Source: Citrus sinensis
Lineage: Eukaryota > Streptophyta > Magnoliopsida > Sapindales > Rutaceae
Assembly: GCF_022201045.2 (NCBI RefSeq)
Contig: NC_068557.1
Location: 620,001-684,000 of the forward strand
Direction of reading: 5' to 3'
DNA length: 64,000 nucleotides
A program made the position numbers and the translations under genes. Shown here in pieces: positions 1-64,000 of this stretch; positions within the stretch are counted from its first letter, which is position 1; every line of letters begins with the position of its first letter. Under the pieces are notes generated by a model. That model worked only from the letters and a program-made list of their open reading frames with translations, had not been told where the DNA came from and made no database searches.

Positions 1-31
1 ACCAGTGCACCCCGATGCACCAACTTGCATC

Positions 32-386
32 ATCATTCACAGTTACGCTGGTGACCACAATTGCTCATCAACTTTGGTTCGTTGATTGAATTAGGCTCTT
101 ATCTTTAGACATATCATAATCTTATAATAATTTTATGTTATTTTTAAAAATTTTAAAAATTTTAAATTATTAAATGCTTTAATAAAACTAATGGCAAAAA
201 AGAATGTGGATTGGGGCTTTAGTCAGAATTTGAGATAATTTAGAAGAATTTTTTTGGGTGAAATCTAATCAGTGTAATAATTACTAAAAAAAAATGAAAA
301 ACAAAACTGCAAAAGATAGGAGCATAATTCAATCAATGAACCGAAGTTGATGAGCAATTGTGGTCACCAACGTAACTGTGAATGAT
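32..386. repeat. Fold-back element with 75-bp inverted arms
   Basis: Positions 32-106 and 312-386 are reverse complements over 75 bp with about five mismatches, separated by about 205 bp of AT-rich DNA. The arms include the stretch TGGTGACCACAATTGCTCAT. A transcript could fold into a long hairpin. This fits a fold-back MITE or a recent inverted duplication. I found no clear target-site duplication outside the arms and no reading frame inside. Confidence 0.75.
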
Positions 387-2371
387 AAGGAGACAAGGGT
401 AGCGTTGTAATTTTTGAAGCTAAAGCGGAGGGGGTGTGTGTGTGTGTATAAATAAACTACGAGTGCTTCTCTCACCTCAAGAAAAAAAAAATATATAATA
501 TATATATGAGTAGTGCTAGAGAGAGATAAGCACGAGAGAAAGACGAGAGAATTTTATTCTCTCTCTCTACCACTTTCTTTATTATTTCTCTCGTACTTTT
601 CCATACCAAGCATTTTCCTCTATATATATATAGGAGGTTGCTATGTTATAGAATCTGTAACATACACACCCAAGGGAAAGTGCACATGTGTCCTGAGGAG
701 AGAGAGAAACCAACAAATGCATCCAATTAGGAGCTGGATAAGTCACCTCAAGAAAATACTGACAAATTAATCGTGGCACGTACCTTTGACCTTTGTAGCA
801 AAAGCCGGGATTTTTTTTTTGTTTTTTTCAGTGACTTTATTATTTAAAATTGACCAATATAAAATGTTTATTGTTTACAGTTTAACTTCCTCAATCGATT
901 ATATTCTCTCTCATCACAGTTCAGTTCTTCTTGATAGTGGTTCGTTTTACTTTAATTGTCACCAATCAAAATAGATGGAAATGTATTGAATTTAGTTATG
1001 TTTGGTCAATTTAATTGTTAGTGAGACTTTATCATCATGGTCATGATAAATTAGGCATATGGAAGAAAGAAGAAACTCTAAGGTTTATTGAAAGAGAGCC
1101 ACATTAAATAGAGAAAGAAAAACAAATTAAAAAAACTATATAACTAAATTCGATAACTAATTTTGTGTATGAGATGGCTCGGAATTGGAATTGGACAAGC
1201 CTGTCTATCACCATGATCGACCATAAAAGTAGCTAGCCTTTTTTTCCCCCCTTTTGAGAAAGGAAAGTAACACTTCCATTACCTTGACCTTGTGAATACA
1301 TCCATTATGGCAGTTGGGATTTCATTATTTCATAGAGCTGAATCTTTGAACTCTATGGCTAACTTAGGCAAGGAATGAACATGTAATTAAATTGCATGTT
1401 CTAGGAGTGTGCATAATTATATCGAAGTTAATGTCTAATGTTGGTGCTTTACTACCCATTTTTTTTTAATTTTGTTTCCATATTAGTATTGTTATCTAAA
1501 GTTTTAAAATTCTATTATATTTTAAATTTTCCCGAGCTTCTTCTGATTTTTCGTGGTTCATGGCTCTGAAAGCTTTATATTTGGGCTATTTGCTCACTTG
1601 GTTTAATTTGGATATCTGGGTTAAGTTAATATATAATTTCAACTAGTTGTATGCGTATAGCATTTCCATTTGCATTTCAATGGTGAAAGCTACGGTAGAG
1701 ATGCATTTGTTGTTCATGAAAACTACGAAAATATAAAGTTATTATAAATGGTGCTCCCCATAATGCACTCTCTAATTCATTGTTTCATGAAAAGTAAAGT
1801 GCATGTGTGTGCGTGCATATTACATATATCAATTGCTGGAAATTCTTCAGTTATGATACGTTTTTGAATCCATATAATCAATTGCTCTTGACTTATTAAT
1901 CATAGGTTTCGTTCATTTATGTCGACTTTTTGCATTACTAAGTAACAGCGGCGCAGTGCTATCTTTAATATTATTTAAAGATCTTGTCTATATAACCATA
2001 TATAACCCTAATCAAGTTATATAGGGAAAGAGTGAAAAATCTTGTCTTTAATATTATTTAACATGTGGGTCCCACTAATGGACAAGTAAAAGAAGAAAGT
2101 AATTTCAATTTCGCCGTGTTTTTGCGCATACGTAAACCACTCTTCTTTTGTTTCTCGAAGTATTGTAAGCCACTCTAGCACAACATAATTATTGCCCATT
2201 ACTTGTCCAAACTCCAAAAGGACAATCCATTGAACGTTCAGACACATCTTCCAGAGTGATAAACCATATTAACCAAGTAAAAGAAATTAAACGAAAGTTC
2301 TTGCAGCTAACAATGCATGCATGCATACTTTATGTATCGCATGGTATATTATTGAGTGGGCATCCTCATGA
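387..2371. other. Intergenic, AT-rich, no gene seen
   Basis: No reading frame here looks coding. The stretch holds a short GT run near 431-447, CT/GA-rich tracts near 520-590, and a near-repeat of the string CTTTAATATTATTTAA at about 1963 and 2045. An 11-bp inverted pair (TGGACAAGTAA / TTACTTGTCCA) lies near 2079 and 2203. A minus-strand frame at 2017-2247 is discussed among the rejected items. Confidence 0.6.
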
Positions 2372-2801
2372 TCAGTCCATCAGACGATTAACAGCAGTCA
2401 GGACACTTATGTTCCCTCTTTCCACTTCCTCAACGGTTTGTTGGACGGTATCTCGAATACCCATAGCTTGCCTAATTTGGAATGTCCCTTTTTGTAACTT
2501 GAGCATTTCTGAGTCTTTCGCTCAGCGGAGAGTTAATGGCTTCTTCATCAACTGGTGCTTCATCTCGGCCAAAAGATGTCAGGCTCGCAGCTGCCAATAA
2601 CTGCTCTTTAACATCATCAACAATAATTTCATTCCGACACAATTGCAAGAGCAACGAACGCACAGAGTCATGGAGTCCTAGTTCTTCTTTGATCGAACGA
2701 ACAGTCTCTTCTTTTGTCACAACCGTCTCACGAACATCGACAAGGATAGATTGCACAATACGCCGTCTTCTCGCTTGTTCTTCAAGAGATACAGGAGCCA
2801 T
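2372..2801 (-). pseudogene. Unrecognised small helical protein gene, frame-broken
   Basis: I do not recognise the family. From the ATG at 2801 the first frame gives 109 residues and ends at 2472; it is rich in Glu, Arg and Leu with no signal peptide. A second, overlapping frame continues to a stop at 2372-2374 and looks like the true C-terminus. The two halves carry matching helical modules. In the first, a GLHDSV start is followed by an R..I.V spacing pattern; in the second, GIRDTV is followed by the same pattern. This suggests an internally duplicated protein of about 140 residues now split by a single-base frame change near 2490-2520. No plausible intron fits the gap, because the candidate would be only about 30 bp. 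It could also be a sequencing error in a working gene. The low AT content compared with its surroundings supports coding origin. Confidence 0.5.
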
Positions 2802-3182
2802 AGCTTCTAATCTATATATAAATTAGTTTACCCAATCATCAGTACCTAAAAAGGCATGTAATTAATTTAAAAGAATAGAAAATCATTTATCAGAAAGAGA
2901 AACTACGAAGTTACTTTGTTGTTAATTTAAACGAGAAGACATGTTATCAATTTAAAAGAAAAGAAAATCATTTATCAGAAAGAGAAACTACAAAGTTGAC
3001 AACAGAAACTAGTTCACCACCAACAACAAAAGAGATAATTATTTGTGTCAGTATAGAAAAAGAGAAAAGAAACAATTTGAATAATATGATGATCATCAAT
3101 ACACATTGGATAAATATGGTCAACATCAAGACCTCCTAAAATTTTGAAAAAGATTTGATGATCATCGTGGATCATGGTCACC
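2802..3182. other. Left flank of the MYB array, related to its right flank
   Basis: This AT-rich, gene-less stretch resembles 5840-6130. Both contain a block with ACTAGTTCA, an ACAACAAA block, AAGAGATA and a run of AAAGAGAAA, followed by GATGATCATC motifs. The array therefore sits between two copies of the same flanking sequence, as expected if the whole block arose from one duplicated ancestral locus. Inside, about 35 bp around AATCATTTATCAGAAAGAG is repeated at 2880 and 2967. Confidence 0.55.
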
Positions 3183-3568
3183 CTAATTAATTAATGAACT
3201 AACTGGGTTCAGGATTAGGGTGTGGCAAAGTGGGTTAAGGAAGCATGAAGAAGGCGGCCTAATGGTTCCAATGAAAAAAAAATCTTGAACGAGACTTGAG
3301 ATCGTCAAGAACCACTGAAACTTATGATTAATTAAGAAACTAACTAGGTTCAGGATGAGGATATGGGGGAAGTGGGCAGGATTAGGATATGGCAAAGTGG
3401 GTTATGGAGGCATGAAGAAGAAGGCCTAATGGTTCCAATGAAAAAAACCGTGAATGAGAATTGAAGATCATCAAGAACTACTGAAACTTGTGCAATGAAT
3501 TTTATAGATTTTTTAGGTTCATGGGGTAATAAACATGAATTAAGCTTATGAAGAAAGAAGCCGAAAGA

Positions 3569-3933
3569 GCTTGTGGTTATGACAAGGCAAGTGTGAAGAA
3601 GGGGCATGGTCACCTGAAGAAGACTCAAAGCTTAAGGAGTACATATAGATATATGGCACTGGTGGCAACTATTTGAGGCCAGATATGAAACCTTGGGAAT
3701 TTCCTGATGAGGAAGATAGGCTGATCTGCAGGCTCTTTGCTATCAGTGGAAGTAGATGGTCAGTAATTGCTGCCCATCTACATGGAAGGACCGACAATGA
3801 AACCAATAACTACTATAAGAACACAAAGCTCAAGAGAAAGCATGAAGAAGGCGGCCTAATGGTTCCAATGAAAAAAAATCTTGAACGAGACTTGAGGATC
3901 GTCCAAGAACCACTGAAACTTATGATTAATTAA
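3569..3933 (+). pseudogene. R2R3-MYB (RAX-type) fragment, unit 1
   Basis: Read across frames, the segment spells the start of a plant R2R3-MYB (DKASVKKG, then WSPEEDSKLKEYI), then YGTGGN joined directly to YLRPDMKPWEF, then a nearly complete third-helix-bearing R3 repeat (SRWSVIAAHL, GRTDNETNNYYKNTKLKRK). The wording matches the RAX/MYB36-MYB68-MYB84 group. About 23 residues of R2, including its recognition helix, are missing at the GGN-YLR junction. A frame break lies in the KKG-AWS region, and a stop replaces the residue after KEYI. The longest open piece, 3673-3933, encodes 86 residues holding R3 only. Normal R3 has NYWN where this copy reads NYYKN, which inserts one residue and loses the key tryptophan. 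A functional transcription factor is unlikely, although a short R3-only peptide cannot be excluded. Confidence 0.8.
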
Positions 3934-4165
3934 GAAACTAACTGGGTTCAGGATGAGGATATGGGGGAAGTGGGCAGGATTAGGATATGGCAAAGTGGGT
4001 TATGGAGGCATGAAGAAGAAGGCCTAATGGTTCCAATGAAAAAAACCATGAATGAGAATTGAAGATCATCAAGAATTACTGAAACTTGTGCAATGAATTT
4101 ATAGATTTTTAGGTTCATGAGGTAATAAACATGAATTAAGCTTATGAAAGAAAGAAGCTGAAATA

Positions 4166-4509
4166 GCTTGTGGTTATGACAAGGCAAGTGTGAAGAAGGG
4201 CATGGTCACCTGAAGAAGACTCAAAGCTTAAGGAGTACATATAGATATATGGCACTGGTGGCAACTATTGAGGCCAGATATGAAACCTTGGGGATTTCCT
4301 GATGAGAAGATAGGCTGATGTGCAGGCTCTTTGCTATCAGTGGAAGCAGATGGTCAGTAATTGCTGCCCATCTACCTGGAAGGACCGACAATGAAACCAA
4401 TAACTACTATAAGAACACAAAGCTCAAGAGAAAGCATGAAGAAGGCGGCCTAATGGTTCCAATGAAAAAAAATCTTGAACGAGACTTGAGGATCGTCAAG
4501 AACCACTGA
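4166..4509 (+). pseudogene. R2R3-MYB (RAX-type) fragment, unit 2
   Basis: Second array copy of the same MYB remnant. The N-terminal part reads A-CGYDKASVKKG and shifts frame before WSPEED. The same stop after KEYI and the same R2 deletion at GGN-YLR are present, so these lesions predate the amplification. The open R3 stretch starts only at 4318 and gives 63 residues ending in RIVKNH. It has LPGRTDN, the normal form, where unit 1 has LHGRTDN. An additional base is missing around the DEE-DR segment compared with unit 1. Confidence 0.78.
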
Positions 4510-4758
4510 AACTTAGATTAATTAAGAAACTAACTGGGTTCAGGATGAGGATATAGGGGAAGTGGGCAGGATTAGGATATGGCAAAGTGGGTTATGGAGG
4601 CATGAAGAAGAAGGCCTAATGGTTCCAATGAAAAAAACCGTGAATGAGAATTGAAGATCATCAAGAACTACTGAAACTTGTGCAATGAATTTTATAGATT
4701 TTTAGGTTCATGGGGTAATAAACATGAATTAAGCTTATGGAAGAAAGAAGCCGAAAGA

Positions 4759-5105
4759 GCTTGTGGTTATGACAAGGCAAGTGTGAAGAAGGGCATGGTC
4801 ACCTGAAGAAGACTCAAAGCTTAAGGAGTACATATAGATATATGGCACTGGTGGCAACTATTTGAGGCCATATATGAAACCTTGGGGATTTCCTGATGAG
4901 GAAGATAGACTGATCCTGCAGGCTCTTTGCTATCAGTGAAAGCAGATGGTCAGTAATTGCTGCCCATCTACCAGGAAGGACTGACAATGAAACCAATAAC
5001 TACTATAAGAACACAAAGCTTAGAGAAAGCATGAAGAAGGCGGCCTAATGGTTCCAATGAAAAAAAAATCTTGAACGAGACTTGAGGATCGTCAAGAACC
5101 ACTGA
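4759..5105 (+). pseudogene. R2R3-MYB (RAX-type) fragment, unit 3
   Basis: Third copy. It shares the shortened R2, the stop after KEYI and the KKG frame break. An extra base in the sequence coding for RLI-CRL (near 4912-4920) shifts R3 out of frame, and further small losses occur around TKL-RK. No useful open frame remains on the sense strand. It otherwise matches units 2 and 4 closely. Confidence 0.78.
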
Positions 5106-5355
5106 AACTTATGATTAATTAAGAAACTAACTAGGTTCAGGATGAGGATATGGGGGAAGTGGGCAGGATTAGGATATGGGAAAGTGGTTATGGAGGCATG
5201 AAGAAGAAGGCCTAATGGATTCCAATGAAAAAAACCTTGAATGAGAATTGAAGATCATCAAGAACTACTGAAACTTGTGCAATGAATTTTATAGATTTTT
5301 AGGTTCATGGGGTAATAAACATGAATTAAGCTTATGGAAGAAAGAAGTCGAAAGA

Positions 5356-5702
5356 GCTTGTGGTTATGACAAGGAAAGTGTGAAGAAGGGCATGGTCACC
5401 TGAAGAAGACTCAAAGCTTAAGGAGTACATATAGATATATGGCACTGGTGGCAACTATTTGAGGCTAGATATGAAACCTTGGGGATTTCCTGATGAGGAA
5501 GATAGGCTGATCTGCAGGCTCTTTGCTATCAGTGGAAGCAGATGGTCAGTAATTGGTGCCCATCTACCTGGAAGGACCGACAATGAAACCAATAAACTAC
5601 TATAGGAACACAAAGCTCAAGAGAAAGCATGAAGAAGGCGGCCTAAAGGTTCCAATGAAAAAAAATCTTGAACGAGACTTGAGGATCGTCAAGAACCACT
5701 GA
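5356..5702 (+). pseudogene. R2R3-MYB (RAX-type) fragment, unit 4
   Basis: Fourth copy, immediately before the right edge of the array. It has the same ancestral lesions (KKG frame break, stop after KEYI, R2 deletion). It reads IGAHL in place of IAAHL. An extra base near NNK-LL breaks R3, and GLKVPMKK replaces GLMVPMKK in the tail. It is followed by one more diverged 85-bp tail sub-repeat ending near 5835 in a poly-A-like run. Confidence 0.78.
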
Positions 5703-5835
5703 AACTTATGATTAATTAAGAACTAACTGGGTTCAGGATGAGGATATGGGGGAAGTGGGTTCAGGATTAGGGAAATGGCAAAGTGGGTTATCGAGGCATG
5801 AAGAAGAAGGCCTAATGGTTCCAATAAAACAAAAA

Positions 5836-7630
5836 AAAAAAAAAGCTAGTTCATCATTACTAACAAAAGCTACTAGTTCATCTTCAACAACAAAGAGATA
5901 TATATCAGTAACAGAAAAAGAGAAACGAGCACTGAAGGTGGATAAAGTATAAAAGACAAAAAATAAATAAAAAGAAGAAAAGAAGGGCAAGATATGATGA
6001 TCATCATCAGCAATTATTCATAATCAACATGGAAGAAGCAGATAATAAAACATCAAAAATGAAAATCAATTAATTGAAAGACAAGAAAAGAAATGCAAAA
6101 TAAATCATCATCAAGATCTATTGAACTTGGGAAGAATTTGATCATCATGGATATGATTAATTAGGACTTATGGAAGAAAGAAGAAAGTAGGAAGGTTTAG
6201 GGAGTAGGAATGGGCAAAGGGGGCTTAAAAGGAGGCATGAAGAAGAAAGCCTAATGGTGCCAATGAAAAAAACCTTGAATGACACTTTGTTCTTGAAACT
6301 TGTGACATGAATTGCATAGATCTTCAGGTTCATGAGGAAATAAACATGAATTATGCTTAAGCTGATGGAAGAAAGAAGCCAAATTCAGAAGAGATCCACA
6401 AAAAGAAGCGAAAATTTTTTTCAAAGTGGCAAATGAATTATGCTTAAGCTGATTTATTATGTATGTATATAGGCCATGGACCTGCAAGTCAATTTTAACT
6501 TTTTAATTTTTTTTCTTTTGGATATGTTGACTTTATAAACTAAAATCTTAAACTTTTGTTCGCTAGCATTCGGTAGTTAAATTCTCTAAATGGTAGTTGT
6601 CTCCTCTTTGTTTCTCACAAGATGCATGTTTTGTTATATTTATTAATTATCTAACTTTATACTTTAATTGAGAATAATAGGAATTAAATTTGGGGAATTT
6701 GTACACTTGTTTGCAATGGTACTAAGGCTTTGGTGGAGGCTTGTAATTAAGAGAAGAAAAAACTAAAGTAAATCTTAATTGTAAAATATAAAATCCAGAT
6801 TTTATTTGATAGTTATAAATCACAAAACAACTTTGATAGTTTTAGGTTTCTGTGCCTGACCAAACACTTCTATCATAGTTTTAGGTTTTGCTTTTAGTAT
6901 GGATTACGTCAATAATACTCTTGTGATAGAAGCACCTTTATATATTTATTTAATCTATTTCCTAAGACAAATAATTAACCAAAAAATAAAAAAAAAGGTT
7001 TAGGAATAAAAATATAGAGTCACTATTACATTAAATTTATTTATTAAAAAAATTATACAAGTAAAAAATGACTTTTCACTATAAGTCATCAAATTACTTG
7101 ACAAAAATATTGATATTTATAATTAAAAAATTATTCTAATATCCTAAATCAATTATACAAAGTAGTTTGAATATCTAAATAAAAACTTAGGTTCAAAATG
7201 AGTTAAATTCACTCCATTAATAATTAAGAGGACCTATTTACTTCAAATTCTTTGTGAATATCATAATAAAAGAGGGGGGGTTAAAATAAGAAGTGGAAAA
7301 GTAATAATGGTGTATTGATGGGTTTTTTTTTTTTTCAATCTTTTCTTGGAAAAATAAAATTTTGAGTGAGAAATATTTATGCAAGGGTGTTATTTTGATG
7401 TTAAACAGATATTAGCCAATTTATTTTCTCAAATAAATATTATTTTTTTCAAAAAATTATAACATAGTAATTAAGCAAGGAGAATAAAGACTTCATTCAT
7501 GCAAATTGTACGGGTAAAATTAAAGAAAACAAAAAGAGGGATGCCTGTCCCCCGGAGCCCTAGAAGCAGCTACTGCTCAATAAAAGTGGAATACACCATG
7601 CCCTTGATGTTGGAGAGGATTATGATGAAT
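5836..7630. other. Right flank of the MYB array with a degenerate unit; no gene
   Basis: Positions 5840-6130 echo the left flank of the array. Positions about 6145-6480 hold an eroded unit: the tail sub-repeat (GCATGAAGAAGAAAGCCTAATGG), the TTCAGGTTCATGAGG block and the AAGAAAGAAGCC block are recognisable, but the MYB part is absent. From about 6500 the sequence is AT-rich and featureless, with homopolymer runs near 7323 and 7441. A low-confidence open frame starts at 7499. Confidence 0.6.
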
Positions 7631-8218
7631 CAAAAGTTGCAACTTTTCAACAAAAATACAAGAAGTTGCAAAAATCTGTCCTTTTAGGTGGTGCTGATGC
7701 CATTATATCGCATGTAAGCACACTACTCTATGGAGCAATTAATTTTCTTCACATACAAACTTACCGATAAATTAAGCATCATGCACATTTTGTATATATG
7801 GTAAAATTTTATTAAATAGTAGTACACGGAAGTGGTGGTGTTGTCATGATGTCATCTTCTAAGATTTTGTCCAAAGTTAGAATTTTATTAATTGCGCTGA
7901 TGAACCAAACCGACAATCAACATCATCTAAATTATAAACAAATGCTCACGCAAAGTTGGTAACTCAATGTATTAAAGCTGACTGGGTTTGACTTATTGGC
8001 TTGCCAAACCATAGCTTAAGGGGAAGATTGAGGCAGCTTCATACAAGGTTAATAATCACAGGCTTCACAGCCAAAGCAATGTTGTAAGGTAATCCTAGGT
8101 CCATTTATCATCTAAATTAACACCATTTATGTTCAAAAGGGAAGAGGTAATCATTCAAAAGCCATGATTATGAGTTATAAGATTTTTGCAACTTCTTGTA
8201 TTTTTGTTGAAAAGTTCA
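7631..8218. repeat. Inverted copies of a 36-bp coding-like segment
   Basis: About 36 bp at 7641-7676 (CTTTTCAACAAAAATACAAG and on through the AAGTTGCAAAAATCT end) recurs as a near-perfect reverse complement at about 8181-8216. In one frame both read FQQKYKKLQKS. On the minus strand the right copy is preceded by LQIEKLQKEAQVQEIF, a heptad-like pattern suggesting a coiled coil. The left copy is preceded by DVGEDYDESKVAT in its frame. These look like remnants of a gene exon duplicated in opposite orientation, but I cannot name the family. The spacer of about 500 bp has no gene. Confidence 0.5.
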
Positions 8219-8992
8219 GAAAATTTCCTGCACTTGAGCTTCTTTTTGCAACTTTTCAATCTGCAACATGAAAATCAACCTCAGCTACAAAACACTAATT
8301 CAGTTGCAAAAGGACAAACTGGAATCGCAGATTATGTTGGACATGTATGGCCAGGAAGGTCATGATCCCAGGTATGTCGATCTAAGTATGCTTTTCTACA
8401 AAAATACAAGAAGAAGAAGAGAAAAGCAATTTGTCAAATCATGTGTTTATATAAAATCTTTTTTAGTCCTTTCATTAATATTATTTTTTTTAATCTATAA
8501 TGCATTTACCTGCCACCCCCGTACGTAAAACCCTTTACAGCTTTTTCAATTCACATTCTTTTAACTAATTAATCTCGTATCTCTATCAATTGTTAATTGT
8601 GGGGGATAATAAAGCACTTCTATGATTGTATAGCAATAAAATTAAAGTTTGAGTTGACAAAAAACAAATTTAGAGTATAATTTGACAGATTCTTGCAGTC
8701 TTTCTTGATAAGGCTGCTTTGACTCACGCCCAACGCAACGCAAGAATAGCTTTGTTATTATCAAAATTTCCCTCTTCTTATTCTTGATTGAAAAGTCAGG
8801 AAGTATGGACGGCACGTACGACAAACAAATTAAAGCATGTATACGCCTGGATCACGCATTACGGGTTAAATATATGTGATTCATGTCGATTAATTGAGAG
8901 AACAAGTTCCATCTATTTGCTAGCTACGATGTGTGCTTCAACTTTTCACAACTTGTTAATCAATACATATAATTATCTTGCAAAAATTAACC
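8219..8992. other. Intergenic; start of the protease duplication
   Basis: An open frame at 8268-8528 is not recognisable. From about 8875 the sequence begins to match the promoter of the intact protease gene (compare 8875-8992 with 10785-10941: the GAGAGAACAA block, TTTGCTTCA-like block and the final CCATGG). The TATA segment present in the intact gene at 10842-10851 is missing here. Confidence 0.55.
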
Positions 8993-9846
8993 ATGGTTTT
9001 AATATTTGAGAAAAGTAGCAATTTTAGATCAATAATATTATTCCCATGGTTTATTATTATCATCCTGGTGAGTTGTGCATCACTTGAACAATCCGCTGTT
9101 AAGAAACACGAAAATGGATGGTTCAACACGGACGCAGTTATAAAGACGAGCTAGAGAAGGAAACGAGGCTTAAGATATTCAAGGTGAACCTTGAATACAT
9201 TGAGAAAACCCAATAAGGAGGGGAATTGGACGTACAAGTTAGGCACCAATCAAGTTTTCGGGCTTAACTAACGATGTGTACGTGACTTCATACACCGGAT
9301 ACAAGATGCCAAGCCCGAGCCACCCATCCACAACATCATCACCTTCAAGTACCAAAACCTGTCCATTGACTAATGTTTCGACAAGCCTGGACTAGCGGGC
9401 AAAGGAGCTGTCACTTTATCAAGGACCAAGGCTTTTGCGGTAAAATTGTAATTATATTAAGTGAATCGTATACCATATCGGGAATTTCTCCGGTGACGTT
9501 ACTGTAAACATGTGAAAAAGACCATCTGTCTTCATTTTATAAAAGGCGGACATCCACACCAGATAATCACTGGTCATTTTGTTTAGAGAGCATTATCAAG
9601 TGCGGGCTTATGCATTTACAACACTGTAAAACACGCGGCCGCGGACATATGAGAATAATTTATTAGGCTTAATTGCCAGTATTAGATTTTGTTGGGTTTG
9701 GAACAACTGAAGATGGAACCAATTACTGGTTAATTAAGAATTCATAGGGCAACATTTGGGGTGAGGCTGGCTACATGAAGATTCTCAGAGATGACAGTCT
9801 CCGTGACACTGGGCGCTCAATCTTTCTATCCACTTGCATGAATACG
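8993..9846 (+). pseudogene. Papain-like cysteine protease pseudogene (SAG12-like)
   Basis: This is a broken duplicate of the gene at 10942-12445. It starts at the same context (ATGGTTTTAATATT) and follows the propeptide (KHEN/GW, HGRSYKDELEKE, RLKIFKVNLEYIEK) with several frame breaks. It reaches NQGFCG and an intron-like donor at 9440, then loses most of the catalytic second exon. The end is recognisable again at about 9690-9846 (VGFGTTEDGTNYW, an early stop where the SWG tryptophan should be, then GEAGYMKI). The active-site Cys-Trp-Ala-Phe segment and the His segment are not found. Positions 9450-9660 hold unrelated sequence with an unusual CG-rich patch near 9633-9645. Together with the lost TATA segment, this copy is clearly dead. 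Confidence 0.88.
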
Positions 9847-10840
9847 TACGTGCATTATGTATTTGCCACAAAAAGCTGATATATATTTTGTGTTTTTTTA
9901 TTTTTCGTTAAGTTAAATAATGTTTTTAATCTTTATTTAAACTATTAATGTTTGTAATTGAATGTATGTATTTGGCCTGGTATCAATTAATGTTAAGTCT
10001 CGCGATTAAATGTATAAGTTTGCTCTTTGCTGCAATTATTTGTTTACATTTCAACCAATAAATTATACAAAGAACAAAATCAAGAGTTGAAAGCACTGAA
10101 ATTTGTATGAATTATGGAATTCTGCTTTCAGATTCACTTCTCTGATTGTGTCTTCAATTTTAAAAATGAAATTTCACGTTTACAGTTTACTTGCTTCGAG
10201 ACGATAAACTAAGCAAGTAGAGCAAGAATATTTATACATATCAGAGGATAATATTTCATTTTCAAGAATCGAGAAAAACAATAATTTTCAATGAGAAATA
10301 GAATTGCTATATAAACGAAAAACAGAAGCACACACAGACGTGTAATAATTCAGAGATGCATTTTCCACATTTACAAGTCAAAATACTTATGATTTTTATC
10401 GTATTTGAGATTATACCCGATTCTAGTTGTATGTTTTATGACATTATAGCACGTCTTGATGTTGGTAATTAATTAAGGATTCTTCATGCGACTCATTAAT
10501 ATTATAGGTATCAAAATTCATCGCAGATTTTGCAAGATTTCCTCCGTGCAAACAAATGTGTGCATGTATTATCGAATTATAAATCTTTTACCACAGGGCA
10601 TGACTTCACTCATAACTCTTATGTAATTTAATTATTTAGCTCTAGAATAAAGCAGTACATTTCTGTTGCACGTGCATTTATAATAGTGTAAGGTTAAATT
10701 TTAATTACATATTATTATAAAAAAAAAAACTCAGCACAACCAAATCCGAAAATTATTGCCCGCGCTTACACATACACAGGGGATTAAATGTGATCCACGT
10801 TATCTGAGAGAACAAATCAGCCAGATCTTCTGCTGCTACT
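9847..10840. other. Intergenic between protease copies; no gene seen
   Basis: AT-rich, with no reading frame that looks coding. From about 10780 it becomes the proximal promoter of the protease gene. Nothing else is supported. Confidence 0.6.
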
Positions 10841-10841
10841 A

Positions 10842-10851
10842 TTTATATATA
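10842..10851 (+). promoter_or_regulatory. TATA box of the cysteine protease gene
   Basis: TTTATATATAG lies about 95 bp before the ATG at 10942, giving room for a leader of about 60-70 nt. The paralogous pseudogene upstream lacks this block. Confidence 0.6.
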
Positions 10852-10941
10852 GACAGGGAGCTGCCATGTTTGCTTCAGTTATTCACAATTTTGTTTATAA
10901 ATTAGCTATATAGCCAACTCCTTCGACTTGCTAAATAAACC

Positions 10942-12445
10942 ATGGTTTTAATATTCAAGAAGAGCGGTTTTATGATGATTATCATCGTTGTGGTGATCAC
11001 CATTTGTGCATCACATGTTCAAGTGGCGGTGTCCCGATCAATGAATGAAGCAGCATCCATCTCCATTGCTGAGAAACACGAAAAATGGATGGCTGAGCAT
11101 GGACGCAGTTACAAGGACGAGCTAGAAAAGGACATGCGCTTTAAGATATTCAAGCAAAACCTTGAATACATTGACAAAGTCAATAATAATAATAATAGTA
11201 ATGAAGGGATCAATCGGACGTACCAGTTAGGTACCAATCAATTTTCAGACTTAACCAATGCGGAGTTTCGTGCTTCATATGCCGGAAACAGCATGGCAAT
11301 AACTAGCCAGCACTCATCCTTCAAGTACCAAAACCTGACCCAAGTTCCAACTAGCATGGACTGGAGGGAGAAAGGAGCTGTTACTTCTATTAAGAACCAA
11401 GGCGGATGTGGTAATCTATTATTATTGATTAACTAATAATGTGAATCAAATCAATGTGATTTTATCTGTGTGTTTATATAGATGTTTCAATCCAGGATTC
11501 TGGATTTGTAAAATTACACACACACATACATAAATACTAATTAAATTTTATCTATGGTAATTATACATCGTCACATGTGCTTGTTGTCCTAGTGGTTTTT
11601 AAGTAATTTTCTTTATGTGGATACTCTGATTTGAATCTTAGGGATGTAGGGGCTAAAACAATTGATTTGTTAAATTACATTTAACATGCCAACATGACAT
11701 ACATAAAATAGATGTGATTGCAGCGGTCCACCCAGTGATTTAAAAAATATCAATTTTCCATCCATCGTAAAATTAGACTTCAAGTTGCAAAGGTAAACTT
11801 CAGTTTATCGTTATTTTTATCAGCATTTAATTTTTCACTGAATATCACTGATCTAGGACATATATATATGCAGCAGCTTGTTGGGCATTTTCAGCAGTGG
11901 CGGCGGTGGAAGGGATCACTCAGATAAGTAGTGGTAATCTGATTCGACTTTCGGAGCAACAATTACTAGACTGCTCTTCAAATGGTAACTCGGGTTGTGT
12001 CGCAGGCAAGAGTGATATTGCTTTTAAATATATCATAAAAAACCAGGGTATTGCCACGGAAGCTGATTATCCATACCATCAAGTCCAAGGATCCTGTGGC
12101 CGTGAGCATGCAGCTGCCGCTAAAATCAGTAGTTATGAAGTTTTACCCTCGGGTGATGAGCAGGCTTTACTTAAGGCTGTGAGCATGCAGCCAGTATCCA
12201 TTAATATTGAAGGCACCGGACAAGACTTCAAGAATTACAAAGGAGGTATTTTTAATGGAGTATGTGGGACTCAGTTGGATCATGCTGTCACTATTATTGG
12301 GTTTGGAACAACTGAAGATGGAACCAAATACTGGTTAATTAAGAATTCATGGGGGGACACTTGGGGTGAGGCTGGCTACATGAGGATTCAAAGAGATGAA
12401 GGTCTCTGCGGCATTGGCACTCAGGCTGCCTATCCAATTACATGA
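10942..12445 (+). CDS. SAG12-like papain-family cysteine protease
   Basis: Two exons, 10942-11410 and 11874-12445, join into 346 residues. The intron runs from GT at 11411 to AG at 11873. The acceptor choice keeps the C-x-x-C-W spacing. Order: hydrophobic signal peptide (about residues 9-30), I29 propeptide with an ERFNIN-type helix (MRFKIFKQNLEYID) and a TNQFSDLTNAEF motif, then the C1A catalytic domain from about residue 135 (VPTSMDWREKGAV). Expected catalytic residues are present: Gln153, Cys159 in CWAFSAV, His293 in LDHAV, Asn314 in KNSWG. The loop before the catalytic Cys reads QGGCAACW rather than the usual QGSCGSCW, a mild departure. The length equals typical SAG12 proteins. It likely acts as an endopeptidase in the vacuole or secretory route during senescence or nutrient recycling. 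The neighbouring pseudogene shows a local tandem duplication. Confidence 0.92.
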
Positions 12446-14122
12446 CTGTAGCTACTAGCTAGTGTTAGTTTCATATTATATTATACAATAATGGTAGAAG
12501 TCACAAACTTTGTACAAGTTAATCAAATTGATAAAATTACAATGCTAATTAATTAGAATACAATTGATTCAATAAATAAACTTACATTGAGAAATAAAAT
12601 TGCTTAATATATAGAAATTTTAGGTGGAAAAAGGTAATTACAGAAAATTCATATCATATTTACAATATGATTCTTTGTAGATTCCAAACTCCAAGTTGCA
12701 ACATCAATGTGTTGGATTAGAATTTAAAGCTGAGCTTATTTTTTATTAAGCAAAGAATCAATGGTCAATATTTATTTTGTGTTTTTATTTTTTATTTATA
12801 TTACCCGACAACCAGCGATTTAGTACTAAAGAGACTCAATTCAGCATTAAATCCTTGTTATAATGTGTTATATGTGTATCCTTGTCAAAGTGTGTTATGT
12901 GTAGTAGGATAAATCTTCATATATCATGCACCCAAATTGACTGGACAAGAATTTGCATTTTATTTATTTATTTTTCAAATACTATAAGTTGAAAGAAGAA
13001 ACTTGTGAGTGTCTTGAATTTGCATGAATACTAATTACAATAACAACTAGAAATTCCCTACAACTTTCCTAGACAGATCGGTTGAGGCATTTATTGTCCA
13101 CATGTTTGGGCTTAGAACGACTTACGACTGAATTTGTTTCCAATATGTTAAAGAAAACCTTTCCATTTACAAGGACACTTCAGAAATAATGTGATTTGCC
13201 ACCTTATTAACAATAGGTGATTGCATAATTTTTAATACATTAAATACCCAACAAATACAGAGATAAGTTTGATTTTCTTTTAATTTCACTCTTGATACCT
13301 CTGTGGACCCTTGAATACGTCAACATATTAAAACTATTACTAAAAGAAAACAAATATAATGTCCATGTCACTGTAAAGTACAACGTGTTTATTTTAATTA
13401 ATTTTGTATATACAAATTCTTGTGCCATTTTTGTTAGTAAAAGTAATGTGACAATATTATATGTATATAAATCAATTATCATCGCATGTCTCATGTATGG
13501 AGGGAATTAAAAAATATATTTATAAGACGAGATATGTGTCGATGGTGTATCTGGCTATATCAGTTCGAACAAAAGGTTATTTCCCTAGTGTTATTATTGT
13601 CAAATAAAATGTATTTTTTTTAAGAATAAAATAATCATTTTAGTTCTTCTTGAATGAAATATGCAGGAAAAATTTACGTAGATATTTTATAACGCGAATC
13701 ACATGTTAATATGTATTACGTGTTTGTGTGTATGAACACACAAATATATGTAGAATTTAATTATATTAAATTCAACACTTCAGCTCTGTGAATTCATAGA
13801 TTCCCCATTTCATTAATTAGTTGGCGTAGACATTCATTTTTATACGGCATTTGAGTCAAAGTAAGCAAGCGCCAAGACGTCAACAAAAGTTTCAGAGACG
13901 GAAGAAGTCATCAAAAATTTCAAAGTTGATTCATCATTTTATAATTTGAAAAGTCGTCACATTCTTGCTACTATATTAAAACAACACTTAAGGGTCCCTC
14001 AGGCTTATACCTTACATAATCTGTGGGGTAGCAAGTAAAATCGTCCTACATTCATCACCTTGTTGTGCTGAATCTTTGAAGAGAGAAACAAAAAAAGGGG
14101 GAAAAATTGAAGCTTCTGCAAA
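12446..14122. other. Intergenic; protease 3' region and PSY upstream region
   Basis: No gene seen. The overlapping open frames at 13240-13510 on opposite strands lack any recognisable motif and sit in AT-rich DNA. The last few hundred bases before 14123 are the promoter and leader of the phytoene synthase locus; I could not single out a convincing TATA box. Confidence 0.55.
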
Positions 14123-15901
14123 ATGTGTTCAACTTTTTCACTTGCAGCTAAGCCATCCATCGGAGAGAGCAGAGGCAAAATATGGAGTCTACAAGTTATC
14201 AATTCAGCGGCAAGATCTGAATTGAACATAAACATCCCCAGAGAGAAAAACTCGATCATTCTCCCAGATTATCAACACAAGGCATGCTTCAGAGTGATGT
14301 ACATATATGCGAAATCGCGGAAAGACAGTCACTGGCTAACAATTTATCAGACAAGGGAGATGCCTTCAGAAGCAAGCCACAGCTCGATGCTATGTTTCTT
14401 GATGAAGCTTATGAGAGATGCAGGAAAATTTGTGCAGAATATGCAAAGACTTATTACTTGGGTACTTTTAATTTCCATCCATTTTGATGAAGCTTAATAG
14501 CACATGAACTTCTATTGCTTTTGTTCTTCTAAATGATTCTAGTTGTGTTGTTGATGCAGGAACTTTGTTGCTGACAAAAGAGAGACAGAAAGCCATATGG
14601 GCGGTTTACGGTGAGGAATAGCTACTAAATTTACGTAAATTAATCATAGAAATGATATAATGAGCGAAGTTGCGCAGGTTATAGTGAACAACATTACCAC
14701 GCTTGTTTGGTTAATCCATAACTTCAAAACTGTTACAGAATCGTGTCATGTGTGCTACTAATTGTTGCAATGCACATGTAAGTGTTAAATATTCAACTCA
14801 ATGCTTTGTTGTCACAGCTTGGTGCAAGAGAACTGATGAGCTAGTTGATGGCCCGAATGCATTTTGTGTAAGCCCTGCTGCTCTTGATAGATGGAAGAGA
14901 GACTACAAGATATCTTCAATGGGCACCCTAATGACATTCTTGATGCTGCACTTACTGATACTGTTTCCAAGTTCAATTTACACATCAAGGTACTTCAAAG
15001 TTTTGATTTCAGAAATGGATTTTTATTTTATTTTTTTAAAATTTTTTTGGCTTTAGGCTTATGTCTATGAATCTGATGTGGTGTTTCAATTTTTTTATGA
15101 TGAATAGCCTTTTAGGGACATGATTAAGGGCATGAGAATGGACACAGAGAAATGCAGATATGCAAACTTCCAAGAGCTCTATCTTTACTGCTACTATGCA
15201 GGTGGCACTGTAGGCCTAATGAGCGTTCCGGTGATGGGGATGGATCCGGATTCCTCAGCTTCTGCTCAAAGTATATACAATGCAGCTCTCTACTTAGGTA
15301 TCGGAAATCAACTCACAAACATTCTCAGAGATGTGGGCGAAGAGTAAGTTTCGTAAACTTCTACTTGGCAGCTAGTGGTTGCATTTAAATACATCCTTAC
15401 CAACAATTAAAATCTTTACTTTCAGTGCTTCAAGAGGGAGAATTTATCTTCCTCAAGACGAGCTTGCGAAATTTGGATTACGCGACGAGGATATTTTCTC
15501 AAGAAAGGTCAGTGATGAATGGAGAGAGTTCATGAAAGAGCAAATTACAAGAGCAAGATATTTCTACAAGCTAGCAGAAGAGGGGGCTTCAGAGCTTGAC
15601 AAGGCTAGCCGATGGCCGGTAACTAAAAAAATACTTTGAAATAAACTAAGAATTAATCCATCTAATGAAGATTCACAATTGCAACAAAAACAAGACTCAA
15701 GTCTGAAGATTATTGACACGGTGAATGATATGCATGCAGGTGTGGACAGTCTTGATATTGTATCAAAAAATCTTGGATGCCATACAAGATAATGACTATG
15801 ACAACTTGACAAAGAGAGCCTATGTTGGAAACATTAAAAAGCTTTTCTTGGTGCGACAGGCATACTATAGAGCTCAATCAATTTCAACAGCTACGGATTA
15901 A
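14123..15901 (+). pseudogene. PSY3-type phytoene synthase, two frame breaks
   Basis: Phytoene synthase joins two geranylgeranyl diphosphate molecules in plastids, the first committed step of carotenoid synthesis. Six exons fit with GT-AG borders: 14123-14461, 14560-14610, 14818-14989, 15108-15343, 15426-15618 and 15740-15901. Exon 1 carries EAYERCRKICAEYAKTYYLG, exon 2 TLLLTKERQKAIWAVY, exon 3 the first Asp motif DELVD, and exon 4 [12 protein letters not shown] and the second Asp motif in ILRDVGED. Exons 5-6 carry [16 protein letters not shown] and DNLTKRAYVG, ending in ISTATD. The wording ([21 protein letters not shown]) points to the PSY3 clade, linked in other plants to root apocarotenoid and strigolactone supply. 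Two frame problems are visible. The transit-peptide frame from 14123 does not join the conserved exon-1 frame, which is closed by a stop at 14218. In exon 3 one base is missing near 14893-14900, making 172 nt where frame needs 173. Either a recent pseudogene or sequence errors. Confidence 0.85.
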
Positions 15902-17033
15902 TTATTTTATTCCAATTTTTCTTACACATTGTTTTAAGAAGATAATACAGGAAAACCTAGGGATTTAGCATATTATTTAGAAGCACCAATACTCATATCA
16001 TGTTGAGGCAGCCATACAAGCATTCAATCAGCAGACCATGTATTAAATTTGTAATACGTCCATTGTAGTAAGAAATATATTGATTTATACACATTTGCAA
16101 TAGATTCTTATGATGCAATCTAGATTTAATATCCAAACTCTTGGCAATTTAGGATAATTACATTAGATTCTGCAATTTCATTGCCAAAATAAAGGGACAT
16201 TTGAATATGGTTATAAAGGTGAGATACTAAAATTACATCCTTACAAAGTTAATAATAAAAAATGATGAATAACCTTCATATGGTACGTTGGTTAACTTTG
16301 TAAACATAACATTATCGCAGGAGAATATCTTCTAGATTGCCAAAAGAGTTCACTGTGAATTTGTGATTTCACCGTGTAACCCCCAACACAGTTTTTCAAT
16401 TTGTTCCCACAGATTCAACATCCCCATCCTCAAATAAATGAATAATTCTATGAGATTTGTAATCGATATCCATTAGAATTACCACCCTCAAAATTATGAA
16501 CGGATCAGATAATAGAATTAGGGGTTAATTTACCAAAGGAATCTAAGCTTTTTTACGTTTGAAAGACAAAATAATTTGAACAATATAAGGCTTGCAATAT
16601 TTGAAAGCACAACAGATAATGATTGAAAAAAATTATAGAAACACCCATTATAAGAAAAATGTTTTTAACTCATCGTCCCTCTACAGATCCCCAACTCCCA
16701 GCATCATCCTTCTACAGAAGAAAGAACCAAAAAGAAACAAAAAAATTGAAAGCAAGAGAAGGAAAAAAAAAAGGCCATATTGTTTGTTTGCAGGAAATGG
16801 TACATACGTCGATTAGAGCAATGCCGGCTCCACTGCTTCCTCTTGAAACTCAATCATAATCCAAGTAAACAATCAATTCAAGGAAGCCTCACCCGTCCAT
16901 TTTACATGATTTTGCCTTCCGTCCACCACCATAATCATAAGCATAAATCTTAAATTTGAGAAACGCCCTGAACACATACACCAGCTGATAGGCAGTGGCT
17001 GCTGGTAACATACCAAGTTTGTGACGGCTTGCA
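15902..17033. other. PSY downstream region and PP2A 3' UTR
   Basis: Two genes converge here. The first few hundred bases follow the PSY stop. The part next to 17034 is the 3' untranslated region of the minus-strand PP2A gene. The open frames at 16592-16859 are A-rich and not convincing. No separate gene is seen. Confidence 0.55.
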
Positions 17034-20000
17034 TTATAGAAAGTAATCAGGTGTTCTCCGGGTAACATCTGGCTCTCCTCTTCTTGGGGCAGGCTCAAAC
17101 TGCAAATATAGAAATTTCATAAGATTTAGCAAGTGCAACAATCCGCATGCCTTCTAGGATTTTGAACCATGTGTCGGGAAAACAAAGAGAGAGATATCAA
17201 CCTGAATGAATGTGTGGCCCTTGCAGTCGTCAACTTCCAAGATGGACGCCATGTTCCCACAGCGATAACAGTAATTGGGTGCACTAAATATGGTAACCAC
17301 CTTTTGTTCCTGTCAAAGATATGCAGAACGTAGTTTAAAAAAGAAAAAAAGAAAACCACCAATCCAAAAAGAGAGAATGCCACATCAGCTTTAAAATAGG
17401 AGGTATTTACATGACCCCAGTTGTATCCTTCCATAACCAGCTGGTGAGCCCTAGCAATCAGCTTTAAGTTATTTGTATGATTAAATTGCTCTGATATGTC
17501 CTGCAACAACAAGAAAATAAGCAACAAAAACAGTTTTCTGAATGGGTGACATACAATGACGAAAGGAAAGAGCAATTGTATTTACTTGGCCAAAGGTATA
17601 TCCAGCACCCCTTGGCGATATACCCCAACCACAACGATCATCTGGATCAGACCATAAAAGATCACACATGGGACCCTCATGGGGAACTTCTTGAACACGG
17701 TCAAAATTACGAATGTTATCGAGAGTCTCAATGGACGGAGACAATCCACCATGGAGACAAAATATTTCTGATTCAACCTTCAAAACAGAAAAAACTACAT
17801 ATAATAATGGAAAACTACAAATATCAACTAAAACAATGGCAGAGCAATTAAAATATTTAATTTTCACTTATCAAGCTTGAGGATCAGCTAAGGTAGTAGT
17901 TGGGGAAATAAAAAAATATAAATCAGCATTCTCAACACTCAACATGAAAATGAAATGGAGGATATTGGAAAATAAACAGATTGGGTTTAAGCTGGTTGTA
18001 GAGGGTGTTCTAGCAGAGAGGACAGAGTGGAGCGCTTTACAGGTTCTAAATCATTGACCATGATGGCAATGATGATAAATGGGGTTGTGTAGCAGCAGTA
18101 CTGGTCTGTCGTGAGTACAATAGTGCAACCACGCTGACAATTGACACTCAGGTAACTCATGCTTGCCTGGCACGAGCTCAAAAACTGATAAAATAAGACA
18201 GTCCTTCATGACTGAAAAAAAAAAAAAAATACTATCTCAGATCAACAATCAATTATCACATCTTTAGGGGTTTCCAAACTAGGACTCTCATCTAAAATGG
18301 ATATGAATATTCAAATGGCCATCCTCTAATATCCCCCACCTCCCAACGCCCCTTTTCTATGCACCCAAGAATACCCTTTTTTTTTTTCTTTTTTTCATTT
18401 TAGACATAAAACAAAAGAAACAAATAAAGTCATACTAACCAATGCTGTCAGTGGAAAATAGTCAAATAAATCTGTGAATATCTTCCAAACATTTGCATTG
18501 CCGTACCTGCAAATAAAAGCAAGAGATGAATATCTAAACAAACAGCAAGCAAGGATAAATATAGAAGAAACTTTACTGAACCAAGAAAAAAAGATTTACA
18601 CTTCAGACGTGAAAGAATATTGAGTAGAATTACATAAAATACAGTAGTCATTTCTTAAGGGTAAACTATATTCTTATTCTTCATGTGCATCAACCCAACT
18701 ACGGTCCGCAGACTGTTTCCCAATCCAATGTTACAAAATATGTCTTCACTGCTATAAACCGAATTTTGTCTTCGTAGTTATTTCGCCACATTTTTCAGAA
18801 TAAACGTGGCATATAATCACTTTTATATGTTCATTGCAAATCCATGTATACACATGAATAGATATGCTCTGAGTGTATAGAATATTTGACAGATGACTGA
18901 CAACCTTTATAAATGTTGAAGCATGACCCTTGTGTCCCTTTATAGAAACAATAGACCTTTCAATCGCATGTTATGGGGAAATTTGAACCAATCACTACAG
19001 CCAATCCTTAATATGTTTACTTTTTTTCTTCAGCATCTATTTGAAATGACTGCCAGCACCAGTTATTGGTATCGATGCCCGTGTTCATGAATCAGAAATT
19101 GAATAATTTAAAATAAAACCACATTGACTGACTAGCTACAACTGTTCCATCAACACATTAGATCTATCTGAGAGCAGATGAAAGCCTAGAGATAATCGCA
19201 CCAAGACCTTGAATAGAAGAAAAGCATGTTGTCTGACACAGTCAATATTACAATTGTGAGGATAAAATTTCCAATCAAGGTCCCAAGCTACAAAAATTCT
19301 TTGTTCCAATCAAAAGATGAACCTTAGAAACCAAGGATTCCCGGAAACTCACTTCCTAAGGCACTCATCATAGAATCCATAGACCTGAGTAATCTGCAGA
19401 AGGAAACACAATGCCATAATCAGCTAATGCTGATAAAGTTTTAGAGATAAAAGACTGAGAATCACAAGTTTCAACTGCAAGCAAACATTTCAAAACCTGT
19501 ATAAGGGCGTACAGAGAAGGCACCACTTAAACAGAATAACTAACTATAGTTCTTTGATTACTACCTATTATTTTAAGAAATCTGAAATAAGAGGAGGACA
19601 ATTATATCAACTTTGACAAGCACTTCCAGAAAGCATATCTAAAATAAAATATGAAGGATACCTGACGACTTTCATGATTCCCCCTTAGAATAGTAATCCT
19701 TTGAGGATAACGCACTTTCAGAGATACCAAAAGCTGGAGAAAAAGGGAGGCAAAAAAAACATTCAGAAACATAATATACTGCCCCAGCCATAAACCACAA
19801 AACCTAAACTAAATCCAAAGTGATTGATAATTCGGAAAATGAGAAGCTTCAGATTGAAAAGAAACTACAAAGAGTGCATCCTCACTCTTACCTATAGATA
19901 ACTCTTTGAACTGAAATTAAACATTTAAACTAAAAACAAAAGATACCAACTTATACATACCGTAACAGTTTCTACTGAATAGTAACCACGGTCAACATAA

Positions 20001-22904
20001 TCTCCCATGAACAAGTAGTTTGTATCTGGACACTGAAAGAAACCATGGAATCGAAAATACACATTTAACTGCGAACTCCAATATGGTGAATATATCCAAA
20101 TAATAAATGAAAATGAATACATACAGTGAGACAACAAGTCAAGCAGACAAAACAATCAAACACAAAAGTTATCAATCCAAAAACACCAAACTTAAGATAA
20201 CATATACAGTTGAAAATGACTTTGGCTAAATTATGAACCATCCCAGCACTGACAAAAGTAGGTATAAGGTGACAATGTGCATAGGATCCCAGCTTCAGAC
20301 AGTTATTACCACTATTGCCAGGATGCATCACACATGACATCACCTAAGCTGCTAGAACGTAAAAGCTCCTCTACTTGAGATATGCAGAGGACTTCAACCC
20401 CATATTTAAAAGAGGCTAATATAAATCTCCAATTAGAATATCTTAAATATCCAGCATAACTAATGAACATTTCTTCAGCAGAGACAATAATAACCCCTTA
20501 AGAAGAAGTACCTTTCCTCCAATGCGGAAAAGCTCTGCAAGATCATGAAATTGTCCATGAATATCACCACAAATTGTAACAGGACTTTTTACAGGCTGCA
20601 ATGCAAGCAAACAAACAAGATTAACTAAAATTCACAACACCTTAAACTCCTGGTAAGTACTAGCAAATTTGATACAAGAAAAGCACTACCAAATATAAAA
20701 ATGAAGCATAGACCAGCTAACCAAGAAAAAGAGATTGAGAACCTTAAACACAGTACAGCAAATGATCCTACATATCACTTAGGCTTAGTAAGCACTAACA
20801 GTACCAACAGGCGGTAAACTAAGGTTGGTCATGATCATTGTCTCTAACACAACCCAAATGGCCATCCTAAAATCTACTAAGTTGAAACTTGAGATTGAAA
20901 AGTACGATAATGACAAAGAAAAACAAAATGTAAACAAAACAGGATTCAAGCACATAAAGAATAATAATTGATAGTATCTACAGAAACAATTGTCAGATTT
21001 TTTTTTTTAAAAAAAGGCCATCGTATACAATGGCAGAATAAGCACACCTGGACATTACTTTCATCCATCAATATCTCCTTGGCCTTTTCGCATAACACTC
21101 TAACCTGAAACATAAAAAAGAAATGTCAGGAAAAAGAAATAAAATAAAATAAAAGACACCTCTAGTAGTGTTGATGCAAATTGTTTTCCTACTCCAATAG
21201 ATACAAATAAAATAACTTGAGCCAAGGAAAACAGTAAAAACGCTGATACAAATTGTATTTCTACTCCTATAGATACAAGCAACATAACCTAAGACAAGGA
21301 AAATAGTAAAAATAAAAAAAAAAAGGACATGTGCCACAGACAATGGACCTATGTGCAGTTAAAATACAAACATCGCAAGGAAAAACTGCCACTTAAGTAA
21401 ATATGCTAAAAAAGCACATGGAAGTGAAAACATTGACAGAGTTCCAGGAAACTGTGGCAAAACATATTTTGTCAACAGTTCAAAAATCGTTGGCTTTTGT
21501 TTATGCCATCACCATAACAATTTTTCTCCTTAAATCAACAAGCTTGAAACAAAACTCACTATAGGAACATTGATACACCTTTTTTTATCAAATGGATTGA
21601 AAGATGGAAGCAGATGAGCATGGTATTTTCCGATTCTTCATGAGCATGGTATTTGCCAATTTTCTGAAGTAACTTCGTGATATGCCTAAATCCTAAAAAT
21701 ATTTCCAAAAAAGGCTCAGAAATTTTCATGGCATGCAGTTGCCTATTAACATTCTCATGTAGAAAACCATAGGCTCATTCATTGACTTTTCCCAAACACA
21801 TCGCAGGAAAGTACTAGGTAGAACCAAAACGAAGGGGGAAAAAATTTACAACATTCCACGTCTTAGGTCCCTCACATATTTACACCAACTCAACATGAAG
21901 TTCAGTTCTCAACCAAGAAGCATTGAGAATAAGAAATCTTGATTAACATAATTAAAGTGCTGAGAATAAAGAAAGAAGCATCAAAATACAAGTATGTACA
22001 AACTGCCCTCTTGCATGCTAATATGCTGATTCCCTCCACAACCCATTTCTTTTTTTCCAAGAGTCCCATTCAGAAATATAAAAAACCTCTGCGGACTAAG
22101 CACTTTGAAATCCTTCCCCACCCCTCACATGCTATTCCACATACAATGTAAATGGACATCAGCTTCAACAAGCCTAATCAAGAAAAAGGAAAAACACAAC
22201 AAAAGCATCTTCCATCAAATGAATCTAACTAAGGCTTCTACTCCCCATATCCCAAACAAAAAGAAAACAGAAATTGAAAATTCGCAGTCACAAATGCCAA
22301 GATCTGCAGCTCTCACATTAACATCTACCAGGACTGCGCGGACAACCGACAATATAATCCGTGAAAGTATCAGCAGCACTCAGAGCAAGACCAAATCTTA
22401 GGGCATCCCAAAAATTAAATGCAAGAAGAAAAGATTAAAATTTCTATATCTCTGCATCTATTACAATTCAATAAACCAGAAAAATAAAAAGTTCCCAGCT
22501 TAAGAAACCGAAAATGCAATTTAAAATCATCTCATTTAACAGATCTTATTCAATCCCTAGGATAACCCACAAATCCATTTCCAGATCGATCCAATATATC
22601 CCTAAGATTAACAAAATTGACAGATCTCCCGCCAAAAACATCAAATTCATCGATCCCTCACAAGTCCTACACAACAAACCAAACAACCCCGATCCGTACC
22701 ACTACTCATAAATTAACACAACCACTACAAATAAGCGAAAATCCAAAAAAAAAAAACAAATTTTCACAATAACAAAAAAATCATATTTTTTTAATTTTCA
22801 CATTACAGTACCTCTTGTTCCGATAAGGGCTTGCACTGCATAAGCTGAGCAATCTGCTCGTCGAGATTTCCATGTGAATTTGAAGGGACCGAATCCAAGC
22901 TCAT
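17034..22904 (-). CDS. Protein phosphatase 2A catalytic subunit (PP2A-3/4 type)
   Basis: Eleven exons on the minus strand: 22904-22812, 21104-21048, 20595-20512, 20032-19961, 19733-19662, 19393-19353, 18506-18440, 17777-17586, 17500-17411, 17309-17202 and 17099-17034. They join to 942 nt, 313 residues, the length of Arabidopsis PP2A-3 and PP2A-4. All introns are GT-AG. Metal-binding and catalytic phosphoesterase motifs are intact: [46 protein letters not shown] and [11 protein letters not shown]. The protein ends in RRTPDYFL, the tail that is carboxyl-methylated on the last Leu and controls holoenzyme assembly. It removes phosphate from Ser/Thr in cytosol and nucleus as the C subunit with scaffold A and regulatory B subunits. 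The start context is a single ATG after a long leader; subfamily II proteins begin similarly with a short variable segment before LDEQI. Confidence 0.97.
21170..21313. repeat. Tandem 72-bp duplication inside a PP2A intron
   Basis: The block starting GTTGATGCAAATTG at 21170 recurs as GCTGATACAAATTG at 21242 and runs to about 21313, with roughly 85% identity. It lies in the first intron of the PP2A gene and has no visible function. Confidence 0.75.
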
Positions 22905-22965
22905 TTTCTTGTCCTTCTTCTTCTTAATTTGCAGACTCAGATCCCTTCACTTTCCTCTTTTTAAT

Positions 22966-22982
22966 CTAACCCTAACCCTAAA
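22966..22982 (-). promoter_or_regulatory. Double telo-box in the PP2A leader/promoter
   Basis: CTAACCCTAACCCTAAA on the plus strand is two linked telomere-type AACCCTA units, about 65 bp upstream of the PP2A ATG; a further AACCCTAA lies near 22995. Telo-boxes are common near transcription starts of plant housekeeping and translation genes. A GA-rich run at about 23068-23100 is probably part of the same leader or core promoter. Confidence 0.5.
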
Positions 22983-23104
22983 TTTCAACAAACAAACCCT
23001 AATTTTTTCGAAACCCTATAATCAAAATTCAATTTTGTATCTCAAAAAAAAATTTTAAAAAAAAAAGAGAGAAGGCTTCAGTGTTTAGAGAGAGAGAGAG
23101 AAAT

Positions 23105-23836
23105 GGGCTAAAATAACAAACATTTTGAAAGAAAGTTTTAACAAAAGGCGAACGGTGGCGAGGAAACCAATAATAGTAATGATAATTACTCTCTTTTATT
23201 TTATTATTTTAATTTTCGCTTTTTTGTTTAAACTTCTTTTTTGCATTTGGGTCCCTAACGAGCGACATGCGGACAGGGAGCGTGATGCCACCGCCCATTG
23301 AGGACTGGGTAGTGGTGCGTCAGACGGGAAGACGCGCGTGGGGAATTGAGGGGTATGAAATTGTGGATATGAGTGGCCCATTTTAAAGAGGGAAAGATCT
23401 TTCGACTGTTTAGAGAAACCAGAGACGTGAGATTTTTAGTGATGTTCTGGTAACTAGATGCTTCATTGAAAAATATCGTTGAGTTTAATTTTTTTTTAAA
23501 GTAAATTATTTTAATGGAAATCAAAGTAAATAATTCTAACGAGAAATTAAATTGTCAATTAATGACGAGAAGGCATTGTCTAATTTGACCCCCTTTTTTT
23601 TTCTTATTTAACTCACATTAAGATCCCAGTAGAGTGATAGAAACGATGATATTATCTATAAATAATATGATGCTATGGTATACTAAGTGTTATCGTGTAG
23701 TAAAATATTATTTTGTGGCTCTAACGTCTCATGACATTCAAATATTATCACTCTTTGTAAAATAATATTTGCGCGATCCTTATACAGTAAATTACTCAAG
23801 GGTATTTTATGTTTAGAATGTTCTTTTTTTTTTTTA
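23105..23836. other. PP2A upstream region; no gene seen
   Basis: A somewhat GC-richer patch at 23250-23350 lies in the distal PP2A promoter. The minus-strand open frames there are not convincing. Nothing else is supported. Confidence 0.5.
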
Positions 23837-24110
23837 ACCACTCGCCCTTTGGTCAAGTGGTTAGAGCTACTGTCCTTCAACTTGGAAGGAACCCCCACAA
23901 GCGTAATGTGGGGGTATTTTATTTCTTAATTATATTATATAATTGAGTGAAAGTAGTATTTTCTTTTACCTAAATGTGAGTGGAGTATGCATCTCTCAAA
24001 TATCAATGAGGGTTAAAATTTAACAGAACTTTATAAGTATTTATATAAATTGATCCCAATAATAATTTGATTTTTAAATATTACTTATAGTTTCATGTAA
24101 AAAAAAAAAT
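23837..24110 (+). mobile_element. tRNA-derived SINE, family A, copy 1
   Basis: The element begins with a box A-like GGTCAAGTGGTTAGAGC at about 23853 and ends in an A-run at about 24099-24110. It shares with the copy at 24256 the blocks AATTGAGTG, AAATGTGAGTG, CTCGAATAT/CTCAAATAT-GAGGGTT and a tail of the form TTTGTAAATATTAATTGTAG. The box B region is degraded. No clear target-site duplication was found, so this is probably the older copy. Confidence 0.6.
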
Positions 24111-24255
24111 CTACTTTGCTAAAGTAGGTAATTAATAAGTGGGATATGCTTGTAAAAAGAAAGCCTTGATTTGACGTAGATTTTCCAAACTACTTTTTAC
24201 AACAAACAAATAAAATTTGAGAAACCCTTTATACAAGTAGGTTATTAACACATTA

Positions 24256-24567
24256 ATCAATGGGCATTAGGTCCAGTGGGAGAACCCTTGCACTTACAAT
24301 ATTAAGTATAAGGGTTCGAGCCTCTATAAAAGTATTTATGAAGCTTATTTACAATCCTCTCTCAATTATCAAATAATTGAGTGGAGTCAGTCTATCCCTC
24401 ACGAAATGTGAGTGAAGTGGACAGTCCTCGAATATTTGAGAGGGTTTGAAGAATTTGGACAGCGCTTCAGAAGAGTACATGCCACGAAAAAGGTCCCAAT
24501 TGTAGAATCTGTTTGTAAATATTAATTGTAGTACCTACAGTCCTGTATAACAGTATTAAAAAAAAGA
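24256..24567 (+). mobile_element. tRNA-derived SINE, family A, copy 2, exact TSD
   Basis: A 312-bp element with a box A-like GGTCCAGTGGGAGAACC, a consensus box B (GGGTTCGAGCC at about 24312) and an A-rich 3' end. It is flanked by an exact 14-bp target-site duplication, TTATTAACACATTA, at 24242-24255 and 24568-24581. Pol III boxes, A-tail and TSD together identify a plant SINE inserted by LINE-type machinery. The perfect TSD suggests a fairly recent insertion. Confidence 0.85.
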
Positions 24568-24581
24568 TTATTAACACATTA

Positions 24582-25542
24582 TACGATTAAAAAACAACAA
24601 ATTTTTAACACTACAGTATACCTTAAGTAAGTTACCTACTTCATCTTCACAAATCTTGCATTAGTCAAGTGAAATTGAGGCAAAATCGAAAAGACCAAAG
24701 CCAATAATTATGTAATGATGATTTTAAAAGATAATTAATGCGACGATGGTTTTCAAATTTGTTGCAATCAACAAAATAACTCTTAACCCCATTGAGTGGG
24801 AAAAAAGAAAACACAAACCCAAAAAAAAAATGTTTTAAATCTTTCTTATCAATGACCTCAAAAATCTTAATTATATATCACAATTACGTTGAGGTATCTC
24901 ATAGGCGAGAATTTATATATGCATAGCTAAGGCTTTGAAATGGTGTATGATATTTGAGTAGTTCAGAAGTCTCGAATACACTTTTCCTTAGTCACTTTGC
25001 TTCTTATTGGTTCTTGGATATAGAGATTGAAAATCTTGAATTTTTTTTTTTTTATTTATTCAGCAGCTTGCTAATGATGCTTCATTTATGTCACACTTTG
25101 GTCCAAATATCGTTATTCGTTCCAATATTATATATCATGCTAAATAAAACAAATTTTTGGTGCATGGGTTCTTTCTCTCAATAGGATTGGCAAAATTTCG
25201 AGTTTTGGACTTGGCCATGCCTAAACACAATTAGAGCATGTCTTTTGTCGGGGTGGGTCAGATTTTTTTATGCCCAACCTAAAAGTCCAAAATTTATGTG
25301 CTATATTTTTAGATATTTTGTTAATTATATTTTACAAATTTACGATATATAAAATTTTATTTTTATTAAATTAGACTTCAAAAGTTGGACTAAGAAAAAT
25401 TCTAAAACTTCAAATACGTTACGAATGGATCAAATAAATATTAATGTATATATATAGATAGATATATATATATACATGGAGGCATTAATCAGACTTTTAG
25501 ATCATGGATGAGTATACTGTCACTTTACGTTGCATATGGATG

Positions 25543-25585
<43 letters not shown>

Positions 25586-26548
25586 CCATGCATTAGCTAG
25601 CTAGCTAGATTAAATATTGAAAATCAACCCGTTCGTGCATCAACGGTACATGTATCATAATCTTGCTTAGTTGATAAGTTATCAAGTTTGAGATTTAAAA
25701 ATGAACTGAAAGGTGCCTGAAACCAAACCTTGTATGATTGTGATCTCTCATTTAATTTGATAATATTACGTAGCATGTTGTAAAGGTAACCAGATTGTTC
25801 ACATATGCGTGTGTCTCTAAATTTATTTGATTTATTTTGAAAGACGACTGTTTATGGATTTGGTTGAAGTAGATAAAAGTGCTTTTCATAAGTGCTTTTT
25901 TATGTTGTTGTTAGTTGTCTACGAGAAACTTACTTTAGAGAATAGAGAAGCACTTTACAAACACGGATCGAAATGATCTCTCCAGCAAACCCTTCATATT
26001 AAAAATTTAAGAAACAATAAGGAAAAAAAAAAGAGAGCAAAATTTGGGAATCTAGAAAAAATGCTTTTTGGTCAACTTCACTCGTAAGTGAAAACACAAA
26101 GAATTTTTCCAAATAAGACAAAACTTGCGAGCCAAAGTTACCAAACACATGAACTGAGAAAAATCAACAACAGAAAATAATAATAATAATAAAATACTTC
26201 CCACGTGCACAATGGTCCAAAAGAGGACTTGTTTGCCTCAAGTCAAATACAACTGTACAAAGCAATTAGAGTACGTGCTTGAACAAAATGGTTGGTTACT
26301 GGTTACTTAAGAAAATGAAGCACTTCTGGGTATTGACATTTGCAGATTTCTTATCATGTGTGTGCATACGAGCCAAAAGGGCAAGTACATTTATGGCTTG
26401 TGCATATATGCAAATGAACCTTTTAAGATTACAAGAATTAGAAGTCTTTAATTTGTTAATTGAGGGGGATGCGCAAGTCCATACACGGTCTTAGATGAAT
26501 TTTAGCTATATTCTGAAGTCAATTATTGCTTTTCAATTGCAATATTGC
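24582..26548. other. Intergenic; no gene seen
   Basis: AT-rich. It contains a (TA)n tract listed separately. The open frames at 24954-25184 and 26279-26494 show no recognisable domain. Confidence 0.55.
25545..25581. repeat. (TA)n microsatellite
   Basis: About 18 uninterrupted TA dinucleotides, followed by a short run of TAGC repeats at about 25594-25607. Likely length-variable between individuals. Confidence 0.9.
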
Positions 26549-26776
26549 CCTTTTTTTTTGTCTGAAACGCGAGATGGTCTTGAGTGGGCCCCAACTGTGG
26601 GAAATATCTTTAAGCCCGTACCACAACTCAGATTAATCCCCGCTCGCACCGGGTCAGCCCGTAAGAGGTAAAGTGCTGGCCAAAGTGGTGACTTCATACG
26701 AGAGCGGGGCTTGAACCCCTGACCTCTCTTAAGAAGTGAGAGTGTCGAATCACTCACACCAACCAACTTTGGTTAT
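26549..26776 (-). mobile_element. tRNA-derived SINE, family B, minus orientation
   Basis: Read on the minus strand, the element starts GGTTGGTGTGAGTGATTCG, has a box B-like GGGGTTCAAGCCCC at about 26705-26718 and ends in an A-run (the T-run at 26551-26559). The octamer AATATTGC flanks it at 26541-26548 and 26777-26784 as a probable target-site duplication. It is GC-rich compared with its surroundings and unrelated in sequence to the SINE copies at 23837 and 24256, so the window holds two SINE families. Confidence 0.75.
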
Positions 26777-26784
26777 AATATTGC

Positions 26785-29589
26785 TTATATATTTGTGGTA
26801 TGTATGACCATAATTAAGTTAATTATTTAAATGAAAGTAGAGGAGAGAATTTCAGCCAATGATGTAGGCATTAATGGAATGCAAAGAAGACCAAGTCATC
26901 AAAAGCCTAAGAAATTAGTGAGAATAAGATTTTTATGAAAGTCCAATGAGTACGTTAGAACAGCCTATAAAAAATGATTAATTGCTCAAATGTACGAACA
27001 TAATAAATTGAGTATTTAAGTTGGAAAAATATCTTCTCAGCATTGTGAGATGGCTGAAGCTACCGAACTAAGAATTTGCATTTTGGGGGACTATAATGTA
27101 AATATTACAACATTGGGGAGTCATAATAAAAATTTTAATAAATCTAGGGGTAAAAATAAAATTTATATGAAGGGAGATCAATTTCTGGTAATTTAGTTAA
27201 ACACCTTTTTTTTTCAGTTTTCTAACACCTTAATACAATACATTATAGTCCATTCAATTTCATGTAGTGCATACAATGCAGCACGTGTACCAACTCCGCC
27301 CAAATAGTTTAGAAATTATGCACATTAATATATGTAAAAAATAAAAAATAAATAAAACAAATATTCAATCAAATATATACAGTATATCTGACAAAGCCAG
27401 TTCAGAACAGATAACTCACCTTTAATGATTTGGTTATAAATTTATTGACAATTTTACATATTTAGCAAGTCATAATATCTCAATTATGATATCTTTAGAT
27501 TTTGTGACTCTAGCCATTGATTCTTCTTGAGTCATTTAAAACAACGGGCGTTACTCGTCTAAGCCGTTGATTCTTTAACCAGAGTAAATAAACCATGGTT
27601 TAAGACTAGTATAAATATGACAATTCTAGTGCTGAGAAAGTATAATGTAGAGATCCCAATGGAAAATATGTTAACTTCGACTTCCTTCATAATCTTTCTT
27701 TTAGTGTTATAAGTTGGTTTGGAATATTTTCAAGCTGTTGTCTGAGAAGAGTTTAATTTCCTTTCAAGAGGCTATCTTTTTATCAATCATTTTAGGTGAG
27801 CTCTCTTTTTATACCAAATTTTTTTTTTATATTTTCAATTGCATTTGTTACATATTTGTATATCCCTCTCTTTTTCTTATGAGACCATAAAAAAGTTAAT
27901 TTTTGTATTAACTAACACTTATAGTTTTCATAATATCTAGACTACAAGCACTCGTAGAGAAAGTGAGACTGAGGTAATTTTAATATAATTTTTAAATTTT
28001 ATCTATATTTGTTTGTCAAATAAATTCTTATTGTTTTAAATATTCTTAAATGTCACGTGCAATTTATAATACCAAAATTTCTTATTTATTCATGATTTTC
28101 CCATTTATCACAAATAAGAAACAATTAAAAAGGTGAAAAAATATTTAGTATCAAAAATAACTTTTTAATGATAACACATTAACATCTCTTTCAATCCCAA
28201 TATTTTTCAAAAAGAAGAATAAGTTTAATTTTCTATTTTAATATAGTTTTAAACCTCATAGGTTGAACAGGGTCAAATTTCATTAGATCCAAACAATCAA
28301 CCTAGAAATATTTTAAAATAAACTAAAAAAATATCTTCGTATTATTTTGCAAAAATAACTAAAGTGGCCCAAAAAATTAAAAAAAAAACTAAGTTCCCAA
28401 ATAAATGCATATATGTCATTCAAAATACTATTTTATGTTCAATAAAAAATGCCCCCTAAAAATATTGGAAAGACAACATATTACATGTATCACTTCCAAA
28501 AGTAGTTTTCATAAAATACTTTCGAACATACCCTTCTCCTATTGCAAGTATATGGATATTTTGTTCTTAATACTTATGCCATAACAACAAATGATCCCTG
28601 ATTTTTGCGTTATTACATATAAAGTATAGTTTGTCTATTGACATCCGATAGGTCATTAACCCTATCAAAATGACTTAAGTACCCTCTAGTGTTAAGTCAC
28701 ATCTCTCCTTCTCATCATATTGACTATTGGGGGGCAAAATTTAGAATAGATTACTTTAGTATTGGATTAAAACTTTTTACCAATTAATTCTCAATTTGAT
28801 TTTGCAAAAGATGAGCCAAAAAAATAAAAATAAAAATAAATTGTTTAGTTGATTGTGTGAACGGATCTTAATTTGATTTTTCGAGAAATCAAATGAAATC
28901 ACTTTAGCACACACTTGAGTATTGGTTAAAACTTCTTATTTTGTTGAAAATTTGGTCATTTCGAGGTTGGATTCGTACATCTAAAATGAAAAATAAATAA
29001 ATAAATAAATATCTGAAAATGATGTTTAATTCAACCACATGATAGATCCACTAAAATCCAGTGCAATAAACCTTCTTTCCTCACCTCTCTCTTCATTCAA
29101 AGTGGGGTTTGACCCAAAAATGGTAAACAAATGAATAAATGTCATAAGACTTTTTAATTAAATCTTCTTTGTCATGAGAGTTGAAAAACAAAACAAAAAT
29201 ATAATAGTAAAATAATACAAATAATAAAAATACAAAATTTTAAATCAAATTAATTAATTTAATGCAAAACCAAGACAATTTAAAGAAGTTGGTGAAACCC
29301 ATTGCATAAAAATGTCCAGCTGGTGCACGCTTTCAATTTTCAACAAGACAAAAGACTCAAGCTTTGAGTTTTAAGAGAGAGAGAGAAAAAGGCTCTTCAG
29401 TTAAGTTTTGTTTTTGTCAACTCTTTGTTTGCATTTGCAGAGGCAAAAAAAGGCAACATTTTTAACAATTACAGACAGTAAAGCAAGGCCTCTTTGGATC
29501 AAGTCTCTTTTTCTTGATCTAAATTTGAAGATTGGAGCTATTTGAGCTTGTTTTGGGTTCTGGGTGTCTATGAATTTTTGCTTGTGAAG
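26785..29589. other. Intergenic and SAGL1 promoter; no gene seen
   Basis: Long AT-rich stretch without a coding frame. The last 250 bp form the leader of the F-box gene, including a GA run near 29370-29390. Confidence 0.6.
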
Positions 29590-32439
29590 ATGGAACAACA
29601 ACAGTCTTCAAATGCTTTAAGAGGGTTTCGAGTTCAAGCTCCATTGGTAAGCTTTACTTGGTCTATTGGTGCGTTTTAGCCTTTCTTTTGTTAATTTTGT
29701 GAATTGTTAGGAGATTTAAGAGGTATCAAGTTGCTTAATTTACCGTTAAATGTGAATTCTTTGAGGGTATTTGGATATGCTTTGGTGGTTAAGTAACTGA
29801 AGAATTCTTGCATTTTTCGGTTCTTAGGCTATTGGTTTTGTGAGTTTTTGTAGATACCCAGACAGGAAATGCTTGTCAACTGTGCAATTGGATGATAAAT
29901 TCGTAGCCTTGATGAGACTATTAGGATCGGAGTTTGCTTGGTTTTTATTTTTCACTATATTTTTTTTGGTGGGGTTTATAGTCTCGTGAGTTCCTATGGA
30001 TGCCAAAATTCTGGTCAAATGAATCACCTGTTCGGGAGAATTTGGAACTTTGTTTAGGATCCCATATGTATGTCTTAAAGTATGCTTGTTAAGTGCTCAA
30101 TTTTTTGACAACCGGTTCTTATTTCTGCATTTTTTATGCTGCATTTTTATTTTGTGTCTCTAAAGCTGGGGTTTTTGCATAAATAACTGATGCAAGTTTC
30201 TATTCAAACATAATGAAAATTGGAACTTTAATCTAGCTGTGTTCATTTTCTGGTTTTCCTCATCGATTGTATGTACATTTTGGATGAATGGTGGTTGGTT
30301 GTCTTATCTGAAATAATGCAGAAAATTTATATAGGATTCCTCACCGATGATCTGTTTTCTTTGAGCTCCTTGGAATCCTTGGCCATTTTGCCTCCTAGAT
30401 TGTAGGTCTGACTTCATCTTCTAGTATTAGTTAACACTTGTGGAGCTTAACACTCTTGGTGCTATCAAAGCAGCATTGTCTTGAAGACAACACAAACATT
30501 GAGGAATATGCTGTTGAATAAAAAATGATTTAGCACTCGAAATCATGCTTTTTTTCTTCTGAATCTATTATGAAATAGCCTGTAAAAATCCACCTGTTTC
30601 TTCTAGTATGGCCTATGTCTAAAATGTAAAATGGGCATGGAAGAGCAGGCAAAATGTGAATTCTGTGTCAGAATAGAGCAGTGGTACAGTATTGATGCAA
30701 ATTGACAGCAATAGGGCATCTAAGTCTATGGTGTCTGGAATGAAGCATCCCAAAATGTTGTCAAGATGGAGCACCAAAGAAGATATTTTTTGTATGTGGA
30801 TTCTTGTTGAATCTGCTGACTCCTCCACCTATCTGGAAATATTCTGAACTCTTTTTGTCATGAAGCCTAAGGGGTTGCACAAATTCGATTTTCTATGTGA
30901 ATTGTGATTCATCTCTGAGATTCTGATGTCTGTCTAAACAGTTAGAATGATCCACACCTAGTTAATTTTGTTACCAAAAGTTACTGGAAAATATAAATCA
31001 GAAAATACAGCTTCTTGCTAAGTGACATCAAATACGCCAACATTCTAGGTGTCTAGAGCTTGATGAAGTTCTGGTTCTTATTATATTTTCTTTTTGTTAT
31101 TCATACTTTTTTGTTCTAATTGATGGATTGTTGAACTCTTTGGCATTGAACTCTTGTTATCCCGTGCCAAACATGGATAATTTGGCAGGTTGATTCTGTT
31201 TCATGCTATTGCAAAGTAGATGCTGGGCTAAAAACCGTTGCTGAAGCAAGGAAATTTGTTCCAGGATCTAAACTATGTATCCAGCCTGATATCAATCCTA
31301 ATGCACACAAAAGCAAAAACTCAAGGAGGGAGAGGAGCAGAATCCAGCCACCACTCTTGCCTGGCCTTCCTGATGATCTGGCGATTGCATGTTTGATTCG
31401 AGTTCCTCGCGCTGAACATCGAAAACTTCGTCTTGTTTGTAAGAGATGGTACCGCCTGCTCGCTGGAAACTACTTTTATTCTCTTAGAAAAAGTCTAGGA
31501 ATGGCTGAAGAGTGGGTTTATGTCTTCAAGCGAGATCGTGATGGAAAGATATCATGGAATGCTTTCGACCCTGTCTATCAGCTCTGGCAACCACTTCCAC
31601 CAGTTCCCAAAGAATATTCTGAGGCCCTTGGTTTCGGCTGTGCTGTTCTAAGCGGCTGCCATCTATACTTATTTGGAGGAAAGGATCCACTTAGGGGGTC
31701 CATGAGACGGGTCATTTTCTACAGTGCCCGAACAAATAAATGGCATAGGGCGCCTGATATGCTTCGGAAACGTCATTTCTTTGGTTCTTGTGTCCTAAAT
31801 AACTGTCTCTATGTGGCCGGTGGGGAATGCGAAGGAATTCAAAGGACTCTCCGCTCTGCTGAAATCTATGACCCTAACAAAAACCGATGGAGCTTTATTG
31901 CAGACATGAGCACAGCAATGGTGCCCTTCATAGGAGTCATTTATGATGGAAAATGGTTTCTAAAAGGTCTAGGGTCCCACCGTGAGGTCATGAGTGAAGC
32001 CTATGATCCTGAAACTAATAGCTGGACTCCAATTAGTGATGGCCTGGTTGCAGGTTGGCGTAACCCTAGTGTCTCTTTAAATGGTAGGCTTTATGCTTTG
32101 GATTGCCGGGATGGGTGCAAGCTGAGGGTTTATGATGAAGCCACTGATTCATGGAACAAATTTATGGATAGCAAGCTTCATCTAGGGAGCTCCCGCGCAT
32201 TGGAGGCTGCAGCAATTGTTCCCCTGAATGGGAAACTTTGTATCATTCGTAACAACATGAGCATTAGTATGGTTGATGTTTCTAGTCCTGACAAACATGT
32301 GGAGAGTAATCCACACATATGGGAAAATATTGCTGGGAAAGGTCATTTCAGGACTCTTGTCACAAATTTACTGTCTAGCATAGCAGGCCGGAGTGGTTTG
32401 AAAAGTCACATTGTGCACTGTCAGGTGCTTCAAGCGTGA
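29590..32439 (+). CDS. F-box/kelch-repeat protein, SAGL1 orthologue
   Basis: Two exons, 29590-29646 (19 codons) and 31189-32439, separated by a 1.5-kb intron with GT-AG ends, join to 435 residues. The short first exon encodes MEQQQSSNALRGFRVQAPL and the second begins VDSVSCYCKVDAGLKTVAEA. This matches the N-terminus of Arabidopsis At1g55270 (SAGL1), a protein of nearly the same length. An F-box lies at about residues 75-120 (LLPGLPDDLAIACLIRVP, LRLVCKRWYRLL). Five or so kelch repeats follow, with motifs HLYLFGGKDPL, RKRHFFGSC and LYVAGGECEG. The C-terminus KSHIVHCQVLQA is also conserved. As an SCF ubiquitin ligase adaptor, Arabidopsis SAGL1 promotes turnover of phenylalanine ammonia-lyase and of the wax enzyme CER3. 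Translation starting at the internal ATG at 31357 would lose part of the F-box region, so I prefer the two-exon model. Confidence 0.95.
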
Positions 32440-33795
32440 AGCCCATAATTGATTTTGCTCATGCTTACCATAGCAATTTGTGCATTTCCTTCACTTGGCT
32501 GTGATGGGTTTTCATATTTGCAGTTAACCTATATGGGAATTCTGCATTTTTTGTTCCAGAAAGCTTCATATACTCTCTGTTACTGCTCTGATCTTCAATT
32601 TTGCAGAGATTGAATTGACAATGATGTGCCTGGGGAGTTATTGGATTTTTTCTTGTTAGATTGTTTTGCTCATGCTGAGGCTTGGGAAAGTGAAAATGAT
32701 AAATGTTCTTCAGGTTGTTGTCGATAAGGTGCCGTGAATATGGAGATGGCAAAATTATCCCTGACATTTCATGTGAGAGGTATGGTGAAACTTTTCGGGT
32801 GGTAATCCCTTATTTGGAGGCAAGGCAGAGTTACCGTTGATTTGGGTAATAGAGTTATGGGCCATTTGATTACATTCAGGAAGAGAGCAGATACATGTAA
32901 ATCTTAGTCAATTTGGTTTTTAGGGCGGAGTCTTTCTTTGTATTTTGGAGTCTTTTATCTTAGTTGTATGTAGAATGTAGTCTTTGAGATGCTTTTGTGA
33001 ATGTACATGGGTTACATAAGATGAGTCAATATATACTTAGATCACATCTCTATGGCTATGAAATGTTACTTCATTGTGTTGTCCCTAAACTACCATCACA
33101 GGTAATATGCGTCATACTAGATTTGATCCATATAATTTTCTATACCTTTTTGTATTGCAACTTCTTCTGAACCCAGAAATGCATGTTTCACATCTCTTGA
33201 TAACATTTCAAGGACTCTTCGCTCTGCATCTTTTGTTTTGCATGCGCAGTAACAAAGGGGCCAGCACGAAAGCCATTGGATTGCTTAGATTTGCTTGTTT
33301 ATGGCTAAAAAGTTTGCCTTGACAGCGAGGCCTAAAAGAAATATTTAACAAAACATGCCTGAATGTTGGCAACTTTTTGAAAAGGCGCTTTGCTTTCTTT
33401 CTTGAACACAAACTTTTGCCACCAAACTGGGATGCCATCACTATCTTATTCTCCAAACGGGAATCATTAAAGCAATTGATCATTTGTTGTTATGCCGAAA
33501 GTTCATACGTAGCATATGAGGATTATAAATTCTCGATAAAGTAATCATATGAACTGAAATGATATACGAAAAGGTGATGAGGATAGGGGTCTTTACTTTA
33601 TATGCTGATTATAATCTGATTTATTTATTTTTTATTTTTATTTTAAAAAAGAAAAAAAAAAACAAAATTGTTGATATTTTTAAAAATCCAGATTCAATAC
33701 AAGTACATCGTAGTGTAGTGTATATTACATTGAAGTGTTTGACCACTCCTGCCGGTCCCCCGCCTCTTATTCATTATTTAATTACGGAGATATCC
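32440..33795. other. SAGL1 3' UTR and DGP2 upstream region
   Basis: The first 500-600 bp probably form the 3' UTR of the F-box gene. The open frames at 33107-33322 and 33208-33483 on opposite strands are not recognisable. The final 150 bp are the leader of the GTPase gene; a poly-A-like run is at 33646-33664. Confidence 0.5.
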
Positions 33796-36082
33796 ATGGC
33801 AACGTCGTCGTCTAGTTTATTCAAATTAGCGAGGGAAATAGGAACTGCGGTGAGTCAAAAGAAAGGAGGAGGTTGGTACGGCCCTCACATGGCCGCAGCC
33901 ACTCGTGCCATCGCTGATCGGATGCCGTTAGTTGATATCATCCTCGAAGTCAGAGACGCTAGGGTGGGTATATTTGTACGTGCATGTATACATCATGAAT
34001 GTCCGTTTGTTGTTCGATTGAATGTCTCACTGAACAATGCTCCGGGGTGGTTTAGATTCCATTTTCATCTGAGTTTGATCAATTAAGGAACCACCACCCT
34101 TTTTCTTCATCTAGGAGAATCCTGGTTCTTAACAAGATGGACCTCGCGAGCCCAACTCAGTTCAAGGAGTGGATCACCTTTTTCGACCAGCAAAACTGCC
34201 CTTCTTTTGGCGTCAATTCCCATAACAAGGACAATGTCAAGGAGGTTTGGTTAACTCTTCCTTTTTATCTTCCTTAATGATCAATTCATCATCTATTTTA
34301 TTTATTTCTTTACGTATTTGTTCTGCTTTCCGTAGTTATTTTCTTGACTGTATAATGATAATAATATTCATTCTGCTTTGCTGCTTTTCTCAGTTTCTTA
34401 AATTTTTACAAGCTCATGTCAGAAATTTAAGGAAAAGTGATTATGATGCTTCAAGTGATACCGTAACGGTAATGCTGCTTGGGATTCCTAATGTTGGAAA
34501 GTCAGCCCTTGCCAACTCTTTGCATCAAATCGGCAGGATTACTGCTGCAGGTATTTCTGTATTCTCTTAAGTTTTCTTTTTATAGTATTAATTTATTTGT
34601 TTATGATGTGTAATGATTTGCTTACCCCCCCCACCCCAAAAAAAAAGAGATGCTGTTTTGAAATTATCTGAGTAATGATGGTGAAAATAGTCAGACGATC
34701 ACACGTCATTTGAGATACAAACATTGTATCCAAAATTTGTAAGCTTGTCATTACTAATTGTTTTTTAGTACAAAAATGGTAAGAAGTTTTATTTTTATTT
34801 TTGTCTCTGCGGCTTTTTGGTTGTGAAAAAGAGAAAGGAAAGCTAAGGCATGCAACTGTGAGTCCACAGCCTGGAGAGACAAAAGATATCTACAGTTTGA
34901 AGGTGATTTGCCTCTCTTGCCTTGTCCTTGAGGTGTTCTTTTTAATCCAGAATTCTGTATGGTATTCCTAAATCCAATTATTTGAAGATTAGACATCCTT
35001 TTTAGCACACTTCTCTTTTCACTTTCCATTTTGCCGTGCCGCCATTGCTCAAAATTATTTCCTTTTTTCTAGATTGCCAGCCATCCCAATATTTATGTGT
35101 TGGACACCCCAGGCATTTTGCCTCCCGAGATCCATGATGTTGAGGTTTGCTCCAAGCTAGCTTTAACAGGTGCGATGATCAAACCAAGGATTTTTTCTCC
35201 AACTTTTGATCAAAATTATTCATGAGATTTTATCCCATAGCGTGCCTAGCTCACTGGTTTAATTAGCATTACTCAGGCAAGTCATACGATCAACTTGTCC
35301 TTATTGTAACGTATTAGGGACACCTATGATGATTCAAATTGCAAAAAGCCTCGGCAGTCACTCAAATAATGTTTTTGTTCTCTAAATTTAAATGTAGGAG
35401 CAATCGGAGACAGCTTCGTTGGGGGAAAGGAACTCGCTCAATATTTTCTTGGCATCCTCAATTTCAGTGATGAATATAAGAAGTGGGCAAAGTTTTCCAT
35501 TAATCAGATTAACAAACCATTAACGTTGCACCACAAAGCAGATCAATCAAGTGGTTCTGAGTCAGGGATGATATGGAAAAGGCAAAATCCCACAGATCAC
35601 ACACAGGTATAAATTTCAATATAAACTGGGCACTGCACAAACCATATACGAAATATGATCGCTGTAAATTACTTATCTATCTCAAATTTGTAGCTGACAA
35701 TAATGAAACGGTTAACAGTGCTCATGAGTGAAGGAATTTTTTTTTGGGTTAAAATTTTGCAGATGACTGTCTAATTAAGCAAGCGATTTGTTTTGATGTC
35801 GAGTCCTTAATTGTTCGGCAGGATTTCATGGTGCAGAAAGTTCGGAAGAGCTTGTATGAGATAATGTCATGTTTCAACGGAAATTTGGACCATGAAAAGG
35901 ATTTAGTAAAGCTTATTGAGGCAGAGTTCAAGGCACTGAGGGAAGCTTTTCAGATTCCCATGGATTCAGGTGAGGATGCTGACAGTAAAGTTGCTTCTAA
36001 GTTGCTGAATCTTTATCGTACTGGCAGGCTTGGGCATTATACATTGGATCATCTTCCAAAGAGAAGAGCATCCTGCGAATGA
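33796..36082 (+). CDS. DAR GTPase 2, mitochondrial (YlqF/RbgA family)
   Basis: Seven exons: 33796-33963, 34056-34244, 34394-34550, 34832-34902, 35073-35169, 35398-35606 and 35822-36082. They join to 1152 nt, 383 residues, with GT-AG introns. This is a circularly permuted GTPase: the DAR motif is at residues 54-56, G4 NKMD at 82-85, then the P-loop GIPNVGKS at 149-156 and G3 DTPG at 206-209. The end carries the family tail (ASKLLNLYRTGRLGHYTLD). The sequence is closer to Arabidopsis At4g10650 (DAR GTPase 2) than to SIN2. The N-terminus is Ser/Arg-bearing and suited to mitochondrial import. Bacterial RbgA/YlqF matures the large ribosomal subunit; the same role in mitochondria is inferred. The upstream in-frame ATG at 33559 lies in an A/T-rich stretch and is less likely as the start. 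Confidence 0.94.
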
Positions 36083-36609
36083 ATCATTTGTAGCTCCTAA
36101 ATGTTATTGACTTATTTTTTTTCTTTTGTAATTATTTATTTATTACATTTACATCTCCCTCTCGTTTTAATCAAGTTGGGCCAGCAGTGATGCCTGACTA
36201 TCAGTATGAGCAGCTCATTCGGCCTGAGTTCGGCTTCTTAGTCATAATCCTAACTTTCAAGGCTTTCTTTACTTGGATCTTTTAATTGAAATCTCATAGT
36301 TGTTTGAGAGACGAATCCTTTGCTTTTTGGCACATTTACCAACTGTTAGCCCTCAAATGTTATGACAGAAAGCACATAAAATCTTTGTTTCCTAGATTGC
36401 TATTTTGATAGAACCGATTCAATCTTTTCATTGGGTGTTTATTCATTTCTGATTGATAAAATGAATCATATTTGTTGTGAAGTTAGCAGTTAGTACCAAG
36501 AAACCAGTTGATGAACCGCAAATTCAGGCTATTAATTTTGTTATTGTCCAAAAAATGAGAAACATAGAACAGTAAGTACACAAAATGGATCGATATTTGT
36601 ATTCAAAGC
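36083..36609. other. DGP2 3' region; start of the duplicated DUF761 block
   Basis: No gene. From about 36300 (GTTTGAGAGACGAATCC) the sequence matches 39535 onward, marking the left end of the segmental duplication that carries the DUF761 genes. Confidence 0.6.
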
Positions 36610-36822
36610 TCAAACACCACGAGCAACCGTCTCCTGATAGTGTTTGAAGGATTCATCCCGTTGAATCTTCAGCTGGTTCCGCGTGTTCTTAACGAAAGCA
36701 TCAGCTAATTCATTGATATCTCCTCTTTCTTCTTCCACAATCAACTGCCTTGTTGTTTTAGTCGTCCTCTTATCCTTTGTCTCATGTCTTTCGCGAGTGA
36801 GAAACTCTCTGTTGTGCTCCAT
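36610..36822 (-). CDS. DUF761-domain mini-protein 1
   Basis: An intronless frame of 70 residues. The N-terminus is charged (MEHNREFLTR, KDKRTTKTTRQ). The C-terminal 37 residues are the DUF761 signature: INELADAFVKNTRNQLKIQR then YQETVARGV. DUF761 proteins are plant-specific, often short, and of unknown biochemical role (sometimes called cotton fibre proteins). No signal peptide or membrane segment is seen. It is one of three tandem paralogues on the same strand (also at 39898 and 42320). Compared with the other two it has NTRNQL instead of NFRN and HYQETV instead of RYQEM, the most diverged core. A TATA box lies about 130 bp upstream. Confidence 0.85.
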   Translation of the reverse strand: MEHNREFLTRERHETKDKRTTKTTRQLIVEEERGDINELADAFVKNTRNQLKIQRDESFKHYQETVARGV

Positions 36823-36948
36823 TTAAGCAGCTCAAACAGTCAAGTTTCCCGCTATGATGATGGACTCTCGATGTTAAGTTTCCAGCTCTCTTGAGAAAGA
36901 GATAAAAAGAGAACTGTCTCTGTGACGATCACATAACATTATAGTCCT

Positions 36949-36958
36949 GTATTTATAG
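36949..36958 (-). promoter_or_regulatory. TATA box of DUF761 gene 1
   Basis: CTATAAATAC on the minus strand, about 130 bp before the ATG at 36822. The same string stands at the same place in DUF761 gene 3. Confidence 0.6.
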
Positions 36959-36999
36959 GTGCTTCAAGATTCAAGTTTCCAAGTTTCTGCTCAGAAGCA

Positions 37000-37880
37000 G
37001 GTGTTTGGCATGGTTAAAAGCAAAGGAAGCAGCAAAGAAGTTAAAAAAACACTTGTTAATCCTCGGTGAGAGACAACTTTTCGATGGTGAAACATTAAAG
37101 AAATCATTAGTGAATGCTTTTATTTATCAATAACTTGTTGATTGGGATCATTTTCTTTCTTAAACAAAGGCCTTTTCTATCATTTTCACGGAAATTTTGT
37201 ACATTTTCGAGTAAAATATTTTGATTCCGACCGTTATGATGACGATGTTTTATAATAATAATCATATCACTAATTATGCTCGTGATTGGATGATTTGGGC
37301 AAATAAAGAGATTGTAATCCAGGAAATTTGCATTAATAAAAACGAGAAAAAAATAACTTTGCATTTGGTCACTAACTGGGTTGCAACTGCAGCCAGCGTT
37401 GCTAGAACATTCCAAAAACAACTTTACACACAAACACTTTTTGTTCATAAATACAATAAATGAATAATTGAATCTCTAAATAGGTGCCACTCGGCCTTTG
37501 GCATTTAACGAATATGAATTTTTCCAACATCGAGTTAGTAACATTTAACGAATATGAATGTTGTGATTTGTACCTACACATAAATATATAGGTCAATTGA
37601 AAAATATTATGACTAATTATAGCAGGTGTGAGTAGGTTAGTTTGACAACATTTTTTAATCTAAATGAGCTTCTCTTGAATAGGTTGTAGCTATAGAGAGA
37701 TACGCATCTAAGTTATTTTTTCAATCAATTAATCCTAAGTTGGAAGTGTTCCCAATTCATAGTTATCTATGGTTATTCTTTTCTCAATCACCATCATTAT
37801 TCTCAATCTTAAACTAAAATTTACAATTATTATATTAAAAAAGAAAAGAATTATTTTAAACATCTAAATCTATCTGAAAT
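37000..37880. other. Upstream part of DUF761 repeat unit 1
   Basis: About 37000-37470 matches 40290-40800 (shared blocks GGCATGGTTAAAAGCAAAGG, TTAAACAAAGGCCTTTT and AACACTTTTTGTTCAT/AACACTTATCCGTTCAT). No gene other than overlapping unconvincing frames. Confidence 0.55.
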
Positions 37881-38400
37881 CTGAAAAAGATTCTGCGATT
37901 ATCATTGAGCTTGTCATTGTATATTAAATCTCTCCTGTGCTTAAAACTTTTTATTCTTTCATTAAATCACACTTTGAGCTTTCATTCGTAAAACATATAC
38001 ATTGTCCGAGGAAAACTCTTTGTAATCTTCATTTTTTAGTGATTGTAAGTGTGAGAAACACTTAAATTAAGAGGTTTGAGATAACCTTATATTGTAAAGG
38101 TTGATTGAAACCTTAAAAGTCAATTGTAAAGATTTTAAAGCCTTAAGGTGTAAGGTTTAAATAGTAAAATCTTCAAACTCAGTGAATTTGGAGGCGTGAA
38201 TATAGATGGAGTTTGTGGAATCATATAAAATTCCCATGTTTGATTCTCTTTCCCTTCTCTCTTTATATTTTGATTGTTGATATTAATTTGATTATCATTT
38301 ATTTGAGTTTATTGGATATTTACATTGATTTTGTTTTACTTATTTCATAAGTTTTAGAAACTTAATTCACCATCTCTTGGGTTGCATAACTAATATTTCA
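37880..38400 (+). mobile_element. Fossil LTR-like fragment, probably Ty1-copia
   Basis: The sequence has the composition and word order of a plant Ty1-copia long terminal repeat: a GAGATAACC-TTGTAAAGGTTGATTG block, a GTAAAATCTTCAAACTC block, a GTGGAATC block and a pyrimidine-rich end (TTCTCTTTCCCTTCTCTCTTT). No internal domain, partner LTR or target-site duplication was found nearby, so it is an old solo or partial LTR. Borders are approximate. The identification rests on resemblance and is moderate. Confidence 0.45.
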
Positions 38401-39897
38401 AAAAATTATTGAAGTGCTAAGATTTACTTATTTGTGGCTAAAAGGAAACCTTTTTTTTTTTATTGAAGCTTAAAAGAAATTTAACAAAATAACTCTTTTT
38501 TTTTTTTAATTATGAAGTGCTGGTTATGATATTTTAATGAGGTTTAGCCAACTCATTACTCGAGATTCAAATTAAGAGCTCTTACAACAAGATGGACTGA
38601 TGGTATAAATATTTATCAAACAGAGTTTTGTTCCTTTTATTGTCAAAGAACCCATATAAGCAACTGCAAGTCAAGTAAAAACTATCTTTTTCTCTTTTTG
38701 TGTAATTAAAACAAGATGCATATCACAAATAAATAAATAAGTAGAAATTCAATTAATACAATTCAAGATAATAAACCAACCTCAGGAGATAAAAACTACA
38801 TGACTGTAGTCTGATATAACCTTTCATTATATAATTAATGAGATTGAGCACAACACTTCTCTAGATAATGCTAGTCTCATTACATCAAGAACCACATCAT
38901 TCTAGGCTCAATACAACGACATATAACCAAATCATTTTGCAAATGGGTATCACAAGTATCTACTAAAGATAGACTATTTCGTAAATTGACACTATTGAGA
39001 CTGTAGATTAGTATCTTGGGAACTTGCCCTCCAAATATGATAAAGAGCGGAGTTAAAATCACTTCCGATCATTCATTTAAAGATTAAAACCCTAGCACCC
39101 AAAGCAAGGTCACGGCAGTATCTTCTTCTTCTCTCTCGTTTTCGCACGCTGAATTGCTTGCCAAATTAGCTGCTACCTCATGCTTTTATATCCACCTGAT
39201 TATTGACTTATGTCATATTGCAATTTTGTTTTAGCCCCAACTTGTTTCCTTTAATTATTTAAACATCCAAACTAATGGAAGCTTTGGATTTTGGCCATCC
39301 AAGTGAGATGGACCCAACATCTTCTTGTTGTCGCTTTAGCCATGCATGTATCTACAATTCTCCCTTGAGGCAATTAAATTTAAAATAAGATGGATAGGTT
39401 TCAATTGAGATATCTGTTACGTTGAAATATTTGGAAAAGGTCATTGAACTTTATCTGAAAAATCTACAACTTAGATGATAGATTATTTCATAATTTTGGC
39501 AAAAAATATCATGTAATCTAAAAGCGCATGGCCTGTTTGAGAAACAAACGATTCCTCTGCTTTTTGCCACATTTACTAACCGCTAGCCTTCAAATGGTAT
39601 GCGATTATAGTATACAAAGTCTTTGATCCTTCAATAATTTGATGATCTGAAACTGGTCGATAGAACCGATAGAGCGAACCATTTTTGTTTCGATGAAACT
39701 TTGCCAGAAGTTAGCATTCAATACCCAGAAAGGCAGAGAGCAGTTGATGAACCGAAAATTCAGGCTTTTGGTTTTATTACTGTCCAAAAGATGAGCAACA
39801 GAGAACAATAAGTATAAATGGATGGATATTTGTATTCAAGAATCATTTATTATGAAAACACTGCGATTTTTCACTCTACGTATACACGGTTCAAAGC
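38401..39897. other. Intergenic; left end of DUF761 unit 2 from ~39530
   Basis: AT-rich, with no gene recognised up to about 39530. After that the sequence is the duplicate of 36300-36609. Confidence 0.5.
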
Positions 39898-40110
39898 TCA
39901 AACACCGCGAGCAAGCATCTCCTGATATCGTTTGAAGGACTCATCCCGTTGAATCTTCAGCTGATTACGGAAGTTCATTATGAAAGCATCAGCTAGTTCA
40001 TTGATATCTCTTCTTTCTTCTCCCACAATCAACCGCCTTGTTGTTTTAGTCGTCCTCTTATCCTTCGTCTCATGGCTTCCGCGAGTGAGAACCTCTCTGT
40101 TATGCTCCAT
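39898..40110 (-). CDS. DUF761-domain mini-protein 2
   Basis: An intronless 70-residue frame, closely similar to gene 1 (MEHNREVLTRGSHETKDKR start). It has the most canonical DUF761 tail of the three: INELADAFIMNFRNQL, KIQRDESFKRYQEMLARGV. The role is unknown. The TATA box that serves its paralogues is altered here (see 40232-40242), so its expression may be reduced or changed, although the coding frame itself is intact. Confidence 0.87.
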   Translation of the reverse strand: MEHNREVLTRGSHETKDKRTTKTTRRLIVGEERRDINELADAFIMNFRNQLKIQRDESFKRYQEMLARGV

Positions 40111-40231
40111 CTAAGCAGCTCAAACAGTCAATTTCCCCGCTATGATGATGGACGCTTGATGTTCAGTTTCCAGCACTCTTGGGAAAGAGAGAAGAACTGC
40201 CTTTGTGATGATCACAAAACATCATAATCCT

Positions 40232-40242
40232 GTATTCATAAG
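40232..40242 (-). promoter_or_regulatory. Altered TATA box of DUF761 gene 2
   Basis: At the aligned position the minus strand reads CTTATGAATAC where genes 1 and 3 read CTATAAATAC: one base inserted and one A-to-G type change. The flanking promoter is otherwise well conserved. Confidence 0.55.
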
Positions 40243-40530
40243 GTACTTCCAAGATTCCGGTTTCGAAGTTTCTGCTTAGAAGCATGTGTTTGGCATGGTT
40301 AAAAGCAAAGGAAACAGCAAAGAAGTTAAAAAAGCACTTGTATATCATTGGTGGCAGACAACTTTTTGATATGAAACATTAAAGAAATCGTTATTGAATG
40401 GTTTAATTTGTCAATAACTTGATAGGGACCATTTTCTTTCTTAAACAAAGGCCTTTTTTGGCACGTTTCATGGACATTTTGTCACTTTTTCAAGTAAAAT
40501 ATTTTTATTCCGACGTAATGATAAGGATGT

Positions 40531-40627
40531 TAATAATAATCTGATCACTAACCATACTTGTGATTGGATGATTTAGGCAATAATAATCTGATCACTAACA
40601 ATGCTTATGATTGGATGATTTAGGCAA
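40531..40627. repeat. Tandem duplication, 49-bp unit
   Basis: The block TAATAATCTGATCACTAAC...GATTGGATGATTTAGGCAA occurs twice in direct succession with a few differences. The flanking DUF761 units have one copy only, so this is specific to unit 2. Confidence 0.85.
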
Positions 40628-42319
40628 TAAAGAATTTGCAAACCAGGGAGATTTCTGATTTGCATTAAAGAATGTGAAAATACAGCTTGCATTTGGTCAT
40701 TAACTAGGTTTGCAGCTGCAGCCATTGTTGACAAAAGCTAGAACATTCCGAACATGTACACACAAACACTTATCCGTTCATAAACACAATAATGAATTGT
40801 TTTTCTGTTAATTAACCTTAGATGGTGATGAATGAATTTCTAAATAGGTGTTTCCTAATCCCATTTTTACATTGGACAACATGCTTTGAGTCAAACTGTG
40901 AAGTCCATGTTGACATGATTTTCTTCAAAATGGTGATCATAAGAGCACAAGATTGCTTTGCTCTTTTAAATTTTCTCCATAATGCGCAAGGGTAAATGAA
41001 TTAACAGTGTAATGTAAAAGAAATGGCAATTTTTTTCTGTATTTGGTTTCTGTGTTCAACATTCCTTTCACAGCAAGCATATGCTTTATTACAAAATATA
41101 AGACACACGAGATATGGCGAACATACATGATCAAATCTCTGATGTTATATTTAATTTAAGCTCAATGTTTGTAGTCACAGAAACTATTACAACATTTGAC
41201 GAAATAACCATTAAGAGATCCCTGTATGTTTATGTGCTTCAACGGTGCAATTATACAGATGAACACGGAAAGCTCTATAACTATAAGAAACAGGTTTGCT
41301 TCCACCTGCAAAGAATCAAGGCATCTTCATGAGTTCAAAAGAAAATCTTAGATTATACTTCAGCAATTAGAATCTGTCCAGCAGGAAGACAAAGCTTTTA
41401 TCTATACTAGTTTAAGTATCCAACCGGTTTAATGTGGTAGCAGGGATCTAAGCGTCACCAGTTCCACAACTTAGGAATTGATTAAATATTTCTAACTGCC
41501 TAAAATGTGAGTCCTTTTTTTCTACTTCCCACTTTTGTCAGGATTCCTTGTAGCAGCCTCAGTCTGCAAAAAGATCCCTATTGAACTCATCCAAGTTGAA
41601 AGTCTGCACATGCTTCTTGTGAAATATGGGTCCCTATTCAATAACCCTCTAGCTATCTGTCATTTCTATACAAGTGTAATGCAAAAAGCGAAAACTAAAA
41701 ATGCTCTGTACAGTTATTTCTTTGTTGCTATGAACAATTTCTACAGAGAACGCGAACATCTTTGCTATAATCATCTATTAACAGGAAGAATGAAGTCATT
41801 TTTCATATCTGCGACCAACCAGAAATAACATTACTCCAGATAATGATATTGGTTCGGATAATTATTCAAATTCAAACTTCAAAAACAGATAACAATTTTC
41901 CCATTTCTGAGACCAACTAGCAGTAACCTAGGTTCAGTAGAGCCTATCAAGCAAGTGCAAATAATTTGGAGTGTACTAAAATCTTGAGGGAAGTGTGTTT
42001 GCGCAGGAGGGCTCATTATTGAAAAGCTTTTAAAATCATGCTTTGTAAGGCATATGATGCATGTCGGCTAATGAGATGATAGTTCAGGTATCTTGACAAT
42101 ATTAGTTTTGGTTTTTGTAATGCCTAAACAAAGAGAGTCAATATACAGAAGCCGGTTGATGAACTAAAATTTCAGGCTTTTGATTTCAGTATTGCCTCAA
42201 AAGACGCAAAACAAAGAAATCAAATACATATGGCTGGCTATCTGTATTCAATACTCATTTATTATAAAACACTGAGAATTCACTGCAACTTTTCACTCCA
42301 GACATACATGGTTCAGAAT
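40628..42319. other. Duplicated spacer between DUF761 genes 2 and 3
   Basis: The region 41100-41830 is paralogous to 43600-44250. It contains the conserved short frame listed at 41559-41615. Otherwise only unconvincing frames are seen. Confidence 0.5.
41559..41615 (-). CDS. Possible terminal exon, copy A (19 codons)
   Basis: Preceded by an acceptor-like CACAAG, the minus strand reads KHVQTFNLDEFNRDLFAD followed by TGA. The duplicated segment at 44058-44114 keeps the same length, frame and stop, and about half of the codon differences are silent. This hints at a last coding exon of an unrecognised gene. No upstream exon was found, so it may be a stranded relic. Confidence 0.35.
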   Translation of the reverse strand, partial: KHVQTFNLDEFNRDLFAD

Positions 42320-42550
42320 TCAAATTCCTCGGGAAATCATCTCCTGATATCGTTTGAAGGACTCATCCCGTTGAATCTTCAGATGATTGCGGAAGTTTTT
42401 AATGAAAGCATCAGCTAGTTCATTGATGTCACCCCTCTCATCCTCCACAATCAGCTGCCTTGTCATCCTTGCTTTTCCACTCGTATTAGTCTTCTTCTTG
42501 TCATTCATGCCATGGCCTCCATGAATATAAACCTCTCTGTGGTTCTCCAT
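42320..42550 (-). CDS. DUF761-domain mini-protein 3
   Basis: An intronless 76-residue frame, six residues longer than its paralogues because of an insertion in the linker (MNDKKKTNTSGKARMTRQL). The DUF761 tail is intact: INELADAFIKNFRNHL, KIQRDESFKRYQEMISRGI. It ends in ISRGI rather than the usual ARGV. A TATA box lies at 42689-42698. The role is unknown. It completes a same-strand array of three genes spaced 3.3 and 2.4 kb apart. Confidence 0.86.
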   Translation of the reverse strand: MENHREVYIHGGHGMNDKKKTNTSGKARMTRQLIVEDERGDINELADAFIKNFRNHLKIQRDESFKRYQEMISRGI

Positions 42551-42688
42551 ATCAGCTGCTTAGATGGACAAGTCGTCGAGTCTTTGAAGGGTTGTGTAAT
42601 AGGTTATTCTTTACTTTTGGACCAGAGTTCCTAGCTCTGTATAGAGAGAATTGCTTCAGTGATGCTAACTCAAAACATCACTATCCTG

Positions 42689-42698
42689 TATTTATAGG
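42689..42698 (-). promoter_or_regulatory. TATA box of DUF761 gene 3
   Basis: CTATAAATAC on the minus strand, about 140 bp before the ATG at 42550, aligned with that of gene 1. Confidence 0.6.
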
Positions 42699-42699
42699 T

Positions 42700-44057
42700 C
42701 TATTCATCATGCTTCCAGCTCCCAAGTTCAAGATTAGAAGCATGATTTTGGCATGTGTAGAGGCTTAGGAAACAGCAAAGAAGTTTTAATACTTGTTTAT
42801 TATAAGTAACAAACAACTTTTTGATAATGGAAATTAAAGAAATCATCTGAGAATGCTTTAATTTGTTAGCGATTAATTATTAGAGGCTCCCCCCCACCTT
42901 AAGGCATTTTCTGTCGCGATTCATGGAAATCTAATCAAATTTTCGAGTAAAATATTATGATTCCGATGTAATGAATGGTAATATGATCACTAATTATGCT
43001 TGAGATAGGATGGATTAGGCCATAAACTGTTTGTAAACCGGGAAAACTACATTAAAAAATGGAAAAATACAGCTGGCATATGGTCACTAACTGGGTTTCA
43101 ACAGCTGCCATAGTTGACAGAAGCTAAACATCCAAACATATACAAACAGACATTTGTTTTTATGCACAATAATGAACATGTTTTATTTAATTAATCTTAG
43201 ATGGTAATGCATGACCTTCCAGAAAAGTTCTGCTTAATCTTGAATTGAAAAGGTTAAAAAAATTTAGATGAGCGAAACTGGGAAGCACAAGTAGACATAA
43301 TATTATTCAAAATGGTTATCATAAGAATGTAAAGATTGCTTTGCTTTCATAGTTACTAATCAAAACAGGATACTTGAATTAATGTGCACAGCCTTTATTA
43401 AGATATGTTCTATTACCAGGACGGTAATGGCAATTTCTGCTGTATCTTAGTTCACACATAAAGTTACAGACATGAAGAAATAATGAAAAATGAGAAAATG
43501 TGTGGCTGAAAAAGGCAAGAAAAAATTGAAAGACACCAAACATTGAATCTGTTGCTATAACCACACTGCTTTATTACTGAAAAAACACACAGGAAGTGAT
43601 TACACATACAAGATAAATCCAGCATGTTATTTTTATTAAATGATCAATGCTTATAATCAAAGAAACTATTAGTATTACAACATTTTACAGTACATGCACT
43701 CAACTCGTATTAAGAGATCCCTATATGTTCATGGGCTTCAACTGTGCAGATGTAAAGATGAATAGGGAAACCTCTGGAATTACAAGAAACTGGTCTACTT
43801 CCAAGTTCCACCTGCAAAGAATCAAATTCAAGGCATCTTCTTGAGAACAAAAGAATACCATATATTATACTTTAGCAATTCTAGTTTGTCCAGCAGACAC
43901 AAAAAGCTTTCATTTATACTTAATTTAATTGTCCAACTGGTTTCAAGTGATGGCAGGAATCTAAACATCACCAGTTCCACTACTTTGTCATGACTCATAA
44001 ATTTTGTTAAGGAAATTCAGAAATATTGCTCAGCCATATGAAAGCATCCTTCATTTC
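42700..44057. other. Upstream duplicated spacer of DUF761 gene 3
   Basis: Up to about 43300 it aligns with the upstream regions of genes 1 and 2; 43600-44057 aligns with 41150-41560. No independent gene is supported. Confidence 0.5.
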
Positions 44058-44114
44058 TCAATCAGCAAAAGGATTCCTATTGAACTTGTCCAAATTCAAG
44101 GTCCGCACATGCTT
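44058..44114 (-). CDS. Possible terminal exon, copy B (19 codons)
   Basis: The minus strand reads KHVRTLNLDKFNRNPFAD and a TGA, after an acceptor-like CTTAAG. It is the partner of 41559-41615, with the same length and stop. The family is unknown. Confidence 0.35.
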   Translation of the reverse strand, partial: KHVRTLNLDKFNRNPFAD

Positions 44115-44392
44115 CTTAAGAAATTAAGATGGTGTTAATTCTAGAATAAGGGTCCATATTGTCCTTCTGCTATTGCTTAAAAATCTTATTCTAGAATCCT
44201 CTGGCTATCAGTCAATTCATTACAAAATTAAAGCAAAACATAATTGCTATATTTCAGCTCCGCTGCTCATCCGCAGAGAGCAATTAACAGGAATTAATAA
44301 TACCATCATAGGTTGGCATCATTTTGGAGTTGAATGCTAAAGCCAGCAGTAGGCAACAATTTAGACAAATTGTAGTACTAGGCTAAGAAACA

Positions 44393-44452
44393 ACATTAAG
44401 TAGAAAAGAGTACTTCATTATTATTAAGTAGAAAAGAGTACTTCATTATTCA
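44393..44452. repeat. Tandem duplication, ~30-bp unit
   Basis: ATTAAGTAGAAAAGAGTACTTCATT occurs twice in direct succession. Confidence 0.85.
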
Positions 44453-45158
44453 AGTTAAAAATCATAAACTGAAAACATTTTTCAAGTACGAATAAAATTA
44501 ATTATGTGTACACTAATTTCTCAATGGAAGCGTGTTCAAACAGGATGCTTCACCATTTGCTTAAAAAATATTGGGAATACTGTATCTATCAGGCATATGC
44601 TGCATGTCAGCTAATAAGATTTTAATTTGAGAGATCTTAACAACATTAGTTTTGAATTGTTGTTTGTAATCAACGAGTTGTTCATGGTTGGTCCAACTAA
44701 TCTGATGCATTATTGGTAGTTGAGGACGCTTGAAACAAATGAAAACAAACACAGCAGCACCCTTTCAAATATATTAAAAAAATTGCACTTGTCCTCAATA
44801 TTATCTCCCTTTTCCGACTCCCCAAAATGAACATTTGATTCTCAGTTGCAAGGATGATGACCTAAAAATTTTCATCAATTCCAAAATTATTGATCATCAT
44901 TTTACAAATTGACCACACAAGTTTTGGAGTCCTCATTTTGACATTTATGAAGCTGCCACATCAAATTCCCAGAAACCAAAATGATCCCATTCAACAAAAT
45001 CATCGTTTCATCCCCAAAATTGCAAAGCATCATTTCAATACAACTATTCAATTTAACTACAGAGAAACCAAAATTCCTCTCAATCAGAACTAACTGTAAC
45101 CCAAATTTCAGTCTAAAATAAAAATGATAATATATGAATAAAAAGAATAAAATTTACC
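44453..45158. other. Downstream region of DUF538 gene 1
   Basis: No gene recognised. The part adjoining 45159 is probably the 3' UTR of the minus-strand DUF538 gene. Confidence 0.5.
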
Positions 45159-45680
45159 TTAAATTGATGAAATGCTAGACCTTTGAGAAACTTTGCTCTT
45201 ACATTGTGGGATTTCTTGAAACTGCTCAGCAGGTAAATCCTCGGACAGAGCACCAACAAAGAACCTTAACACATCAGAATTTTTGACTGTCTCAATCCCA
45301 GTGACAGGCAACCAAAGGAACAATTTTTTAGCTTGAATGCCAGACACATCATGCACAGCACCATAACTAAGTTTCCCTTTTATATGCTTGTCATACCAAA
45401 CAAGCTGCTGAAAGTGAACATAGCAAGTTCTTGTCATCTCAATAGAGAATGAGCCAGTGGATTTATCAAGAGTGTAGGACTTGATGTCGCTTGGAATCAG
45501 GCCCTTTGGGAGGCCATAGAGAGGAAGAAGGTCGTGGACGTCTATGATTGACTGGAGAGGATGAGATGTACGGCTGTGATTAAAGGGTTTCTGGGTGATG
45601 GTGAGGGAGAATGTGAGGTCGGTTTGCGATAAGAGGGTGAGAAAGAGAAGGCACAGGGAGATTGAGTGAGGAGAAGCCAT
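45159..45680 (-). CDS. DUF538 secreted protein 1
   Basis: I start translation at the ATG at 45680 (MASPHSISLCLLFLTLLS) because it is followed at once by a signal peptide, whereas the upstream ATG at 45770 adds 30 residues before it. The mature protein of about 150 residues contains the DUF538 fold: LLPLYGLPKGLIPSDIKSY, FSIEMTRTCYVHF, VWYDKHIKGKLSYG, GIQAKKLFLWLPV and FFVGALSEDLPAEQF. DUF538 proteins are plant-specific, with weak structural likeness to bactericidal/permeability-increasing lipid-binding folds, and are tied to stress responses. The biochemical role is open. The C-terminus (QCKSKVSQRSSISSI) is short. A GT within CAATGTAAGAG could serve as a donor giving a different tail, so the last 13 residues are less certain. 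A second DUF538 gene lies 4 kb upstream on the same strand. Confidence 0.88.
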   Translation of the reverse strand: MASPHSISLCLLFLTLLSQTDLTFSLTITQKPFNHSRTSHPLQSIIDVHDLLPLYGLPKGLIPSDIKSYTLDKSTGSFSIEMTRTCYVHFQQLVWYDKHIKGKLSYGAVHDVSGIQAKKLFLWLPVTGIETVKNSDVLRFFVGALSEDLPAEQFQEIPQCKSKVSQRSSISSI

Positions 45681-46100
45681 TGTCGAGAGGTTGGCTGGAC
45701 TCTGGAGAAAGGAAGAAGAAAGGTCAGGTGGTAATAAAATGGGGAATGAAAGCGTAAAATTGGAAGACAAAATTTTGTTGAGTTGACTTTGAGTTGATTA
45801 TTTTAGAAATGTTGTTCGTAAGTCGTATCTTCTTGTTGTGTTGGGCCATTTTTTAAGGATTGGAGATGGTAATATGGGGGGATGATGGAGGGTAAAATTG
45901 GAACGAGAAATCAATGGTTGGTTGGAGTACTGGGGCTATAATTTTTTTTAAAAAATTATTTTTTTATCCAAATTGCAACCACACAACAATATTATGTTAA
46001 TTCTTAATCGGATCAAGCAGTGGGGGATATATAGATTCAGATTAGGGGACTTGGTTCAAGGGTTAGAATCTTTTAATTGTTCATTCGAAGACATTAGAAG

Positions 46101-46777
46101 TAGGGGCGGCAATACGGGTCATGATTCGTTTTTTTTATTCAATTCGATGCGAATTAAATGAGTTTATATTTGAAAAAATTGATTCGTTTAATAAATGACT
46201 GAATTCAATTCGATTTGATTCGTTAATTAAACAAATCGAATCGAATCCGGATTTGAAGATATTGATTTATTTATTCGTTTATGATTCATTTAATAAATAG
46301 GTCATAAACGAATCGAATAAATGTCGGTTCGTTTAAAATTCGTTTAATTAAATTATTTTTTTGTCCTTAAATTTATTTGAAATTTTTTTAAAATTTAAAG
46401 GTTAATATTATAATTTAGATGACTGTATATTTAATCCTAGAATATGGTATGGGTCATTTGTATTTTGTTGTAGGATGTTAAATTTGTGACTTTTTATATT
46501 TTATTTTACTTAATTTTATTTATTAATTATATTTTTTAAACAAATTCTAAACGAATCCTGATTCAATTTGATTCATTATAGATTCATAATATGATAAATG
46601 AATAATAAACAAATCCATATTCGATCCAATTTGTTTTTTAATTCTACTAAACAAATTAAACAAATCGAATCGAATATTCGTTTAATGAACAAATTGAATC
46701 TGAATCAGTAGAATTTTGACTCAATTCGTTTACGACTTGATTTGAATTTGATTCTTTTATTCGATTTGCCACCCCTA
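46101..46777. mobile_element. hAT-like MITE, 677 bp
   Basis: The element starts TAGGGGCGGCAAT and ends with ATTTGCCACCCCTA, an imperfect terminal inverted repeat of about 13 bp. The flanking octamers ATTAGAAG (46093-46100) and ATTTAAAG (46778-46785) match at six of eight places, as expected for an old hAT-type 8-bp target duplication. The interior is AT-rich, packed with ATTCG/CGAAT motifs that can fold back, and has no transposase frame. Non-autonomous and probably old. Confidence 0.7.
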
Positions 46778-47345
46778 ATTTAAAGTTTCAAAAACTAAAA
46801 TTTCACTCTTTTATTTCAAAATTTAAAAAATAATAAAATTTTACAACTATTTTGTTTGTTTAAATGCGGTAAACAATGGCCCAAAAGACTGAAAAAGACT
46901 TTTGGGCTCTGGTTGCATCTGCATGTTATTTTGTAAGAATGTAAATGTGCAAATTAGAATAATCTTCAAGAAAAGAAAGGAAAAAAAGAAAAGAAAAAGT
47001 GAGATAGAAAAATTTTAAAGGACTCTCATTTTATCAAATTTAATGGTATCATGCGAATAAACCTTTGCGTTGCTTCTAAGCAAATCTATGGATTTCGCTT
47101 CTAAGCAAATCTGTGGATTTTCTAAAATCATTTTTTTGTATTTTATTTAGAAATTTCCCAACAAATTCTCTTATCCAATATAAAAAAAAATGTCTTCCAT
47201 TTAAAGAAAAAAAAAAGATAAAAATATCCTCCTAATTAGTTGGGAAACTAATTGCAAATCCTATTTTCAAACAAATTTTAATTCTTTTCTAAGATCGCAT
47301 TTTATTTTTGGAATATTATCAAACCCTAGTTAATCTTAATTAAAA
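46778..47345. other. Intergenic; contains a 27-bp tandem duplication
   Basis: AT-rich. TTCTAAGCAAATCTATGGAT at 47078 recurs 26-27 bp later with one change. No gene. Confidence 0.6.
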
Positions 47346-47367
47346 TATATATATAAACTATATAAAC
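47346..47367 (+). promoter_or_regulatory. TATA-rich core promoter of the BRF1-like ORF
   Basis: TATATATATAAACTATATAAA lies about 120-140 bp before the ATG at 47487. It is a plausible TATA box and suggests the short ORF may be transcribed. Confidence 0.4.
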
Positions 47368-47486
47368 CCTAAGCATAAGGGAAACTAAAGCAAGTCGGTT
47401 GCTCTTATTTCATAAGGCGGCAGAGGCTTCTCCATATTAACGGCTTCTAAAACGCTTGCATGGTTCCGCGTTGCACGTAAAGCGTT

Positions 47487-47978
47487 ATGGATGATTCAGG
47501 AAGAAGAAGAACAAGAAACAGAGGCGTTGCCGCCATTGATGATGCAGAGATTAAAGGGTATTTGAATACAAAGAAGGATATGATCTACAAGAATATCATA
47601 TGGGAAATTTTGAACAAAAGATATTTGCAAGGCGAGAGCCAGAAACAAAAACAAAAGCGACCCGGAAAGGAAAAGAATGAGAAAAGTGAAGGAGCAAAGA
47701 GAAAGAAGAGGATTAATGATGAGATTGAGGAGAAGAAGAAGAAGCAGAGGCTGAGTTCGAAGGTAAACTTTGATGTGTTGGAGAAACAAGAAGAAGATGA
47801 AGGCGAAGAAGAAGGTGGCAATAAGAATGAGAAAGTGAAGACCATTGTTGAAAGCGAAGAGAATTATGGTGAAGAAGAAGATGATTATGGGGATGCGATT
47901 GGCGGTTACCATGGGAATGAAGAAGATGAAGTAGAGGGTTACAGTTTTAATGAGGATTGGGATTATGAGGATTACTAA
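47487..47978 (+). CDS. Stand-alone BRF1 C-terminal-domain-like ORF
   Basis: An intronless frame of 163 residues. Residues 17-50 (IDDAEIKGYLNTKKDMIYKN, IIWEILNKRYLQ) resemble the conserved TBP-binding homology segment of TFIIIB subunit BRF1 (Brf1 domain). Residues 88-102 (RLSSKVNFDVLEKQEED) match the next conserved BRF1 block. The end is strongly acidic with Tyr-Glu-Asp repeats, as in plant BRF1 tails. BRF1 bridges TFIIIC, TBP and RNA polymerase III, but the zinc ribbon and cyclin folds that make up its N-terminal half are missing. This looks like a fragment, perhaps a retrocopy because there is no intron, that kept an open frame. A protein with only this part could bind TBP and interfere with, or do nothing to, Pol III transcription; that is speculation. 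It lies between two DUF538 genes. Confidence 0.65.
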   Translation: MDDSGRRRTRNRGVAAIDDAEIKGYLNTKKDMIYKNIIWEILNKRYLQGESQKQKQKRPGKEKNEKSEGAKRKKRINDEIEEKKKKQRLSSKVNFDVLEKQEEDEGEEEGGNKNEKVKTIVESEENYGEEEDDYGDAIGGYHGNEEDEVEGYSFNEDWDYEDY

Positions 47979-48461
47979 TCCGTGAAATTTTGTTTTGATG
48001 ATGTTATTATATGGATATTCTTTTATATCAGGGTGAGATCAGCACAACAGTTAGGAACACAATTCAGGTGTTTGTATTGAAAAGTACAATTATTGAATTA
48101 ATTAAAAGTTTATTCTTTTAATCTGCATTGTTGTTTTTATTTGATCAAATATGAAGAGTAAAGCACAACAGAATAGACCTGCACCATGAAATGGTGTTCC
48201 ATTATAAGTTTTCAAGTGGTTCAAACAGAGTAGTACAGAATGGTGTTCCATTCTAAGTGGTTCAAACAGAGTAGTACAGAGTGGCTGATTTAAAGCTAGA
48301 GCTAAATCTACTGCTTAGCATATACTACATAGTACAATTTTACAACTTGTTTAGGAAGACAATCAGACTTTTGATCTGAAGATAACTAGGTCTAAATTGT
48401 AACTAGGTGACACCGATTTAGTGCACACGCATATAGCAGAAGGCAAGTGCTTGGTGAGCAT
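47979..48461. other. Spacer with a 48-bp tandem repeat
   Basis: Convergent ends of the BRF1-like ORF and DUF538 gene 2. At 48191-48286 the block ATGGTGTTCCATT ... GTGGTTCAAACAGAGTAGTACAG occurs twice with small changes. No other feature. Confidence 0.65.
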
Positions 48462-50382
48462 CTACTCTGTGATTAGCATCTGCACTTCATTGGTGGGGGT
48501 TGGCAACTACAAATAGAAAGATTCTGAAAGTGAGATGATTATGAAACAATAAAATTTTTCGCTAAAGCATATAGATGGATCAAGTTCAGAGACAGATAAT
48601 CAGACAAACTGTAAACATGAAACAACCCAAGGAAAGAAGTTCCAAAGAAAAACTTTAGAAACAAGCACACAGATGCCGCAATTAAATCTCTGCAAATGAC
48701 TGTTTTTGCAACTGTTCAGTTGAAATTTGATTCTAATGTGGTAATATCAGCATGAATGCCAGCATGAACAAGACTTCGAAGTTCAAACATTCATCTAGAA
48801 CAGTTCAACAATAAAGAACCAACTTCAGACTAACAAAGAAAGAGAAGGTCACCTACTTTCCATACCTTTACTGGTTACGCAGCATAATCAATTTCTCCAA
48901 ATTCAATAATGAAAAAGAAGCTAATAAGGATATGATAAATACACTAGTAAACAGTAAAAGAAAGATGATGATATAAGTTCAAGACTGGTCACAAACACAT
49001 AATTTCCCCAAATATATGTAAGAAACTGCAAGTAAGACCGCTCAACATAATGCTTTATGAGCACTAGAACACTTCTTCAAATGATTTATTATAAATCTAT
49101 CTTTAAGCTGCGGCTCAATACTTCAAATAGTGCCTTCAAAGGTAAGCACCTTAAATCTCTCAAGGTAGAGTAGCAACTTCAATCAGGCACTTGTCTCAGT
49201 ACTAGGCAACATAAAACTAAAACTGCATTCTATCCATAATAACACATTTCTCTATTTCTAAACTATTCACAGAAACCATGACAAAACCTTTAATCCCTGA
49301 GCACACTCAAATAAATAAATTATATAGGATAAACACAAACTAATTAATCATTTTTATTGGTACTATGAGCTCAAATGCTAAATAATGCAAAAAGAACATA
49401 TGTAATGTTTACAAGGCCTAACTTAACTTTTAATTCTCCACAAATATAACAGAAGCAAAAACCCTTTCCACACTTATCCATTTATTTTATATAACAGAAA
49501 AGCATATTGTTACGTTCATCAAAAGAACTATAACCTCAACAAGTCACAATAATCAAATGTCATAAGCATATACAAACGCTCAGAGAATCGATTCGCAAAA
49601 GGTTTGATTTAACAACAGTAGAAAACCAATAAATAATATCTCAATTTCGCAGCTGCTGTAGGATATAGCATAATCACCAGTTCTTAAAATACAAGAAGAT
49701 GCAAACACATGCACGATCCACTACAAACCCTAACAAAATCACAAGAAATCTTTTACTCCAATAACCATAAATTTCAAAAACTCAGATGTAAATTCTCCAC
49801 CAATCACTAAACCCACGTGAATAACGTGATAAAAAATCAAAACTTTAAATGAACATTTCATCAGTTGTCACAAAGAAAGAAACCCTAAAACACCATTACC
49901 TGAAGAACGCGTGTCCAGGACCCACAACCAGACTCAGAAAGCCCATTATCACGGCAGGAATGAACGGTCTCGAACTGACCAACATCAAGCTTCTTGTTAA
50001 TGATGCCCACTTGAAAATAAATCGAATCAGACGGAGGCAAATCAACTCTGATCTCATCAACATCGAACCAAAACAAGAACCTCTTAACTTGAATGCCCTT
50101 CAAGTTCGAAATGGACCCGATACTGATCTTGCCAGTGACCGTCTTCTCATAATAGACCAAGTAATCGAACTCGACGTAGCATTCGGATGACAATTCGACG
50201 GTGAAAAGGCCGTCGTCTTGTAGGGTGTAGCTGACGACGTTGCTGGGTAAGAGGCCCTGTGGGAGGCCGAACTTGGGGAGGATTTCGTACACTGTTGGTG
50301 GTGAAGGATCAGAGGAGAGCGACAGGGTTGGTCTTAGCAGAAAGAGTGAGAGAAGAAAAAGGATGAGGATATTTGCAGACAT
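48462..50382 (-). CDS. DUF538 secreted protein 2, two exons
   Basis: Exon 1 runs 50382-49900 and encodes a signal peptide (MSANILILFLLSLFLL) and the DUF538 domain: ILPKFGLPQGLLPSNVVSY, FTVELSSECYVEF, VYYEKTVTGKISIG, GIQVKRFLFWF and FQVGIINKKLDVGQFETVHS. It ends in SWTRVLQ at a CAG-GTAATG donor. Reading on would add only VMVF and a stop. A 45-nt exon at 48506-48462, after a TTTGTAG acceptor, continues in frame as LPTPTNEVQMLITE and a stop, giving 175 residues. A Val-Gln-Met-Leu-x-Thr-Glu ending fits what I recall of one DUF538 clade, which favours this model over the unspliced 165-residue frame. The intron is about 1.4 kb. Function as for DUF538 gene 1: secreted or endomembrane, role unknown. 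The two DUF538 genes differ greatly, so their duplication is old. Confidence 0.82.
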
Positions 50383-51648
50383 TTTGTTTGATGATTTGCT
50401 TCTGAGAAATTTCTTTAGAATGAAATGAAAGCTGTGAAGTGTGAAGAAATCTTTGTTAAGATGAGGGTATGATTTATATCGATTTGGTCAGACAGAGAGA
50501 GATTTTGTCTTTGCGTTTTATCATTAAAATCCCTAAACATCTTTAATTTACCATTTAGCGACATGATTTAACAACTTTTATCAAAGTAATATTTCTTATA
50601 GACACTCGGTCTCGACCCTCCACAAAATTAAACTAATTTCTTTTAAAGTTGTGTGTAAAATATTAAATTTTAATTTCTAAAATTTTTAAAGATAATATTT
50701 TTTCTCAATAATTATGTGAAAATCTTAAGTGAAACATTAGAATGAAAAATATAAAATATTAAAAGAAAAATTAATATTTTTTCTCATTAATTATGTGGAG
50801 ATCTTATGTGAGATTAGTCTCATACCTTTTCATTGCTCATTTAAGTTTTAATATAATACCAATAATAGATAACCATTTATATTATTTTTATATTTTTTAA
50901 AATGAATGCAAATATAATTATGCTATACAATAATTATAGGGTTCTAGTTCGTTTAATAAGTAAAATTTTAGGGTAATATAGTATAAAAGGATTGAATTTA
51001 AATTTTGCACATTGCTCGTATGAATGAAGAGGAAAGTCATGGATGATTAAAATCCAATCAAAGTCACTTTTTGTGTTGGTATTAAGGGGGGGGGAGGGAA
51101 AGGGAATGCATAAAGATATTTGTTTGATAAAATGTGTTAAATTTTCCTTAAATTAATAATATAAAAGTTCAGGGATCTAAATGATAAGATCTTGTTCTCG
51201 TTTTTGTGTGGTTGTCGGAACTCGGAAGAGGATGTACGGCCGTTTGTTAGGTAGGGATTGGAGAAATATCGGCCGTTAGATTGAATGAAGTTATTGGCGA
51301 GGTGATCTTGTCGATTCCAAACAAACAATTTCGTCTGTGCAGCAGTGTAGACACGACTTTACATGCTTCTCTTCGGACTTTTATGGGAATTGACAAGTCA
51401 AAATTATCGCCTTTAAAAAGCCAAATTTATATCACAGGCATTTTGCTATTATCTTCTTATAATAGTCAATGATTGAACAGTTGAAATTTATTACGATAGC
51501 AGTATGTATATATAATTAGAAGATTTACCCCCACTCACAAGGATTTAGTGATGTAACGAGTCAAAAGTGAAAAAAAAATAGAAGAGTTAATCCTCATAGC
51601 ATCCAAGATCCTTCTGATAAGATCTCATTATATGTGAAGATTTAACCA
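50383..51648. other. DUF538 gene 2 promoter and intergenic; no gene
   Basis: AT-rich. A G-run lies near 51087-51098. The open frames at 51137-51472 on opposite strands have no recognisable domain. Confidence 0.55.
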
Positions 51649-51897
51649 CTTGACAAAGGTCCAGTGGTCAGAATCTTACACTTATAATTATGAGGGTAGC
51701 AGTTCAAGCTCCCGCGACACACGTAGGGATTTATTTCAAAATATAAGTGAAGTAAATATCTTTTGAATATTTGATATACTAATTGTAAATTAGTCACGCT
51801 ACAATAATTGTTTGATTGTAAGTATCAGTTATAAACCTCATATACTATGAGTTATAATCTGAGCACTAGTCTCGTGTAATTAAAAAAATTTTTTTTA
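51649..51897 (+). mobile_element. tRNA-derived SINE, family A, copy 3
   Basis: A 249-bp element with the box A-like GGTCCAGTGGTCAGAATC, a degenerate box B (GCAGTTCAAGCTCC at about 51700) and a 3' end rich in A and T. It is flanked by AAGATTTAACCA (51637-51648) and AAGATTTAATCA (51898-51909), a 12-bp target-site duplication with one mismatch. The 5' half aligns with the copy at 24256. It inserted beside the PSY remnant that follows. Confidence 0.75.
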
Positions 51898-51959
51898 AAG
51901 ATTTAATCATCAATATATGGCATCCAAGATTCCTCTATACAATAGCAAATGGACAGACC

Positions 51960-52440
51960 ATAAAGCTCTTAAAAGTTTTCATATTCACATTTCCTTGTAT
52001 CCATTCTCATTCCTTCAATGGAGTCCCTTGAAAGGCTATCAATGTTGAAAAAGAAAAATTCTACTAGCCAGATATATATAATCAGAACTGGAAATCAAAT
52101 GGTTTATTGAACACTGTAAGCCATCTCGATGTCTTAAAAACAGTCTCAGTAAGAGCAGCAGCTTCAAGCCTGTCCCCGGGGCTGCATCAACAATTTAAGC
52201 ATCCAAAACATTCTCAAATTAATAACTGGGAACCAAAATCCACATGCATATTTTCATTGGAAAAATCATTATCTATCAATGAGTACTCGCAAATAAATCG
52301 TTGATAAAATAATGACCTAGATAGAAACTCTTTGCACATTCTGCACAAATCTGTTTGCATCTTTCATGAGCTTCGTCAAGGACCTTATAATCTGGGGAAA
52401 AATACTGAGCTTTAATTTCTTTCTGGAGGTCATGCTTATG
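51960..52440 (-). pseudogene. Eroded phytoene synthase (PSY3-like) pseudogene
   Basis: Three collinear pieces of PSY are readable on the minus strand. At 52440-52317, frame QYFSPDYKVLDEAHERCKQI then CAECAKSFYL with a splice donor matches the end of PSY exon 1. At about 52181-52137, after a TGCAG acceptor, DRLEAAALTETVFK matches the end of exon 3. At 52035-51960, after GATAG, the start of exon 4 is recognisable (IEGMRMDTRKCEYENF, then a stop, then ELY). The PF-RD join at its start is shifted by one base. Exon 2, most of exon 3, the rest of exon 4, and exons 5-6 are missing. The retained intron borders show that it came from a genomic, not an mRNA, copy. The nearest relative in the window is the PSY locus at 14123-15901, on the opposite strand. 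Confidence 0.72.
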
Positions 52441-52964
52441 TTCATTTCAGGTTAACAGAGTATAATGAATTGGGTGATTTGTGATTTGTGTCATTAAACA
52501 TTGATTCTGCAATCTTGATTCTGGAATATAATAGATCAAAGAGGCAAACGCAAGTAATGAATGGAGCTCCATGAGTCGATTAATATGCATTTTGTTGGAA
52601 ATTTTCAATAAATCTCACAGCCATGTTTTAATGTTTTTCGCGATTCAGATTAAGCGAGCAACGGTTTGTTTGATACTGCCGTAGGAGAGCTGCAGCTCAA
52701 AAGCCACAGCTGCAAATTAAGCCTTGATTACTAATTATTAACATACAGCAATCAAATTAGTTCATCTATGAATTTAAATAGTAGTTCAATTGATAAAATC
52801 TCTTAATTATTGAGTAAGAAAAACGACTAATTGAAACAGAGAAGCAGGTTAAGGGCATGGTCCCTTAGCCATATATATGTTGCTGAATAACTGGTAACTA
52901 AACTGAAGAAGCAGTGTCATGTGAATGCTAAAATAAGGATTAATGCTCCTATTTATAGTAAGTA

Positions 52965-53009
<45 letters not shown>

Positions 53010-53744
53010 ACAGCCTTTCAATTTCATCTTAGCATCCTGGGAAAGAAGCACTTGTGAGTTGAGATCACTGTATTGTCAATAGAAGTGTGAAATGTTTGGT
53101 TAATTAAATGGGCCAAATTAATAAAACTTCATGCTTAAACCGTGAACATACAGATATGGTGATTAAAACTTGTATACATGAGCAAGCAGTGAACAAAATC
53201 TATTGTAATTAACCTTGTAATTATTGTCTTTTGAGAATTTTGCAACTAGTTACCATGGTAAACATAAAATGAAGAGGGCTAGTGTCACATGAATCATGAT
53301 CTTGCCTTTATTTAAATTGTCAATTACTTCATTTGATTTTTTTTTTATAAAGAATAAACATTTTCCTTAATTCAATGACTTTTGCCTTAACGAAGAGGGA
53401 AAAATTGGAACTAACCTTCTTCTTGTAGATATTAGATGACTCAACACAATCGATAGTATTACATCACATATGTATAGTTGGAAATTTAAGAAATGAATAT
53501 GATGGGATCCTGCCCCATCAAATATAATGAATCCATATGGGTCCCTTTAATTAGTTTGTATTACAGTTGCAAAAACAAATAAAATTAATGTAAAAGGAAG
53601 GTAGGATGATTAATTAATTACTTGATCACATCATGATTGTTTGATGACAAAATAAGATACAAAATTAATATCAATTAAAGATGATGAAGTACACAAACTT
53701 CGACACATAAAAATTAAAAATAAACCCCTAAGCTATCTCATACA
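52441..53744. other. Intergenic; no gene seen
   Basis: AT-rich. It holds a long TA tract listed separately. Nothing else is supported. Confidence 0.55.
52968..53007. repeat. (TA)n microsatellite
   Basis: About 19-20 uninterrupted TA units. Confidence 0.9.
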
Positions 53745-54541
53745 CTAGAAACCAAGTGTAACGAGAAGAAAATGCAAGCTAAAACCCCACACAGCCATCT
53801 CTAGCCCTAGCAACCTACTTGCTTTCCCACCATCACTCTTTTGGTCAGCACTTGGTGATCCATTTTTTGAGTTACTGCCAACTGAAATCACAAAAAGGAT
53901 AATTAATTTGATTAATTAAAAATTATGCTGAATCAAGTTTGTACATAAGAGATCAAAATCAAATGTGGTGTTAATTAATTAGTTACCAGCTGTTGCTGGG
54001 GTGCCACCGTGCCCTTGTGTTAGGTTTGAAAATCCTTGGAACACCTTTGCGTCGGGTGAATTCGGAGGCAGGTGAAGCAAATCTAGTAACAACGAATCAA
54101 GATTATCATTATTAACGATTATATAATCTTGGATGCGTAAGCATATGTAATAACTAACATCATGTTGCTAATTATATATGTGTGTGTGTGTGTGTTTTAC
54201 TTACTGATGCATTCCGATACGTTAGCCGGCGAGTGGCAAGCAGTAGGGAGATTAGCAGCAAGTGTGGAATTGATCTTGAGACCGAGGCTGGGATCATCTT
54301 TGTCTTTGATCAGAAGGCACAAGCACTTCTTGCTCTTGTCAAGCAACTGTTTGAGCCCGCCGCAGCAATCGACGGTTGGTGTTTTTGCATCACCACCAAC
54401 GTAAGGAAGGCACGTGGCGAGCGCGACGACTTTGTCGGCGCATTCTGCTTTGTCCTGGTCTATGTTCGAGCTTGCAAGACCGAGTAGCATCAACACTAGA
54501 ATGCAAGAAAACGGCACCATGGCAGCAAGTTTTGAAGCCAT
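53745..54541 (-). CDS. GPI-anchored non-specific lipid-transfer protein (LTPG)
   Basis: Three exons, 54541-54205, 54082-53987 and 53881-53745, join to 570 nt, 189 residues, with GT-AG introns. I chose the ATG at 54541 because a signal peptide (MASKLAAMVPFSCILVLMLL) follows it. The eight-cysteine LTP pattern is complete: Cys34, 44, 59, 60, 73, 75, 102 and 111 (C-x9-C-x14-CC-x12-C-x-C-x26-C-x8-C). Then come INLLHLPPNSPDAKVFQGF, a Ser/Gly/Asn-rich linker and a hydrophobic tail (FSLHFLLVTLGF), the layout of a GPI-anchor signal. It probably sits on the outer plasma membrane and helps export or arrange cuticular or wall lipids. The unspliced frame would stop just after the eighth cysteine, so splicing is needed for anchoring. 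A GT microsatellite lies at the start of intron 1. Confidence 0.93.
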
Positions 54542-57500
54542 AATAAGTATTGTGGAGAGGAAACTTAAAAGAAAAGGGGAAGAGTTGAGTGAATGGTGGT
54601 GATGAGGAGGGTAAGGACTCAAGTGATATGGGCGGCTAGGCTAAGGCTGTCCCTTTTTATGCTTTTGTTTGTGGCTAATTTATGAGAGATATCAAGTAGT
54701 GGGTGGTAGTGGAATTGAAATAATTGTGTTGCTTATAATCATTACAAAATTTTACCCTAAACTTCACGTGTGAAGAAGCTGTTTTGTCTTAGAGTGGACA
54801 AAGCATTCTAGTGAGAGTAACACAAGTCAAGTTTAAGAATAAGATAGAAAATGGTACTTGATGTCTTTGGGTTTACATTAATTATATTTTATTTTAGAGG
54901 TTTAGAGCGAACAGAAAAATTAAAGACATTAAGTTTTATTTGACAACGGCTGCACTGTAATATTTACAAACATATTGTATTGTGGTAAAAATCATGTGAG
55001 ACTTGAAAATGTTGCTGCGTTAAATATTAATTGAGAGAGTTTTATTGTCATAATAATCTTATCCAACTCGAATCTGAATTAATCGAAACCAAAAAAAAAA
55101 AAAAAAATCATATGAGGCCTAGTCACTTTAACAAAGTGCACACAAAAGATTAGAATCTGCTTCGGACCCTTATACGGGTGGACTCGCAGATTTTGGACCC
55201 CAACTCAATAAATCAGCAGTTAATGCGTTGGCTCTTGTTTCTGACTGGACAGTTAGCAGCCGCGGCCTGCGAAGAAACAGCTTAGCTACAAAGATTTAAT
55301 TTGTCGAGTTCACTCGGTGATCTTGTTTAATTTTTCTATAAAAGAAAGAAATTTTAATTACTCAAGTTTTTGTATTGTTTCTTCAAAGAATCTTTCAGGA
55401 AATATGAACAATTTGTTTTTGCGACCCGTGATACTGCTGAATTTCTCATTTGTTGTGATTTTTTTTTTTTTGGAGGGGGGATCAAATCCGTGATTACCCA
55501 GAAATTAATTAAAGTTGACGAAGGGACCTAAAATTTTGTCCCTTATATCAAGATTTATTGATTACTTTTATTATTTGCCTTAGCTAACATATCAATATCA
55601 TCCAATTGATAGTTTCAAAAATTTCATTTATTGATTTATTTTAATTGATAGAACATATCAAAGAGAGGCCTTTGTTTCTTGAGCTTTTGGACTTCATCTT
55701 CTTCTGATAGGATGAGTAACTACATCTCTTATCTTTAAAAAAATTCCCTCAACTATTAATTTATTCATATCATTCCAATATTATGGAGTTGTGTGGAAAT
55801 TTCTAAGTACATGTCTTATTCTTTTAAATTGTTCGTACCCTATGTTGCGGTTTAATCAATCAATTTTGAAACCTATGATAATAACTCAAGAGTATTTCCT
55901 TAGAAATGAAAAATAACTAGCTTGGTTTGGCCCAAAAAAAAAAAAAAAAAAAATACTATGGAGATCATAATTAAATTGGGCGACGCGCATTATTTGTCTT
56001 TTATCTTTTTTTAACCTTCATCATCAATCGTGGGGCTCGAAAATGCTACATTACGAAATTTAATGTGTCCGAAATTAGTGCATCATTTGATAGAGGTTGG
56101 TTTTAGGATAAGGTCTGCTTTCATTGATTGTACGTTAGTTGGACTGACATGTACGCATCACCGAAGTTATTGGTACCGTAAAATATCGACAAATGACAAG
56201 AATTGGTATCTGTTATTTCATTTCACTAAAATCACGACATCTCACCATTTAATTAATGGAGCAATAGCATGATGCAAAATTTGTACATCTCTACTCCTAG
56301 GATTGGTAACAATTAAACTTGATGCCGTGCTTGCAAGGTTATTGGACATCAGAAATTTATTAGATTCTTTATTGATATATGGCCATCCGAATTAATCTTA
56401 ATTTTTAATTTTTTTTTTTTTTTTTTTTGGCCTTAAAATTAGGGTATTGTCATTGACTTAATTTAAATCACACACGCACGCGTCGAACACTTCGACAAAG
56501 AAAGAGTTATCAATGACTTAATTACAGAGGCGCTTCCATGCACAATACGAAAGTAAAGGGGCCATGTGCCTTCTGTGCCACGGCAACGGTGTGTCATTGA
56601 ATTTATTGAGGCCTACAATTGCATGCAAAAAATTCACTAATGTACGTACCATTTATATGTCACCATAATTAATGTTTTGTATATGGATCAAATACTCTCC
56701 TGATCTGGTTATGTCTTGAACAAATAATTTAATTATTAATTAGTTGTTAATAAAAAAATAAATTTTACTCATAAACTACCACTAAAAGACATATGACATA
56801 ATATTTTTAAAAGCTCAGTAGAACTCAAATCACGAGAGGATCCTATTCCTTTACATATATATATTTGTATCGTCTTTTTTAGTGGAACGCACATAACCCG
56901 TTCTCCCTCAACTTTTGTTAGGAAAAATCAGCACTCAAGCTTAATGACATTGATAATTTTATTATTATATTTTTTTATGTTACTATTTAAAAAATTTATG
57001 CCTTTAAGAGTGCGATCGAACGATTTTCAAGTATATTTATTTAGTTAATCACTCAAATTTTTATATATTAAAAGATGAAAGAGATTACACTTTATCCATT
57101 TGGTACCTTAAAAAAAAAAGAAAGGGTTTATGTTAAACATGGATCTAACTTTTCACGCGTGCACTAAGTGATTATGACTTGTTTGGAGGGACAAAGAACT
57201 AAAAAAAGAAAGTAAAAGCCACATATTTCCTATACAATTTAGAAAACTTTTAGGGCTTTGGAGGGCCATTGATGAATATTGGTACTTTCGCTGCAACAAC
57301 TTTAAATTGCACATGACCCCATGTAAGTAACTAGCTCACATGCAAATGAAAATCAGAAAATGGCCTCATAATCTGTGTGTGTGTACGATTGCTAAGATTT
57401 AGATGATATTTTAATTTTTCACATCCAATGCTTGTACAATCGATGGTGACATTATTCTTTTGATGCCGGCATCATTTGTGATTGGTTTTCCCAATAACAT

Positions 57501-57934
57501 AAATTTGATCTCATTTTAGCATGATACATTTACTTGACTACTATCAAACATTTCTTAACAATTAAATTATAAAAATTACAACACGCCAATTTCAAATACG
57601 AGGAAAAGCTCGGCGTTGGCTTAATTTAAGGAGAAATTTCATTGGACCTTCACAAACTGCCCTCATTTTCCAATTTTCATCCATCCACGGGCTTGAGCAG
57701 CTTGACAAAGGCTTGTTCCGAAATTGACAAATTTTGTCCATAATTGATAAATCATATAAGTTTGAGGATCCACGCGTTATTATCTAGAAGATAATTTTAT
57801 GCGCCAGATTGAATCCCTCAACTTAAATAATGGAAGATGAGGGATCTGAATGATAAAATTTGTTTTGACCTCCATCTCCTCGATTTCAAGCTTTTTCTTC
57901 TTCTTCGTCAAATTTCAAAATTTCAAAACCAGCA
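54542..57934. other. Intergenic; LTPG promoter at the left, no gene seen
   Basis: AT-rich over 3.4 kb with homopolymer runs near 55089, 55460, 55935 and 56409. A GC-richer patch at about 55130-55275 is not recognisable. The open frame at 56030-56272 lacks a domain. The last 100 bp are the leader of the PIG-V gene. Confidence 0.55.
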
Positions 57935-60900
57935 ATGGAAACCCTGAATTTCCCACACGAAACCCAAGTTTTCAAATCCGCTGCCGTTTCAAGGCTCCTG
58001 CTTTTAGCGCTAATAGTACTCTGGCGAGCTCTCTTAAGCCCCTACGACACCTCCGCTCCGTTAAACCCCAATTGCCTCGTCGATCCCCACCAACAACAAC
58101 ACTCGCCTAACAGTTCGATCGGTTCCAGAATCGAAAGTAGCATCGTTTGGGACAGCGTCTACTTCGTCCGTATCGCTCAATGCGGGTACGAGTACGAGCA
58201 GTCTTACGCTTTCCTCCCCCTCCTTCCCGCTTTCACTCACCTGTTATCTCGCTCAGGTAAAAGTAAAACGATGCATTTGGATTCATTCCATTTTGTTCAG
58301 GAACTTGTTTATATGGGTTTGGTGTTTTCTTGCAGTTCTAGCGCCGTTGATTGGCGTTATTGGGTATAGGGCTGTGTTGGGATTGGCTGGTTATATTGTC
58401 AGCAATGTAGCTTTCTTGTTTGCTGCGGTTTATTTTTACAGGTGATTTGTTGAAATTTGAGAACTGGGTTCTGTTTAGAATACGTGATTGGTGAGTTTTT
58501 TTGTATTTGTTGATTGGTTCTAACAGGCTATCGGTTATGATCTTGAAAGACCCTGATGCAGCTTTGTGCGCTTCACTGTTGTTTTGCTTCAATCCGGCTT
58601 CCATCTTTTATACATCAATGTAATGCTCTTTCTGGTCAAAAAGGGAAAAAAAAAAGAAATAGATTGAATATGCTACAAAATGAATTGAACTGCAAAATTT
58701 GATTCTGTTTGCAAATGCAGATATTCAGAGAGTTTATATGCACTGTTTTCAGTTGGGGGATTGTACTACTTAATGTCTGGTGCATTAAACATTTCGGTTC
58801 TTTGGCTTGCTATCTCTGGTTGTGCAAGGTCTAATGGAGTGCTTAATGCCGGATATTTCTGTTTTCAGACTATGCATCAGGCTTATGATGCTTTATTCCT
58901 GAAGAAACGCCATTTTGTAAGTTTGTGATTCTTTATGATTGGCATGTTCTATTTTTCTTTACTGTTTCTGTTTAATAGTATGCAAAAGATGTGGGAAGAC
59001 AGGAGAAGCAATTGAATTGTATGCTGAATAAACTTTCATTTGAATAGGCTCAGGGTTATTAGAACCTATGCATTAGTCACCAGCAGTTCGCTTCCAACAA
59101 GCTTGGGTCATAGTTGTTGGGCATTCAAGGCTCTGAAATTTGTGTGCTTTGTAATTTCTTTTCTCTGTTGCAGTTGGCAATGTGGATTCTTGTTTGTGGA
59201 GCGTTGCGCTGCATATGCATCTTTGCTCCATTTATTTCTTTCCAAGTATATGGCTACTTCAATATGTGTCTTGGACGTTCTCCAGATGAAATGAGGCCTT
59301 GGTGCAAAGCAAAAGTACCATTACTGTACAATTTTATTCAAAGTCACTATTGGTAAATTCATCTTTACTATTTAATATGAATTTCTTACCACGTTGATTT
59401 CCTAATTACTTAAGCAGCGTCAATGGTACTAGGCCGAGGTTATAGTTTTGCAGTCATATTTACTTGCTCTTTGGATTTCTTGCTGGTACAGAGAGGTTAA
59501 TGCGTCTATACAATTTCTTCTCAACAATTACTTCAGAGCAATATTAAAGAAGTTCTTGTTTTTATATTACTGGAACATCATTAGTACCTTTTGTTCAATA
59601 ATTGAATAAGGAGCATCGCTGATTAGCATTTTTTTGATGAAGTGGAAGTGACTTTGATTTAAAATAGAATCAGCGCTATTGTCTGTTCTGTGTCCGGAGA
59701 TTTTCATTTCTATGTAGGAGATGCTCTTTGGTAAGCTATGTATGAAAAAGGTGAATATGCTAGTATATTTCTAATTTACATTGTAGTTTCTTTCAATGCC
59801 AGGGGAGTGGGTTTCTTGAGGTACTTCCAATTCAAACAGTTGCCAAACTTTCTTCTTGCGTCACCAATGTTAACCCTGGCACTTTGCTCTATTATCCATT
59901 ATGTGAAGTCACAGCCCGAGCTTGTTTACTCCTTAGGTTTTCGAGCTTCCAATGAGGGAAAAGAGTATGCTCCTGTGTTTTTTTCTTCAGGCGCAGCCCC
60001 AAAATCAAATAGTGCCCCTGTTGCAGAGAAACCCCTTTCAAAAATACACGGTATTACTTTTAAACATGTGTTGATTTGATAGTTGCTAGGTTATCCACTT
60101 ACTGCTGTTTTCCGAAGTGCAATATAATTGGTGAAATCTTAAATTTAAACACTACAGTCCTAGATGATATTAGCTTGACTGGTGTTTTTCCAATGGCTTA
60201 CATTCAAATTTGAGAGGGGCAATAATTTAGCCAGCTTAATTTAATATTGTGTTTATTAATTGTGACTTGTTATTAGTGCATTATGCTTGCTATGTGGTAC
60301 TTATCTATAGTGTTGTGAAATTTGTCTGCATGCGACAGAGATATGAAAAGTATTTTTCTTGTTCAGTTCATGTCTTAATTTTTCCCCATCTACTGCAATA
60401 TAAAGAAAACTATTGCAATTATTCGTTTGTTTTGAGACAGGTACTCAAAATTTGAGGCTGAGGAAGCAAATGCAAAAAGGAGGGAATCCTGCTCTGGTTC
60501 CAGTTGACTGTGGATCGACAATGAAGTCTGGATACTTGTCTCCTGCTGTCCTGCCTTTTATCTTTCACTTGGGTTTTATGGCAGCAACAGCCTTTTTTGT
60601 GATGCATGTCCAGGTTAGGGTCCTCCGTATTCTATTTCTATTTATCATCGTGTATAGGTGTTAGAGATACTGGCTCCACATGTTTGTAGATATGAAATTT
60701 TCTTTCACAATGATGACCAACTTGTCAAGTGAGGTGATCATTGTTCTAGTTTGCTGTTTATCTATTTCTCTTTCTTTACGAATGATGGTTAATACTCCGA
60801 TCTAGTCGGCTAAAGGCGGTTACCATGCATCACTATTTCTGATGTTTCACCACTGACACTTTGACAGGTTTCAACTCGGTTCTTATCTGCTAGTCCTCCT

Positions 60901-61035
60901 CTTTACTGGTTTGCTTCGTATTTAATAATGTCACCTGTTATGGATAAGAGATGGGGTTATTTGATCTGGACGTATTGCGCAGCCTACATCCTTATAGGCA
61001 GCTTGCTCTTTTCAAACTTCTACCCGTTCACTTGA
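57935..61035 (+). CDS. GPI mannosyltransferase 2 (PIG-V)
   Basis: Eight exons: 57935-58256, 58336-58441, 58527-58619, 58721-58916, 59174-59352, 59803-60050, 60441-60613 and 60868-61035. They join to 1485 nt, 494 residues, all with GT-AG introns. The enzyme adds the second mannose to the GPI precursor in the ER lumen, from dolichol-phosphate mannose. The family hallmark near the N-terminus is present (SSIVWDSVYFVRIAQCGYEY then QSYAFLPLLP), with the conserved Trp-Asp expected at the active site. So are FCFNPASIFYTSIYSESLYA, ISGCARSNGVLNAGYF, RCICIFAPFISFQVYGY, and SHYWGVGFLRYFQFKQLPNF. Many hydrophobic helices span the protein. The end is FYPFT. The start is the in-frame ATG with the conserved METLNFPHETQVFKSA segment; an alternative frame from 57850 does not continue into exon 2. 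Confidence 0.94.
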
Positions 61036-62173
61036 TAAATCTTCTATCATGGCGTTTTATTGATATACCCATCTCGGAGCTTCTCTCAACCGAAGTTGTT
61101 GCAATTTTCCTCACCTCGAACTGGACTGCTTAAATTCTTCATTCTAATCATACAAAATTACAAAATCCACTCACTGGATGCCCCTGCAGTAATTCGAGTA
61201 AATCCGCAGCAAGAGATGATCGCTTCTGTCGTCAGTATCTATCATTTTTCTTTTAATCTTAGGCTGAACAGATTGGTGAACCATTTTTGCTATTCGAATT
61301 TTGTAGGCCCAGATAGTGCAGATTTGGCTATGAAAATTTTTGAGTTTATAAGAGTTGATGTAAGTAGTGTTCTTCTGTTAAGAAAATAAAAATTATATAA
61401 AATAAAAGGGTATATTTGATATCATGGTGATACAAAGTCCCACTCACATGTATGCTTTGGGGGAAAAAAGTTAAAAAAAATATTTTAAAGAGCATATTTA
61501 TTAAGAATGTTAACGTGATCTATGTATTGTATTACTCTAGTATTCCGAAAGATATTAAAACTATAATCAAATATTTAAAATCATAAATTCGTAATCTATC
61601 ATTATCTTATTTAGATGGTTATGTTGTTGAGCGGCCAGACTATCTGCGCCATAGAATAATCTGGATTGCCTTCAAAATCTAAATAATTGAAAGAAATTCT
61701 TTTTCAAAATACGCAGAAGATAGACTTCAACTCCTATAATGGGTGCTTCCAATTCTTGCGAATTATTTTATTTACTAGGTAATGCTATTAATTTCTCATT
61801 TTTAAATTCATATACATTTTGTACAAATTGATTAAAAAAATATACGATACAGGCCCAAAATTGTATCTACTTCTAAAGGCCCAGGTAAGAGGGGCCGAAA
61901 AATCTGGCCCAATTAAAACCCAAAACCCCCGCACATCAAATCCCGAAAGGCAGAAACCCCTGCCCTTCGTATGCAAAGATTTTAAAATAAAGTATCTCTG
62001 ACCTCATCAGTCCTCACTGTTCTCAAAACGCAGCGTTTCACTTCATCTCCTAATATTCACTTCATCATCTGAAACTCGGCTCCGTTCCTACTTCCTAGAT
62101 CATTTCAAAAACCCTAACTTCTCTCTTTCTTGTAATTTACCCTCTCAATTTGCTAAAATCTGATACAGCTAAC
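61036..62173. other. Spacer between PIG-V and the SF1-like gene
   Basis: It contains the PIG-V 3' UTR and, on the right, the promoter and leader of the next gene. The overlapping frames at 61788-62001 on opposite strands are not convincing. Confidence 0.55.
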
Positions 62174-63527
62174 ATGTCCTCTACAGCAGCGACGACGCCA
62201 TCTACAGTATCGAATGCGGGGCCCAAGATCTCGAAGTTCGCCGCAAAATCAGGGTTTGTGATACCGAAGAACAAGCTCTCGGGTTCTCTGGTTCCCGTTT
62301 TCAAAGGCGCGAAGAAGAACGATGCGATCAACGAAGAAGAAAAAGCTAGTAGTAATGATGACGGTAAGAAGGTTGTGAGGAAGACAAAATGGGGACCTGA
62401 TTTATCGCTAGATGCTTCTGTTAAAAGAGGACGAGCGTTGGCTTATCAGGTATGACGACGATGACGACTCTGTGTATATTTATCTGTTTGTAAGGCCCCG
62501 TTTGGGTGTTGAATATCGAACAGCCTTTTTTTTTTCCGCTTTAGGGAAGTGCTTCCTGAAAAAAAACTTTTTTCTTCAGCTAACTTTTAGGGTTTGGTGA
62601 GCAGAAAAAGAGAAAAAACGTATGCTTCTTGCTGGAAATGCAAAAAAACACAATTACTTTTTTAAAGAAGCACTCCCAGATGGGCCATAATAGCAATCAA
62701 TACCTAATTCCTTGTAGAAGTAGAAGGAGAGTTTTTGTAGTTTTGAAATAATATTTCCGACAACATGTAAACTGAAGGTTGTTTTGTGGAATGGCTTTTT
62801 TCAAATTTAATAGCAATCGATACCTAATATGTTAAGTTTGTTGGACTTTTCCCAATTTTTTTTTTTTTTAAATTATGGTGAAGTGTAGTGGGTTTGAGGC
62901 ATTAAGAGCCCCAATTTGTGGGAGGAATTTGTACATTGCTCAGCTGGTGGCAATTAAAGATTTCCCTTTTCCCATTGGGTGCTAAAATGTCGGTGTCTTC
63001 CGTGTGAATGGCTCACATGGAGGCTTCCCATTCCAGGTGCCACTAAGTGATATTACTGCCTTGGGCAGACTCGGGTGGATCAAATTGTGCAACAACTGGA
63101 ATCGGGAAGTCTAGAAGCTGAGGAAAATCAAGTCCCGGAGGTAGCTGCTCAGAATGCTGATCAGAAGTCTCCCAATCCTCAAGTTGACAGAGAGGTACAG
63201 TTACTATTGACATTGCATTCCTTGTTGATTGCTTTGATTGTTGGGTTCTCTCTATTTCCATCTTAAGAAATATTTGAGGTTCTGAGCACATTTGGTATTG
63301 TTTCTGAATGTAGAAGTTAGAATGTTTGGAACTTGAGAAGCAGGAAGTGATAGGTATTGTTAATGTTTTTTTCCTAGATTATTTTTACATTTCTTCTTTT
63401 CCCATATTATGTATGAACTGATTATGTTTTACGTGCATTTGCAGGTGAGATACTAAAGTTGAATCCAAGTTACAGAACACCACCAGATTATAAACCTTTA
63501 CTGAAAGAGGCTGTGGTTCCTATCCCT
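62174..63527 (+). CDS. SF1/BBP-like KH RNA-binding protein, 5' part
   Basis: Four exons are visible: 62174-62449, 63069-63194, 63314-63353 and 63445-63527, each with GT-AG borders and consistent phase. The last ends in ...VVPIP at a donor, so the gene continues past the window. The N-terminus is Ser/Thr/Ala-rich with SKFAAKSGFVIPKN and TKWGPDLSLDASVKRGRALA. A helical stretch follows (YQTRVDQIVQQLESGSLEAE), then KLECLELEKQEVIGEILKLN joined to PSYRTPPDYKPLL. The last part resembles the entry to the KH-QUA2 domain of branch-point binding protein SF1 (KNPAFKPPADYRPP in the animal and plant proteins). This suggests a nuclear RNA-binding protein, possibly acting in pre-mRNA splicing. The KH core itself (GYNFIGLILGP in relatives) would be in the next exon, outside the window. 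The exact family member is not certain. Confidence 0.75.
62494..62686. mobile_element. Probable MITE in intron 1 of the SF1-like gene
   Basis: The stretch begins GGCCCCGTTTGGGTG and ends CTCCCAGATGGGCC; the ends are imperfect inverted repeats with the GGCC-TTTGG look of common plant MITEs. The interior has internal palindromic parts (GAAGTGCTTCCTG / AGAAGCACTCCC). No convincing target-site duplication was found, so the superfamily is open. Confidence 0.5.
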
Positions 63528-64000
63528 GTAAGTTAGTGTAAATGCTTGAAACATTCCTTAATTGGTTTTTCATTTATCCTCTTATTAGACTCTAATTTCT
63601 CTGCTGCAAGAAGTGAGATGCTCAATTTTGTAATCAAGAAAATTCAACAACGAATTAAAAGATTACCAACCATTTTCTTTATCACAAAGTGTGGATTATG
63701 CCTTTTTCATGAATCTATCATTGCTTTTTTTTTTTTTTTTGTGTGTTGCTGGGGGGAGGGGGGTGGGGCCAGTTTTGAACTCAGGCTTGATAGTTGGGTC
63801 TGGGATGTCAGAAAGAGAAGGTGGGGAGGAGTAAAAGGCTGCTAAAGCTTCTTCATTTCCCGTCTTAATTGTCGTATGTCTGTGTGCCGATTAATCTTGA
63901 AAAACTGTAAAGCTGGAGATTTTAATCCAGATATTAGAATATACTTTCTGTTTGCGTCCCTGCTGAATTTCAGAGTCAGGACAATGTAAATATTTAAAGC
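63528..64000. other. Intron of the SF1-like gene, running off the window
   Basis: Follows the donor at 63528. It contains a T-run at 63726-63740 and a G-rich stretch at 63750-63768. An AG at about 63973 could be an acceptor, but the following bases reach a stop quickly (SQDNVNI) and do not match the expected KH sequence, so I do not call an exon. Confidence 0.5.

What the first reader, a model, noticed from the sequence alone, without database searches (positions are those of the whole stretch)
3183..5835. A tandem array built from a dead MYB gene
Four full ~595-bp units, each with the same crippled R2R3-MYB segment, stand head to tail with near-constant period (597, 593, 597). Plant MYB genes often form clusters of separate genes, but a minisatellite-like array of a sub-gene fragment is unusual. 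The lesions shared by all units show that amplification happened after the gene had died, so selection on MYB function did not drive it. High similarity to a RAX-type DNA-binding domain raises the chance that transcripts give small RNAs against living MYB genes.
Basis: partly seen in the sequence, partly recalled or inferred. Interest (0 to 1): 0.7.

Follow-up and report, generated by a model that had tools for sequence, protein, structure and literature searches.

The report
Tandem array of spliced MYB relic
In a plant genome, a broken, intron-free scrap of a MYB regulator gene, apparently copied from messenger RNA into a small local repeat, was multiplied four times head to tail; it looks like a tidy fossil of known processes and probably does nothing.

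Summary
The array is real: four full units (592-598 bp, spacing 596/593/597), 96-98% alike, with partial units at both ends. Some 46% of each unit (274-278 bp) is a dead R2R3-MYB DNA-binding segment; the rest is a non-coding repeat ("A"), 11 local copies. The nearest living gene overall is a RAX-type MYB on contig C8. Each MYB copy lies between direct A repeats; 42 of 43 variable columns are private to one unit and none splits the units two against two: insertion into an older repeat, then burst-like amplification, probably by unequal exchange (inferred). Small-RNA silencing of the C8 gene is conceivable (41 nt exact identity) but untested, and no strong inverted repeat was found. The exon-3 part diverges in a coding-like way that exons 1-2 do not; unexplained. 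New member of a known kind.

The parts
3183..5835 (+). whole tandem array as given: leading partial A repeat, four full units, truncated trailing A1
3244..3402 (+). leading A2 repeat without MYB before it
3403..4000 (+). unit 1 (598 bp): A1, MYB piece, A2
4001..4592 (+). unit 2 (592 bp)
4593..5188 (+). unit 3 (596 bp)
5189..5785 (+). unit 4 (597 bp)
3563..3839 (+). MYB-derived piece 1 (277 bp; ends approximate)
4160..4433 (+). MYB-derived piece 2 (274 bp; ends approximate)
4753..5028 (+). MYB-derived piece 3 (276 bp; ends approximate)
5350..5627 (+). MYB-derived piece 4 (278 bp; ends approximate)
5786..5835 (+). truncated trailing A1, ending in an A-rich run
6201..6383 (+). older MYB-less A1-like copy, 75-77% identical to the units
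3138..3219 (+). diverged A-type stretch left of the array, 76% identical to 5662-5743

Best explanation
A fragment of a spliced RAX-type MYB mRNA (about codon 3 to codon 116) was reverse-transcribed and inserted, without a recognisable poly(A) tail or clear target-site duplication, between copies of an older non-coding local repeat (A). The copy lost 23 codons between two CAACT repeats, during reverse transcription or afterwards, and acquired a TAG stop and a frameshift. Unequal exchange between the A2-A1 direct repeats that flank the MYB piece then multiplied the block to four copies in a short time; the units have since drifted apart independently. It makes no MYB protein and most likely has no function. 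Shown: array, shared lesions, exact exon 2/3 join, absence of intron 12-mers, flanking direct repeats, near star-like divergence. Inferred: reverse transcription, the order insertion then amplification, unequal exchange, lack of function.
For: Array and spacing. Exon 2 joined to exon 3 exactly at the C8 splice junction in 4 of 4 units; three RAX-type paralogs (C9, C7:4731616, C1:3705506) show an intron at the same place. 0 of 78 intron-1 and 0 of 244 intron-2 12-mers of C8 occur in 3183-5835, against 73 of 317 exon 12-mers, deleted part included. 69-nt deletion bounded by CAACT on both sides in C8. The deletion join, 20 bases with up to 2 mismatches, has 3 hits in the genome, all in this array; the pattern read backwards has 2, so chance hits do occur at this setting (unit 2 has an indel in the join and is missed). 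A core: 11 copies at 3244-6236, each MYB piece between A1 and A2; genome-wide pattern 7 hits, all here, reversed control 0. Of 43 variable columns among 603, 42 are private to one unit, 1 has three states, none is two against two.
Against: Intron 1 falls inside the deletion, so only one intron shows precise removal. No poly(A) tail or clean target-site duplication marks a classical retrocopy (junctions read by eye). The exon-3 part does not fit a single simple source: 10 of 12 differences from C8 are at third codon positions, against 3 of 13 in exons 1-2 (Fisher P 0.005, post hoc). The high share of small indels between units (8-10 events against 11-16 substitutions) may partly be assembly error. 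No related genome could be searched, so the order of events is inferred.
Confidence: 0.8

Rival explanations
1. Variant of the above on the donor: the MYB piece is a chimeric cDNA, exons 1-2 from the C8 RAX mRNA and exon 3 from a second, now lost or unrecognised MYB mRNA, joined by template switching in the conserved R3 region (or a lost paralog partly converted by C8).
For: Divergence of unit 1 from C8 rises 3/91, 10/90, 14/85 over the three exon pieces (P 0.014). Exon-3 differences are mostly third-position, the others not (P 0.005). The exon-1 and exon-2 trees put the units beside C8 (80% and 86%); the exon-3 tree puts them with the other side (60%).
Against: The joined tree puts the units with C8 at 97%. 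C8 is still the best exon-3 DNA match among 49 loci compared (68/85; next 63/84) and the only living hit of the exon-3 DNA search, though the whole-unit search listed exon-3 hits on C7 and C6 and not on C8, and by protein C8 barely leads C3:45808994 (37.4 against 37.1 bits). The exon-3 tree is weak, on about 85 columns, and the tests were chosen after seeing the data.
Confidence: 0.2
2. The array is a source of small RNAs that silence the C8 RAX gene.
For: 41 nt exact identity to C8 exon 1 in 4 of 4 units, and 20 nt more nearby; the longest run without variation among units (70 columns) covers it.
Against: The run is not significant (permutation P 0.17). No inverted repeat of 40 nt or more in the array; 11 weak short pairs only. 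Fold of one unit z -0.87; no Rfam match at gathering score in 1-12000. No expression or small-RNA data here.
Confidence: 0.06
3. Assembly artefact: a repeat count or unit differences created by the assembler.
For: 17 of 43 variable columns carry a gap, many in short homopolymers; no reads available.
Against: 26 variable columns are substitutions, nearly all private to one unit, and the flanks hit only this locus in the genome search.
Confidence: 0.06
4. The MYB piece came from genomic DNA by two separate deletions, one of which happened to remove intron 2 exactly.
For: The intron-1 region is gone through a deletion with microhomology, so deletions do occur here.
Against: A second deletion would have to match both splice sites to the base; no intron 12-mer remains.
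Confidence: 0.03

Closest known systems
Processed pseudogenes (retro-pseudogenes) of plants (PMC7935947, abstract and one section read)
   Same: Intron-free, disabled copy of a multi-exon gene at a new chromosomal place
   Different: Cut short at both ends inside the coding region, no poly(A) tail or clear target-site duplication, and tandemly amplified
DUX4 in the D4Z4 tandem repeat (PMC3004920, abstract and one section read)
   Same: A spliced-mRNA copy of a transcription-factor gene carried in the units of a tandem array
   Different: Here the units are about 0.6 kb, four in number, and the frame is dead; DUX4 is a retrogene that is expressed (abstract of PMC3836709 in a search listing; its open frame is recalled)
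Minisatellite/satellite DNA derived from genes or mobile elements (recalled; listings)
   Same: Head-to-tail units of near-constant length with private mutations
   Different: One short local array, found at one place in this genome, with a larger unit than a classical minisatellite

Membership tests
R2R3-MYB, RAX type (name recalled) | Myb_DNA-binding profile match | tested here: met
   open pieces of 4 of 4 units, 26.6-37 bits, cut-off 24.4
R2R3-MYB, RAX type (name recalled) | intact R2 and R3 repeats in one open frame | tested here: not met
   23-codon deletion, TAG stop and frameshift in every unit
Processed pseudogene | introns removed exactly at exon junctions | tested here: met
   exon 2/3 join exact in 4 of 4 units; the intron-1 junction lies in the deletion and is uninformative
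Processed pseudogene | disabled reading frame | tested here: met
Processed pseudogene | poly(A) tail and target-site duplication (typical of full-length LINE-type copies, not required of truncated ones; recalled) | tested here: inconclusive
   read by eye at the junctions: the copy ends inside exon 3; a 4-5 base GAAAG lies at both ends but can be explained as MYB sequence
Tandem repeat array | adjacent head-to-tail copies of one unit | tested here: met
Small-RNA silencing locus | small RNAs mapping to the array and acting on the C8 mRNA | not testable with these tools
   no RNA data; 41-nt identity only

The most novel reading that the evidence does not exclude
The insert is a two-parent chimeric MYB cDNA made by template switching between two MYB messenger RNAs, captured in a local repeat whose direct copies then turned it into an array that still offers 41 nt of perfect match for small-RNA control of the living RAX gene.
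Probability: 0.03. Interest if true: 0.6.

Novelty: new member of a known kind. Interest (0 to 1): 0.27.

Why it matters
It is a small, well-preserved record of three steps in a row: copying of an mRNA, insertion into a local repeat, and tandem amplification. Processed pseudogenes are a minority among plant pseudogenes in the five species of PMC7935947 (section read). The shared lesions show that tandem growth of coding-derived DNA here needed no selection on the coding function. It also warns annotators against counting these four pieces as MYB genes.

Tried and rejected
A dispersed transposable element carrying the MYB piece: not supported, since the unit, both flanks and an A-core pattern hit only this place apart from MYB exons (the DNA search skips very common words, so this is not proof). 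A cryptic splice as cause of the 69-nt deletion: rejected by eye, no placement of the break within CAACT gives GT-AG ends (sequence). A selected, invariant exon-1 segment: longest invariant run 70 columns, permutation P 0.17. Another living donor for exon 3: none better than C8 among 49 loci (40 fetched from the 116 matches, 5 of which are the array itself, plus 9 loci held before); the other matches were not compared base by base. In the translation check of these 49, 45 gave the expected R3 motif. Rfam: no match at gathering score in 1-12000. A bacterial promoter/terminator scan does not apply to a plant and is not used. Papers: 10 searches (three with terms for MYB and pseudogene or retrocopy: 30, 40, 43) listed no title or abstract start reporting a tandem array of a MYB processed pseudogene. 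Read: abstracts, outlines and one section each of PMC7935947 and PMC3004920; eight passages of PMC4223058, the sweet orange MYB survey, none on such an array; all others only as listings.

Full report
Observation. The repeat finder gives four copies with spacing 596, 593 and 597 for the main block, and BLAST of the region against the window gives 96% identity over 2.0 kb when shifted by one unit. TRF misses it because its longest period is 500. The four full units (3403-4000, 4001-4592, 4593-5188, 5189-5785) differ pairwise by 11-16 substitutions and 8-10 small indel events. Of 43 variable columns among the first 603 of 606, 42 are private to one unit, one has three states, and none splits the units two against two, so no two units show a closer shared history.

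What the unit is made of. 274-278 bp of each 592-598 bp unit (about 46%) is MYB-derived, with ends set by eye; the rest is a non-coding repeat. Its 39-base core, with up to 9 mismatches, occurs 11 times between 3244 and 6236 in the first 9 kb: 5 times as type A2 and 5 times as type A1, alternating, plus once in a MYB-less A1-like copy; that copy, 6201-6383, is only 75-77% identical to the units. The order is A2-A1-MYB four times, then A2-A1 (truncated). The left flank 3138-3219 is itself a diverged A-type stretch, 76% identical to 5662-5743. So the MYB piece most likely went into an older local repeat. A 31-base core pattern with up to 3 mismatches has 7 hits in the 300-Mb genome, all at this locus, and 0 for the reversed control.

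The MYB piece. Open pieces of all four units match PF00249 above its cut-off. The closest living gene is on contig C8, with exons at C8:26843889-26844024, 26844114-26844243 and from 26844499. It is the best match for exon pieces 1, 2 and 3 among the loci aligned, and the joined tree of the three pieces with six RAX-type genes puts the units with C8 at 97%. For exon 3 the lead is thin: the whole-unit query listed exon-3 hits on C7 and C6 and not on C8, the exon-3 query listed C8 alone, and by protein C8 leads by 0.3 bits. The genome has nine contigs of 24.8-52.3 Mb, 299.0 of 299.7 Mb; this resembles Citrus by recall, and no call names it.

mRNA origin. In 4 of 4 units exon 2 passes into exon 3 exactly at the C8 splice junction. 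Three RAX-type paralogs (C9:32555801, C7:4731616, C1:3705506) show an intron at this place on both sides. None of the 12-mers of C8 intron 1 (0 of 78) or intron 2 (0 of 244) occurs in 3183-5835, against 73 of 317 exon 12-mers. The intron-1 junction itself is lost in a deletion of 69 nt of mRNA (24 nt of exon 1 and 45 of exon 2; 23 codons, in frame), bounded by CAACT on both sides in C8. The deletion join has 3 genome hits, all in the array, at up to 2 mismatches; the reversed pattern has 2 hits, so the setting is permissive. The copy starts near codon 3 and ends at about codon 116, inside exon 3; no poly(A) tail or clear target-site duplication is seen. I infer capture of a cDNA fragment and not a textbook LINE-type retrocopy.

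Death before amplification. All four units carry the deletion, TAG in place of GAG, and a frameshift at the same site (one nucleotide shorter than C8 in unit 1, two in the others). In exons 1-2 the 13 differences of the unit majority from C8 fall 4/6/3 on codon positions 1/2/3, as expected of dead DNA (split by exon by hand from its list).

What does not fit. In the exon-3 part the 12 differences fall 1/1/10, a coding-like pattern (Fisher P 0.005, post hoc), and divergence of unit 1 rises from 3/91 to 10/90 to 14/85 over the exon pieces (P 0.014). The exon-3 tree places the units away from C8 with 60% support, while the exon-1 and exon-2 trees keep them beside C8 with 80% and 86%. C8 nevertheless remains the best exon-3 match of 49 loci compared. 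A chimeric cDNA, a lost paralog plus gene conversion, or chance remain open.

Mechanism. Direct A2-A1 repeats on both sides of the MYB piece give a ready substrate for unequal exchange, and the near star-like divergence suits a short burst of amplification. This is inference; no related plant genome was available ('no relatives here').

Function. No MYB protein can come from it. The small-RNA idea has one necessary condition met: 41 nt of exact identity to C8 exon 1 in 4 of 4 units. Against it: no inverted repeat of 40 nt or more near the array, 11 weak pairs of 18-27 nt, an ordinary RNA fold of one unit (z -0.87), and a non-significant invariant run (P 0.17). I hold it at about 6%.

Known kinds. 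Processed pseudogenes are a minority among plant pseudogenes in five species (PMC7935947). DUX4, embedded in D4Z4, is a retrotransposed transcript in a tandem array (PMC3004920). This locus is a small, dead plant case of the same kind. My ten literature searches listed no report of this array or of a MYB counterpart, but the library lacks most subscription papers.

Noticed in passing
3756-3839, 4350-4433, 4946-5028, 5542-5626: Exon-3-derived parts differ from the C8 gene mainly at third codon positions (10 of 12), unlike exons 1-2 (3 of 13); possible second source or lost paralog.
   Followed up: partly
2472-2801 (-): 109-aa ORF just left of the array on the other strand, no Pfam match at E 0.001.
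   Followed up: no
9102-9841, 10942-12445, L025:1-336: Papain-type cysteine protease gene at 10942-12445 (for its first exon); related pieces at 9102-9443 and 9689-9841, and upstream at L025:1-336, suggest a local protease cluster with fragments.
   Followed up: no
32-106 and 312-386: Inverted repeat, arms 75 nt, 93% complementary, 205 nt apart; MITE-like in form.
   Followed up: no
45159-45770 (-) and 49885-50382 (-): Two neighbouring DUF538 genes.
   Followed up: no
L005 and L006 (C3:47615295-47618432 and C3:47873085-47876222): Two MYB matches about 258 kb apart on C3 with identical scores and stop counts: a recent duplication or an assembly duplicate.
   Followed up: no
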